Positions 1 to 43,147 of a stretch of DNA of 43,147 nt are shown here, piece after piece. The position numbers and the translations under genes are program-made. Each line of letters opens with the position of its first letter. Within the stretch, counting starts at the first letter, position 1. Source of the stretch: a virus; the IMG/VR virus record IMGVR_UViG_3300042006_000118, positions 1 to 43,147 of that record; one strand, 5' to 3'. The notes beneath the pieces were generated by a model. It ran no database searches. It was given only the letters and a program-made list of their open reading frames with translations, and was not told where the DNA came from.

Positions 1-24
1 GAGGCGGGTTGCGTTAGTAGGCAT
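1..24 (-). CDS. Possible 5' end of a gene of a neighbouring element (partial)
   Basis: An ATG at 24 opens leftward into MPTNATRL before the window ends, so only eight codons are visible. Upstream lie three GGATACC-type boxes, an arrangement often seen ahead of P4-like integrases in Pseudomonas genomic islands. Identity as an integrase is inference from that upstream pattern and from the position beside the tmRNA attachment site; no domain can be seen. Confidence 0.2.
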
Positions 25-48
25 GGGGGCTACCTCCAGCACCGTTTT

Positions 49-98
49 GGTATCCTGAAAGTAGCACTTGGCAGCCCGGGATACCACCTGGGATACCA
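49..98. repeat. GGATACC boxes, one inverted and two direct
   Basis: GGTATCC occurs at 49-55, and GGGATACCA occurs at 78-86 and 90-98, 12 bp apart. Short direct and inverted boxes in front of an ORF next to an attachment site resemble integrase arm-binding or operator sites. The rest of 1-210 holds no credible gene apart from the partial ORF at 1-24. Confidence 0.4.
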
Positions 99-173
99 AA
101 GCGCCTGGAACTCAGAAATCCTCAAAAGCCCCCGCTAGCCCTGAAACCCCCGTATTTACTGGATTTCAGGCAC

Positions 174-200
174 AAAAAAAGACGTCCGTGGACGTCTTTA
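174..200 (-). terminator. Ancestral tmRNA terminator left of attL
   Basis: GACGTCC-GT-GGACGTC forms a 7-bp stem at 181-196, extended by AA/TT, with seven A on the plus strand at 174-180 (a U tract when read leftward). It sits just beyond the left attachment copy in the orientation of ssrA, so before integration it would have terminated the tmRNA transcript. It may work in both directions. Confidence 0.75.
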
Positions 201-210
201 GATGATGAAG

Positions 211-241
211 TGGTGGAGCCGGGGGGATTTGAACCCCCGTC
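211..241. other. attL: attL core (31-bp direct repeat of the tmRNA 3' end)
   Basis: These 31 bp are identical to 42698-42728. On the minus strand they read as the T-arm/acceptor part of the tmRNA ending in CCA. Identity stops on both sides (position 242 and position 210), which defines the crossover region. One element copy from here to 42697 is 42,487 bp. Confidence 0.93.
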
Positions 242-289
242 TTGGGCTTACAGTGCAAGGCTTTCAGCGCTGATGCTGACATTTTGCTG

Positions 290-1138
290 TCATTTCGAAT
301 CGAGGTGGTCGGCAAGCTTCTTGAACACATGGCGCAGCGAATTTCGATACATCCGGCCATTCTGCAAGTAGATGCAATGGCCCGCGTCATACGCGCCGGT
401 ATTTGGAAAGCCCGCGATGTCTGCCTTCACGTTTATCATTCCCATGAAATTTCCAAGAACTCCTACAGCTATACCAAAGCAGCCTTTCCCCGGCATCAAC
501 AAGACGCTCGAACACTCGACACTTTCGGTGGCCAACTTGAGAATCTGGAGAGTCTCGCTTTCAAGTTCCTGCTCGGAGGGAAAGCGACAGTGCACGCGCA
601 CGTCAGGGGTAATCTGATTTAAATGCTCAGCATTAACGATTTTTCTCAGTTCCGAATGCTGGACTTGCTCACGGAACAGGTCTCCGTATGCAAAAAAACC
701 GGCAGCTAATCCGACCTTCGCAACGAACTTCAGGTCAGCGTCTAGATGAATGGTGACCCCCTCTAGGCTGATTGTTCGACCGGATCTTTCGTGGTCAGTT
801 AAGTACCTGCGCTCACGTAAGTTGTAAATTCTCAAACCTGATGCAGCGAAGGTAACTTGAACTGGCGTGCCGTCCTCTAACGTCGCTTTCTTAACGCGTG
901 GTTCCGGGTGCGTGCCTGAATGACCTGCTGCTTTCTGTCTGTCTCTATCGAACAGCATCAAGAAGTCGTTTGCCAAGCCCGCATCGATTGTTGAAGCGGT
1001 ACTGTTATTGAACTTCTTGTCCGCCAAGATCGAGAAATCATCGAGACCTCCCAACGATTTTGGAATTATGTGCTCGAGGCTAAGATCAGAACTAATTGCA
1101 TCGAGATAAATGCAATATCCTTCCGTTGGTTTCTTCAT
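290..1138 (-). CDS. HNH-endonuclease-like protein with degenerate zinc site
   Basis: A 282-residue protein counted from the ATG at 1138 (an ATG at 1150 directly abuts GGAGG, so the downstream start is preferred). Residues 9-45 show an HNH-like pattern: Cys9, then Glu22-His23 with Pro26 in EHIIPKSLGG, then Asn44-Asn45. In the related prophage and island HNH proteins the pattern is CxxC...EHIIP...CxxCN. Here only Cys9 remains of the four zinc cysteines (CIYL and ADKKFNN replace CxxC and CxxCN), so nuclease activity is doubtful. The remaining 230 residues match no family I recognise. The gene overlaps the integrase 3' end by 47 bp and lies between integrase and attL, a common place for cargo. 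It is probably co-transcribed with the integrase. Confidence 0.65.
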   Translation of the reverse strand: MKKPTEGYCIYLDAISSDLSLEHIIPKSLGGLDDFSILADKKFNNSTASTIDAGLANDFLMLFDRDRQKAAGHSGTHPEPRVKKATLEDGTPVQVTFAASGLRIYNLRERRYLTDHERSGRTISLEGVTIHLDADLKFVAKVGLAAGFFAYGDLFREQVQHSELRKIVNAEHLNQITPDVRVHCRFPSEQELESETLQILKLATESVECSSVLLMPGKGCFGIAVGVLGNFMGMINVKADIAGFPNTGAYDAGHCIYLQNGRMYRNSLRHVFKKLADHLDSK

Positions 1139-2297
1139 TGGCCTGCGCATCCTCCGTCACCCACATTTGTTCGGCACGGCTTCCAGCTTCCGCATCAGCA
1201 GAAGGCATCCATCGTCCATATACCCTTGCGATCATAGTCCAATCGGAGTGCCCCATTTGCTTGGCGACCCACATCGGATGCTCACCAGCCGACAGCATCA
1301 TCGAGGCGTAGGTATGGCGAGTCTGATACGGCCGTCGGTACCGTACGCCAGCTTTCTTCATCGCCGGCACCCACATCGTCTTGCGTATCGGTCCGTCACC
1401 CGCCCAGCGTTCAAGCGTGCGCGGGTTCTGAAACACCTCGGCATCTGCGAGGAATGTGTGCGCCTTTTGCGCCTTGAGCGCTTCCATCGCAGGGCGGAGC
1501 AGTTTCACGCTGCGTTTACCTGCTGCGGTCTTGGTTGCCTCGGCCTTCCCTTTTCCAGCCTGGGTCATTGCACGACTCACCATGACCTCTTCCCGCAACC
1601 AATCGATGTCGCCCCAGTCCAGCGCAACGAGCTCACTGGTGCGCAGGCCAGTCCACAAGGCGAACTGCATCATGTTGCGCGCCTGGCCGGTGAGGGCGCC
1701 CAGCACAGCCTGCTGCTCCTCGGGACTGAACGGATCGACGTCATCCTCCTTTGTCGGAGCTGCCTTGCGCGTATAAGTCCAACCCGCCAGTGGGTTCTGC
1801 TCGATCAATTCCTCCTCAGTCGCATCGTTTAGCGCGGAGCGGAGACAGCTCTGGATGTTGCTGAGCGTCTTGTTGCCCACCTCCAGTGTGTCCAACCAGT
1901 CCCTCACCGCCTTGCGCTTCAGATCCACGAGCATAGTGTCGCCCAGCGCCGGGATCAGGCGGAGGGTGACCAGCTTTCGATAGCCATCGAACGTGCTGCT
2001 GGCGACGTGTTTCTTCTTCGCCTCGAGCCACCTGGTCAAAAAGCCGTTCATGGTTTCGCGCGACGCCTCGGGCGCGAACTTCGCCGCCCGGGCCGAGCCA
2101 GGGAAGGTCACCGAGTAATCAAAGGTGCCGATCGATATCGCATGCTCGATCGCGGCCTTGTGCTGCTCGGCCTTCTTCAGATTAGTGGCGGTGGGCTTGA
2201 GCGTGATCCGCTCGCGGCACCGGACGCCCCGATACATGAACGTGATTTCGATGCTCGAATCGGAGACTGCCCGAACTCCCCGCCCGCCTCTACCCAT
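1092..2297 (-). CDS. int: Tyrosine integrase directing insertion into tmRNA
   Basis: A 401-residue site-specific recombinase. The N-terminus (about 1-70, starting MGRGGRGV) resembles the DUF3596 arm-binding domain. A SAM-like core-binding domain covers about 80-175 and the catalytic domain 185-365. Visible catalytic residues are Arg219 (TGLRTSE), a lysine near 256-261, Arg327 in YQTRHT with Tyr324 where many relatives have His, His350 (MGH) and the nucleophile Tyr360 (ARVYGRW). It should catalyse integration and, with excisionase, excision at the 31-bp ssrA core. The gene is last but one in the leftward early operon and overlaps the excisionase-like gene by 121 bp in another frame. The start fits the usual N-terminus of this family. 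Confidence 0.93.
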   Translation of the reverse strand: MGRGGRGVRAVSDSSIEITFMYRGVRCRERITLKPTATNLKKAEQHKAAIEHAISIGTFDYSVTFPGSARAAKFAPEASRETMNGFLTRWLEAKKKHVASSTFDGYRKLVTLRLIPALGDTMLVDLKRKAVRDWLDTLEVGNKTLSNIQSCLRSALNDATEEELIEQNPLAGWTYTRKAAPTKEDDVDPFSPEEQQAVLGALTGQARNMMQFALWTGLRTSELVALDWGDIDWLREEVMVSRAMTQAGKGKAEATKTAAGKRSVKLLRPAMEALKAQKAHTFLADAEVFQNPRTLERWAGDGPIRKTMWVPAMKKAGVRYRRPYQTRHTYASMMLSAGEHPMWVAKQMGHSDWTMIARVYGRWMPSADAEAGSRAEQMWVTEDAQANEETNGRILHLSRCN

Positions 2298-2452
2298 GAC
2301 TCATATCCTTCTATGTCGAGAAGCGTCCGGCCATCCGGCGCTTTGATCCATATCTCACCGAGCCGCCAGATCCCGTCACGGATCTTTGAGCGGATCGCGT
2401 CTTCTGTGTAACCAGACTCGCTGGCAAATTTCCTGACGGTCACGTAGCGCAT
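2177..2452 (-). CDS. Excisionase-like DNA-binding protein next to integrase
   Basis: A 91-residue protein starting MRYVTVRKFASESGY. A winged-helix/MerR-like fold is suggested by SGYTEDAIRSKIRDGIW and the following DGRTLLDIEGYESWV, a pattern shared with small excisionase-family proteins of Pseudomonas phages. It probably bends DNA at the attachment site and sets integration direction. The last 40 residues overlap the integrase start and look low-complexity. The ATG at 2452 lies 4 nt beyond the stop of the XRE gene; a longer upstream reading would run back into that gene and is rejected. Confidence 0.75.
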   Translation of the reverse strand: MRYVTVRKFASESGYTEDAIRSKIRDGIWRLGEIWIKAPDGRTLLDIEGYESWVEAGGEFGQSPIRASKSRSCIGASGAASGSRSSPPPLI

Positions 2453-2456
2453 AGCT

Positions 2457-2717
2457 TCACCGCTCTTCGTGTCGCGACACGTTTTCGTTATCCGTGAGTG
2501 GTGTCGCGACCTTCGCATACAGCCCGCCGCGCTCAACGCAAAACGCTTCCTCCAGGCGCAGCACCACCTTTAGCCTGGGCTGGCACTTGCCGGCCTCGTA
2601 CTTGCAAATCATGGACGAAGTTGTCCCGATGTTTTCAGCAAGGTCGCGTTGGGTGGTGCCGGCCCGCGCTCTGAGTAGCGCCAGCTTTTCACCATCGAAT
2701 ATCGGCTTGGTAGTCAT
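2457..2717 (-). CDS. XRE-family HTH regulator
   Basis: An 86-residue protein whose residues 10-65 form a classic XRE helix-turn-helix: LALLRARAGTTQRDLAENIG, then TTSSMICKYEAGKCQPRL. The C-terminal 20 residues are uncharacterised. The start ATG overlaps the stop of the DUF1566-like gene (ATGA). Placed directly upstream of the excisionase-like gene and integrase, it is a candidate regulator of their expression. It is not the main repressor, which lies at 4885-5661. Confidence 0.85.
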   Translation of the reverse strand: MTTKPIFDGEKLALLRARAGTTQRDLAENIGTTSSMICKYEAGKCQPRLKVVLRLEEAFCVERGGLYAKVATPLTDNENVSRHEER

Positions 2718-3451
2718 ACGCGGCCTCCTGCAATAGCTGCCAGCTCTGCCACCAGTGCATCGGTGCGCCCGTAGAACTTGCCGGCGTCCTCATTCACGAA
2801 TCGCTCGATCACGCTGGCCACCGCCGCCGAGTTGGAAAGCCCGCGCAGATCCGTGTCTGCTGTTGGCGCATCTGTCGATGGCGCGTGCACGAAGGCGCCG
2901 GCCTTGATTTGCAGCGTGCGCACCGGCCGCACAGCCTTTTCTTTGCTCGTCCAGTTTGTGTCTGGAGTACACCATGGCAGCATGTGGAGACACCAAGCAC
3001 TGCCGGCGGATGACTTCTGCGTGCTCGACCAGTACTCGCGCAATGCGAATGCCTGAGCTGGCCCGCCCGCACCATCTGCAGGCCAGTGTTTGCCCCACGG
3101 CTCGAGCTGCAGCAGGTTGGCTCGCATCACCTGCAACTCCTCAATCGCCGGGATGTGCCAGCCCCGGTGCCCACGGATCGACATGGTCAGCACCTTCTGT
3201 GCGATCGCGCTTCCGGCCTCGGCCATTGCCCGGGTGTTGGCCAGCCCGTCGTGGTACGACTTGCTGCCGCGAACATTCATTCGCGGGCCTGACCGGTCCC
3301 ACCACTGCGCGGGCATTTCGAACTCGCGACCGGCGTCGATGAGCGCGTGCTCAGCCCCACCAAAGAACATGCGGCCGGCGAAGAAGCCGCCGGCGAATGG
3401 CTGGCCGATTGCGGGCAGTGCCGCTGGGGAAATTTCCAGATGCTTGGTCAT
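2714..3451 (-). CDS. DUF1566-like phage protein
   Basis: A 245-residue protein. The middle shows the DUF1566 pattern: WHIPAIEELQVM near 100, then REYWSSTQ near 140, a Trp-rich stretch, and KEKAVRPVR near 170. In this superfamily that corresponds to a lectin/formylglycine-enzyme-like fold, with no known role in phages. A C-terminal alanine-rich helical segment (about 195-245) follows. Both ends overlap neighbours by 4 nt (ATGA), so it is translationally coupled within the leftward operon. Such proteins recur in early regions of Pseudomonas prophages; function unknown. Confidence 0.75.
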   Translation of the reverse strand: MTKHLEISPAALPAIGQPFAGGFFAGRMFFGGAEHALIDAGREFEMPAQWWDRSGPRMNVRGSKSYHDGLANTRAMAEAGSAIAQKVLTMSIRGHRGWHIPAIEELQVMRANLLQLEPWGKHWPADGAGGPAQAFALREYWSSTQKSSAGSAWCLHMLPWCTPDTNWTSKEKAVRPVRTLQIKAGAFVHAPSTDAPTADTDLRGLSNSAAVASVIERFVNEDAGKFYGRTDALVAELAAIAGGRV

Positions 3452-3654
3452 TTACCCTCTCCCGATTCACCTACCGCGCGCAGCTTGAGCGAGATCCCGC
3501 AGGCGCTGGCCAACTTGGCCAGCTCGCTGACTGTGGTGCTGGGCTCTTGAAGGGCCTGGCCAAAACGAACGAGTCGGGCGCCCAGACTTGCAAACTCGTT
3601 GCCCCCGGTGACGCTCTCACGGTCGCGTTCCAGGAAACTGTTCGGACTGTTCAT
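3448..3654 (-). CDS. Small HTH-like protein, function unknown
   Basis: A 68-residue protein. Residues 26-60 (VRFGQALQEPSTTVSELAKLASACGISLKL) look like the end of an XRE-type helix-turn-helix, with the phrase ASACGISLKLRAV common in truncated Cro/C1-like proteins. ATGA overlaps with both flanking genes support it as real. It may be a small regulator or antitoxin-like protein; nothing else is recognisable. Confidence 0.6.
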   Translation of the reverse strand: MNSPNSFLERDRESVTGGNEFASLGARLVRFGQALQEPSTTVSELAKLASACGISLKLRAVGESGEGK

Positions 3655-3920
3655 AGATTGAACCTCTCTTCCTGTGGGAGCGGAGTGGCCACCGAAATCC
3701 CTTTCTCAGTCACTGAACTGGCCTGAGACGCCCGGCCTGGCTCACGCTCGGCAGTGCCGTTCTGTGGGAGCGAACTATCCGGCAAGCAGCTGATGCCAGT
3801 GTTGTTCAATATCCAGCAGGTCACGCCGCGTGCGCTGTCGTGCTGGACGCTGATGACTTGTTCGATGGCGCCGGCTTGGCCGGCAATCAGCAGCAGGGCG
3901 GCGATGATCATTGCTCGCAT
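3651..3920 (-). CDS. Small secreted protein with signal peptide
   Basis: An 89-residue protein. The N-terminus [20 protein letters not shown] is a typical Sec signal peptide with predicted cleavage after AGA (about residue 18). The mature part is about 70 residues with two cysteines ([12 protein letters not shown]) that could form a disulfide in the periplasm. A Sec-exported product in an early, repressor-controlled operon is unusual and may act on the envelope, but no family is recognised. It overlaps the RsmA-like gene by 13 nt and the next gene by 4 nt. Confidence 0.65.
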
Positions 3921-4288
3921 GGGGTGCTCTCCAGCAGATTGCCGGCTGAGTACCCGAATACTTCTGCCTCGGTGCCCAAGGCTTTTTCACGGAAAGGCAA
4001 GTGTTCGAGCAGGGCTTTCGCTTCGCTCAGGTTCGGCAGCTTGAACACGACCGTGAGGAAGGCCGGCTCGGCGTTGACCATCCGGACGCGATCGTCGATG
4101 TGCATCGGCTTTTGATCCTTCGGAATACCTTCCTGAATGCGCTGGTGAATTTCCTCACGGTGCACTGCGACCGACTCCGGCGCGGATATACCGAGGCGCG
4201 CCTGCTGGCCATTGATACCCAAAACAGTGACGCTGACGTCATTGCCAATACGGATCGTTTCGCCAGATCGGCGGGTAAGAATCAACAT
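3908..4288 (-). CDS. csrA: RsmA/CsrA-family RNA-binding regulator with C-terminal extension
   Basis: A 126-residue protein starting [15 protein letters not shown], which is the canonical CsrA beginning. Residues 1-56 hold the full five-strand/helix core, including Arg6-Arg7 (TRR), the [11 protein letters not shown] strand, and [12 protein letters not shown] before the helix; V42/R44-type RNA-contact residues are present (AVHREE). Ordinary CsrA/RsmA is 60-65 residues. Here about 70 more follow (KDQKPMHID to STPCEQ), with no family I know. It probably binds GGA motifs in mRNA leaders or competes with host RsmA for RsmY/Z RNAs. The start is fixed by AAAGGAG 5-11 nt upstream of ATG 4288. Two GGA triplets (4297-4299 and 4291-4293 read leftward) sit in its own ribosome-binding site, so autoregulation is plausible. 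Confidence 0.9.
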
Positions 4289-4375
4289 GGTCCTGCTCCT
4301 TTGAGTTGGGAGAAGCTTTCTCAAGGCCGAGCGAATCCCGGCCGCGGTGTTGGCTTTCGCGAAAATCAGGTTGGG

Positions 4376-4756
4376 TTAAGCGGTGAGGGCAACCTCGATG
4401 CGGCGCACGGCCACGCGGGTTTCAATGCGGCGCTCGCCTGGGCGGCGGATGCGCCCAAACTGTTCGGTGTTAGCTTGCTGGGCAGTCATCACCAAGCACA
4501 GCAGGACCACGAGGGGCGCGATGATCTGGCGCTTGAATGCCTCCAGCACAAGGCCGCGCATCGTCTTGACACCAAGCTTGAAGCGGGCGCTTTCAAGACG
4601 TTTTTCAGCGGTGGCTGGACTGATACTCATTGCACGACCAATTTGCTTCACCGTCATATCGGCAGCAGCCCACAGGGTGGCTTCAAGCTCCCGAGGAGCC
4701 AGGCCCATCTTGAGGTTGCCCTGCCAGTTGCCGGCGGTCAGAGTGCTAGTGGTCAT
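4376..4756 (-). CDS. LuxR-type HTH protein with a membrane-like segment
   Basis: A 126-residue protein, first gene of the leftward operon. Residues 17-74 resemble the LuxR/FixJ C-terminal helix-turn-helix (LAPRELEATLWAAADMTVKQ, then ISPATAEKRLESARFKLGV). Residues 78-93 are strongly hydrophobic (IIAPLVVLLCLVMTA), predicting one membrane helix, followed by an Arg-rich tail. There is no receiver domain. ATG 4756 is chosen over the in-frame ATG 4771 because GGAG lies 9 nt upstream of it. Transcription starts from the operator-controlled promoter at 4792-4820. A membrane-tethered DNA-binding protein is one reading; the hydrophobic helix might instead pack internally. Confidence 0.75.
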   Translation of the reverse strand: MTTSTLTAGNWQGNLKMGLAPRELEATLWAAADMTVKQIGRAMSISPATAEKRLESARFKLGVKTMRGLVLEAFKRQIIAPLVVLLCLVMTAQQANTEQFGRIRRPGERRIETRVAVRRIEVALTA

Positions 4757-4791
4757 TTCGTGAAGCTCCATGCTGGGTGCGATGGAGTAAA

Positions 4792-4820
4792 AATTACCAA
4801 AGGTAATTATTTATGTAAAT
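4792..4820 (-). promoter_or_regulatory. Leftward early promoter (PL-like)
   Basis: Read leftward: -35 TTTACA (4820-4815), a 17-nt spacer and -10 TAATTT (4797-4792). It drives the operon from the LuxR-type gene to the integrase. Operator copies overlap the -10/spacer and abut the -35, so repression by the C1-type repressor is expected. Confidence 0.7.
4794..4808. promoter_or_regulatory. Repressor operator OL1-like
   Basis: ATTACC-AAA-GGTAAT, a perfect dyad around AAA. It matches the sites next to cro and covers the leftward -10 and spacer. Confidence 0.75.
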
Positions 4821-4832
4821 ACCTTTGGTAAT
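4820..4832. promoter_or_regulatory. Repressor operator OL2-like
   Basis: ATACC-TTT-GGTAA, the same dyad in the opposite orientation, centred 25 bp from the first. The pair is embedded in a wider inverted repeat (arms 4788-4797 and 4836-4845). Confidence 0.72.
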
Positions 4833-4850
4833 ATTAATTTTTACTGGGCA

Positions 4851-4872
4851 AAAAACACCGCTCAACAGCGGC
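4851..4872 (-). terminator. Terminator downstream of the repressor gene
   Basis: CCGCT-caac-AGCGG at 4859-4872 with an A tract at 4851-4856 (U tract when read leftward). It ends the repressor transcript before the leftward early promoter. T residues on the other side (4877-4881) could allow weak rightward termination too. Confidence 0.65.
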
Positions 4873-4884
4873 GGCTTTTTGCGA

Positions 4885-5661
4885 CTAGGGTCTGGATACC
4901 CTCACACTCCCTCCGCGCCATACCACTCTTCCTATCAAGGGGAGATCGACGGCTGCTGAACTCGGGATCACCTCGTCGGGGAATAGCTGCTTGTCCTGGT
5001 TGTCGCATCTGAGCGTCCAGTTTCCAGAAATTTGCTGCGCTACCCGCCTGACGCTAGTCCTGCCATCAGGCATGCGGACGAGATAGACCTCACCATCCTT
5101 TAGGGCCGGCTTGTACGTGTCAATCATGACCACGTCGCCGGACAAAATATGTGGGGCCATACTGTCGTCGCCGGCGTAAATGATGTTGAGACTGCTAAAC
5201 GAAACTCCCATTTCTTGGAGCCAGCCGCGCCTGAACACCATGCCCTCGGTCAACCCGCGATGTTCGTCGTTCACGTTCGGAACGAAAGAGTTATCGTCTA
5301 AATACTGCGGTATCAGGACATATTGCTCGCGTGGGGGGGCATCAATGATGCGAGCGGCTTTAGCCCAGGTTGTTCGAAATGAGTCTGCGGTGACGCGCGA
5401 CGACGCAACCATCTCGATGATCGCCGCTAGACGCGGACTGAAGTCAGAAACCGGCACATCCAAAATTTTGGCGAATGCAGCCGCGATCTCGGTGTTCAGC
5501 GGATTCACACCGTTCAGATAGTGAGAGACAGAGCTTTGGTTGATGCCGAGTTGCTCAGCCAGTTTTTCCTGAGTCAGCTTCAGCTGTTTCTTTTTGGCTG
5601 TGAAAATTGCCTTCAAGCGTAGGCATTCTTCTTTGCGGTCAGCAGGTAATGGTTTTTTCAT
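4885..5661 (-). CDS. C1-type prophage repressor (HTH + S24 domain)
   Basis: A 258-residue protein. The N-terminal XRE helix-turn-helix spans about 15-75 (LKLTQEKLAEQLGINQSSVS). The C-terminal S24/LexA-like domain spans about 145-255, with Ser167 in DDSMAP. The position where LexA and lambda CI have the catalytic lysine reads SVRRV, giving Arg205, and no Ala-Gly or Cys-Gly cleavage pair is evident in the linker (about 110-150). RecA-stimulated autocleavage is therefore doubtful. The start is ATG 5661: a PRM-like -10 lies 7 nt upstream and there is no Shine-Dalgarno, implying a leaderless mRNA. The alternative ATG 5697 would lie upstream of the promoter. It should bind the TACC-AAA-GGTA operators on both sides of its gene. 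Confidence 0.92.
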   Translation of the reverse strand: MKKPLPADRKEECLRLKAIFTAKKKQLKLTQEKLAEQLGINQSSVSHYLNGVNPLNTEIAAAFAKILDVPVSDFSPRLAAIIEMVASSRVTADSFRTTWAKAARIIDAPPREQYVLIPQYLDDNSFVPNVNDEHRGLTEGMVFRRGWLQEMGVSFSSLNIIYAGDDSMAPHILSGDVVMIDTYKPALKDGEVYLVRMPDGRTSVRRVAQQISGNWTLRCDNQDKQLFPDEVIPSSAAVDLPLIGRVVWRGGSVRVSRP

Positions 5662-5667
5662 CAGTCG

Positions 5668-5697
5668 ATAATATTCCCATCGGTAATAGTTTAACAA
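5668..5697 (-). promoter_or_regulatory. Repressor-maintenance promoter (PRM-like)
   Basis: Read leftward: -35 TTGTTA (5697-5692), an 18-nt spacer and -10 TATTAT (5673-5668). The predicted start of transcription coincides with the A of repressor ATG 5661, as for lambda cI. Confidence 0.62.
5673..5687. promoter_or_regulatory. Operator OR3-like
   Basis: ATTCCC-ATC-GGTAAT, an imperfect copy of the operator dyad lying inside the PRM spacer. Binding here should repress the repressor gene. It is centred 24 bp from the next site. Confidence 0.6.
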
Positions 5698-5710
5698 ATG
5701 CCAAAGGTAT
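5698..5710. promoter_or_regulatory. Operator OR2-like
   Basis: ATGCC-AAA-GGTAT, just upstream of the PRM -35 and overlapping the first base of the PR -35. This is the position of an activating/repressing middle operator. Confidence 0.7.
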
Positions 5711-5738
5711 TGCTTTGTGAAAATGCCAAAGGTACTAT
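5710..5738 (+). promoter_or_regulatory. Rightward early promoter (PR-like)
   Basis: -35 TTGCTT (5710-5715), a 17-nt spacer and -10 TACTAT (5733-5738). It drives cro and the rightward early operon. Confidence 0.72.
5723..5735. promoter_or_regulatory. Operator OR1-like
   Basis: ATGCC-AAA-GGTAC overlapping the PR -10, centred 25 bp from OR2. Another half-site-like TTTTGGCA follows at 5738-5745. Confidence 0.7.
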
Positions 5739-5768
5739 TTTGGCAAAGTTCTGTTTTGGAGATTTGCT

Positions 5769-6059
5769 GTGAAACATACCCAGCTGAAAGATTTCGCGAA
5801 GGCTCGCGGCCAGCCAGAGGCGGCGTCTCTTTTGGGAATTACCCAAGGTGCGCTGAGCAAGGCATTACGCGTGGGCCGCGACGTTTTTGTCATCGAACAC
5901 GCTGACGGCAGGTTTACCGCTTTTGAAACCAAGAGCTTTCCATCGCGGCTCAGCTCAAATCCGTGTGTTGCCCCGACCATGAGCCAAAAGATACGCGCCT
6001 CATTGCCGCTTGAAGAGTCTGGTGAACCATCTGTTTATCTATCCAGTGCTGGGCAGTGA
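5769..6059 (+). CDS. cro: Cro-like repressor
   Basis: A 96-residue protein, divergent from the repressor. Residues 1-60 match the Cro pattern: a short N-terminal helix, a helix-turn-helix in QPEAASLLGITQGALSKALR, then a beta hairpin with FVIEHADGRFTAFETK. The C-terminal 35 residues are an unassigned tail, longer than lambda Cro (66). The start is GTG 5769, supported by GGAG 8 nt upstream. It should bind the same operators as the repressor and promote lytic growth. Confidence 0.85.
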   Translation: MKHTQLKDFAKARGQPEAASLLGITQGALSKALRVGRDVFVIEHADGRFTAFETKSFPSRLSSNPCVAPTMSQKIRASLPLEESGEPSVYLSSAGQ

Positions 6060-6079
6060 GTATGAAAATTTTCGCATGC

Positions 6080-6119
6080 GCTCAGGTCAATGATTCCGCG
6101 CATGCGCGGTTTCCTGAGC
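6080..6119 (+). repeat. Nested inverted repeat after cro
   Basis: GCTCAGG (6080-6086) pairs with CCTGAGC (6113-6119). Inside is the perfect 14-bp palindrome CCGCGCATGCGCGG (6096-6109). No U tract follows, so a simple terminator is unlikely; an RNA structure or a protein-binding dyad is possible. Confidence 0.55.
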
Positions 6120-6174
6120 TATTTGTATGCCGTTACCGCCAAATCGTGTGTGGTTTCAGCCAAATGGCTCTATG

Positions 6175-6253
6175 CCGAAATTTTCTTTCCTTATCGGGGG
6201 TAGTTGCCAAGCACTACCTAGGTAAAGGCAAGAAATTTCGGAGGAATTACATA
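6175..6253 (+). promoter_or_regulatory. Structured leader sequestering a Shine-Dalgarno
   Basis: CCGAAATTTTCTT (6175-6187) can pair with AAGAAATTTCGG (6230-6241) with one bulged T. The inner hairpin GGTAGT/ACTACC (6199-6204 with 6213-6218) stacks within. The right arm includes the first GG of the strong GGAGGA (6240-6245) ahead of ATG 6254, so the structure can hide the ribosome-binding site. Confidence 0.5.
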
Positions 6254-6460
6254 ATGGCGCTGGCATGCGTACTCGAAAACTCGCCCCTCCTGAGGCCCTC
6301 GATTCATGGGTACCTTACGGATTTACACAATACGGGTGAAAAGGGAAGGCCCTCGCCAGGGCCTGTTGAGCGACTTCCACTGGTTGGCTTTTGCCTGCCC
6401 AATGAAAAGGAATACGGCATGAGCCAGCACGCCCCCGCCAAGTTTTTGCTGTCCGGCTGA
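6254..6460 (+). CDS. Small ORF of unknown function, possible leader peptide
   Basis: A 68-residue reading frame from ATG 6254, which has the strongest Shine-Dalgarno of the area (GGAGGA, 8 nt upstream). The sequence is proline-rich and has no recognisable fold. An in-frame ATG at 6419 with AAGGA upstream gives a 13-residue peptide MSQHAPAKFLLSG. A hairpin with 7-bp arms and a CGCC loop lies inside the gene at 6347-6364. It may be a regulatory leader ORF rather than a functional protein. Extension upstream to the GTG at 6056 is not supported. Confidence 0.35.
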   Translation: MALACVLENSPLLRPSIHGYLTDLHNTGEKGRPSPGPVERLPLVGFCLPNEKEYGMSQHAPAKFLLSG

Positions 6461-6480
6461 CTTTTCTCCGGGCAACAAAA

Positions 6481-6556
6481 AGCCCGCTGTAGGAAGCGGG
6501 CTTATCACGCCACTCGGTAGGACGAGTGGTTATGTACTTCTTCGTTCTGGAGAACG
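6481..6556 (+). promoter_or_regulatory. Three consecutive GGA-loop hairpins, candidate RsmA-binding leader
   Basis: Hairpin 1 is AGCCCGCT (6481-6488), loop GTAGGA, AGCGGGCT (6495-6502). Hairpin 2 is CCACTCG (6510-6516), the same loop GTAGGA, CGAGTGG (6523-6529). Hairpin 3 is CGTTC (6543-6547), loop TGGA, GAACG (6552-6556), whose GGAG is the Shine-Dalgarno of ATG 6559. GGA exposed in hairpin loops is the known CsrA/RsmA recognition feature. Hairpin 1 has flanking A residues and could alternatively be a terminator read leftward. Confidence 0.55.
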
Positions 6557-6558
6557 AT

Positions 6559-6891
6559 ATGACGCACCCGAAAAATAGCACCGGACATAACCGGATGCAA
6601 CAGCAGATGCTCACCACGCATTCGAATTTCTACCACCAGAGCGTCAGCGCAGACGGCATTCACTCGCGTCCTCTTTTTGCTGTTCAGGCCGGGCAAGACT
6701 GCGAGGAGGCTTTGAATTCAGCCTCGATGCTGCTCGGGGCGGTCGATGAAATTATGACGGCGCTCACTGATGAGGGGATGGAAACGAACGCCATCTTCGG
6801 CCTTCGCATGCTGGTTGAGATTTCGAAAGCTCTGGTGGACTCGACCACCAATGCCGTGATGCATGCGAAAAGCCAAGGCGGTGCCCAATGA
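6559..6891 (+). CDS. Early phage protein of unknown function
   Basis: A 110-residue protein starting MTHPKNSTGH. Residues 50-105 are predicted helical (SASMLLGAVDEIMTALTDEG, then LRMLVEISKALVDS), similar to small DUF3077-like or acyl-carrier-sized proteins often found in Pseudomonas phage early operons, though I cannot assign a family firmly. ATG 6559 is preferred over 6526 because GGAG (6549-6552) precedes it. That site sits within the third GGA hairpin, so translation may be controlled by an Rsm-type protein. It overlaps the next gene by 4 nt. Confidence 0.7.
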   Translation: MTHPKNSTGHNRMQQQMLTTHSNFYHQSVSADGIHSRPLFAVQAGQDCEEALNSASMLLGAVDEIMTALTDEGMETNAIFGLRMLVEISKALVDSTTNAVMHAKSQGGAQ

Positions 6892-7133
6892 GCGCGCCGG
6901 TATCGATCGACGTAATTGAAGCGCAGCGCAACCACCGGGCAGGCCTTGGTGCTTACCACCTGGCGAAACTGCTTCGCGAAAACCATGGGACGGGCGACAC
7001 CGCCGAGGAACGCGCGCTTTCACCGAACGAGGAATACGGGGTGCTGCTGGCGCTTGAGTTCATCACGTACAGCCTGTACTCGACGCTTGAGCAGCAGATG
7101 CTTGACGCAGAAGCGGCGGAGGTACGGCCATGA
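6888..7133 (+). CDS. Early phage protein of unknown function
   Basis: An 81-residue, acidic, mostly helical protein (MSAPVSIDVIEAQRNHRAGL). It overlaps both neighbours through ATGA junctions, so it is translationally coupled within the rightward early operon. No motif recognised. Confidence 0.7.
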   Translation: MSAPVSIDVIEAQRNHRAGLGAYHLAKLLRENHGTGDTAEERALSPNEEYGVLLALEFITYSLYSTLEQQMLDAEAAEVRP

Positions 7134-7390
7134 CTTCGATTTCTGTTGATCGCCTCAAGATTGAGGCCGATGCAATGAGTCAGGCCGGCTACTTCGTTGA
7201 TGCGCTGGCGAAGTTCATCGGCACCGTGGGCGCTCATGATCCGGAACTCTGTGACCAGGCGCTGGACGGTTACGTGGTTGGTGGCTTGGCGGCAGGCCTG
7301 CGCCTGATCGGCAGCGAGCTGATGAACCGTGGTGATGAGTTCGCCACGCTCATTGCCAAGTCCGAGAACGCCGGGGGAGGTGTTCAATGA
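7130..7390 (+). CDS. Early phage protein of unknown function
   Basis: An 86-residue protein, predicted all-helical (VDRLKIEADAMSQAGYFVDA). ATGA overlaps join it to both neighbours. No family recognised; it is probably one of the small host-modulating or regulatory early proteins. Confidence 0.7.
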   Translation: MTSISVDRLKIEADAMSQAGYFVDALAKFIGTVGAHDPELCDQALDGYVVGGLAAGLRLIGSELMNRGDEFATLIAKSENAGGGVQ

Positions 7391-8151
7391 ATCTGACCCC
7401 CTTGAATTTCAGCGGCGCTGAGATCCGCGTGATCACCGATGCCCAGGGTGAGCCATGGTTTGTCGCCAAGGATGTCGCCGATCTCCTCGAGTACTCGAAC
7501 CCTCATGAGGCGGTCCGCACGCATTGCAAGGGGGTGAGGGAAATCCTCATCCCTTCCGCAGGCGGCGACCAGATGACGAAAGTCATGCCTGAGCGGGATG
7601 TTTACCGACTAATCATGCGCTCGAAGATGCCCGCGGCAGAGGCATTCGAGGAGTGGGTCGTGGGTGAGGTATTGCCCAGCATTCGCAAGACGGGCAGTTA
7701 TCAGCAACCGATGACGCCAGGCGAGCAACTGTTGGCGCAGGCTCAAGCGGTGATCAACGTCGAACGCCAACAGGCGGAGCAGCAGGTCGCGCTGGCGCGG
7801 ATCGAGACGCGCGTGGCCAACGTAGAGCAGGTCCGTTACCTCGACTCAAGGCCGGCCGGTTTCGAATCCATGACCACCATCCGCGAGCGAATCAACTTGC
7901 GCCATGGCATCCCGCCGTGGGTGGTCAACGCCGTGATGCGCGATATCCCCGGCGCGCCTCTGCCGTTCGCCATGGTGCGCAGTGCCCACGCCGACGACGG
8001 CGCCCAGCCATACGCGATCTGGCCAACAGCCGACATCACCCGTCGCTTCGACCGGTTCGTTGCCGAGTGCACTTTCGTCACGGCCGAGCGAGCCACCCAC
8101 CCCGATATTCAGCAAGGCCGGTTCAAGCTGCGCCAGAGGACTTCCGCATGA
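7387..8151 (+). CDS. BRO-N antirepressor-like protein
   Basis: A 254-residue protein. Residues 5-105 form a BRO-N domain: IRVITDAQGEPWFVAKDVAD, then LLEYSNPHEAVRTHCKG, and EEWVVGEVLPSIRKTGSY near 97-114. BRO-N proteins of temperate phages include antirepressors. A coiled-coil-like middle (about 115-150) and a C-terminal domain (about 155-254) follow, with no clear KilA-C or ANT match. It may bind the prophage repressor or DNA and trigger the lytic switch, which would matter here because the repressor looks non-cleavable. It is the fourth gene of the early rightward operon and overlaps the next by 4 nt. Confidence 0.85.
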   Translation: MNLTPLNFSGAEIRVITDAQGEPWFVAKDVADLLEYSNPHEAVRTHCKGVREILIPSAGGDQMTKVMPERDVYRLIMRSKMPAAEAFEEWVVGEVLPSIRKTGSYQQPMTPGEQLLAQAQAVINVERQQAEQQVALARIETRVANVEQVRYLDSRPAGFESMTTIRERINLRHGIPPWVVNAVMRDIPGAPLPFAMVRSAHADDGAQPYAIWPTADITRRFDRFVAECTFVTAERATHPDIQQGRFKLRQRTSA

Positions 8152-8480
8152 CTGAGAAAACAGCGAACCCGACCACGGAACCTACCGTGATCGACGAGGC
8201 GTACATGGAGCGCTTCACGAACGACCAGCTCGCATACAAGGCATGGACCGGCGCGGTCTTGGTGCAAGAGATCCTTTTCGACGAAGAGGGCATCGAGTAC
8301 TGCATGCAGGACGCCAAGTTTGAGGCGGCGCACGCGGCGTTGGCACTGCGCGTGCTGGTGCGCCGACTGACTGGCATTAACCCGGACGAACTCCAGAAGG
8401 CTGTGCAGCAAAGGCAGCTTGAAGTTCTGGTGCTGGAGCCTGAAACGCCTCAACTCCCTGTCTGGGAGACGCTGCAATGA
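8148..8480 (+). CDS. Early phage protein of unknown function
   Basis: A 110-residue acidic helical protein starting MTEKTANPTTEP. ATG 8148 overlaps the antirepressor stop (ATGA), which fixes the start; longer upstream readings run antisense-like through that gene. No motif recognised. Confidence 0.7.
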   Translation: MTEKTANPTTEPTVIDEAYMERFTNDQLAYKAWTGAVLVQEILFDEEGIEYCMQDAKFEAAHAALALRVLVRRLTGINPDELQKAVQQRQLEVLVLEPETPQLPVWETLQ

Positions 8481-8701
8481 ACCGCCTCCCGCAAACCACA
8501 ACCGCCGAGAAAGGCCCCGTGTCGCTAATCGCTGGCCCGTGGCCGAGCTACAGCCAATTCAAAGGATTGCCAGAGTGTGATCGCTGGGTCATGTACTCGA
8601 GCGCGAAGGCCTATCGCCAAGCTCTGGAGGATCAGGGGCTGGTGATGGCTGAGACCTATGACGCCTTCGTTCGTCGTGTGACCGGGGAGTTGGATATATG
8701 A
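8477..8701 (+). CDS. Small early phage protein
   Basis: A 74-residue protein (MNRLPQTTTAEKGPVSLIAG) with aromatic clusters WPSYSQF and CDRWVMY. It is coupled by ATGA to both neighbours and sits directly before the replication initiator. No family recognised. Confidence 0.68.
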   Translation: MNRLPQTTTAEKGPVSLIAGPWPSYSQFKGLPECDRWVMYSSAKAYRQALEDQGLVMAETYDAFVRRVTGELDI

Positions 8702-9462
8702 ACACGGACACCCCGCGCAAATTTCAAGGCGTGTGGATCCCGGCCGAACGCTGGCTCGATCGCACGCTGTCGCCCAACGAGAAAGTCATGCTCGGTGAGA
8801 TTTCGAGTCTGGATACCGGTCCTCGCGGCTGTTACGCGACCAATGCTCACTTCGCCGCATTCTTCAATCTGTCGATTTCTCGGGTCTCCGAGATCATCAG
8901 CGGGCTCGTTGATAAGGGGCACTTGCGGGTGGATCTGATCCGCGAAGGAAAGCGTGTTGTCGAGCGACGACTTCGACTTGTCGACCCCTTCGGTTTTCCG
9001 AATACCCCTTCGGAAAACGCTGCGAACCCCTTCGGAAAAGGCGTCGAACCCCCTTCGGAAAACACGCAGGGGAGCAATACACACAGCAACAATACAAGGA
9101 GCACTAAAAACCATTCGGTATCTGGCGCAGGGAAAGTGCTTTCAGATGAAGGGTTTGAGCAGTTCTGGAAACTGTACCCCAAGAAGAAATCACGCAAGGA
9201 CGCCGCCAAGGCATGGGCGAAGCTGAAGCCCAACGATGACCTACGCGAGACCTTGATCACCGCTTTGGGCAGCCACTGCGTCTCCGAGGACTGGGCGAAG
9301 GATGGCGGGCGTTACATCCCGAACGCCGCGACCTGGCTCAACGGCGAGCGCTGGCATGACGAGCTCGCTCCGGCGACTGGGAAAACTTCGACCTTCACCA
9401 ACCTGCCGCAACACGAAGCAAACGCTTATCCGGAGGTGCCACATGGCCAAACCAATTTCTAA
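8698..9462 (+). CDS. Replication initiator, lambda O-like (HTH + phage replisome domain)
   Basis: A 254-residue protein. Residues 15-95 form a winged helix-turn-helix (NAHFAAFFNLSISRVSEIIS). A low-complexity linker (about 97-140) has four PFG/PSEN phrases, and a C-terminal domain (about 150-225) has FEQFWKLYPKKKSRKDAAKA and YIPNAATWLNGERWHDE, typical of phage replication O-like proteins that recruit the helicase loader. The linker DNA contains four iterons, so the gene probably carries the origin, as lambda O does. It is followed by DnaC-like and DnaB genes. ATG 8698 overlaps the upstream stop. Confidence 0.88.
   Translation: MNTDTPRKFQGVWIPAERWLDRTLSPNEKVMLGEISSLDTGPRGCYATNAHFAAFFNLSISRVSEIISGLVDKGHLRVDLIREGKRVVERRLRLVDPFGFPNTPSENAANPFGKGVEPPSENTQGSNTHSNNTRSTKNHSVSGAGKVLSDEGFEQFWKLYPKKKSRKDAAKAWAKLKPNDDLRETLITALGSHCVSEDWAKDGGRYIPNAATWLNGERWHDELAPATGKTSTFTNLPQHEANAYPEVPHGQTNF
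8985..9062. repeat. ori: Iterons inside the initiator gene, candidate replication origin
   Basis: CCCCTTCGG starts at 8985, 9005, 9027 and 9050, the last three extended to CCCCTTCGGAAAA. Spacings of 20, 22 and 23 bp approach two helical turns and are not multiples of three, so the repeats encode different residues (PFG or PSE). Selection is therefore on DNA, not protein. An A-rich stretch follows (9059-9115), suitable for unwinding. Confidence 0.75.
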
Positions 9463-10246
9463 GTTCAGCCGCGTGCCGGATGTTCGCTTCTTCGAGGCGC
9501 AGTGCCCAGTGCATGGCAAGGTCGACGGCGCCGAGGTCGAGCAGTTTGACGGGTCGTATCTGGTGCGCGCTTGCCGCCGGTGCCAGTGGGAGGCGATGAA
9601 CACCGCCGACAAACGCAGCGAAGCTCACACCGACGCTCTGGTTCGTCGTAAAGCGACGACGCTGAACGAACTGCTGATCGGGTCTGGCATTACGCCGCGG
9701 TTCGCCGAATGCACGCTGGATAACTTCACCACTGGTGCGGTGCTGGAAAAGGTCCGCGCCTTGTCGACCTGTCAGTCGTACGTTGATCAGTTCGAAGAGA
9801 ACTACCGCGCCGGCCGCTCGCTGATCCTTTCCGGCAACGTCGGCACAGGGAAAACGCATCTGGCCAGTGGGATGGTCCAGCAGGTCATTCGCAAGTTCAG
9901 TGCCACGGCATTGATCGTCTCGGCCGCAGAGATCATCCGCATCGCCAAGGGCGCGATGGTGCGCGGCGCTGACTACACCGAGCGCGACGTGATCAACGAA
10001 CTGGCGAGTTTGGACCTGCTGGCGATCGACGAAATCGGCGCGCAAAAGGGGAGCGAGTACGAACTGGGATTGCTCCACGAAGTCATCGATCGCCGGTATC
10101 AGCTTGTCCTGCCCACTGTGGTGGTGTCCAACCTGCCGGCAAACGCTCTCGACCAGTTCATCGGCGACCGCGCGCTCGATCGCCTGCGCCAGAACGGTGG
10201 TCAGGCCGTCGGCTTCAGCTGGTCTTCGATGAGGGCCACCGCATGA
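9443..10246 (+). CDS. DnaC-like helicase loader ATPase
   Basis: A 267-residue protein. The N-terminus has a zinc-ribbon-like set (Cys21, His24, Cys44, Cys47). The AAA+ core follows: Walker A GNVGTGKTH at 131-139 and Walker B LLAIDEIGA near 192-200, with SNLPANAL as sensor 1 (about 225) and an arginine-rich end. It is expected to load the DnaB-type helicase encoded next on the phage origin. ATG 9443 is chosen because CGGAGG precedes it by 7 nt. It overlaps the initiator end by 20 nt and dnaB by 4 nt. Confidence 0.9.
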   Translation: MAKPISKFSRVPDVRFFEAQCPVHGKVDGAEVEQFDGSYLVRACRRCQWEAMNTADKRSEAHTDALVRRKATTLNELLIGSGITPRFAECTLDNFTTGAVLEKVRALSTCQSYVDQFEENYRAGRSLILSGNVGTGKTHLASGMVQQVIRKFSATALIVSAAEIIRIAKGAMVRGADYTERDVINELASLDLLAIDEIGAQKGSEYELGLLHEVIDRRYQLVLPTVVVSNLPANALDQFIGDRALDRLRQNGGQAVGFSWSSMRATA

Positions 10247-11619
10247 GTGAATATCGCGAACTGTTCAGCGATGAGGCTGAACACGCTCTGCTGGGGGCGA
10301 TGCTGCTGGATGGCGAGCTGTTCGACGCCATCACCAGCCAGGTCTCGGCGGCGGACTTTCATGATCCGGAGAATGCTGCGCTGTTCCAAACGATGATTGG
10401 CTGTCATGCGGCCGGCAGCCCAGTCGACCCGGTAACGCTGCACGACTTCGCCGAATATCTCCCAAGCGGCGCCCGAACACTGGCCTACGCCGCCGAGCTG
10501 GCGCGCAACACACCCAGTACCGCCAACTGGAAGGCCTATGCCAAGGTTGTGACCGAGCGCGCCGTGCTGCGCCGCTTGGTGGACGCTGCCGACGCGGTGC
10601 GGGAGTTGGCAACCGAGAATCGGCCTGTCGCCGAAATCATCGCCAGCGCACAGCAGGCAATGGCGGATCTGCGAGACCTGCAGACCGGTGAGCCTGACTA
10701 CAAGCGCTTGGATGAAGTAATCCAGCGCAACATCGACGTGATCGACTCCAAATTCAATGGTCAACTGGAGTCCGGGCTTTCAACTGGGCTGGTCGATCTC
10801 GACAAGCTGATCCGCGGCTTGCGGAAGAAAACCGTCACCATCGTAGCCGGGCTGCCGGGGAGCGGCAAAACCACGCTTGGGTTACAGATCGCCCAGCACA
10901 TCGCGTGCAGCGGCGCGGGTGTAGGCATGGTGTTCTCCCTGGAAATGCCCGAGGAAGAGTTGGGGAACCGTGTGTTAGCGTCAATCGGCGGGATCGATCT
11001 CCGCAAACTTGATGACGGCCAGCTGCAGGACGACGACTGGCCGCGACTGACCTCCGCGGTGAGCAAGATCACGGGCAAGCCGCTGTTCATCAGTGACAAG
11101 TCCGGGCTGACGGTGGCGCGAATCCGCAGCATCGCGCGCCAGGTGCAACGCACGCACGGCCTTGATGTGGTGGTGATCGACTACATCGGCCTGATCGGCT
11201 GCGAGGGTAAGTCGTTCAACCGCACCTCGGAGCTCGGCAAGATATCTACCGGTATCGTGAACATCGCCAAAGAGTTGGAGGTGCCGGTGATCCTGCTGGC
11301 GCAACTCAACCGCGACTCGACCAAGCGACCGGGCAAGAAGCCGATCGCCTCGGACCTGCGCGATTCCGGCCAGATCGAGGCGGACGCCCACTGCATCATC
11401 CTCGTACATCGCGACATGGATTCGGAGGAAGGCCAGAACGGAGTTACCGAGCTGATCATGCCCAAGTGCAGGCACGCGCCGGTCGGTTCATGTCTCGTTC
11501 AGCAGCAGGGCCAATACGCGCGATTCGTCAATTTCGCCGGCAACCGTGAGCCGAGCAACGAGGAGGTCGAGATGGGCCGTTCCTTCGCCAGCCAGTATCG
11601 AGGGAAACAGCAATCATGA
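10243..11619 (+). CDS. dnaB: Replicative DNA helicase, DnaB family
   Basis: A 458-residue protein. The N-terminal DnaB domain (about 8-105, EAEHALLGAMLLDGELFD) is followed by a linker and the RecA-like hexameric helicase domain from about 175. Walker A GLPGSGKTT lies at 203-211 and the Walker B strand LDVVVIDYIGLI near 308. The glutamine motif LLAQLNRDS and the phrase DLRDSGQIEADAHCI are typical. It unwinds phage DNA at the fork with the loader upstream. ATGA overlaps bind it into one translational unit with the loader and the following recombinase gene. Confidence 0.94.
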   Translation: MSEYRELFSDEAEHALLGAMLLDGELFDAITSQVSAADFHDPENAALFQTMIGCHAAGSPVDPVTLHDFAEYLPSGARTLAYAAELARNTPSTANWKAYAKVVTERAVLRRLVDAADAVRELATENRPVAEIIASAQQAMADLRDLQTGEPDYKRLDEVIQRNIDVIDSKFNGQLESGLSTGLVDLDKLIRGLRKKTVTIVAGLPGSGKTTLGLQIAQHIACSGAGVGMVFSLEMPEEELGNRVLASIGGIDLRKLDDGQLQDDDWPRLTSAVSKITGKPLFISDKSGLTVARIRSIARQVQRTHGLDVVVIDYIGLIGCEGKSFNRTSELGKISTGIVNIAKELEVPVILLAQLNRDSTKRPGKKPIASDLRDSGQIEADAHCIILVHRDMDSEEGQNGVTELIMPKCRHAPVGSCLVQQQGQYARFVNFAGNREPSNEEVEMGRSFASQYRGKQQS

Positions 11620-12977
11620 CCCCGACTCCAAGAACACTTGTTGTGTCCATAAGTGATGCCGAGATCCGCCGGCACCAGAACAGCGACATTCGGCAGTTGC
11701 GTGATCCGCGGTATCGCCAGTTGCGTTTCCGATATTCGACGGTAGACCGCGCCAGAGGTGCCTGGCACGTTGTGATCGCCGGGCGGTGGGGCAAGGCAGG
11801 CGACTATCCCGGAATCAACGCCAAAGCGATGCTGGCCACACTGCCGGCCATCCTTACCCGCCGCTCTGCTGACCCGGCTGCCAAATCCACGGCCACCAGT
11901 TGGTCAACGATGGAAGAACTGCTGATTTGGTACCAAGACCGCATGCTCCGCGACCGCTCGCTGTCCGAGAAACGCAAAGCTAGCGCCAAGTCGGCCTTGA
12001 AACGACATCTGCTGCCACGCTTGGGGCGATTGTCGCTAGCGGAACTGAACCGGCCAGCGATCGATCGCCTGTTATTGATGCCGATGCAGGAGCGTTATGC
12101 GTTGTCGTTCGTGCGCTCGGTTTGGGGTGTACTCGGCGTGGCCGTGCGACAGGCCTACCGCCTTGACCTGCTGGCCATAAACCCGCTGGCTGGCCTGGAG
12201 TTCACCGACTTCGTGCGGACCAAGATCAAGGCAAAAGCAGCGCGCCTCCACTCCGACGATGTTCCCGGGCTGCTGGAAATGCTGTCCTGCCAGTTCGACG
12301 AATCGCCGGCGGCATGTGCACTGGCTGGGCTGATGCTCTGCCACGGAACGCGCCTGGGCGAAACCCGGCTGGCGCGCTGGAAGAACGTCAACACCGTCAC
12401 CGGTAAGTGGTTCATCCCGGCAGCCGACACCAAAACCAAAGCGGCGCACACCCTGCCGCTGACCGTCCAGGCCACAGCGCTGATCGAGCGGTATCGGCGT
12501 TCCCAACAGGAGCGGGGCTACACCGGGCAGTTCCTGTTTCCGGGTAGCGCTGGACATGCCCTCAGCGCGACCAAGGCAAGCACCATGTTCACGCATCTGG
12601 CGCATGGCGAATGGTCGAGCCACGACCTGCGCAAGGTGGCTCGTACAGCATGGACTGACCTGGGTGTCGACTACATGGTCGGGGAGCTGCTGCTCAACCA
12701 CGCCATGAAGGATCTCGACCAGGCATACATTCACACTTCCGCCGAGCAGCTCAAGCGGCAGGCCTTGGAAACTTGGCATGCCTATCTCGATCAACGAGGT
12801 TTCGAGGCATTGCACGGCGAGACATTCGCGAGACAGGAAGGCAAGTCGTTACCCGCCGAGACCATGAATAACGAGGCTTCCAGCGTGAATCAGTATCCAC
12901 TTCCGAGGAGGAGGTTTTTAGACAAAAGTGAGACTCCGGACACACCAAACCATCAGCAAGGAGACGGCAATGAGTAA
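11616..12977 (+). CDS. Second tyrosine recombinase, in the replication operon
   Basis: A 453-residue protein with a core-binding domain (about 95-190) and a catalytic domain (about 205-380). The catalytic set looks complete: Arg246 (HGTRLGE), Lys273/275, His336 and Arg339 (SHDLRKVAR), His362 (LLNHA) and Tyr371 (QAYIHTS). A C-terminal tail of about 70 residues follows. It lies directly behind dnaB (ATGA overlap) and no attachment site is near, so the job is unlikely to be prophage integration. Dimer resolution, recombination of replicating genomes, or a captured integrase are possibilities. Similar genes occur in this position in some Pseudomonas prophages. Confidence 0.9.
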   Translation: MTPTPRTLVVSISDAEIRRHQNSDIRQLRDPRYRQLRFRYSTVDRARGAWHVVIAGRWGKAGDYPGINAKAMLATLPAILTRRSADPAAKSTATSWSTMEELLIWYQDRMLRDRSLSEKRKASAKSALKRHLLPRLGRLSLAELNRPAIDRLLLMPMQERYALSFVRSVWGVLGVAVRQAYRLDLLAINPLAGLEFTDFVRTKIKAKAARLHSDDVPGLLEMLSCQFDESPAACALAGLMLCHGTRLGETRLARWKNVNTVTGKWFIPAADTKTKAAHTLPLTVQATALIERYRRSQQERGYTGQFLFPGSAGHALSATKASTMFTHLAHGEWSSHDLRKVARTAWTDLGVDYMVGELLLNHAMKDLDQAYIHTSAEQLKRQALETWHAYLDQRGFEALHGETFARQEGKSLPAETMNNEASSVNQYPLPRRRFLDKSETPDTPNHQQGDGNE

Positions 12978-13269
12978 CGTCACAGCGGCATTGCCGCGGA
13001 AAAGCCTGCTTGAGCATGAGCGTAAATTTTTGAAGATCGCCGGCGAGGGCTTAGCCCAAGAGAAAATCGGCGGTGCCGCCGCTATGGCCTGTCTGCTGGA
13101 CATGGTCGCCAGTTGGCACGCTACCCGGGTGAACATCGGGTTCGGTGACTACTGCAAGCGTTGGGTCGCCGAAGGAAACGCAAAGAGCAAGACGGCGGAT
13201 CGTCTATTGCGCAACCTGCTGGGGCTGGACGATGCACCGCCACCGCGCCGAATCCGGAGGGCTGCCTGA
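12970..13269 (+). CDS. Small early phage protein
   Basis: A 99-residue basic protein starting MSNVTAALPRKS. ATG 12970 is supported by AAGGAGA upstream and overlaps the recombinase stop. It is predicted helical with a basic C-terminus (PPPRRIRRAA). It might bind nucleic acid; no family recognised. Confidence 0.68.
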   Translation: MSNVTAALPRKSLLEHERKFLKIAGEGLAQEKIGGAAAMACLLDMVASWHATRVNIGFGDYCKRWVAEGNAKSKTADRLLRNLLGLDDAPPPRRIRRAA

Positions 13270-13817
13270 TGTCGGTTTACCGAAGCGCCGAACATGGCGT
13301 TATGCGAGCGATGAACGTCGATTCGATCTCTTTGCACAAAGGCGCGGGCTGGCAGAACAAATATCAGTCGGAGGGATGGGAGGCTGAACGGGCTGACAAT
13401 CCATGCCCAATGGATCGTTTCGACCAGCTCACTCAGGACAGTATGACGCGGTCACTGTTGCGTCGTGTCTTGGCACCGCATCACTGGCAGGTGCTGGTGG
13501 CTCACTTCATGGTCGATCTGGACGGCTCAACCCAGCAGCAGCGGATTGCGGCCATCGCTCACCTGGTGCGCTCGGCGCCGGGGAGGGCGCACCATTTGTT
13601 CAAAACGAAGTGCGTGACTGCATGGGCGACGCCGCGCCTGCCGGACTCGTTCATGGTGTTGCACACTTGGGACAACGCAGACACGCCAACACCGGAGAAA
13701 ACTCTGTATCGATGGCGATCGGACATCCGCAACTGGCTGGAGGCCGAGCGCGATACAGCGATTAGTTCGGCGTGGGTAATTCTCAACGAAGCGAAGCTGA
13801 TTGCAGAAAGTGCTTGA
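13269..13817 (+). CDS. Phage protein in the position of a Q-type antiterminator
   Basis: A 182-residue protein starting MSVYRSAEHGVMR. It ends the early rightward operon. A promoter-like sequence overlaps its 3' end and a terminator follows, the layout of lambda Q, PR' and tR'. The sequence has several Trp and basic residues (APHHWQVLVAHFMVDLDG; ETKLYRWRSD-like ending) but no zinc-finger pattern of known Q families. Antitermination is inferred from position only. The TGATG junction with the previous gene fixes the start. Confidence 0.6.
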   Translation: MSVYRSAEHGVMRAMNVDSISLHKGAGWQNKYQSEGWEAERADNPCPMDRFDQLTQDSMTRSLLRRVLAPHHWQVLVAHFMVDLDGSTQQQRIAAIAHLVRSAPGRAHHLFKTKCVTAWATPRLPDSFMVLHTWDNADTPTPEKTLYRWRSDIRNWLEAERDTAISSAWVILNEAKLIAESA

Positions 13818-13842
13818 TTCGCTGAGAAAATGAGAATTTAAT
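13814..13842 (+). promoter_or_regulatory. Candidate late promoter (PR'-like)
   Basis: -35 TTGATT (13814-13819), a 17-nt spacer and -10 TTTAAT (13837-13842). It overlaps the end of the Q-position gene and is followed about 40 nt later by a terminator, as expected of an antitermination-controlled late promoter. Confidence 0.5.
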
Positions 13843-13883
13843 TACCCACATTGCGGTTCTGCGTCTTGAAGATGCCAACCCCC

Positions 13884-13911
13884 AAAGCCCAACCATCGAG
13901 TTGGGCTTTTT
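13884..13911 (+). terminator. Intrinsic terminator (tR'-like)
   Basis: AAAGCCCAAC-catcga-GTTGGGCTTT followed by T residues to 13911. A strong 10-bp stem between the candidate late promoter and the first late gene. Confidence 0.85.
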
Positions 13912-13928
13912 ACTGATCAGGGACGAAT

Positions 13929-14207
13929 ATGCTTCTCATAACTTTGCAAGAAATGCTTTGGCCTCCGGAAGGCGAGCCTGCCGAGGCGCCATCAAAAGCA
14001 GTGATTGCAATGGCAACCAACCTGCCGCTTGAGCAGGCGCTGTCAGTGATTCTTGAGCACGAACACGCCTATAGACAGCGTTACTCTCAAGCGATCGAGC
14101 ACAGGCTTCAGGCTGTCAGCAGCATTGATGACATCAGCAAAAGTGTTCTGATGGGTATGGATGTTCGACTCATCGAAGATCTCGAGCTAACACCCGAAGC
14201 GTTTTAG
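13929..14207 (+). CDS. Phage protein of unknown function
   Basis: A 92-residue acidic protein (MLLITLQEMLWPPEGEPAEA), helical from about residue 30. AGGGACGA precedes the ATG. Terminators flank it on both sides (13884-13911 and 14223-14251), so it may be expressed separately. No family recognised. Confidence 0.6.
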   Translation: MLLITLQEMLWPPEGEPAEAPSKAVIAMATNLPLEQALSVILEHEHAYRQRYSQAIEHRLQAVSSIDDISKSVLMGMDVRLIEDLELTPEAF

Positions 14208-14222
14208 TCTTTGATTTAAGAA

Positions 14223-14251
14223 AAAGCCCGGCCATTGCGTCGGGCTTTTTT
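14223..14251 (+). terminator. Intrinsic terminator
   Basis: AAAGCCCG-gccattgcgt-CGGGCTTT followed by a T tract to 14251. It lies directly after the 92-residue gene. Confidence 0.82.
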
Positions 14252-14270
14252 GTGCCCCCGGTTCGTGACA

Positions 14271-14279
14271 TGCTAATAA
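14271..14279 (+). promoter_or_regulatory. Possible extended -10 promoter
   Basis: TGC-TAATAA (14271-14279), an extended -10 motif 20 nt upstream of the next ATG and just after a terminator. There is no good -35, so this is tentative. Confidence 0.3.
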
Positions 14280-14298
14280 GCCATCACGGAAGGATCAC

Positions 14299-14766
14299 AT
14301 GATGCCTAGTTTTTCCGATCTGCAGGCCGCTTCGAGTGCGGCAATAAGTAACGAACGTACCTACTGGAGCAACCTTGCTAGGCTACTTGAGGAGTTTGGA
14401 ACGCAGTTTGTTGAATATTTGCAGCTGCCATCGCCAACCTACGTTCTGGAAGGCCGCGAGCGTCACTACGTAACGTTCACTCAGAAAAAATCAATAGGCA
14501 CCATCTCGACCTTTGATCCATCGGATTACGAGAAGACGGAGCGCTCGATCCCTTTCACGATCAATGTGGCACTGCCCGACATTTCACAAGGAAATGTTCG
14601 TGAGATATCAATTGATCTCGCCTTGAGTGCAGTGGACGGCAAGCCCTGTATCCACAGTGCAGAGTTTATTGGTGGCGAGCGTATTATTCGTTATGACTCC
14701 GTCGCATACCGTACTTTGATGGACAAAATTGCAGACGTTCTCAAAAGCAAGGCTGAAACCCTCTAG
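14299..14766 (+). CDS. Protein of unknown function
   Basis: A 155-residue protein (MMPSFSDLQAASSAAISNER) with a helical N-terminus and a beta-rich centre and end (YVTFTQKKSIGTISTFDPSD; REISIDLALSAVDG). GGAAGGA precedes the ATG. It lies isolated between two terminators, with a possible promoter of its own, which is the layout of a lysogenic-conversion gene (moron). No family recognised. Confidence 0.6.
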   Translation: MMPSFSDLQAASSAAISNERTYWSNLARLLEEFGTQFVEYLQLPSPTYVLEGRERHYVTFTQKKSIGTISTFDPSDYEKTERSIPFTINVALPDISQGNVREISIDLALSAVDGKPCIHSAEFIGGERIIRYDSVAYRTLMDKIADVLKSKAETL

Positions 14767-14791
14767 ACATTACCCGTTGTATACCATTCTG

Positions 14792-14816
14792 ACCCCGGCC
14801 GACTGCCGGGGTTTTT
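14792..14816 (+). terminator. Intrinsic terminator
   Basis: ACCCCGGC-cgact-GCCGGGGT followed by TTTT. It ends the isolated 155-residue gene and lies only 7 nt before the Shine-Dalgarno of the next gene. Confidence 0.82.
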
Positions 14817-14833
14817 CGTTTATGGAGTATCGG

Positions 14834-15205
14834 ATGGACCCTACTGACCTCGGCCCAGGCACAGCTACCTGGCTGGGCGGTAGTGCTACGGTGATCCTCG
14901 GCGGCCTGCTTTGGCTGCGGAAATTCCTTTCAAAGGATGCCGCTGATCGAGCCATGGACAACGCCGATATCGGCACTGTTCGTCGCCTCAATGAGTTGCT
15001 GGATTCCGAACGCACCGCGCGGAAGGAGGCCGAGGCGCGCGCCGACCAATTCGCCAAGGAGAGAAACGATCTTGCTGCCTCGGTCGGGCGCATGGAAGGG
15101 AAGATCGAAGCCTTGACAAGTCAGGTCGCCCAGCTTACCGAGCGGGTGACACTGCAGAGCGACGAAATCACGCGCCTGCGGAACAAGCTCGGAGGTGTTG
15201 CTTGA
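14834..15205 (+). CDS. Membrane-anchored coiled-coil protein, holin-region
   Basis: A 123-residue protein starting MDPTDLGPGTATWL. One hydrophobic segment (about 12-27, GGSATVILGGLLWL) is followed by a long coiled coil (about 45-120, RLNELLDSERTARKEAEARA). GGAG 6 nt upstream fixes ATG 14834 over ATG 14822. This topology resembles DUF2730-like and holin-associated proteins of Pseudomonas phages. The role in lysis or packaging is not established. It overlaps the next gene by 4 nt. Confidence 0.65.
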   Translation: MDPTDLGPGTATWLGGSATVILGGLLWLRKFLSKDAADRAMDNADIGTVRRLNELLDSERTARKEAEARADQFAKERNDLAASVGRMEGKIEALTSQVAQLTERVTLQSDEITRLRNKLGGVA

Positions 15206-15522
15206 TGAACAGATGCGCAATGGAATTCATTGCCCGGCGCTGGTGGCGCCGGGCTGAGGTCTGGGCGATTGCAATCGTGTTAGTTGCCGGTGGATCAGTG
15301 CTTGGCTATCAGGCCTGCTACTGGTCCTTGGCCGAGAAGCAGGCCAAACAAGTTGAGGACATCCGAAGTGCTTATGCGACCGCAATGAGCGAGCGCGATC
15401 AGCGGTTGGATGAGCTGACGCGCAAGACTGGTTCGGCTGCCGAGAAGGCGACCAAGGCAGCGACCACAGCCACGCAGGCGGTCGATAAGGCGCTCGAGGC
15501 AGTTGATCGGGTGAGTCAGTGA
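15202..15522 (+). CDS. Small membrane protein with helical tail
   Basis: A 106-residue protein. Residues 20-38 are a hydrophobic segment (VWAIAIVLVAGGSVLGYQA) preceded by an Arg/Trp-rich patch, and residues 45-106 are a helical Ala/Lys-rich tail. One membrane helix plus periplasmic-type coiled coil is also typical of i-spanin-like proteins, but a dedicated Rz/Rz1 pair exists at 37561-38064, so holin-associated or unknown is preferred. Confidence 0.62.
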   Translation: MMNRCAMEFIARRWWRRAEVWAIAIVLVAGGSVLGYQACYWSLAEKQAKQVEDIRSAYATAMSERDQRLDELTRKTGSAAEKATKAATTATQAVDKALEAVDRVSQ

Positions 15523-15704
15523 TGGCTTGCACTGGCTGCGCTGCCCGGCGCGAATGGATTAAGAAGTGGAGCAAGGTGGCATATGAACGATCCGTTGATC
15601 TCATTGCTGGAAAGGCTAGTGATCGCCCAAGAGAGCACCGCTCAGTCAATGAGCCAGGTTGCTCAGAGGCTCAACCTGCTGATCCAAGCGATGGCCGAAG
15701 ATGA
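15522..15704 (+). CDS. Short Cys-containing phage protein
   Basis: A 60-residue ORF beginning MACTGCAARREWIKKWSKVA. CxxC followed by basic helix resembles short proteins found beside holin genes in Pseudomonas phages. ATG 15522 overlaps the previous stop (TGATG). The second half is out of frame with the gene at 15583-15762 and of odd composition, so the functional part may be only the first 30 residues. Confidence 0.45.
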   Translation: MACTGCAARREWIKKWSKVAYERSVDLIAGKASDRPREHRSVNEPGCSEAQPADPSDGRR

Positions 15705-15762
15705 GCCTGAAGATCCTGATGCTCAGCCTCTGACCTATATGGATGGTTCACCATGCCGTTGA
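15583..15762 (+). CDS. Short phage protein overlapping the previous ORF
   Basis: A 59-residue ORF starting MNDPLISLLERLVIAQESTA, amphipathic helical with an acidic end (AEDEPEDPDAQPLTYMDG). GGTGG precedes the ATG by 4 nt (15576-15579 region). It overlaps the HNH gene by 10 nt. This frame has better amino-acid composition than the overlapping 15522-15704 frame in the shared region. Confidence 0.6.
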   Translation: MNDPLISLLERLVIAQESTAQSMSQVAQRLNLLIQAMAEDEPEDPDAQPLTYMDGSPCR

Positions 15763-16127
15763 GGCCCAAGAAGCCATGCAATGCCCAGGGATGCAACGCG
15801 CTCACGCGCAACCCTCGGTACTGTGATGATCATGCGCACCTGCTCAAGAGTACGGCTCGTGCCAAGCCCCGCGAGAGCAGCACCAAGCGTCACTACAACT
15901 ATAAGTGGCAGCAGGCACGCGCTGGCTGGCTGGCAAAGCATCCATTGTGTAGGCACTGCACTGAGCGCGGGCTGGTCGTGGTGGCTACGGATGTCGATCA
16001 CATCATCCCTCACAAGAACGACATGGCGCTGTTCTGGGACAAGACCAACTGGCAAAGCCTATGCGGTCCGTGCCATTCGGCCAAGACGGCCTCGGAAGAC
16101 GGCGGTTTCGGCAACGCGCGGCGCTGA
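15753..16127 (+). CDS. HNH endonuclease, packaging-associated
   Basis: A 124-residue protein. The HNH motif is complete: Cys66-x2-Cys69, Asp82-His83 with His87 (VDHIIPH), Asn99 (TNWQSLC) and Cys104-x2-Cys107-His108. An extra Cys9/Cys14/Cys24/His27 set suggests an N-terminal zinc ribbon. In HK97-like phages an HNH protein next to the terminase genes stimulates cleavage and packaging by the terminase. It immediately precedes terS/terL, as in those phages. Confidence 0.9.
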   Translation: MPLRPKKPCNAQGCNALTRNPRYCDDHAHLLKSTARAKPRESSTKRHYNYKWQQARAGWLAKHPLCRHCTERGLVVVATDVDHIIPHKNDMALFWDKTNWQSLCGPCHSAKTASEDGGFGNARR

Positions 16128-16286
16128 AAACAGAAAACCACCGCGGAAACAGTGAAAAACGGCTCAAATGAGACGAATTCGCACGCAGGGGAGGGGGAGG
16201 GTCGAAAGTTCAGGGCTTTTCGCTTCTAGACCGCGCCCTCAATCGTTTTCTTACACCCGCGAAATTAAAAATTCAGGAGTTGCGCG

Positions 16287-16772
16287 ATGGGAGGCACCGC
16301 CACGGTCGCCGGCCGTGGTCGCAAACCCAAACCAACGGCCAAAAAAGCACTCGCCGGAAACCCTGGCAAGCGTGCGCTGAACACAGCCGAACCGCAGTTT
16401 TCAAAGATCACCCAGATCGACCCGCCCGAATGGTTCAGTCCTCGGGCCGCCACCATGTGGAACATGATTGTCCCTGAGTTGCTGCGCGAGAACGTTGTGG
16501 CGATCACGGATCTGCACAACGTCGAGGCATTTTGCAGCGCCTACGACAACTGGCGCATGGCTCAGGAATCGATCCAAGAACACGGGATCGTCGTGACCGG
16601 CGCCATGGGCGGGCCGATGAAGAATCCCGCGCTCACCGCTGCGAACGAAACGATGCGCCAGATGGTGACGTTCGGTTCGATGCTGGGTCTGGATCCGGCC
16701 AGTCGCACCCGGCTGATAGGTGGCAACAAGGAGAAAGAAACCAACGAATTCGCCAAACTACTGAGTAGCTGA
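16287..16772 (+). CDS. terS: Terminase small subunit, P27 family
   Basis: A 161-residue protein. The N-terminus is basic and rich in [11 protein letters not shown], and the phrase [20 protein letters not shown] followed by [15 protein letters not shown] matches the P27-type small subunit. It recognises phage DNA and hands it to the large subunit. CAGGAG upstream supports ATG 16287. The 159 bp before it hold no gene; a purine-rich GGGGAGGGGGAGGG run lies at 16189-16200. Confidence 0.9.
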
Positions 16773-18493
16773 TGACCAAATCCGCCCACCCAAACGTCGA
16801 CAAGGCGATGGCGTGGGGTCGGTCATTGCTCCGTGGAAAGGTCCCTGCCTGCCGTTACATTCATCAAGCGGTTCAGCGCCACTTCGACGACTTGGCCGCC
16901 AGTCGCAAGCGCGGGTTTCGATTCAAGTTCGACCCGGCCAAGGCTGAGAAAAAGCTGAAGCTGATGCAGCTGTTACCGCACACGAAGGGTGAGTGGGCAT
17001 TCAAGCGTCAGCTGATCACACTGGAGCCATGGCAGCTTTTTGGGCTCGCCGTGACCTTCGGCTGGGTCAAAAAGAAAGGTGGCCATCGCCGCTTCCGTGA
17101 AAGCTACTGGGAAGTGCCGCGCAAAAACGGAAAGTCTGTAGTCGCGGGCGGTGTTGGCATCAGCATGTTTGTTGCCGACGGCGAGTTCGGTGCTGAGGTG
17201 TATGCGGGTGCGACCACAGAGAAACAGGCGTGGGAGGTTTTCCGCCCGGCAAAGCTGATGGTGAGCAAGTCGCCGATGCTGATCCAAGCCGCTGGCATCG
17301 AGGTCAACGCCTCGAACATGAACATTCCATCCGACTTCAGCCGCTTCGAACCGCTGATCGGCAACCCGGGCGACGGCGCATCACCAAGCTGCGCGATCGT
17401 CGACGAATACCACGAACATCCAACGTCCGCCCAGTACGACACCATGCTCACCGGTATGGGTGCTCGACGGCAGCCGCTGATGTTCATCATCACCACCGCC
17501 GGCGCCGATATCGAAGGGCCTTGCTACGACAAGCGCCGCCAGGTTGTAGAGATGCTGGCCGGTACCGTGCCTGATGAAGAGTTGTTCGGCTGGATCTGGA
17601 CGCTCGACGAGGGCGACGATTGGACCGATCCAAAAATGCTGGCCAAGGCCAACCCGAACCACGGCGTTTCGGTATTCCAGGAGTATCTGGAGAGCCAGCA
17701 GGCGAGGGCGATTCGGTCGGCTCGTTTCGCGAACACGTTCAAAACGAAGCATCTCAACCTCTGGGTGAGCGCGAAGTCCGGGTTCTTCAACATGGAAGAC
17801 TGGAAATCCTGCGAGGACACGTCCCTTACGCTTGAGCAGTTCGAGGGGCAGGAGTGGATCGCCGGCTTCGACTTGGCGCGCAAGCTCGACATGAACTCAC
17901 GGGCGCGTCTGTTCTGGCGGGTAATCGATGGCAAGACCCACTACTACAGCGTGGCCCCGAAATTTTGGGTGCCGTATGACACCGCGTACGACAGCGACAA
18001 CAAGCGCATGTCAGAACGGTTCCAGGCATGGATCAACTCCAAGCATCTGGAAGTTACCGACGGCGCCGAGATCGATTACCGCGAAATCCTCGAAGACACG
18101 AAGGAAGCCAACCACCAGGCGCCGGTGCGCGAGTCGCCTATTGACCCGCACGGCGCGACTGGCTTGAGCCATGACCTCGACGACGAGGGCTTCAACCCGA
18201 TCACCATCACCCAGAACTACACGAACATGTCGGACCCGATGAAGGAGCTCGAGGCGGCGATCACCGCCGGCCGTTTCCATCACGACGGGAACCCCATTAT
18301 GACCTGGTGCATCGCCAACGTGATCGGCAAGAACATGCCCGGCAACGATGACGTGGTGCGGCCCATCAAGCAGGGTGACGACAATAAGATCGACGGCGCT
18401 GTCGCGCTGATCATGACGATAGGGCGCATCCTGGCTAACGCAGACGTGCAGGGCTCTGTCGACGACTTCCTCTCCAGACCGATGAGTATGTAA
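16772..18493 (+). CDS. terL: Terminase large subunit
   Basis: A 573-residue packaging motor. The ATPase half has a variant Walker A near 114-122 (EVPRKNGKS) and Walker [11 protein letters not shown] with Asp211-Glu212, followed by coupling motif [10 protein letters not shown] near 241. The nuclease half begins with Asp367 ([11 protein letters not shown]), with further acidic residues toward the C-terminus. It pumps DNA into the prohead and makes the end cuts. It overlaps terS by one base and portal by one base. Confidence 0.95.
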
Positions 18494-19764
18494 TGGCAGA
18501 CACCGACTACAGCATTGACCTGCGCACTCGCAGCCCCTTGTGGGCGCGCATGGCGAGCTTCTTTGTCGGCGGTCGACTGTCGACGCCGGAAAAGGGATCT
18601 CAGACCGGACCGGTGTCCGCATCCGGAGTGGTAGGGGACTCGGTTGTTAATGACGAACGCTCTCTGCAAATCGCTACGGTATTCGCCTGCGTGCGCTTGA
18701 TCTCAAGCGTTACAGCCGGATTGCCATTGGACGTTTACGAAACGAAAAACGACAACCGTACCAAGGTGGGCATGGATAACCTCCTGGCTCGGCTACTGCG
18801 CTACTCCCCAAATCAGTACATGACCGCCGTGGAATTTCGCGAGGCCATGACAATGCAGCTCTGTTACTACGGTAATTCCTACGCTCACATCGAGCGCAAC
18901 GGTGCCGGGGACGTCATCAGCCTGCTGCCGCTCATGTCCGTGAATATGGACGTCAGGCTTGAAAACGAACGGGTTGTCTACCGTTACAAGCGAGACACCG
19001 AGTACGCAGACTTCAAGCCGTCTGAGATATTTCACCTCAAAGGGTTTGGATTCAATGGGCTGGTCGGCCTTTCACCTATCGCTTTCGCCGCGAAGACCGC
19101 TGGCGTTGCGGTAGCGATGGAAGATCAGCAGCGCGAGTTTTACGCCAACGGTGCCAAGTCGCCCCAATTGCTGATGACCGGCGATGGAAAGGTGCTTAAC
19201 AAGGAGCAGAGAGCGCAGCTCGAGGAGAACTTCAAGGAGATATCCGGGGGGCCTGTTCGCAAGCGTTTGTGGATTCTGGAGGGTGGCTTTACCACCCAGG
19301 CAATCGGGGTAAGTCCGCAGGATGCTGAGACCATGTCTGCCCGAAAATTCCAGGTCAGCGAGCTGGCGCGATTCTTCGGCGTGCCGCCCCACATGGTCGG
19401 CGATGTTGAAAAGTCCACCAGTTGGGGTACCGGCATCGAGCAGCAAAATCTAGGATTTCTTCAATACACACTGTCGCCATATCTGAATCGTTGGGAGTAC
19501 GCGATCGAGCGCTGGCTACTCAAGCCGACCCAAGTCGGTCGCCTGCATGCGGAGCACAATCTGGAAGGTCTGCTGCGTGGGGACTCCACGGCCCGAGCGA
19601 ACTACCTGAAGACCAACGTCGACTCCGGACTGTTGACCGTCAACGAAGGCCGGCGGCTTGATAACCGGCCGCCGCTTCCCGGAGGGGATGTTGCGACACG
19701 ACAGTCGCAAAACGTACCGCTTACCCAACTTGGCCAAACGAACCCCGCTTCCAGCGGGGTTTAG
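18493..19764 (+). CDS. Portal protein, HK97 family
   Basis: A 423-residue protein with typical phrases: ATVFACVRLISSVTAGLPLD near 60, YNGNSYAHIER-like motif near 125, GLVGLSPIAFAAKT near 185, and ELARFFGVPPHMVGDVEKST near 295. It forms the dodecameric ring through which DNA enters. The stop codon lies inside a terminator hairpin at 19741-19769. Confidence 0.94.
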   Translation: MADTDYSIDLRTRSPLWARMASFFVGGRLSTPEKGSQTGPVSASGVVGDSVVNDERSLQIATVFACVRLISSVTAGLPLDVYETKNDNRTKVGMDNLLARLLRYSPNQYMTAVEFREAMTMQLCYYGNSYAHIERNGAGDVISLLPLMSVNMDVRLENERVVYRYKRDTEYADFKPSEIFHLKGFGFNGLVGLSPIAFAAKTAGVAVAMEDQQREFYANGAKSPQLLMTGDGKVLNKEQRAQLEENFKEISGGPVRKRLWILEGGFTTQAIGVSPQDAETMSARKFQVSELARFFGVPPHMVGDVEKSTSWGTGIEQQNLGFLQYTLSPYLNRWEYAIERWLLKPTQVGRLHAEHNLEGLLRGDSTARANYLKTNVDSGLLTVNEGRRLDNRPPLPGGDVATRQSQNVPLTQLGQTNPASSGV

Positions 19765-19769
19765 TTTTT
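19741..19769 (+). terminator. Intrinsic terminator between portal and protease
   Basis: AACCCCGCT-tcc-AGCGGGGTT with a T5 run at 19765-19769. It overlaps the portal stop codon and directly precedes the protease Shine-Dalgarno TGGAGG. Confidence 0.75.
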
Positions 19770-19781
19770 CTGGAGGCTGAA

Positions 19782-20456
19782 ATGCCGAGTATTTGCAAAA
19801 CGCTGGCCTTCGACCAGGCCTCTATCAAGTTCGCCAAAGACGGTGCCCAAGGCATTTTTGAAGGCTACGCGAGCGTCTTCAGTGTCATTGATGGCGACGG
19901 CGACATCATTGAGCCCGGTGCGTTTGCCCAGGCCCTGAAGAGCCAGTCCCGCACGGTGGCCATGTTCTTCAACCATCGGCGCAATGAGATTCCCGTCGGC
20001 AAATGGCTCGACCTGGCAGAGGACGGCATCGGGCTTCATGTTCGTGGCGAACTCACCCCGGGCAACCCGCAATCGGACGCCCTCAAGGCCGCAATGATCC
20101 ACGGCACTGTGGGCGGTATGTCGGTCGGGTTTTCAGCCGCAAAAGGGGATGTTACTCCGATCGAGACGGGCTACTCATTCAAGAGCGTGTCCCGCCTTAA
20201 CGAAATCAGCATCTGCACGTTCCCTGCCAATGAACTGGCCACTGTGTCCACCTTGAAAAGCATGGACACCATCGAAAGCATCCGCGATGCGGAAAACTGG
20301 CTGAGAGATTCAGCCGGCCTTTCCAAGTCCGAAGCGCAGGCGTTTATCGCCCGCATCAAGTCCGCGGTTCGGAGTGATTCCGAAGGCGGCGACCAATCAG
20401 AAATCGCCGCGCTCCTGGAGCGCTTGAAAACATTCCCATCGTTGGAGCAGAAATAA
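19782..20456 (+). CDS. Prohead protease, HK97 (S78) family
   Basis: A 224-residue protein. Catalytic candidates are His65 (FFNHRR) and Ser114 (GGMSVGF); the pattern GYASVFSVIDGDGDIIEPGA near 28 is also typical. It cleaves the scaffold (delta) domain of the capsid protein and itself during prohead maturation. TGGAGG precedes the ATG. It overlaps the capsid gene by one base. Confidence 0.94.
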   Translation: MPSICKTLAFDQASIKFAKDGAQGIFEGYASVFSVIDGDGDIIEPGAFAQALKSQSRTVAMFFNHRRNEIPVGKWLDLAEDGIGLHVRGELTPGNPQSDALKAAMIHGTVGGMSVGFSAAKGDVTPIETGYSFKSVSRLNEISICTFPANELATVSTLKSMDTIESIRDAENWLRDSAGLSKSEAQAFIARIKSAVRSDSEGGDQSEIAALLERLKTFPSLEQK

Positions 20457-21616
20457 TGGACTTGGCACAAATTCAGAAAGCCATCGAGACCGCGCAGGCT
20501 CGAATGACTGAGCTGTTCGATGCGCAGAAAAAAGAAATCACCGACACCGGTGAAGTCAGCAAGAAGCTGCAGGGCGAACTGACCACTGTTCAGGAAGAGC
20601 TGAAAACCGCAGGTACGCGTCTGTTCGACCTGGAGCAAAAACTGTCAGGCGGCAATCTGGACAACCCTGAAAACAAGAAGAGCTTTGCAGCTCAGACCGC
20701 TGTTGATCTGCAAAAGTCCTGGGACGGCAAATCTTCGGGCAAAGTCGATGTGAAAAGTTTCGACAAGGTGTTGGGCAGCGGTGCTGGTTCGGCCGGCTCT
20801 CTGATCCAGGCTCAAATGAATCCCGGCATTCTGATGCCCGGACTGCGCCGCCTGACCATCCGCGACCTGCTCGCACAAGGCCGTATCAGTTCGAACTCCC
20901 TGGAGTACGTTCGCGAGAACGTGTTCACCAACAGCGCGGCGCCAGTACCCGAGGGCACACTGAAGCCCGAGTCGAACCTGACTTTTACCAAGCAGACCGC
21001 GAACGTGAAGACCATCGCTCACTGGATCCAGGCTTCGCGTCAGGTGATGGATGACGCGCCGATGCTCGAATCCTACGTCAACAACCGTCTCCTGTTCGGC
21101 CTGGCGTTGGTTGAAGAAACCCAGCTGCTGAACGGTGACGGCACGGGTGACAACCTCACCGGTTTGAACCAGGTAGCCACCGCCTACGATGCGGCGCTGA
21201 ATGCGACCGGCGACACCCGCGCTGACCAAATTGCCCACGCGATCTTCCAAACCAGCGAGTCCGAGTTCGAAGCATCCGGCATCATCTTGAACCCGCGCGA
21301 CTGGCACGCGATTGCACTGCTTAAAGATGCCGAAGGCCGCTATATCTTCGGCGGTCCGGCTGCGTTCGCTGCCAAAGTCATGTGGGGTCTTCCTGTGGTG
21401 GCCACCAAGGCGCAAGCGCTGGGCACCTTCACCGTCGGTGGTTTCGATCTCGCGTCCCAGGTATGGGATCGCATGGATGCCACCGTGGAAGTCAGCCGCG
21501 AAGACCGCGACAACTTCGTGAAGAACATGCTGACCATCCTGTGCGAAGAGCGCCTGGCGCTGGCGCACTATCGTCCAACCGCAATCATCAAGGGTGCATT
21601 TGCTCCTGCAGCATGA
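20456..21616 (+). CDS. Major capsid protein, HK97 fold
   Basis: A 386-residue protein. The first about 110 residues are helical and coiled-coil (delta domain acting as scaffold). Mature capsid sequence probably begins after a cleavage near 100-120 (the Gly/Ser-rich GSGAGSAGS region). N-arm and E-loop then follow, with LRRLTIRDLLAQGRISSNSL near 135 and P-domain phrases such as HWIQASRQVMDDAPMLESYV. It follows portal and protease in the HK97 order. Confidence 0.94.
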   Translation: MDLAQIQKAIETAQARMTELFDAQKKEITDTGEVSKKLQGELTTVQEELKTAGTRLFDLEQKLSGGNLDNPENKKSFAAQTAVDLQKSWDGKSSGKVDVKSFDKVLGSGAGSAGSLIQAQMNPGILMPGLRRLTIRDLLAQGRISSNSLEYVRENVFTNSAAPVPEGTLKPESNLTFTKQTANVKTIAHWIQASRQVMDDAPMLESYVNNRLLFGLALVEETQLLNGDGTGDNLTGLNQVATAYDAALNATGDTRADQIAHAIFQTSESEFEASGIILNPRDWHAIALLKDAEGRYIFGGPAAFAAKVMWGLPVVATKAQALGTFTVGGFDLASQVWDRMDATVEVSREDRDNFVKNMLTILCEERLALAHYRPTAIIKGAFAPAA

Positions 21617-21658
21617 TCGCCAGCGAGGCAGGGGCGGGCAACCGCTCCTGTTTGACCG

Positions 21659-21955
21659 ATGAAAAAGATTCGCGCGCTCCAACAGTTCTCCCATTTCAAC
21701 GGTGGCACCTTCGATCAGCACGAGGTTCGTCCGGTCGCTGACGACATTGCCGAAGCTCTCGTCGGCATGAAGCTGGCCGAGTATGTCGATGATGACGCAG
21801 AAGCCAAGGCGAAAGCCGAAGCAGACGCCAAGGCACTGGCCGAAGCGGAAGCCAAAGCCCGGGCTGAAGCCCTCGAAAAGGAAAAGGCTGACGCAGAAGC
21901 CAAGGCGAAAGCCGAAGCAGACGCCAAGGCGAAGGAAAAGGCCGCCAAAAAATGA
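21659..21955 (+). CDS. Ala/Glu/Lys-repeat protein behind capsid
   Basis: A 98-residue protein. The first 42 residues form a small folded-looking part ([20 protein letters not shown]), and the rest is a highly charged helical repeat of the type [14 protein letters not shown] 41-bp direct repeat (21794-21834 and 21890-21930) encodes it. Such proteins sit between capsid and connector genes in Pseudomonas phages; role unknown. The Shine-Dalgarno is poor. Confidence 0.7.
21794..21930. repeat. 41-bp direct repeat inside the Ala/Lys-repeat gene
   Basis: Identical 41-bp copies at 21794-21834 and 21890-21930, 96 bp apart (in frame). Unequal recombination could change the length of the helix. Confidence 0.85.
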
Positions 21956-22284
21956 CCGTAGCCGTTGCTGATCTGCTCCCCATCGAGCTGATTCGCAAGC
22001 ACTTGCGTCTGGATTATGAGGACGAAGACGACCTCATAATCCTGTACGCCGAGTCGGCGTTGGCCTGGGCGCTGTGGTTTTGTGACAACCCGAAACTTGT
22101 TGAAGTCGGGGATTTCCCTGCGAGCTTCAAGGCGGCGCTGCTGCTGCTGATTGGTCACTCGTATGCAAACAGGGAAGCGGTGGTGGTTGGCACGATCACC
22201 GCGGAGGTGCCGATGGCTGTTGAGTCTTTGTTGTGGTCGTCTCGGAATTGGTCGGGTCCCCCTGATCCAGTGGTGACACCATGA
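21952..22284 (+). CDS. Head-tail connector protein, gp6-like
   Basis: A 110-residue helical protein ([20 protein letters not shown], then [18 protein letters not shown]). The opening and the GHxYxNRE phrase are hallmarks of the HK97 gp6-like connector that binds under the portal. Overlaps flank it on both sides (ATGA). Confidence 0.88.
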
Positions 22285-22619
22285 GAGCCGGATCTTTGCG
22301 GCATCGAATCACCTTCCAGAAGCCTGGTCTGGTTCAAGATCCAGAAACAGGTGAAATGCTGCCTGGTTGGCAACCGGTCTGGGAAAAGGTGCCGGCGGAG
22401 GTTTCGGCGCTCAGCGCTCGCGATTTGATTGCAGCGCAGGCGGGCCAGTCCGAAGCGTCCGGGCGAGTCGTGATTCGATACCGCCCCGGAGTCCTGCCTA
22501 CGATGCGCATCCTTCACCGTGGTGAAGTGTACGAAATCCAAGGTCAACCAATGCCTGATCCAGTGTCAGGCCTGGAGTACTTAACGATGCTGGTGGCGAA
22601 GGGGGTGAATGATGGCTGA
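22281..22619 (+). CDS. Head-tail adaptor (head closure) protein
   Basis: A 112-residue protein with [14 protein letters not shown] at the start and ALSARDLIAAQAGQSEASGR in the middle, the SPP1 gp16/HK97 head-closure pattern. It is beta-rich, as this family is. It overlaps the next gene. Confidence 0.9.
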   Translation: MRAGSLRHRITFQKPGLVQDPETGEMLPGWQPVWEKVPAEVSALSARDLIAAQAGQSEASGRVVIRYRPGVLPTMRILHRGEVYEIQGQPMPDPVSGLEYLTMLVAKGVNDG

Positions 22620-23097
22620 AAGCATTGAGTTCAGCCTGATCGGCATCGATTCCCTTCTTGGGAAACTCCAGTCTGTTAACTACGACATCAAGCGAAAGGG
22701 TGGCAGAGCGGCACTCCGCCGGGCTGCGCAGCTGGTTGCAGGTAAGTGGTCTGAAGGTGTTGAGCGCCTGGACGACAAAGAGACCGGTAGATCTATCGCT
22801 CAGAACATTGCCGTCCGCTGGAATGGTCGACGGTTCAGGTCCACTGGTGATCTTGCTTTTCGGATCGGCGTGTTGCATGGGGCTGTGTTGAAGGATGGCG
22901 GCAACAAGGCGGAAAACTCTCCAACACCGCACTGGCGTTTGCTGGAGTTTGGTACGGAGAATATTCGTGCCCAGCCATATGCTCGTAACGCCCTTGCCGA
23001 CAATATCAGCGCAGCGACTGGTGAGTTTATTAGCCAATACGAAAAGGCCATTGACCGTGCTATTCGTCGTGCACAGAAAGCGCGGAGGGTTAACTGA
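22609..23097 (+). CDS. HK97 gp10-like tail/neck protein
   Basis: A 162-residue protein. GIDSLLGKLQSVNYDIKRKG at the start and a C-terminal PYARNALADNISAATGEFIS match the HK97 gp10 family of tail-completion proteins. Two adjacent ATG codons (22609, 22612) are both possible starts behind GGGGGTG. Confidence 0.9.
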   Translation: MMAESIEFSLIGIDSLLGKLQSVNYDIKRKGGRAALRRAAQLVAGKWSEGVERLDDKETGRSIAQNIAVRWNGRRFRSTGDLAFRIGVLHGAVLKDGGNKAENSPTPHWRLLEFGTENIRAQPYARNALADNISAATGEFISQYEKAIDRAIRRAQKARRVN

Positions 23098-23465
23098 TGA
23101 ATACCGCGCCAATATTTGCAGTGTGCGCTGCAGACACTGTCGTCACCGCTGTGCTCGGCATTCAACCCACTCGCCTATATCCGTTCGGCGAAGCGCCTGA
23201 AGGGGTGATCAAGCCATACGCGGTTTGGCAGCTCCTGACCGGCTCTCCAGACAATTATCTTTCGGGCAGGCCGGACATCGACGGTTACACGCTTCAGGTC
23301 GATGTGTACGCCACAACGGCAGGTGATGCCAGGGCTGTGACTCAGGCGATCGCACGCGCGATCGAGCTCAAAGCCAACGTCACCCGTTGGGGCGGCGAAA
23401 CGAAAGACACCGCGACAAAGCTTTACCGGTCGAGCTTCGATATCGACTGGCTTGTACCCAGATAA
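23097..23465 (+). CDS. Tail completion/terminator protein, DUF3168 family
   Basis: A 122-residue protein with [37 protein letters not shown] and [21 protein letters not shown], the DUF3168 pattern (lambda U-like tail terminator). It ends the neck gene block; a terminator follows before the tail-tube gene. Confidence 0.88.
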
Positions 23466-23484
23466 CGAACACCCCCTGAACCAG

Positions 23485-23506
23485 CCCGCCGAGTGCGGGT
23501 TTTTTT
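23485..23506 (+). terminator. Intrinsic terminator before the tail-tube gene
   Basis: CCCGC-cgagt-GCGGG followed by seven T. A short stem, perhaps partial, 14 nt before the Shine-Dalgarno of the tail-tube gene. Confidence 0.7.
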
Positions 23507-23529
23507 GTGCCCGACATTTGGAGAATGCC

Positions 23530-24264
23530 ATGTCGATCCTTTCCCAAGGAACCCAGATCTACGCGCTCGTGCCGTCTGCTTCGAATCCTGCAGTGTTTGA
23601 AATCCTCGAGATTGAATGCGCCACTGCGTTCAGCCCAGGCGGTAACCCTGCCGACCAGATCGAAACCACCTGCCTCAGTGGCAAGGTGCGCACCTACATG
23701 CGCGGCTTGCGCACCCCAGGTCAGGCGTCGTTGACGCTGAACGCGGATCCCCGTAACGCCTCTCACGTGCGACTGCATCAGTTGTCCGAAGACGACAGCA
23801 TCGAAAACATCCACTGGGCAGTCGGCTGGTCGGACGGTACTGGCATCGAGCCGACCGTCGCCGTGGCTGGATCTCTGGCAGAAATCAGCCTCACTGCTGG
23901 CGGCACCGGTTACACCACCGCTCCGACCGTGGCCATTACTGGCGGCGGCGGTACCGGCGCGACTGCAACCGCGACCATCAGCGGTGGCTCGGTGACAGGC
24001 TTCAACATCATCAACCCAGGCACCGGTTACACCTCGACTCCAACTGTTGCGCTCACGGGCGGCGCGGGCACCGGTGCGACGGCGACGGCTGAACTGGCTG
24101 AAAGTAACGACTTCGTGCTTCCGACCGGCCGCACCTGGTACGTGTTCGACGGCTACGTCTCCGACTTCCCGTTCGACTTCTCCGCCAACACCGTGGTCAC
24201 CACGGCCGCAACCATCCAGCGTTCGGGCGGCTCCGCCTGGATTCGCAAAACCACGAACGTTTAA
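23530..24264 (+). CDS. Major tail tube protein with inserted Gly-rich repeats
   Basis: A 244-residue protein. Residues 1-115 and 192-244 form a lambda V-like tube domain ([40 protein letters not shown]). Between them, about 117-190, lie two imperfect repeats of 33-37 residues, each with a GTGYTxxPTVAxTGG phrase and GTGATATA. This domain is probably displayed on the tail outside. Similar repeats occur in secreted adhesin-like and tail proteins. GGAGAATGCC precedes ATG 23530. Confidence 0.88.
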
Positions 24265-24273
24265 GGCGCTGAT

Positions 24274-24699
24274 ATGCAGCTGAGTATCAAGGCATTGATG
24301 GAGAACGGGGCGTTCACTGGCCGACCCGTCGAGAAGGAAATCGTCTGGGTCCAGAACGGAACCGAACTGAAGGCCACGGTCTTCGTTCGGCCGCTGGGAT
24401 ATCGGTCTGCCGTGAGCGACGTTCTTTCGTCGTTTGGCAAACAGGACGGTGCGGCCGGCCGCATTGCCGCGTGCATCTGCGACGAAGCTGGTGTGCCGGT
24501 TTTCACGGTCGGCGACATTACCGGTGAGGCTGACCCGGAGCGCGGCGAGCTTAACAGCGAACTTTCCAAAGCGTTGCTCTCTGCCATTGGCGAGGTAACG
24601 CAGATGGGAAAGACGAAGAGCTCACCGACACCGACGAGCTCTGGCACGAAATCGCCATCTCGATCGGCGCAACGGTCGCGGAAGCCCAAGAGCGCGTAA
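24274..24699 (+). CDS. Tail assembly chaperone G
   Basis: A 141-residue protein as read in the zero frame. The body (about 1-110, LSIKALMENGAFTGRPVEKE) resembles lambda G-type chaperones, which coat the tape-measure protein during tail assembly. The last about 30 residues (SSPTPTSSGTKSPSRSAQ) look unlike protein, consistent with frameshifting at 24606-24612 giving the functional G-T product for a fraction of ribosomes. Confidence 0.85.
   Translation: MQLSIKALMENGAFTGRPVEKEIVWVQNGTELKATVFVRPLGYRSAVSDVLSSFGKQDGAAGRIAACICDEAGVPVFTVGDITGEADPERGELNSELSKALLSAIGEVTQMGKTKSSPTPTSSGTKSPSRSAQRSRKPKSA
24606..24612 (+). other. -1 ribosomal frameshift site GGGAAAG
   Basis: The zero frame reads GGA AAG and after a -1 slip reads GGG AAA. 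This is the same heptamer as in phage lambda G-T. The T frame opens immediately after and runs to 24908. Confidence 0.85.
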
Positions 24700-24908
24700 G
24701 CCTGTCCGAGTTCCGGAGTTGGAATCGGTACCGCGCCAAGCGCGGGTCTCTCAACTTCGGCATGCGGATCGAATACGGCACCGCAATGCTGGCCAGCCTG
24801 TATGCCAACACCCACACGCAGCATGGTGGCTACACCGTTGTGGACTTCATGCCGCACGAATCGGAGCGTCCGGTAACGCTGGAGGAGGCGATGAAATCCT
24901 GGGGGTGA
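24612..24908 (+). CDS. Tail chaperone T part (made as G-T frameshift fusion)
   Basis: About 98 residues read in the -1 frame after the slippery site: DEELTDTDELWHEIAISIGA onward to the TGA at 24906. It has no good start of its own. The fused protein (24274-24612 plus 24612-24908) would be 211 residues. Directly followed by the tape-measure gene, as in lambda. Confidence 0.82.
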   Translation, partial: DEELTDTDELWHEIAISIGATVAEAQERVSLSEFRSWNRYRAKRGSLNFGMRIEYGTAMLASLYANTHTQHGGYTVVDFMPHESERPVTLEEAMKSWG

Positions 24909-24957
24909 GCGCGGCCCTTTTGTAAGCCCGAACGGGTGGTCTCACTTGGAGTTATAA

Positions 24958-27894
24958 ATGGCCAATTCACTGGGCACGCTGACGCTCGATCTGATCGCGC
25001 GCATCGGTGGTTTCACTGGTCCGCTCGACAAGGCCGAGGCCTCTGCTCGCAAGTCCGGCAAGGGCATCGCTGAATCGGCCAACGTCGCGTCGCTGGCGTG
25101 GACTGCGCTCGGCGAGGTAATCGCCGGCGCGGTTGCTGGTTTCTCGGCCGGCGCCGTGTTTACCAGTTTCATCACGGAAACTCGCGACGCAGAGAAAGAA
25201 CAGGCGCAGCTGGCCGCCGTGCTCAAATCCACTGGCGAGGCTGCCGGGTTCAGCCGTGATCAGCTGAACGACATGGCCGACGCCATGGAAAAGGCAACCA
25301 CCTTTTCCGGCGGCGATATCAACCAGGCGCAGACCGCGCTTCTGGCATTCACCGGGATCGTGGGCGACCAGTTCACGCGGGCTTTGAAGTCTGCGTCTGA
25401 TATGGCCGCGCGCACCGGTACATCGGTTGTTCAGGCTGCTGAGACGATCGGGCGGGCGCTTGACGTGCCAACTGATGGCCTCGGTGCGCTGAGCAAGCAG
25501 GGATTCAGGTTCACCGAGGATCAGAAGAAACTGGCTGAAGCCATGGAGTCGACCGGCGATATTGCCGGCGCCCAGGGCATCATCCTGAAAGCGCTGGAAG
25601 AATCCTACGGCGGCGCGGCGGCGGCTGCGCGCGATACGTTCGGCGGTTCGCTGGATGCGTTGCGCAATACCGTTGCCGGGCTGTTGACTGGCGAGGGTGG
25701 TCTAGATGGCGCGCGCTCCGCCATTGAAGCGGTGAACACTGCGCTTGCCTCGCCGGCGGCGCGCACGGTGCTGGGCCTTACCGCTCAGGCGGCGACAGCG
25801 TTGGCCGTGGTTCTGGCCACACGCCTTGCTGCTGGTGCGGTGGCAAGCGGCGCCGCGTTCGCAATGGCTCAGGTTGAAGCAGTGCGCTACCAGCTTGCCC
25901 TGGCTCGAATGGCAGGCGTTGCGCCGGCGACTGCGGCCGGTCTTGTGAGTGTTGGCGTTGCAGCGCGTGGTGCGTCTGCGGCTATGGCGTTGCTTGGCGG
26001 CCCGGTAGGGGTTGCCCTGCTTGCGGCCAGTGCTCTGGCGTACTTTGCCATGAGCGGTGACGACGCTGAGGAAAGCGCTACGTCGCTCGGCCAGAAAGTC
26101 GATCTGTTGAATCAGTCGTTCGACGGGTTCACGAAGAACCAGGCCGCCGGCGCGCTGCAGGACATCAACAAGGATTTGATGGACGCCCAGTTGCTCGCCA
26201 TCGATGCGGAAAGCTCGGTGGCCCTATATCAGCGACTGCTTCGTGAGCATCCTGATGACTCGCGTCAGCGAGAGTGGAATGAGTCGCTGGTCACCGCGCA
26301 GGCCGAATTGGACACCGTACGCCAAAAAGCTGAGGCCTACGGCAATCAAATCAAAGTGCTCAACGGAATCATCGCTGCACCGGTTTCCGTCGAGCAGTCG
26401 AAGGCATTCAAGGAACTCGCAAAAAACCTCGACGAACAGATCCTGTTGTCGGGGAAGAAGACCAACGCTGACAAGCTTGCTGCCCGCATTGGTGCCGGTC
26501 TGGTTACAGGACTCAAGCAGGGCGAGGGTGATCTGCTGATCGCCAAAGCCAAAACTCTGGATGCGAGTGAGGCCGCGCTCGACGCTCAGAAGAAATACGC
26601 CGCTGAGGCTTTGCAGGCTTCAAAGGCAGCGGAATCAGAAGCCAAGGCGCTGGCGAAGCGCGGCGACGATGCGGCTACGGATTACCAGCGTCAGATCGCA
26701 CTGATCAACACCAGCGGCGAGGCGCAGAAGAAAGCCACCGAGATGGACAAGCTCCGTTTCGAATTGGCGTCCGGCAAGCTGACCGGTCTCAACGAAAGCC
26801 AGCAAAAGCGGTTGCAGGGACTGGCTGCCGAGATCGACGCCTTGCAAAGTCTGAAGGTTGCGAACGAAGAAGAGGCGAAAGCCGCGGCGTTTGCGGCCAC
26901 TCTCAAATCGGCCAACGACACCACGCGTTCCGGATTCGACATGGAGCTGGCTGGCGCCGGGATGGGTGACAAGGCCCGCGATCGGCTGCGCGAGGATCTC
27001 GCCATTCAGCAGGACTACAACCAGCAGATGGCGGACCTGCAAAAGCAGATGAACGCCGGCGACATCACCAAAGAGCTGTACGACAAGGAAACCGGTTTGC
27101 TCAAAGAAGCCTTGGCAGAGCGGATGGTGTTGCAGCAGGACTTTTACAACCGTCAGGACGAGGCGCAATCAAGCTGGGTCGATGGCGCCTCGGATGCATT
27201 CAACGACTACGTCGACAATGCCCGCGACCTGACCACCCAGACACGGCAGGCTTTCAGCTCCCTTTATGACGGGCTCACTGACGCGGCTGTCGAGTGGGCG
27301 TTCGGCGCAGATATGACGTTCAAGGATGTCGCGACCAGTTTCGCGAAGATGATCGCCAAGATGGCATTGCAGGCGGCGGCTTCGAATGTATTTGCCAGCG
27401 TCGCCGGCAGTGCGATCGGCTCGGCGTTTGGTGGCGGGGGCGGTGCAGCGGCATCAGCGGGCAGCACGGCCGCTGGGTACTCGTCCGACGTTTTATCGCA
27501 ATGGCCCGGCCTTTCTGATGGTGGATATACAGGAGATGGCGGGAAGTACGAGCCGAAAGGGATCGTGCACGGCGGCGAAGTTGTGATCCGCAAGGAAGTG
27601 GTTCAGCAGCCCGGTATGCGGCGCTACCTGGAAGACCTCAACAAAAACGGGAAGGGCTATGCCGATGGTGGTTTTGTCGGTTCCTCGGGCGGGTCTGGCG
27701 GGGCGTCTTCTGCTCCCGGCGTGGTTATCCAGCAATCGTTCGCGATCCAGGGTGCAGATTCAGGCACCACACCGCAGGATTCACAGGCACTGGGCCAGGC
27801 CTACGCGGACGTGGCGCGGCGCGGTGCTCAACAGGAAATCGCCAAAGAAAGCGCAGTCGGCGGATCAATCTGGAGGCTCGTAAATGGCCGTTGA
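24958..27894 (+). CDS. Tail tape measure protein
   Basis: A 978-residue protein setting tail length. The N-terminus (LGTLTLDLIARIGGFTGPLD) and a helical domain with ATTFSGGDINQAQTALLAFT are typical, followed by a hydrophobic segment (about 320-370, AAMALLGGPVGVALLAASAL), long coiled coils (about 440-760), and a C-terminal part with a second hydrophobic region and Gly-rich tail containing DGGYTGDGGKYEPKGIVHGG, the conserved end of lambda-type tape measures. At roughly 1.5 angstrom per residue the tail would be near 145 nm. It overlaps the next gene. Confidence 0.95.
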   Translation: MANSLGTLTLDLIARIGGFTGPLDKAEASARKSGKGIAESANVASLAWTALGEVIAGAVAGFSAGAVFTSFITETRDAEKEQAQLAAVLKSTGEAAGFSRDQLNDMADAMEKATTFSGGDINQAQTALLAFTGIVGDQFTRALKSASDMAARTGTSVVQAAETIGRALDVPTDGLGALSKQGFRFTEDQKKLAEAMESTGDIAGAQGIILKALEESYGGAAAAARDTFGGSLDALRNTVAGLLTGEGGLDGARSAIEAVNTALASPAARTVLGLTAQAATALAVVLATRLAAGAVASGAAFAMAQVEAVRYQLALARMAGVAPATAAGLVSVGVAARGASAAMALLGGPVGVALLAASALAYFAMSGDDAEESATSLGQKVDLLNQSFDGFTKNQAAGALQDINKDLMDAQLLAIDAESSVALYQRLLREHPDDSRQREWNESLVTAQAELDTVRQKAEAYGNQIKVLNGIIAAPVSVEQSKAFKELAKNLDEQILLSGKKTNADKLAARIGAGLVTGLKQGEGDLLIAKAKTLDASEAALDAQKKYAAEALQASKAAESEAKALAKRGDDAATDYQRQIALINTSGEAQKKATEMDKLRFELASGKLTGLNESQQKRLQGLAAEIDALQSLKVANEEEAKAAAFAATLKSANDTTRSGFDMELAGAGMGDKARDRLREDLAIQQDYNQQMADLQKQMNAGDITKELYDKETGLLKEALAERMVLQQDFYNRQDEAQSSWVDGASDAFNDYVDNARDLTTQTRQAFSSLYDGLTDAAVEWAFGADMTFKDVATSFAKMIAKMALQAAASNVFASVAGSAIGSAFGGGGGAAASAGSTAAGYSSDVLSQWPGLSDGGYTGDGGKYEPKGIVHGGEVVIRKEVVQQPGMRRYLEDLNKNGKGYADGGFVGSSGGSGGASSAPGVVIQQSFAIQGADSGTTPQDSQALGQAYADVARRGAQQEIAKESAVGGSIWRLVNGR

Positions 27895-28222
27895 GACATT
27901 CACCTGGTGCCCACTGATTTCTACCACCAGCGCCCCGGAGTATCGGAACCGCAGCTCTAAATTCGGCAGCGGTTACGAGCAGGTGGTTGGGGATGGCCCG
28001 AACAATCGGGTTGATTCGTGGCCGCTGACCTTTGTCGTGAAAGAGGCCGTCGCGGTGCAGATCAAGGCGTTCCTTGATCGTCACGCTGGGCACAAGTCGT
28101 TCTTCTGGACACCGCCCCTCGGTGAGCTCTCGTTCTTCCGGGCGACCGCTCCGACCATCACCCCGAATGGCGCCGGCGTATTCACGCTGGCCACCACGTT
28201 CACTCAATCGTTTCTTCCATAA
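27884..28222 (+). CDS. Minor tail protein M-like
   Basis: A 112-residue beta-rich protein: FTWCPLISTTSAPEYRNRSS and GHKSFFWTPPLGELSFFRA match the phage minor tail (gpM) family of the tail tip. TGGAGG lies upstream of ATG 27884; it overlaps the tape-measure gene by 11 nt. Confidence 0.9.
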   Translation: MAVETFTWCPLISTTSAPEYRNRSSKFGSGYEQVVGDGPNNRVDSWPLTFVVKEAVAVQIKAFLDRHAGHKSFFWTPPLGELSFFRATAPTITPNGAGVFTLATTFTQSFLP

Positions 28223-28231
28223 GGGGCAACC

Positions 28232-28981
28232 ATGCCGCTGATCAGTGACATCCAGGTGCTTGAGCCTGGCAGCGAAGTGCTGCTGTTTGAACTGGACGGT
28301 ACGGACTACGGTGCGGATGTTCTGCGCTTTCATGGGCATTCAATCCCGCACACGCCGGCCGAACTGATCGCCGCCGGCGCCGATGCCGACCAACTGCCGG
28401 CGAAGGCGATCTACTGGCAGGGTAATGAATACAGCGCCTGGCCGATGCAGATAGACGGCATCGAAACCAACGGGGACGGCACTGCGGTTCGTCCGACTCT
28501 GTCGGTTGGCAACGTCAACGGGCGCATCACCGCACTCTGTCTCGCGTTCGAGGATCTGCTCGAGTTCAAGCTGACGATGCGCCACACACTCGGCACCTAC
28601 CTCGACGCAGCGAACTTCCCGGCCGGCAACCCAACGGCCGACCCTACCCAAGAGACGATCGAGGTCTGGTACGTCGACCAGAAAACGAACGAGGACGGGG
28701 AGAACGTCAGTTGGGAGTTGGCCAGCCCAGGCGACGTGGGCAATGAGTCGATCGGGCGCCAGGCCACAACGCTTTGCCATTGGTGTCTCACCGGCGGCTA
28801 CCGCGGCCCTAACTGCGGCTACACCGGCCCGTACGTCACTAAAGACGGCGTCATCACCGACAATCCGGAAATCGACCAATGCGACGCCACGCTGGGCAAG
28901 GGCTGCATCCCGCGCTTCGGCGAAGGAAACCCGCTGCCGTTCGGTGGCTTCCCGGCCGTTTCCCTAATCGCACGGAGCTGA
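28232..28981 (+). CDS. Minor tail protein L-like
   Basis: A 249-residue protein with DIQVLEPGSEVLLFELDGTD at the start and four conserved cysteines in the second half (CHWCLTGGYRGPNCGYTGPY, and C near 215), the lambda gpL pattern known to bind an iron-sulfur cluster. Part of the tail tip complex. Confidence 0.9.
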   Translation: MPLISDIQVLEPGSEVLLFELDGTDYGADVLRFHGHSIPHTPAELIAAGADADQLPAKAIYWQGNEYSAWPMQIDGIETNGDGTAVRPTLSVGNVNGRITALCLAFEDLLEFKLTMRHTLGTYLDAANFPAGNPTADPTQETIEVWYVDQKTNEDGENVSWELASPGDVGNESIGRQATTLCHWCLTGGYRGPNCGYTGPYVTKDGVITDNPEIDQCDATLGKGCIPRFGEGNPLPFGGFPAVSLIARS

Positions 28982-28982
28982 C

Positions 28983-29738
28983 ATGCGAAAGCACATCTTG
29001 AATGCGATCCAGGCGCACGCGGCGGCCGAGTACCCGAAAGAGTGCTGCGGTCTGCTGCTGGCGATCGGACGCAAGCAACAATACTTCCCCTGCATCAATG
29101 TCTCGACGGAGCCGAACGAAGAGTTCCGAATCGATCCCGAGCAGTACGCAGCTGCCGAAGATGAAGGCGAAGTTATCGGCGTAATTCATTCACATCCGGA
29201 CGCCACCAGCAGGCCCTCACCGCGCGACCTTGCGATGTGCGAAGCGACGGCGATGCCCTGGCACATTCTGAGCTGGCCCGAGGGCGATCTGCGCACCATC
29301 GTGCCGACCGGCGAGGTGCCGCTGCTGAAACGGCCATTTGTGCACGGGGCGTGGGACTGCTGGCAGGTGTGCGCCGATTGGTACAAGCGCGAGTGGGGGC
29401 TGGAATTCGAAGCGTTCAAGCGAGCCGATGGCTGGTGGGAAAGCAAGGACAACACCAGCCTGTACGAAGCGAACTATGAGGCCGCCGGCTTCTACCGCGT
29501 GGACCAGCCGCAGCGCGGTGACATGATCGTGATGGGAGTGGGTCGCACCGTTTATCCGAACCATGCGGGGATATTCCTCGGCGCCGATCCGGCACTGCCC
29601 GGCGAGGACGCAGCAACCTTCGGCCCCGGCCCGTTCCTGCTGCACCACCTGTACGGCAGGCCATCTGAGGTCATTGTCTTCGGCGGCCCGTGGCGCGACC
29701 GCACGCGACTGGTGCTGCGCCACAAGGGCGCGCAGTGA
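28983..29738 (+). CDS. Tail tip assembly protein K-like (JAMM + NlpC/P60)
   Basis: A 251-residue protein of two domains. The N-terminal JAMM/MPN+ protease has His69-Ser-His71-Pro, Ser79 and Asp82 (HSHPDATSRPSPRD), a zinc-dependent isopeptidase motif. The C-terminal NlpC/P60 domain has Cys126 (AWDCWQV) and His194 (NHAGIFLG). Lambda K has the same domain pair and works in tail assembly and cell-wall passage. It follows L, as in lambda. Confidence 0.93.
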   Translation: MRKHILNAIQAHAAAEYPKECCGLLLAIGRKQQYFPCINVSTEPNEEFRIDPEQYAAAEDEGEVIGVIHSHPDATSRPSPRDLAMCEATAMPWHILSWPEGDLRTIVPTGEVPLLKRPFVHGAWDCWQVCADWYKREWGLEFEAFKRADGWWESKDNTSLYEANYEAAGFYRVDQPQRGDMIVMGVGRTVYPNHAGIFLGADPALPGEDAATFGPGPFLLHHLYGRPSEVIVFGGPWRDRTRLVLRHKGAQ

Positions 29739-29770
29739 TATCGTGGGCCATTTCCACAGGAGTGACCTGC

Positions 29771-30115
29771 ATGAAATTCATCGTAGTGGCTTTGGCTGCA
29801 GCGCTGTTGGCGGGGTGTGCGTCGCCCGGCGACGTGAAGAAGAATGATCCGACAATCAGTACTTCAACTGGCAAGTCGGCCAAGAAGTATGCGCTATGCG
29901 TTTTCCCAAAATGGCAAGAGCAGCGCTCGACGGCGACAATGTCTGAAACCGAGAACGGATATCGCTTGGTGATTGCTACTGACATGATGACGGATGAGGT
30001 TCTCGAGATTTCCAGTGCTGGCTCCGGCAGCAAGGTCGCCTTATACCAGCGGATGCCGTGGTCCCAGATGTGGGGGCGAGGCGCGCTGGAAGCCGCTGTC
30101 CGCGAGTGTTTGTGA
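29771..30115 (+). CDS. Small lipoprotein inserted in the tail operon
   Basis: A 114-residue protein with a type II signal peptide: MKFIVVALAAALLAGCASPG, lipobox LAGC with Cys16. The mature part is about 98 residues and has no recognised family. AGGAG precedes the ATG by 7 nt. It sits between K and I homologues and is followed by a strong terminator, so it is a likely moron. Small phage lipoproteins such as Cor and Llp block receptors and exclude superinfecting phages; that role is possible but unproven here. Confidence 0.75.
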   Translation: MKFIVVALAAALLAGCASPGDVKKNDPTISTSTGKSAKKYALCVFPKWQEQRSTATMSETENGYRLVIATDMMTDEVLEISSAGSGSKVALYQRMPWSQMWGRGALEAAVRECL

Positions 30116-30132
30116 CACGATCAAATCAATCA

Positions 30133-30156
30133 AACCGCCATATGGCGGTTTTTTTT
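30133..30156 (+). terminator. Intrinsic terminator after the lipoprotein gene
   Basis: The perfect palindrome AACCGCCATATGGCGGTT followed by T residues to 30156. It isolates the lipoprotein transcript from the I gene. Confidence 0.82.
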
Positions 30157-30175
30157 CGTCGGGAGAAAATGCGTA

Positions 30176-30769
30176 ATGGCGGCGACAGCGTCGAATCCTT
30201 CAATGACAACCATCCTATTATCAGGGCCGCTGGCAAAACTGTTCGGGCGCACTCATTACCGGGAACTTGGAACAAAGTCAGTGAGCGAAGCCTTTAAAGC
30301 TTTGAAATGCACGCTCGATGGATTTGAGCAGGCGATCAAAGATTTAGATCTGCGCGGCATGCGTTTCGCGATCTTCCGTAATAAAAAGAACGTCGGCGAG
30401 AAGGATTTCTCATTGGGCGGCACACAGGAAATTCGTATTGTCCCGGTGATTACAGGCAGCAAACGCGCCGGAGTACTCCAAACAATTATTGGAGTGGTGC
30501 TCATCGCGGCTTCTTTCTTCGCGGGCGGTGCTGGGCCGACCCTCTTTTCAGCAGGTGTTGGTCTGACGATTGGTGGTGTCGTGCAACTCCTCAGCCCTCA
30601 AGCGACGGGACTGAAGCAAAGCGCATCCCCCGAAAACTCCCCGTCCTACGCCTTCGGCAGCGCCAAGAACACCACTGCCAGCGGCAACCCGGTGCCGATC
30701 TGCATCGGCGAACGCCGGTGGGGCGGGATGATTATCTCGGCCTCGATCCTAGCTGAAGACAAAGTGTAA
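30176..30769 (+). CDS. Tail assembly protein I-like
   Basis: A 197-residue protein: a ubiquitin-like N-terminal region (TILLSGPLAKLFGRTHYREL), then a hydrophobic stretch about 100-140 (VLQTIIGVVLIAASFFAGG), and a C-terminal ENSPSYAFGSAKNTTASGNP that is shared by lambda I-type proteins. It assists assembly of the tail tip with K and J. GGGAGA lies upstream. Confidence 0.9.
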   Translation: MAATASNPSMTTILLSGPLAKLFGRTHYRELGTKSVSEAFKALKCTLDGFEQAIKDLDLRGMRFAIFRNKKNVGEKDFSLGGTQEIRIVPVITGSKRAGVLQTIIGVVLIAASFFAGGAGPTLFSAGVGLTIGGVVQLLSPQATGLKQSASPENSPSYAFGSAKNTTASGNPVPICIGERRWGGMIISASILAEDKV

Positions 30770-30788
30770 TCAGGACAGCAGCACAGCT

Positions 30789-30811
30789 ACCGCCCGCGAG
30801 GCGGTTTTTTT
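30789..30811 (+). terminator. Intrinsic terminator before the J gene
   Basis: ACCGCC-cgcga-GGCGGT followed by seven T. It abuts the Shine-Dalgarno of the next gene (TGGAGG). Confidence 0.78.
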
Positions 30812-30827
30812 ATGCCTGGAGGAAAGC

Positions 30828-33800
30828 ATGGGCGCAGCAGCACAGATCGATATCCACGGCGAGAAGGGCGGTAGCAGCAAGCCGAAGTCGCCGACCGAAG
30901 CCAGCGACAGCCTGCGCTCGACCAACCTGGCCAAGCTGCTGATTGCCGTGGGCGAGGGGGAGTTCGACAGCGTCCCTACCGATTACGACATCTACTTGGA
31001 CAACACGCCGATCCGCGATGCCAGCGGCAACTACAATTTCCCGAACGTGAAGTGGGACTGGCGCCCGGGCTCGGTGGATCAGACGTACATCCCCGGCATT
31101 CCTTCGGTTGAAAACGAGACGTCGCTGAACATTGAGCTGCGCAGCGATTCGCCGTGGGTGCGCTCGATCACCAATACCCAGCTTTCCGCCGTGCGCATGC
31201 GCTTGGCTTGGCCGGCGCTCCAGCGCTCCGATGACCAGGGCAATGTCGGCGGCTACCGGATCGAATACGCAATCGACGTGGCCACCGATGGCGGCGCCTA
31301 TCAGCAGGTGCTGGTGGACGCAGTCGACGGCAAGACCACCACGCGCTACGAGCGCTCGCGCCGTATCGATCTGCCCGACGCCACCACTGGCTGGCAGATC
31401 CGCGTGCGCCGCCTGACGCCGAACCAGAACACCAACAAGATCGCCGACACCATGCTGGTGGCTGGTTACACCGAGGTCATCGACGCCAAGCTGCGCTACC
31501 CGAACACCGCGCTGCTCTACATCGAATTCGACGCCGAGCAGTTCACCAACATTCCGGCCGTGACCGTAAAGTGCAAGGCCCGCCGCTGGATGGTGCCGAG
31601 CAATTACGACCCGATCCTGCGCACCTACACCGGGACGTGGGACGGTTCGATGAAGTCGGCCTGGACCAATAACCCGGCGTGGATCACCTACGGCATTTGC
31701 ACCGAGGACCGCTTCGGCCTGGGCAAGCGCATCAAACCGTTCATGGTCGACAAGTGGGAGCTGTACCGCATCGCCCAGTACTGCGACCAACTGGTGCCGA
31801 ACGGACTGGACGGCCAGGAACCGCGCTTCCTCTGCGACATGAACCTGCAGGGCAAGGCGGATGCGTGGTCGCTGCTGCGCGACATCTCGGCGATTTACCG
31901 GGGCATGACGTACTGGGCGCAGGGCCAGCTGGTGATGCAGGCGGACATGCCGCGCGCGCAGGACTTCGACTATGTGTTCACTCGGTCGAACGTGATCGAC
32001 GGCAAGTTCTCCTATGGCAGTGCATCTGCGAAGACCCGTTACACGCGTGCGCTGGTCAGCTACGACAACCCGGCGAACAACTACGACACCGACGTCATCC
32101 CATTCGCAGACCTGGATCTCCAGCGCCGCTACGGCGATCGGCCGACCGAGCTGAGTGCCATTGGCTGCACCCGCGCATCCGAGGCCCAGCGCCGTGGCAA
32201 GTGGGCGATCCTCAGCAACAACCAAGACCGCACCGTTTCGTTCAAGACTGGCATGGAGGGCGTAATCCCTCTGCCGGGCCACATCATTCCAGTGGCGGAT
32301 TCGCTGCTGGCTGGTCGTGAGGTGGGTGGCCGTATCTCGGCGGTGGCGGGGCGGGTTATCACGCTCGATCGCGACACCCAGGCCAAGGCCGGTGATCGAC
32401 TGATCATCAACCTGCCGGGCGGCCGCGCCGAAGGTCGGACCGTGCAGAGCGTCAACGGCCGCGCTGTGACCGTCACGGTCGCCTACAGCGAGCCGCCCGT
32501 GGCGCAGTTGCAATGGGCGCTCGACGCCGATGATTTGGCGATCCCGCTGTATCGCGTGCTGCGCACCAAACGCACCACCGAGGGCGACTACGAAATCAGT
32601 GCGCTCCAGTTCGAGCCGAGCAAGTTCGCTTTCATCGACACCGGCGCCCGCTTGGAGGAGCGCCCGATCAGCGTGATCCCGATCACCGTTGTTCCAGCGC
32701 CGGCGAGCGTTTCGCTGTCGTCGACCTCTTCGGTCGTGCAGGGGCTGGCTGTGGCCACCATGACGATCAGTTGGCCCGCAGTGGATGGTGCTGTGGGCTA
32801 CGACGTGGAGTGGCGCAAAGACAGCGGCAACTGGATCAAGCTGCAACGCACCGGGATGACCAACGTGGACGTGGTCGGCATCTACGCCGGCGCCTACGTG
32901 GCCCGCGTCCGCGCGGTGAGCGCGTTCGACATCACGTCGCCGTGGCGTAACTCGATCTTGACCAACCTCAGCGGTAAGCAGGGGTTGCCGCCTGCGCTGG
33001 CGTTCCTCACCGCTACGCCGCTGCTGTTCGGCATTTACCTCAAATGGGGTTTCCCTGCTGGTGCTGAGGACAGCCAGCGCACGGAGATCTGGTACGGCCC
33101 GACGACCTCACTGGAAGCGGCTACCAAGCTGACAGACCTGGCCTATCCGCAGAGTGATTTCTCCATGCTCGGCCTGCGCGCCGGTGCGACCTTCTATTTC
33201 TGGGGGCGCATCGTCGACAAGATCGGCAACATCGGTCCTTGGTATCCGATCGGGCTTGGCGTGCAGGGGCAATCCAGTTCGGATGCCGCTGCCATTCTGG
33301 AAATGATCGCCGGACAAATCACCGAGACTGAACTCGGCGAGGATCTGCTGGCAGAGATCGAGAAGATCCCAGGCTTGCAGGCGCAGATCGACGCACTCGA
33401 TGGCCTGAAAGGCTACGACCCAGAAGCCACCTACGAGGAGTACGATTTGGTGGTGCAGGGTAAGCGGATCTATCAGGCCACTGGCCCTGTGCCGGTCGAA
33501 ACTCCTCCGCCGAATCCGCTCTACTGGCTCGACGTTGGGCAAACAGTTGAGACTGCGAATGGCCTTGCTCAGCAGGTTGCGACGAATACCGCCGAGATCA
33601 TTGAACTCGACGGGGTTGTCACCGCTCAGGCAGCGGCCACGCAAACTCTGCGCGCGGCGTATCGGGAAGACGACGGGGAGGGCGATCTTGCCGACGCAAT
33701 GAAGGGTTGGACGAGCACGGCGTCGATAGCGACTGAAAGCAAGGTCAGGGCGTCTGAAAACGAGGCAACCGCCCAGCGGATTACCACGTTCGATGCAAAG

Positions 33801-34391
33801 ATCGCCGCGAACGAGGCGAACATCACCCAGCTGGAGCAGGTGGTGGCCACCAACGCTTCGGCAACGGCGACGAAAATTGATCAGCTGAATGTCTCGGTTG
33901 ATCAGAACTCGGCTGCCATTCAGCAGACGTCCACCGCCTACGCGGATACGGCCGGCAAGCTGACGACCATGTGGTCAGTGAAGATGCAGGTCACGGCGAA
34001 CGGGCAGTACGTCGCGGCAGGCATTGGCCTGGGCATTGAGAACACCGGAGCAGGGTTGCAGAGCCAGTTCCTCGTCGCGGCCGATCGCTTCGCCATCGTC
34101 AACACCATCGCCGGTGGCGCCATCGCGGTGCCTTTCGCAGTGCAGGGCGGGCAGGTGTTCATGAACTCGGCGTTCATCCAGGACGGAACGATTACCAACG
34201 CCAAGATCGGCAGCTACATCAGCTCCACCAACTACATCGCCGGCCAGCAAGGCTGGATCCTGAACAAAGACGGCACGCTGGAAATAAACGGCATCGTTCC
34301 TGGGCAGGGGCGCCTGGTGATCAACTCACTGAACGTCTCGGTCTACGACGCCAACAACGTGCTGCGTGTTCGTCTGGGCTATCTGGGGTAA
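30828..34391 (+). CDS. Central tail tip / host specificity protein J-like
   Basis: A 1187-residue tail-tip protein. The N-terminal two-thirds (to about 640) contains the conserved GYTEVIDAKLRYPNTALLYI and DRFGLGKRIKPFMVDKWELY phrases of lambda J-type hubs. Fibronectin-like domains follow (about 640-800), then coiled coil (about 900-1040) and a C-terminal receptor-facing region with GAGLQSQFLVAADRFAIVNT and INGIVPGQGRLV, the DUF1983/pyocin-like end. It determines host adsorption with the small proteins downstream. Confidence 0.95.
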   Translation: MGAAAQIDIHGEKGGSSKPKSPTEASDSLRSTNLAKLLIAVGEGEFDSVPTDYDIYLDNTPIRDASGNYNFPNVKWDWRPGSVDQTYIPGIPSVENETSLNIELRSDSPWVRSITNTQLSAVRMRLAWPALQRSDDQGNVGGYRIEYAIDVATDGGAYQQVLVDAVDGKTTTRYERSRRIDLPDATTGWQIRVRRLTPNQNTNKIADTMLVAGYTEVIDAKLRYPNTALLYIEFDAEQFTNIPAVTVKCKARRWMVPSNYDPILRTYTGTWDGSMKSAWTNNPAWITYGICTEDRFGLGKRIKPFMVDKWELYRIAQYCDQLVPNGLDGQEPRFLCDMNLQGKADAWSLLRDISAIYRGMTYWAQGQLVMQADMPRAQDFDYVFTRSNVIDGKFSYGSASAKTRYTRALVSYDNPANNYDTDVIPFADLDLQRRYGDRPTELSAIGCTRASEAQRRGKWAILSNNQDRTVSFKTGMEGVIPLPGHIIPVADSLLAGREVGGRISAVAGRVITLDRDTQAKAGDRLIINLPGGRAEGRTVQSVNGRAVTVTVAYSEPPVAQLQWALDADDLAIPLYRVLRTKRTTEGDYEISALQFEPSKFAFIDTGARLEERPISVIPITVVPAPASVSLSSTSSVVQGLAVATMTISWPAVDGAVGYDVEWRKDSGNWIKLQRTGMTNVDVVGIYAGAYVARVRAVSAFDITSPWRNSILTNLSGKQGLPPALAFLTATPLLFGIYLKWGFPAGAEDSQRTEIWYGPTTSLEAATKLTDLAYPQSDFSMLGLRAGATFYFWGRIVDKIGNIGPWYPIGLGVQGQSSSDAAAILEMIAGQITETELGEDLLAEIEKIPGLQAQIDALDGLKGYDPEATYEEYDLVVQGKRIYQATGPVPVETPPPNPLYWLDVGQTVETANGLAQQVATNTAEIIELDGVVTAQAAATQTLRAAYREDDGEGDLADAMKGWTSTASIATESKVRASENEATAQRITTFDAKIAANEANITQLEQVVATNASATATKIDQLNVSVDQNSAAIQQTSTAYADTAGKLTTMWSVKMQVTANGQYVAAGIGLGIENTGAGLQSQFLVAADRFAIVNTIAGGAIAVPFAVQGGQVFMNSAFIQDGTITNAKIGSYISSTNYIAGQQGWILNKDGTLEINGIVPGQGRLVINSLNVSVYDANNVLRVRLGYLG

Positions 34392-34394
34392 TCA

Positions 34395-34751
34395 ATGGCG
34401 CTATTTGGACTGCGTGTCTTTAACGAGAGCGGTCAGCTCGCTATGGACACCAATAGCTTTACTTACCAGGTGATCTGGCAGGGCGTGATTGATTTCAGTG
34501 GAGCGGTACCCAGCTACACGCTGAATATCCCCGGCTTTAATCCAGCCAATTGCGTGTTCATGATCATCCCGACGAGGGCACAGGACGTGCAGCCTTCGGA
34601 GAACGACTCGTCGGGCAACATCCGCTCGTACCCGTTCGTGACCACGGCAGTGGGTCAGGTCGTCGTGCAGCCGGAAAACCCCTCATCCAGCGCCTCGACA
34701 TTGCAGTCGCGGATCATTTCCAAGGCCTACGCCATAAGGTTCGCGACATGA
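34395..34751 (+). CDS. Tail-tip/fibre-associated protein
   Basis: A 118-residue beta-rich protein (FGLRVFNESGQLAMDTNSFT) that follows J and overlaps the next gene by 4 nt. Similar proteins follow J in Pseudomonas siphophages. The product probably decorates the tail tip. Confidence 0.75.
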   Translation: MALFGLRVFNESGQLAMDTNSFTYQVIWQGVIDFSGAVPSYTLNIPGFNPANCVFMIIPTRAQDVQPSENDSSGNIRSYPFVTTAVGQVVVQPENPSSSASTLQSRIISKAYAIRFAT

Positions 34752-35410
34752 GCTTCGGATTCCAGAGCATCAATGATAACGCCTTCGTTCAGATCGACTC
34801 GGAGGCGCCACGGCTTTGCATGCTGACGCGAGGATCTTATTCAGGGGTGGCCACCGTAACGGCCACATTCCCGCGCGCGGTGACCAGCCAAGACCCGCCG
34901 CTGGTGTTCATCCGTCCCGATCAGACCGGACTGATTCAGGTGCCGTATTCGGTCTGGTTCACAGGCGGGCCGGGTAACTGGACTGGCTTTTCGATGAACG
35001 CCTCGAAGGTCAATGAGTCCTTGAGCGGCCAGTATTTCGTCGCGGCATGGGCTTCGATGGGTACGGCCGCTTACGGTCTGCGTCTATGGGATGCGAGCGG
35101 AACGCTTTGTTACGACAGCGGCGCGCCCGCTGTTGTTGTGACCTTCGCCGCGGGCAATTGGACTTATCTCGGCGCCGAGCAACTGAGCGTGGGGCAGCGG
35201 TACATCTGGGGCATCACCAAGGCGCTTGGTGTCGGTGAATACGTTTCCATCAATCCGTTCACCATGACCTGCCATAACAACTCATCGGGTGGTGCATGCG
35301 CACTCGGCGTCGACTACGCCAACGGCCGAATCCTGATGTACAGCCTTGCCTCCAACGCCTGGACCAATCAGGGCCACCGCCCATTTCTCTGCGCCAAATT
35401 ACTGGCCTGA
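34748..35410 (+). CDS. Tail-tip/fibre-associated protein
   Basis: A 220-residue protein beginning MSFGFQSINDNAFVQIDSEA. It is beta-rich and contains GLRLWDASGTLCYDSGAPAV, a motif also recognisable in the previous protein's FGLRVFNESG start, so the two may share a fold. ATG 34748 overlaps the upstream stop. Confidence 0.75.
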   Translation: MSFGFQSINDNAFVQIDSEAPRLCMLTRGSYSGVATVTATFPRAVTSQDPPLVFIRPDQTGLIQVPYSVWFTGGPGNWTGFSMNASKVNESLSGQYFVAAWASMGTAAYGLRLWDASGTLCYDSGAPAVVVTFAAGNWTYLGAEQLSVGQRYIWGITKALGVGEYVSINPFTMTCHNNSSGGACALGVDYANGRILMYSLASNAWTNQGHRPFLCAKLLA

Positions 35411-35434
35411 CACTTTCGACTTCGGAGATACACA

Positions 35435-36436
35435 ATGCCCTGGCACAGATTGGGTACGGTTTCTGTCACCCAAAATTCAGCAACTGTTACCGGTGTCGGT
35501 ACTGCTTTCGCAGCGAATACTCGGGTTGGGGACGCTTTCATTGGTCCGGACGGTCGCCTATACGAGCTTGCGAACGTCGTGAGCGATACGGTGATTTCGA
35601 TCAGCCCGCCTTATATCGGGCCGACCGCGTCGAATGCGACCTATGCAATCGCTCCGGTGCAGGGCTACCAAAAAGCCTTGAGCGACGAGGTCCGAAGCTG
35701 GGTCAATTCTTACGGCCCGAAAATGGCAGCGCTCGGCACAACCGGCAATTACGAAATTCTGCCGTTGAGCAAGGGCGGATCCGGGCTCGCCGCGAACAAC
35801 AATGCCGAGCTGCTGGCAGGTATTGGCGCAATGCCCTCTGCTGGCGGATCGTACGCGCCCGCTTTCAACTCGCTGCGCGTTACCGCCGGCGCGGTGCCGT
35901 CGGCTAGCGGCGGCTTCCTTGGATGGAACGAGACCGGGAATGGAAGTGGCATGTCGGGCGCGGTGTCCTTCACCTGCAATCAGGGTGGCGGTACGGGTGG
36001 TTTCAGTTGGCGATCGGTGAATGCCGGCAACACCTCCGGCGGCCCATTCATGACCTATTCATATGCAGGCGTACTGAACGTGCCTGTTGGGCTTCAGCTT
36101 GCCGGTCGTAATGTCGTCGAGAGCGGGTCCAATGCTAACGGCAACTGGGTTCGATTTGCAGATGGAACGCAGATCTGCACTTACTCGACGGGAGGCATTG
36201 GAGCCACAACTGCGTCAGGTAACAGCTGGACAAGTGGTGCATCTACGTGGACGTTTCCTGCTGCCTTCGTTTCAGGCTCCGAGCCTGTAGTAACCGGCAC
36301 CCCAAACTCTGGCGCTGGTGTTATGGGTCTTGCCGCCGCGCCGACTAACGTGAACGCTAGCTGGGTAAGGATAGCTTTTTATAGCGACCCGACCGGTCGA
36401 GGTTGTCGATTAATGGCCGTGGGCCGATGGTTCTGA
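35435..36436 (+). CDS. Tail fibre protein
   Basis: A 333-residue Gly/Ser/Ala-rich fibre. The N-terminal 70 residues have the tail-attachment pattern HRLGTVSVTQNSATVTGVGT. The C-terminal about 100 residues (NGNWVRFADGTQICTYSTGG) form a distal tip domain typical of Pseudomonas fibres. Likely receptor-binding. TGGAG-like GGAGATACACA precedes the ATG. Confidence 0.88.
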   Translation: MPWHRLGTVSVTQNSATVTGVGTAFAANTRVGDAFIGPDGRLYELANVVSDTVISISPPYIGPTASNATYAIAPVQGYQKALSDEVRSWVNSYGPKMAALGTTGNYEILPLSKGGSGLAANNNAELLAGIGAMPSAGGSYAPAFNSLRVTAGAVPSASGGFLGWNETGNGSGMSGAVSFTCNQGGGTGGFSWRSVNAGNTSGGPFMTYSYAGVLNVPVGLQLAGRNVVESGSNANGNWVRFADGTQICTYSTGGIGATTASGNSWTSGASTWTFPAAFVSGSEPVVTGTPNSGAGVMGLAAAPTNVNASWVRIAFYSDPTGRGCRLMAVGRWF

Positions 36437-36450
36437 ATAAGGTGAGGAAA

Positions 36451-36741
36451 ATGATTATTAAGCTTTCACCGATTCGAATGGAAGGTGTCATGACGCTCTC
36501 TAAATCCGGGGATGCGCTCACTATTGATGGAGAAACGTTCGACTTCACAGCGTTGCCGGACGGGGCGACATTGCCTGCAGACGCCGTCGGCTGCCCGCGT
36601 GTCGTTCAACCGGTCGAGCGTATCGGCGGTGAGTTGATCATCACCCTTTCGCTGCCGATCACCAAAGACGCCAGTGAGGCCGCGTGCTTCCCGGCGGATA
36701 TTGCCAACCCGCCAGACGGCGAAGTGAGCCTGCCGCGATGA
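36451..36741 (+). CDS. Small tail-associated protein
   Basis: A 96-residue protein (MIIKLSPIRMEGVMTLSKSG) located after the fibre gene, with GGTGAGGAAA as ribosome-binding site; this makes ATG 36451 the start. Related short proteins accompany fibre genes in Pseudomonas phages and may assist fibre assembly. Confidence 0.75.
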   Translation: MIIKLSPIRMEGVMTLSKSGDALTIDGETFDFTALPDGATLPADAVGCPRVVQPVERIGGELIITLSLPITKDASEAACFPADIANPPDGEVSLPR

Positions 36742-36974
36742 ATATCGATTTCAGCAAAGTCATCACCGCCGAGCAGCGCAAAGCGGATCAGCTCAAGGCC
36801 GCCCTCGATGCGGTATACGCGCTGCGTCGCGCAGCCTACCAAGCGGAGTCTGATCCGGTGCGTCTGGAGATTGCTTACGACGCACTGAGTCAAGGGCTGG
36901 AGCCTGACTTCACGCCTTGGGTGACATCGGTTGCAGCGATCAAAGCGCGATACCCATTACCGACATCGAACTGA
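36738..36974 (+). CDS. Small tail-associated protein
   Basis: A 78-residue helical protein (MNIDFSKVITAEQRKADQLK, then LRRAAYQAESDPVRLEIAYD). It overlaps the previous gene by ATGA. Probably a fibre chaperone-type protein by position; no firm family. Confidence 0.72.
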   Translation: MNIDFSKVITAEQRKADQLKAALDAVYALRRAAYQAESDPVRLEIAYDALSQGLEPDFTPWVTSVAAIKARYPLPTSN

Positions 36975-36992
36975 TCAATGACGAACAGCCGG

Positions 36993-37014
36993 CCGCCCCT
37001 GAGGCGGTTTTTTT
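36993..37014 (+). terminator. Intrinsic terminator before the lysis genes
   Basis: CCGCC-cctga-GGCGG followed by seven T. The 3' part and the adjacent TATGCCTGGAG repeat the module found at 30800-30821 before the J gene. Confidence 0.75.
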
Positions 37015-37030
37015 ATGCCTGGAGAATGCC

Positions 37031-37564
37031 ATGCCGATCACCCAGCAGCAGTTGCTACAGATCCTTCCAAACGCCCGCACTCAAGCGGGCGTTTTTGTTT
37101 CCGCACTGAACACCGCGATGCAGCATTACCAGATCGTCGGGCCGAAGCGCGCGGCCGCGTTCGTTGCGCAGATCGGTCATGAGTCTGGCCAGCTTCGCTA
37201 CGTTCGCGAGATCTGGGGGCCGACCGCTGCCCAGCGCGGGTACGAGGGGCGCGAAGACCTGGGTAACACCGTGCCGGGTGACGGGCGGAAGTATTGCGGA
37301 CGCGGCCTGGTCCAGATCACCGGCAGGGCGAACTACGCCAAGTGCGGCGAAGCGCTGGGCCTCGATCTGATCAGCCATCCGGAACTGCTTGAGCTGCCGC
37401 AGCATGCCGCGATGTCGGCGGCCTGGTTCTGGAAGCAGAAGGGGCTGAACGATCTGGCCGATCGGGACGAGTTCAACACCATCACTCGGCGGATCAACGG
37501 CGGGTTGAATGGCTTGGCTGATCGGCTGGCGCTGTGGGAGAAGGCCCGGGCGGTACTGGCGTGA
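37031..37564 (+). CDS. Endolysin, GH19 (chitinase-like) family
   Basis: A 177-residue protein. The GH19 motif is AAAFVAQIGHESGQLRYVRE with Glu51 and Glu60 as acid/base candidates, then YCGRGLVQITGRANYAKCGE and NTITRRINGGLNGLADRLAL. It cleaves peptidoglycan at lysis. There is no signal peptide, so holin-dependent release is expected. GGAGAATGCC precedes ATG 37031. Confidence 0.93.
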   Translation: MPITQQQLLQILPNARTQAGVFVSALNTAMQHYQIVGPKRAAAFVAQIGHESGQLRYVREIWGPTAAQRGYEGREDLGNTVPGDGRKYCGRGLVQITGRANYAKCGEALGLDLISHPELLELPQHAAMSAAWFWKQKGLNDLADRDEFNTITRRINGGLNGLADRLALWEKARAVLA

Positions 37565-38064
37565 GCGTGCCGTGGAGGTTGATCGGTGCGCTGGCGCTGG
37601 TGCTCGCCGGCTGCGGCAGCGCCTGGCAGTTTCAGGACTGGCGCTACGGCCGGCAGATCGCCGAGCAGGCCAGGCTCAACGGCGAGACGCTCAACCAGCT
37701 TGCGCAGGCCGGCGCCGATGCGCAGAAGGCTGAGCAGGACAAGCGACTCGCGCTCGAGCAGCGGCTGGCGGCCAGCGAACAAACACACTTCAGGAAATTG
37801 AGTGATGCCCAACGTGACCAGGATCGCCTGCGTGATCGCCTTGCCACTGCTGATCTGCGGCTGTCAGTCCTCATCGACGCGGATTCCGCCAGTGGCTGTG
37901 ACGTGCCAAAAGCCACCGGCGCCGGCGGCGTGGATCATGCAGCCGTACGAGCCAGACTTGACCCGGCGCATGCTCAACGAATTATCGCCATCACCGACAC
38001 CGGTGATCGTGGATTGATCGCGCTACAGGCATGCCAGGATTACGTCCGGTCGGTTTCTCGCTGA
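37561..38064 (+). CDS. Inner-membrane spanin Rz-like
   Basis: A 167-residue protein starting at GTG 37561, overlapping the endolysin stop. The N-terminal hydrophobic anchor (LIGALALVLAGCGSAWQF) is followed by a coiled coil (about 30-115) and a conserved end HAQRIIAITDTGDRGLIALQ. It spans the periplasm and, with the nested Rz1 lipoprotein, fuses the membranes in the last step of lysis. Two fragments of this gene recur downstream (39277-39386 and 40258-40291). Confidence 0.9.
   Translation: MSVPWRLIGALALVLAGCGSAWQFQDWRYGRQIAEQARLNGETLNQLAQAGADAQKAEQDKRLALEQRLAASEQTHFRKLSDAQRDQDRLRDRLATADLRLSVLIDADSASGCDVPKATGAGGVDHAAVRARLDPAHAQRIIAITDTGDRGLIALQACQDYVRSVSR
37805..38017 (+). CDS. Outer-membrane spanin Rz1-like lipoprotein, nested in Rz
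   Basis: A 70-residue protein in another frame inside Rz. The type II signal peptide ends in lipobox ICGC (Cys19-20 region) and the mature part is short and proline-rich (STRIPPVAVTCQKPPAPAAW), the hallmark of Rz1. AGGAAATTGAGTG precedes ATG 37805. Confidence 0.88.
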   Translation: MPNVTRIACVIALPLLICGCQSSSTRIPPVAVTCQKPPAPAAWIMQPYEPDLTRRMLNELSPSPTPVIVD

Positions 38065-38426
38065 TGGGGGAAGGGGTCTTTGAACGGACTGTCTCCATTG
38101 AGGATGCGTATCTGGGTAGCCAGTTCGCTGATGTGCCTGTTTTTCGCCATGAGCTCCCAGTTGCTTCTGGTTTCGACATCGGTGGCGCGCCGGCGCTCGT
38201 CGGCCGACACTGACTCGGCATCTGCCAGCTTTGCTCGCAGCGAATCCGTCTCCCGCCTGAGCGCGTCGTTGTCTTTCACCAGCCCGTGGACATTTTCCAG
38301 CGCTCGCTCCAGCTTCATGGTGAGCTCTTCGAACTCGTTCTCGTACATCCGCAACTGATGCCGGCAGGTTTCGAGCGGCGTTGGAGTGCCGAGCCAATCG
38401 TCGGTGTCTTCTATGAGGTGATCCAC
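38040..38426 (-). CDS. Coiled-coil protein of unknown function
   Basis: A 128-residue protein from GTG 38426, with AAGG about 8 nt upstream. Most of it is coiled coil (YENEFEELTMKLERALENVH, then LRRETDSLRAKLADAESVSA). It converges on Rz with a 25-bp overlap at the 3' ends and is the last gene of the leftward accessory block. Small coiled-coil genes in this position are common in Pseudomonas prophages; role unknown. Confidence 0.7.
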   Translation of the reverse strand: MDHLIEDTDDWLGTPTPLETCRHQLRMYENEFEELTMKLERALENVHGLVKDNDALRRETDSLRAKLADAESVSADERRRATDVETRSNWELMAKNRHISELATQIRILNGDSPFKDPFPHQRETDRT

Positions 38427-38536
38427 GGGAATGCCTTACTGAACACTGTTTGGATGTACAGTAATCGAGCCGGACAGCATCGGCGAGCGTGCAGCGACGA
38501 GCAGCAGATTTATGCGATTAAAAGATTGGAGTTGCT

Positions 38537-38767
38537 TCAATCAAGCTTAAGCATCTGCGCGAGTAAGGGATCATTCGACCCTAGGACTGCCGCCTGTATG
38601 TCCACGAAGTACATGCCTCCCGTAATTTCCCCTACGACCTCGCCCTCTTCAATCCATTTTTTCAGCTGCTGAAGGCTAGGTTTATTGCCCGCGTAGCGCA
38701 GCTTTCGATACTCGCTGGCCTCCATAAGCCTGGGCAGTCTTACGGTGACCTGAGAAAGAATTTTCAT
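38537..38767 (-). CDS. Excisionase-like DNA-binding protein
   Basis: A 76-residue protein. KPSLQQLKKWIEEGEVVGEI followed by GGMYFVDIQAA resembles the winged-helix (MerR/Xis-like) DNA-binding fold. ATGA overlap with the Xis-like gene upstream makes the two a coupled pair, perhaps a divided regulator of excision or transcription. The gap 38427-38536 holds no gene. Confidence 0.7.
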   Translation of the reverse strand: MKILSQVTVRLPRLMEASEYRKLRYAGNKPSLQQLKKWIEEGEVVGEITGGMYFVDIQAAVLGSNDPLLAQMLKLD

Positions 38768-39000
38768 AATCCTTGCCCTCTACGAGCCGCCTCTACTCGA
38801 TCAACCAGACTGCTTCCAGTCGTCCTATTAAGCCGCGCCGGTTCACGGTAGTGAGCGTTTGGCTCCACATAGTAATTGCGTCCATGCTTGATCGGGGCAG
38901 GAGAGATTAGCCCTTCGCGCGCCCACTTTCTCAGCGTGTTCGAGCTGGGAGGCGTTCTGAAGTGATCTCTAGCCCATTCAGTGAGAGTCAATTTTGTCAT
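38764..39000 (-). CDS. xis: Lambda Xis-like excisionase
   Basis: A 78-residue protein. LTLTEWARDHFRTPPSSNTLRKW, then GLISPAPIKHGRNYYVEPNA match the pattern of lambda Xis (same length class, same Trp and NTLRKWxREG phrase). Xis proteins bend attachment-site DNA to favour excision. It lies 36 kb from the integrase in this linear view but only about 5 kb from int across the joined ends of the excised circle. Confidence 0.85.
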   Translation of the reverse strand: MTKLTLTEWARDHFRTPPSSNTLRKWAREGLISPAPIKHGRNYYVEPNAHYREPARLNRTTGSSLVDRVEAARRGQGL

Positions 39001-39031
39001 GACGCTTCCGGATGCTGAGTTCTGTTGCAGA

Positions 39032-39235
39032 TTACTTCAATCGGAGCTCGGGGCTTCTCTTCGGCTCACAACGCCCTTCGAGAAGGCTGATGACGACTTG
39101 GCGCAGCACCTTCGGACGGCCATCCCCGCCGCGAATGAACGGAATCGAATTGTTATCCAGCCATCGCGATTGCGCGGCGGGCCGTTCATAGCCGGTAAAT
39201 TCGGCCATTTCGTCTTTCGTTAGAAACATGGTCAT
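39032..39235 (-). CDS. DUF4224 protein
   Basis: A 67-residue protein starting MTMFLTKDEMAEFTGYERPA, then SRWLDNNSIPFIRGGDGRP, which is the DUF4224 pattern of small phage DNA-binding-like proteins. ATG 39235 (or 39229) is the start: the longer frame to 39310 runs antisense through a spanin-gene fragment. It lies upstream of the Xis-like pair in the same direction. Confidence 0.82.
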   Translation of the reverse strand: MTMFLTKDEMAEFTGYERPAAQSRWLDNNSIPFIRGGDGRPKVLRQVVISLLEGRCEPKRSPELRLK

Positions 39236-39276
39236 TGGCTCACGCAGTGCTTCACTCTTCGTTGCATTCGCTGCAA

Positions 39277-39386
39277 CGCATGCATTACGAATGACCGCCA
39301 TTACCGCCACCGTCGACCGTGGACTAATCGCGCTTCAGGCGTGCCAGGATTACATCAAAACCCTCGCTTCCATGCCCCACGACTGA
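39277..39386 (+). pseudogene. 3' fragment of an Rz-like spanin gene
   Basis: In the Rz frame this reads HALRMTAITATVDRGLIALQ, then ACQDYIKTLASMPHD and a stop at 39384-39386. It aligns without gaps with the end of the intact Rz gene (37966-38046) and differs at roughly one base in five, so it comes from a related spanin, not a recent copy. No start or anchor precedes it. Confidence 0.82.
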
Positions 39387-39426
39387 GCTAGTCGAGGGGC
39401 GAGGGTGCCCCCATGGGCGCGAGATC

Positions 39427-39636
39427 TCAGTCCGGCGCCATCATGACAGCCAAGGTCATCTTGATGAATTCCTCATTCCTGTCGATGGCCCATAGTGCGC
39501 CACGCACGTTCTCAGCGACCTCGGCAGAGCCTCGCTGCTCAACCCAGTTTGTCAGCTCCATGATTGCGGCTTCAAGAGCTAGCTGGTTTTCGTTGATTTT
39601 GTATAGCAGAGACGGAAGCAAATCGGAGTTGGGCAT
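39427..39636 (-). CDS. Small conserved phage protein
   Basis: A 69-residue acidic helical protein (MPNSDLLPSLLYKINENQLA, then AEVAENVRGALWAIDRNEEF). CGAGGAAAAAG gives a strong ribosome-binding site for ATG 39636, so the longer frame to 39705 is rejected. This protein type is widespread beside lysis genes in Pseudomonas prophages; function unknown. Confidence 0.8.
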   Translation of the reverse strand: MPNSDLLPSLLYKINENQLALEAAIMELTNWVEQRGSAEVAENVRGALWAIDRNEEFIKMTLAVMMAPD

Positions 39637-39718
39637 TCTTTTTCCTCGATGGTCGGGGAAGCAGCATAGCTGCCCGCAGGCAGCGTCGCGCTCAGTCACA
39701 ATCAAAAATGCACGATGT

Positions 39719-40108
39719 TTAGTTTTTCTTCAGATCGCGGCGCTTACTTGAAGGTCTCTGCAGTATTTCATCTACCAGGTTGTAGAAGTCTGCGGATGTA
39801 TAACGCTTGTTGACGCCGGCCGACCTCATCGAATTCCGCGTAATCGCGCTCCGCATCTTTCGGGCTGGTTGGCTACCAAGATCCTCAGATGGTGCAGATA
39901 CCGAGCTCTTTTCTACCGCATGATTGGCGATATATGCATCTGCCCACTGGTCGAGTTCGTTGCGGTCGAATGCTACACCTTGCTTACCGATTGGAAACTC
40001 CCGCACATAAGGCCGGACGATTTTGTTGAAAACGTCGCGACTCATGCCGAGATAGCTCGGCGCCTGTTTGGCTCGGAGTATGCGGGGCTGAAAGGAGGCT
40101 TTATCCAT
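39719..40108 (-). CDS. HTH DNA-binding protein
   Basis: A 129-residue protein. Residues 8-62 resemble an AlpA/excisionase-type winged helix: ILRAKQAPSYLGMSRDVFNK and VAFDRNELDQWADAYIANHA. The rest (about 65-129) is basic and low-complexity. A regulatory role at the accessory end is plausible. Confidence 0.72.
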   Translation of the reverse strand: MDKASFQPRILRAKQAPSYLGMSRDVFNKIVRPYVREFPIGKQGVAFDRNELDQWADAYIANHAVEKSSVSAPSEDLGSQPARKMRSAITRNSMRSAGVNKRYTSADFYNLVDEILQRPSSKRRDLKKN

Positions 40109-40437
40109 GATCGCACGCTGTGTGTCGAGGGGGCGCGCGACCTCTACCGAACTCTGCAGCGAGCGCCGGTTTGGGCCGGGGTAGTAGAGGGCGCACCTAT
40201 CTAGAATGATAGCGCCATATCCAGTTTGGACGGCGTTGTCCGCCGAACGGACGACATGCGCATGCTCAACGAATAATCGCCATCACCGACATCTGAGACC
40301 TTGGACGGATCACTTTACGAGGATGTAAGGCATATTTAGCGCCTTTAGCAAAGCAGTGATGACGTTACAGAGCGCGAGTAAGTCTGACTCATCGAACACA
40401 TGTGCCTATAGCAATGTACCTGTATGGCTATCGCAAT
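40109..40437. other. Intergenic stretch with spanin fragment
   Basis: A 329-bp region without a credible gene. It contains a 34-bp spanin-gene fragment at 40258-40291 and, close to the stop of the cassette's last gene, a weak ATAGC/GCTAT inverted repeat without a T tract, so no convincing terminator. Nothing else is recognisable. Confidence 0.6.
40258..40291 (+). pseudogene. Internal fragment of the Rz-like spanin gene
   Basis: 34 bp matching 37966-37999 of the intact Rz gene with one mismatch (37983/40275). Similarity stops sharply on both sides, as at a recombination junction. Confidence 0.8.
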
Positions 40438-41004
40438 TCAGGGTGCGACGAGTCTGCTCATGTTGAACGCGTCATGAAATACACGCTGTATCGCAAGTTT
40501 TTCCGCAGGATCAGGCTTAATGACTACAAAAATGTCAGCATGTGCCTGGATAGTAGGCTCAGGAGTTGAGAACACACCAAATAGCCGTCTGCCATCCGTT
40601 GATTGCGCATTTCTAAAAACCCCGCACAACCCAACTACATAACCCATGTATTGCCGAGGTTTTGTTGGATTGCGCTCGTTGTGTACACGTATTTTTTCCC
40701 TTCCGAACTCATGTATTTTTTCGCTCGTGGTAAGCGATACGCGCTGGACAGAGATCCCCCTCTTGATCGCTTCAGAGAAAGCAATATCAGTGAACAGTCG
40801 AGTCGCAGGATTTACATGACTAGGACTTTCCATTGCGCGGGCTAGACCCTCATCATCAGGGATCGCGCTACTATTCTGGAAGATTTTATATAATTCAGCA
40901 GCCTGCAATTCGCCACCCTGATAACCGCAGGCGCTTAATTTTTTAAAGCGCTCTGCGGCTGGGGTAGACTCCAAGTCAAATATGTCTATCAGCCTTTGAG
41001 GCAT
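40438..41004 (-). CDS. Third gene of the attR cassette, unknown family
   Basis: A 188-residue protein. The N-terminal 70 residues are helical (FDLESTPAAERFKKLSACGY). The C-terminal half has a compact domain with YMGYVVGLCGVFRNAQSTDG and GVFSTPEPTIQAHADIFVVI, whose TxPxxxxHADI phrase I have seen in uncharacterised proteins of mobile elements, without a known function. It follows the GWDG gene by 9 nt in the same operon. Base composition is lower in GC than the phage body. Confidence 0.72.
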   Translation of the reverse strand: MPQRLIDIFDLESTPAAERFKKLSACGYQGGELQAAELYKIFQNSSAIPDDEGLARAMESPSHVNPATRLFTDIAFSEAIKRGISVQRVSLTTSEKIHEFGREKIRVHNERNPTKPRQYMGYVVGLCGVFRNAQSTDGRRLFGVFSTPEPTIQAHADIFVVIKPDPAEKLAIQRVFHDAFNMSRLVAP

Positions 41005-41013
41005 ATTTATTTC

Positions 41014-41658
41014 TCAAAGTGCTTCAATGATAGACATTAACTCTGCAAGCTTATTGTCTTCGTCCAAGAGGAATGTGTCTGAATTGCTTTGATTGGTTTC
41101 ACGATTGATGAAATAACTTACAATGTTGTTATTGCCATAAAACGCGATAGCAAAGTAATTAGTTCCATTATCGAACGCTAGGCTAGGAATGCCCTCAGGA
41201 TCCAGCATAGGAACAATCGTCGGGCAGTGTTCTACGTTGGTACTTACCAATCGGAGGAACGTATAGGCGTCATCCAAGCAAGGATGTGATGGAGCAATGG
41301 CGTCATCTCCATCCCAGCCGTCGCTCAAATCCCTGTAACCGTTGATAACGTCCAAGGCCTCGAGACAAAAGCCACGTAAGGGGATTTCATCATCTTCAAT
41401 CGTGACTAAATCATCATCAAAATCAAGATGACGGGTGAACTGGTAGTCTGAAGGCATCAATACTGCAGAGCCGATACTTTCCCAGCAGAAGTGTGGCTCA
41501 GCTACAGAGGAGTTCTTTAACAACTCCAAGCAAGTAGCAGCAGCCCCATCAAAAATAGATTTTTTCTTGATATTTTCATTGATGTACCTTTCTTCAACTT
41601 GTTTGTTGAAGAAAGAGTCAAATGTAAAAACTTCAGCGGTTCTCAGTGCTAAGCTCAT
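41014..41658 (-). CDS. Second gene of the attR cassette, GWDG-motif protein
   Basis: A 214-residue acidic protein. The central part has LSDGWDGDDAIAPSHPCLDD, then YTFLRLV, PTIVPMLDPEGIPSLAFDNG and YFAIAFYGNNNIVSYF. The W-D-G...P...A...FL...P.v.P...G pattern is shared by many short uncharacterised proteins in mobile elements. The first 80 residues are unassigned. It starts 3 nt after the stop of the first cassette gene and is followed closely by the third, indicating one operon. Confidence 0.75.
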   Translation of the reverse strand: MSLALRTAEVFTFDSFFNKQVEERYINENIKKKSIFDGAAATCLELLKNSSVAEPHFCWESIGSAVLMPSDYQFTRHLDFDDDLVTIEDDEIPLRGFCLEALDVINGYRDLSDGWDGDDAIAPSHPCLDDAYTFLRLVSTNVEHCPTIVPMLDPEGIPSLAFDNGTNYFAIAFYGNNNIVSYFINRETNQSNSDTFLLDEDNKLAELMSIIEAL

Positions 41659-41661
41659 ATA

Positions 41662-42477
41662 CTACCTCTGCTCTGGCTTTAAAAGGCCAATCCGTGCAGC
41701 CATTTCTTGAGAAAGTATGTCCGTTAATATATTTTTGTGTTCTGAGCGCAAATAGTTTGCTTTGTCAGAAAGTTCTTTGGCAAAGTTTTCAAATAAGTCA
41801 GGTTGCGTAATGTCCAAAATGTGGAATAGCTCTAAGGAGAAAAGATATTTGTCAACAGACTCCTCATCGTCACCGTTGATTATGTCTTCCCTTAATAAGC
41901 TATGCCCTGCATTTATGTTGTGAAGCAGGAGCGGGGCATCTGGCCCATTATCAGCGAAGTAACCCATGCTCGAGTGCCAAAAATCACTACGTTTCAAACA
42001 CATTTTTGCAATGTGTGATGTGTCAACATTGATTGCGCTCTCAATGTTCCAATCTATAACGTCAGATACGAATTCATCTTTATAGGACAAGACTAATCTG
42101 TCGATGAAGTGACCTGATTTTAGAAACGCTGTATGAGCAATACCCAAGCTAAAGCTCGCTTCAGCTAAGAAGCTAGCGAAGTTAGTATAAGTCCTGCTGG
42201 TGTACTGAGCGCGGGAGTTTATAATTTCGAACCGGCTCGTTTCTTTTTCTAAATGTTTGTTTAGAAAAAGATATCCTCTCACCTCTTCGCTAGGACTCTG
42301 TGCATCATGAGCTGCTTGGGTGCTCCTTCTCATGATTCGCCGAATTGGGAGCTTGACCTTTAGCCGGCTCGCTTCGTCCTTGATTACCGTCAAACCGACA
42401 TGGTCCACATCACCGCTGAACTCACACGTCAGGGATATTGATTCGATTGAGTGGGCGTCAAAAACGGGTTTGAGCAC
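41662..42477 (-). CDS. First gene of the attR cassette, TIGR04255-like protein
   Basis: A 271-residue protein from GTG 42477 (AAAGGA 8 nt upstream). The layout resembles the TIGR04255 family: an initial strand-rich part (SIESISLTCEFSGDVDHVGL), then GYLFLNKHLEKETSRFEIIN and YTNFASFLAEASFSLGIAH, and FIDRLVLSYKDEF, which fits the VxRLGLRYxN-like phrase of that family. TIGR04255 proteins are sporadically distributed and of unknown function. The gene is AT-rich relative to the phage and lies next to attR, the usual site for late-acquired cargo. Family assignment is tentative. Confidence 0.6.
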   Translation of the reverse strand: MLKPVFDAHSIESISLTCEFSGDVDHVGLTVIKDEASRLKVKLPIRRIMRRSTQAAHDAQSPSEEVRGYLFLNKHLEKETSRFEIINSRAQYTSRTYTNFASFLAEASFSLGIAHTAFLKSGHFIDRLVLSYKDEFVSDVIDWNIESAINVDTSHIAKMCLKRSDFWHSSMGYFADNGPDAPLLLHNINAGHSLLREDIINGDDEESVDKYLFSLELFHILDITQPDLFENFAKELSDKANYLRSEHKNILTDILSQEMAARIGLLKPEQR

Positions 42478-42697
42478 GGGAAAATCCTTTCAGTCACTAA
42501 ATTTACGTCTGCCTCCACGAGGAGGCTAGCACGTGCGCGTAGCATAGCATTACTAATGAGTCGCGAAGGAGGCGTTGCGTTCCGTGCGCACCCTTCAAGG
42601 CTGTCATAAAGCTGGCATTACCGAGCCATAGCAGCCCAAATGAGTACAAAAAAGGCACCTTCGCATTACGCTAGGTGCCTGATTTGTAAAGCTTATT
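42478..42697. other. Region between cargo cassette and attR
   Basis: 220 bp without a gene. It should contain the promoter of the leftward cassette; a weak candidate -10 (TATGCT read leftward, about 42545) is visible but has no good -35. The right part holds the terminator used by the tmRNA. Confidence 0.5.
42648..42680 (-). terminator. Phage-supplied terminator for the tmRNA
   Basis: AGGCACCT (42653-42660), a 12-nt loop and AGGTGCCT (42673-42680), with A residues at 42648-42652 (U tract when read leftward). It lies 17 nt past the tmRNA 3' end and replaces the host terminator displaced to 174-200. Confidence 0.78.
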
Positions 42698-42728
42698 TGG
42701 TGGAGCCGGGGGGATTTGAACCCCCGTC
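42698..42728. other. attR: attR core (31-bp direct repeat within tmRNA 3' end)
   Basis: Identical to 211-241. It is the distal end of the intact tmRNA gene including the T-arm and acceptor stem with encoded CCA. Confidence 0.93.
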
Positions 42729-43086
42729 CGCCAGTACTCCGCTGTCGGTACTACATGCGTAGCCGTGTCTATTAAGTTAACCCTCAGCGACCCGACGGGC
42801 AGGGTGCTTTGGGCGAGTTGTGTAAGTTTTAGCCGCTTCGTCCACAACGTACTGCACGGCGATTCTGTTCTATATGACAATCATTTCGGGTTTACAGACA
42901 TCCCCTGATGATTGCTGGACCCGAAGGTACCAGGAGCATTGTCAGCTGCAATTAAGCAGCGAGAGCAACACCGTATTGGTCGTCATTGGCAACTATAAGT
43001 AGTTGCAACAGTGGATTTACGACTTCTGTTACCAAGTCGGCATGCACCTAGAGTTTCGCAACCGGCGTCGAATCCTAAACGGCCCC
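42698..43086 (-). ncRNA. ssrA: Transfer-messenger RNA (tmRNA)
   Basis: A 389-nt gene whose 5' end reads GGGGCCGTTTAGGATTCGAC and whose 3' end reads GGCTCCACCA; the two ends pair as the tRNA-like acceptor stem. The tag-coding part is at 42990-42952 with resume codon GCC and reads ANDDQYGVALAA before the stop. It rescues stalled ribosomes in trans-translation together with SmpB. The prophage uses its 3' end as attachment site and leaves the gene intact. Confidence 0.95.
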
Positions 43087-43147
43087 GAACTCATTGCCCG
43101 GTGAATCTGTTCGGGCAACAAGCGTGCACAGTGTACGTCAAAACGCT

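Follow-up and report, generated by a model that had tools for sequence, protein, structure and literature searches.

Three genes next to the right attachment site of a Pseudomonas prophage constitute a co-inherited, conserved and rare unit. Besides the window (the whole stretch of viral DNA analyzed here, 43,147 nucleotides), the trio was found in 11 other loci from Pseudomonas, other Pseudomonadota and other phages. In all 12 trios, that of the window included, the genes have one order and lie on one strand. Because unrelated bacteria and phages share this gene order, and known anti-phage genes are often nearby, the trio is probably an undescribed immune or conflict system. With moderate confidence, we favor the view that it is a conflict module that moves horizontally, rides as cargo in lysogens and most likely serves as an anti-phage system not described before; the defensive role is one that we infer by association.

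A Three-Gene Operon Beside the Attachment Site of a Prophage

The window contains a Pseudomonas prophage inserted at the 3' end of ssrA (tmRNA). Over 450 bp, the tmRNA gene and its flank match the genome of one Pseudomonas siliginis strain with 100% identity, and three other Pseudomonas genomes come close to this. HK97-type phages are about 72% identical to the capsid-portal region of the window. An array of 24-nt tandem repeats just past the capsid gene region (21793-21954) encodes a stretch rich in alanine, lysine and glutamate. The features referred to below are as follows.

211-241, no strand: attL core, 31-bp perfect direct repeat with 42698-42728
37966-38038, plus strand: 3'-terminal part of the Rz-like spanin gene and original D2 repeat (repeat search)
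39276-39348, plus strand: diverged Rz-tail duplicate at the boundary between cargo modules (repeat search, 79%)
40258-40330, plus strand: third Rz-tail copy, degraded, between the 3' end of the operon and module 2; only the first ~36 nt are closely alike
40438-41004, minus strand: gene 3 (P3), 188 amino acids, HADI-motif protein (ORF, profile, conservation)
41014-41658, minus strand: gene 2 (P2), 214 amino acids, variable N-terminus and C-terminal GWDG domain (ORF, profile)
41662-42477, minus strand: gene 1 (P1), 271 amino acids, protein placed in the TIGR04255 lineage (ORF, window-blind profile, relatives match TIGR04255)
42698-42728, no strand: attR core, the 3' end of ssrA, 31-bp perfect direct repeat 100% identical to 211-241
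42698-43086, minus strand: host tmRNA gene ssrA, the integration target (ARAGORN; tag ANDDQYGVALAA)

The first-pass annotation had described three leftward open reading frames of these lengths beside attR, and the coordinates were confirmed. The gaps are 3 nt between genes 1 and 2 and 9 nt between genes 2 and 3. Since the right att copy forms the tmRNA 3' end, the start of gene 1 is placed 221 bp from attR. The lower GC content proposed for the operon was also borne out: genes 1, 2 and 3 have a GC of 0.434, 0.426 and 0.474 (43, 43, and 47%) against a mean of 0.594 (59%; standard deviation 0.036) for 29 long ORFs of the phage core, and are thus foreign in composition. Gene 1 has a GTG start, and a Shine-Dalgarno sequence, AAGGA, was read directly from the sequence upstream of it at 42485-42489. 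A search of the sequence for a sigma-70 promoter or a terminator belonging to the operon gave no convincing candidate.

The three window genes are real genes, because profiles built only from other genomes, with the window sequences left out (window-blind profiles), pick exactly these three among the 872 stop-to-stop frames of the window. The E-values were 7.2e-22, 1.5e-13 and 1.8e-20 for genes 1, 2, and 3, while the next-best window frames reached 0.21, 1.7, and 3.4, respectively.

Searches of the three window proteins against Pfam and NCBIfam gave no match at a useful level, and PHROG gave no significant family match; a Pfam VWD match for gene 3 (0.26) and PHROG matches above 0.03 were taken as chance. 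PDB profile searches with all three families returned chance matches only and no related solved structure, and neither a catalytic nor a nucleic-acid-binding fold was recognized in genes 1, 2, or 3. AlphaFold2, run on alignments of three sequences, gave models too poor to use (mean pLDDT 47 for gene 3 and 33 for a relative of gene 1).

The Operon Lies in a Variable Cargo Slot

Sibling phages were found through their shared endolysin, and none of the 69 sibling loci carried the trio. A phage structural or regulatory role for the trio was dropped on account of this absence. In the sibling slots that were read, the cargo following the Rz gene consisted of HicA, an acyltransferase, a GGDEF protein and unknowns, the HicA toxin being found in the same slot of sibling phage L104. 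From this variation it follows that the region between the lysis genes and attR is a variable cargo slot.

The cargo modules of the window are bracketed by the three Rz tails listed above. A sibling phage (L102) was likewise found to have two Rz-tail copies (7931-8053 and 9268-9339), which are followed by different cargo. This suggests that the slot may grow, and its cargo be swapped, by recombination at duplicated tails of the Rz lysis gene. The module adjoining the operon contains a small AlpA/excisionase-like gene (39719-40108, minus strand; phrog_13517, 1.3e-32).

The Three Families Recur Together

Direct searches with the window proteins found no relatives of genes 1 and 3 in annotated phages, of any of the three in plasmids, of gene 1 in viral contigs or of gene 3 in genome contigs; relatives surfaced only through whole-genome searches. 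When 299 Pseudomonas genomes were searched with gene 3, a single real relative appeared (L023/L039); the genes before it encode a GWDG protein and a TIGR04255 protein, and an integrase adjoins. A weak match in another genome (G122, locus L024) was discarded as chance, the region reading as a betaine-aldehyde dehydrogenase. Two viral contigs (L026 and L027) contain the same trio with an integrase directly adjoining, and L025 holds a copy of the third gene. Widening the search with profiles added trios from other Pseudomonadota genomes (L037, L038, L045, L046, and L047) and from Pseudomonas (L075, L076, and L078), while the trio of L094 came from the TIGR04255 survey described below.

Across the 12 trios the distance between genes 1 and 2 ranged from -40 to +11 nt and that between genes 2 and 3 from -8 to +52 nt. 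Gene 3 was matched in 5 of the 299 Pseudomonas genomes, one of these matches being a remnant. The shared order, strand and spacing, the recovery by window-blind profiles and the low frequency therefore show that the unit is real, conserved and rare. Co-occurrence of the three families elsewhere was the main expectation on which the first-pass annotation could fail, and they were found together in unrelated elements as well as at loci that hold known defense genes. No description of the trio turned up in the literature, which was searched by family name and for three-gene systems.

Two further observations concern individual loci. A decayed fragment of gene 3 without genes 1 and 2 (L077, 8940-9419) is evidence of module loss. 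In two Pseudomonas genomes (L075, 9363-14403, and L076, 2025-7072) the trio has the same neighbors, an HTH protein, an ImmA/IrrE-like peptidase and a papain-like protease, which suggests a larger conserved island.

Known Defense Genes and Mobile Elements Near the Trio

Nine bacterial trio loci were available with larger flanks (L037, L038, L039, L045, L046, L047, L075, L076, and L078). Known defense genes were found within about 4 kb in four of the nine, as a raw count. A full-length Mokosh MkoA (E = 0) lies ~1.4 kb from the trio in L078, Mza-like genes and a cytosine methylase lie near it in L047, an OLD-like nuclease in L038, and a PtuA-like (Septu-like) ATPase ~4 kb away in L075. Three more of the nine have phage-like surroundings, namely an integrase in L039 and genes that we take, by sequence, to encode capsid- or tail-like proteins in L037 and L046. 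Defense genes and other accessory genes alike cluster in islands. A tendency of the trio toward mobile elements and known defense genes is thus partly shown and, being based on a raw proximity count, is an association and not proof.

Gene 1 Belongs to a Family That Is Not Tied to the Trio

Gene 1 had been described as TIGR04255-like. The kinship held, as most relatives match the model, but the window copy itself falls below detection, with no match at E ≤ 1 and a score below the curated cut-off of 30 bits. Six of eight aligned members of the gene 1 family match the model (best 3.5e-15), and the L023/L039 copy scores 35.4 bits, above the cut-off. Window gene 1 aligns lengthwise with such proteins, and it is by this full-length homology to proteins passing the cut-off that we place it in the TIGR04255 lineage.

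A survey found TIGR04255 genes in 18 of 200 sampled Pseudomonadota genomes (9%), at 19 loci. By our own count a GWDG protein follows the TIGR04255 gene in 6 of the 19, and the rest have different neighbors; one of the six (L088) has no visible third gene. The family is not tied to the trio, since many of its genes have other partners; most sampled members differ from window gene 1 in having downstream partners other than genes 2 and 3, and the model itself has no assigned function. A further recurrent TIGR04255 operon has another downstream pair of ~121-123 and 190-192 amino acids (L081, 1495-3162; L084, 541-2202).

A Core Pair of Genes 2 and 3 With a Varying Upstream Partner

The GWDG motif in gene 2 and the HADI domain in gene 3 had been recognized correctly from the sequence. 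In gene 3, residues E52, G83, S85, R88, and H155 are invariant in 14 of 14 homologues and G121 and R131 are near-invariant; the wider superfamily keeps R56, S85, V86, and H155. An N-terminal Cys-x-Cys element is present in most relatives of gene 3 and absent from the window copy. Assignment of gene 3 as an ADP-ribosyltransferase was dropped, the order of the conserved residues fitting no class known to us.

The pair of genes 2 and 3 was found without gene 1 in two loci (L035 and L036), between housekeeping genes and with no obvious defense context. In L067 it lies 3 nt downstream of an AbiLi-type AAA ATPase (3.1e-77), which occupies the position held by gene 1 in the window. The window operon differs in having no ATPase match, and gene 1 matched no PADLOC family. 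The ATPase and the GWDG-HADI pair of L067 (3853-6311) are a possible separate defense operon.

The third proteins of classical TIGR04255 trios (L079 and L087) are homologues of gene 3 (hhalign p = 1.5e-8, with p = 0.051 for the best of 29 window ORFs as control) and themselves match PDC-M32B with p = 2.3e-4 (hhalign). Direct profile comparison of gene 3 with PDC-M32B was not significant (p 0.15-0.42), so that the tie between the two is indirect, through the classical third proteins. The C-terminal ~110 amino acids of PDC-M32A weakly resemble the GWDG domain of gene 2 (E = 0.0085 for the window protein and 0.0035 for a relative), and the order A then B is the same. The match is partial, the alignment covering just ~107 C-terminal positions out of 375; PDC-M32 loci have no TIGR04255 gene, and their GWDG-like domain is fused to a ~260-amino-acid N-terminus. 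The surroundings of the PDC-M32A/B genes in L062 and L063 are, by sequence, presumably type I restriction-modification loci. In L064 (3967-5651) a tandem-repeat (TPR-like) protein has a GWDG-like domain fused to it, and a PDC-M32B gene comes next. PDC-M32 is a computational candidate, which PMC12429752 gives only as a PADLOC prediction.

Genes 2 and 3 are therefore a core pair that combines with varying upstream partners, and with TIGR04255 proteins found beside other partners, both halves are exchangeable modules. The description of the trio as a single fixed system does not hold in this respect.

Possible Function of the Trio

Our preferred reading of the individual genes as sensor, linker or inhibitor, and effector draws only on their modularity and conservation. 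Gene 1 would be an exchangeable input component that recognizes a trigger, because an AbiLi-type ATPase takes its place in L067. Gene 2, encoded directly before gene 3, may for that reason bridge genes 1 and 3 or restrain gene 3, and the invariant E, S, R, and H residues of gene 3 point to an effector. When a competing phage infects, the pair of genes 2 and 3 would be released or activated by gene 1 and would then prevent phage growth or halt the cell.

The trio could instead be cargo of another kind, a lysogenic-conversion or host-physiology function with a stress, surface or regulatory benefit, the nearby defense genes reflecting shared islands only. Non-defense acyltransferase and GGDEF proteins in the sibling slots and the position of the L035 and L036 pairs between housekeeping genes fit such a role, which we nevertheless consider rather unlikely: no enzyme, transport or surface family could be recognized, several independent loci adjoin defense genes, and the gene that replaces gene 1 in L067 encodes an AbiLi ATPase.

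A toxin-antitoxin or addiction module would stabilize the prophage and be selected for maintenance rather than phage exclusion, with gene 3 as toxin, gene 2 as antitoxin and gene 1 as accessory. Genes 2 and 3 are tightly coupled and also occur without gene 1, and HicA sits in the corresponding slot of L104, all of which agrees with this. However, the suggestion that the operon is typical of toxin-antitoxin cargo turned out to be only an analogy, as Pfam, NCBIfam, and PADLOC gave no match to a toxin or antitoxin family; the proteins are also larger than those of typical type II pairs, and all 12 trios retain gene 1. We regard an addiction module as unlikely, and note that roles in toxin-antitoxin and in defense are not mutually exclusive. 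A function in the phage life cycle (regulation, excision or narrow-sense superinfection immunity), for which the adjoining attR and the nearby AlpA/excisionase-like gene might speak, is highly improbable: it is largely refuted by the endolysin-sharing sibling loci, which lack all three genes, PHROG gave no significant match, and some bacterial loci with the trio show no evident phage genes.

Returning to defense as the preferred reading, the cargo part of the first-pass annotation stood, given the co-inherited unit, the foreign composition and the variable slot, while its defense part is one of association. The trio is best filed as a putative, undescribed partial-architecture relative of the candidate PDC-M32 and TIGR04255 loci, and as a member of no validated defense system. 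More tentatively, it may be one form of an unnamed broad immune class in which a constant GWDG-HADI pair is combined with an interchangeable upstream part (TIGR04255, AbiLi-type ATPase, PDC-M32A, or repeat proteins), the HADI protein being the effector, from a new family of enzymes or toxins marked by a conserved E-G-S-R-H signature. An E. coli operon with demonstrated defense activity also has three small genes, which encode an exotoxin A-like domain, an unknown protein and a SecB-like chaperone, and the systems from the screen behind it are mostly on mobile elements (PMC9519451). Between that operon and the window trio the analogy is one of layout alone.

If the trio is defensive, the TIGR04255 proteins would gain a role, and TIGR04255 and PDC-M32 would be joined in one modular scheme of a constant pair and a changeable first gene. 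Both could then be tested through a 2-kb operon already carried by a temperate phage. It would also be further evidence that prophages guard their hosts from cargo slots beside the attachment site.
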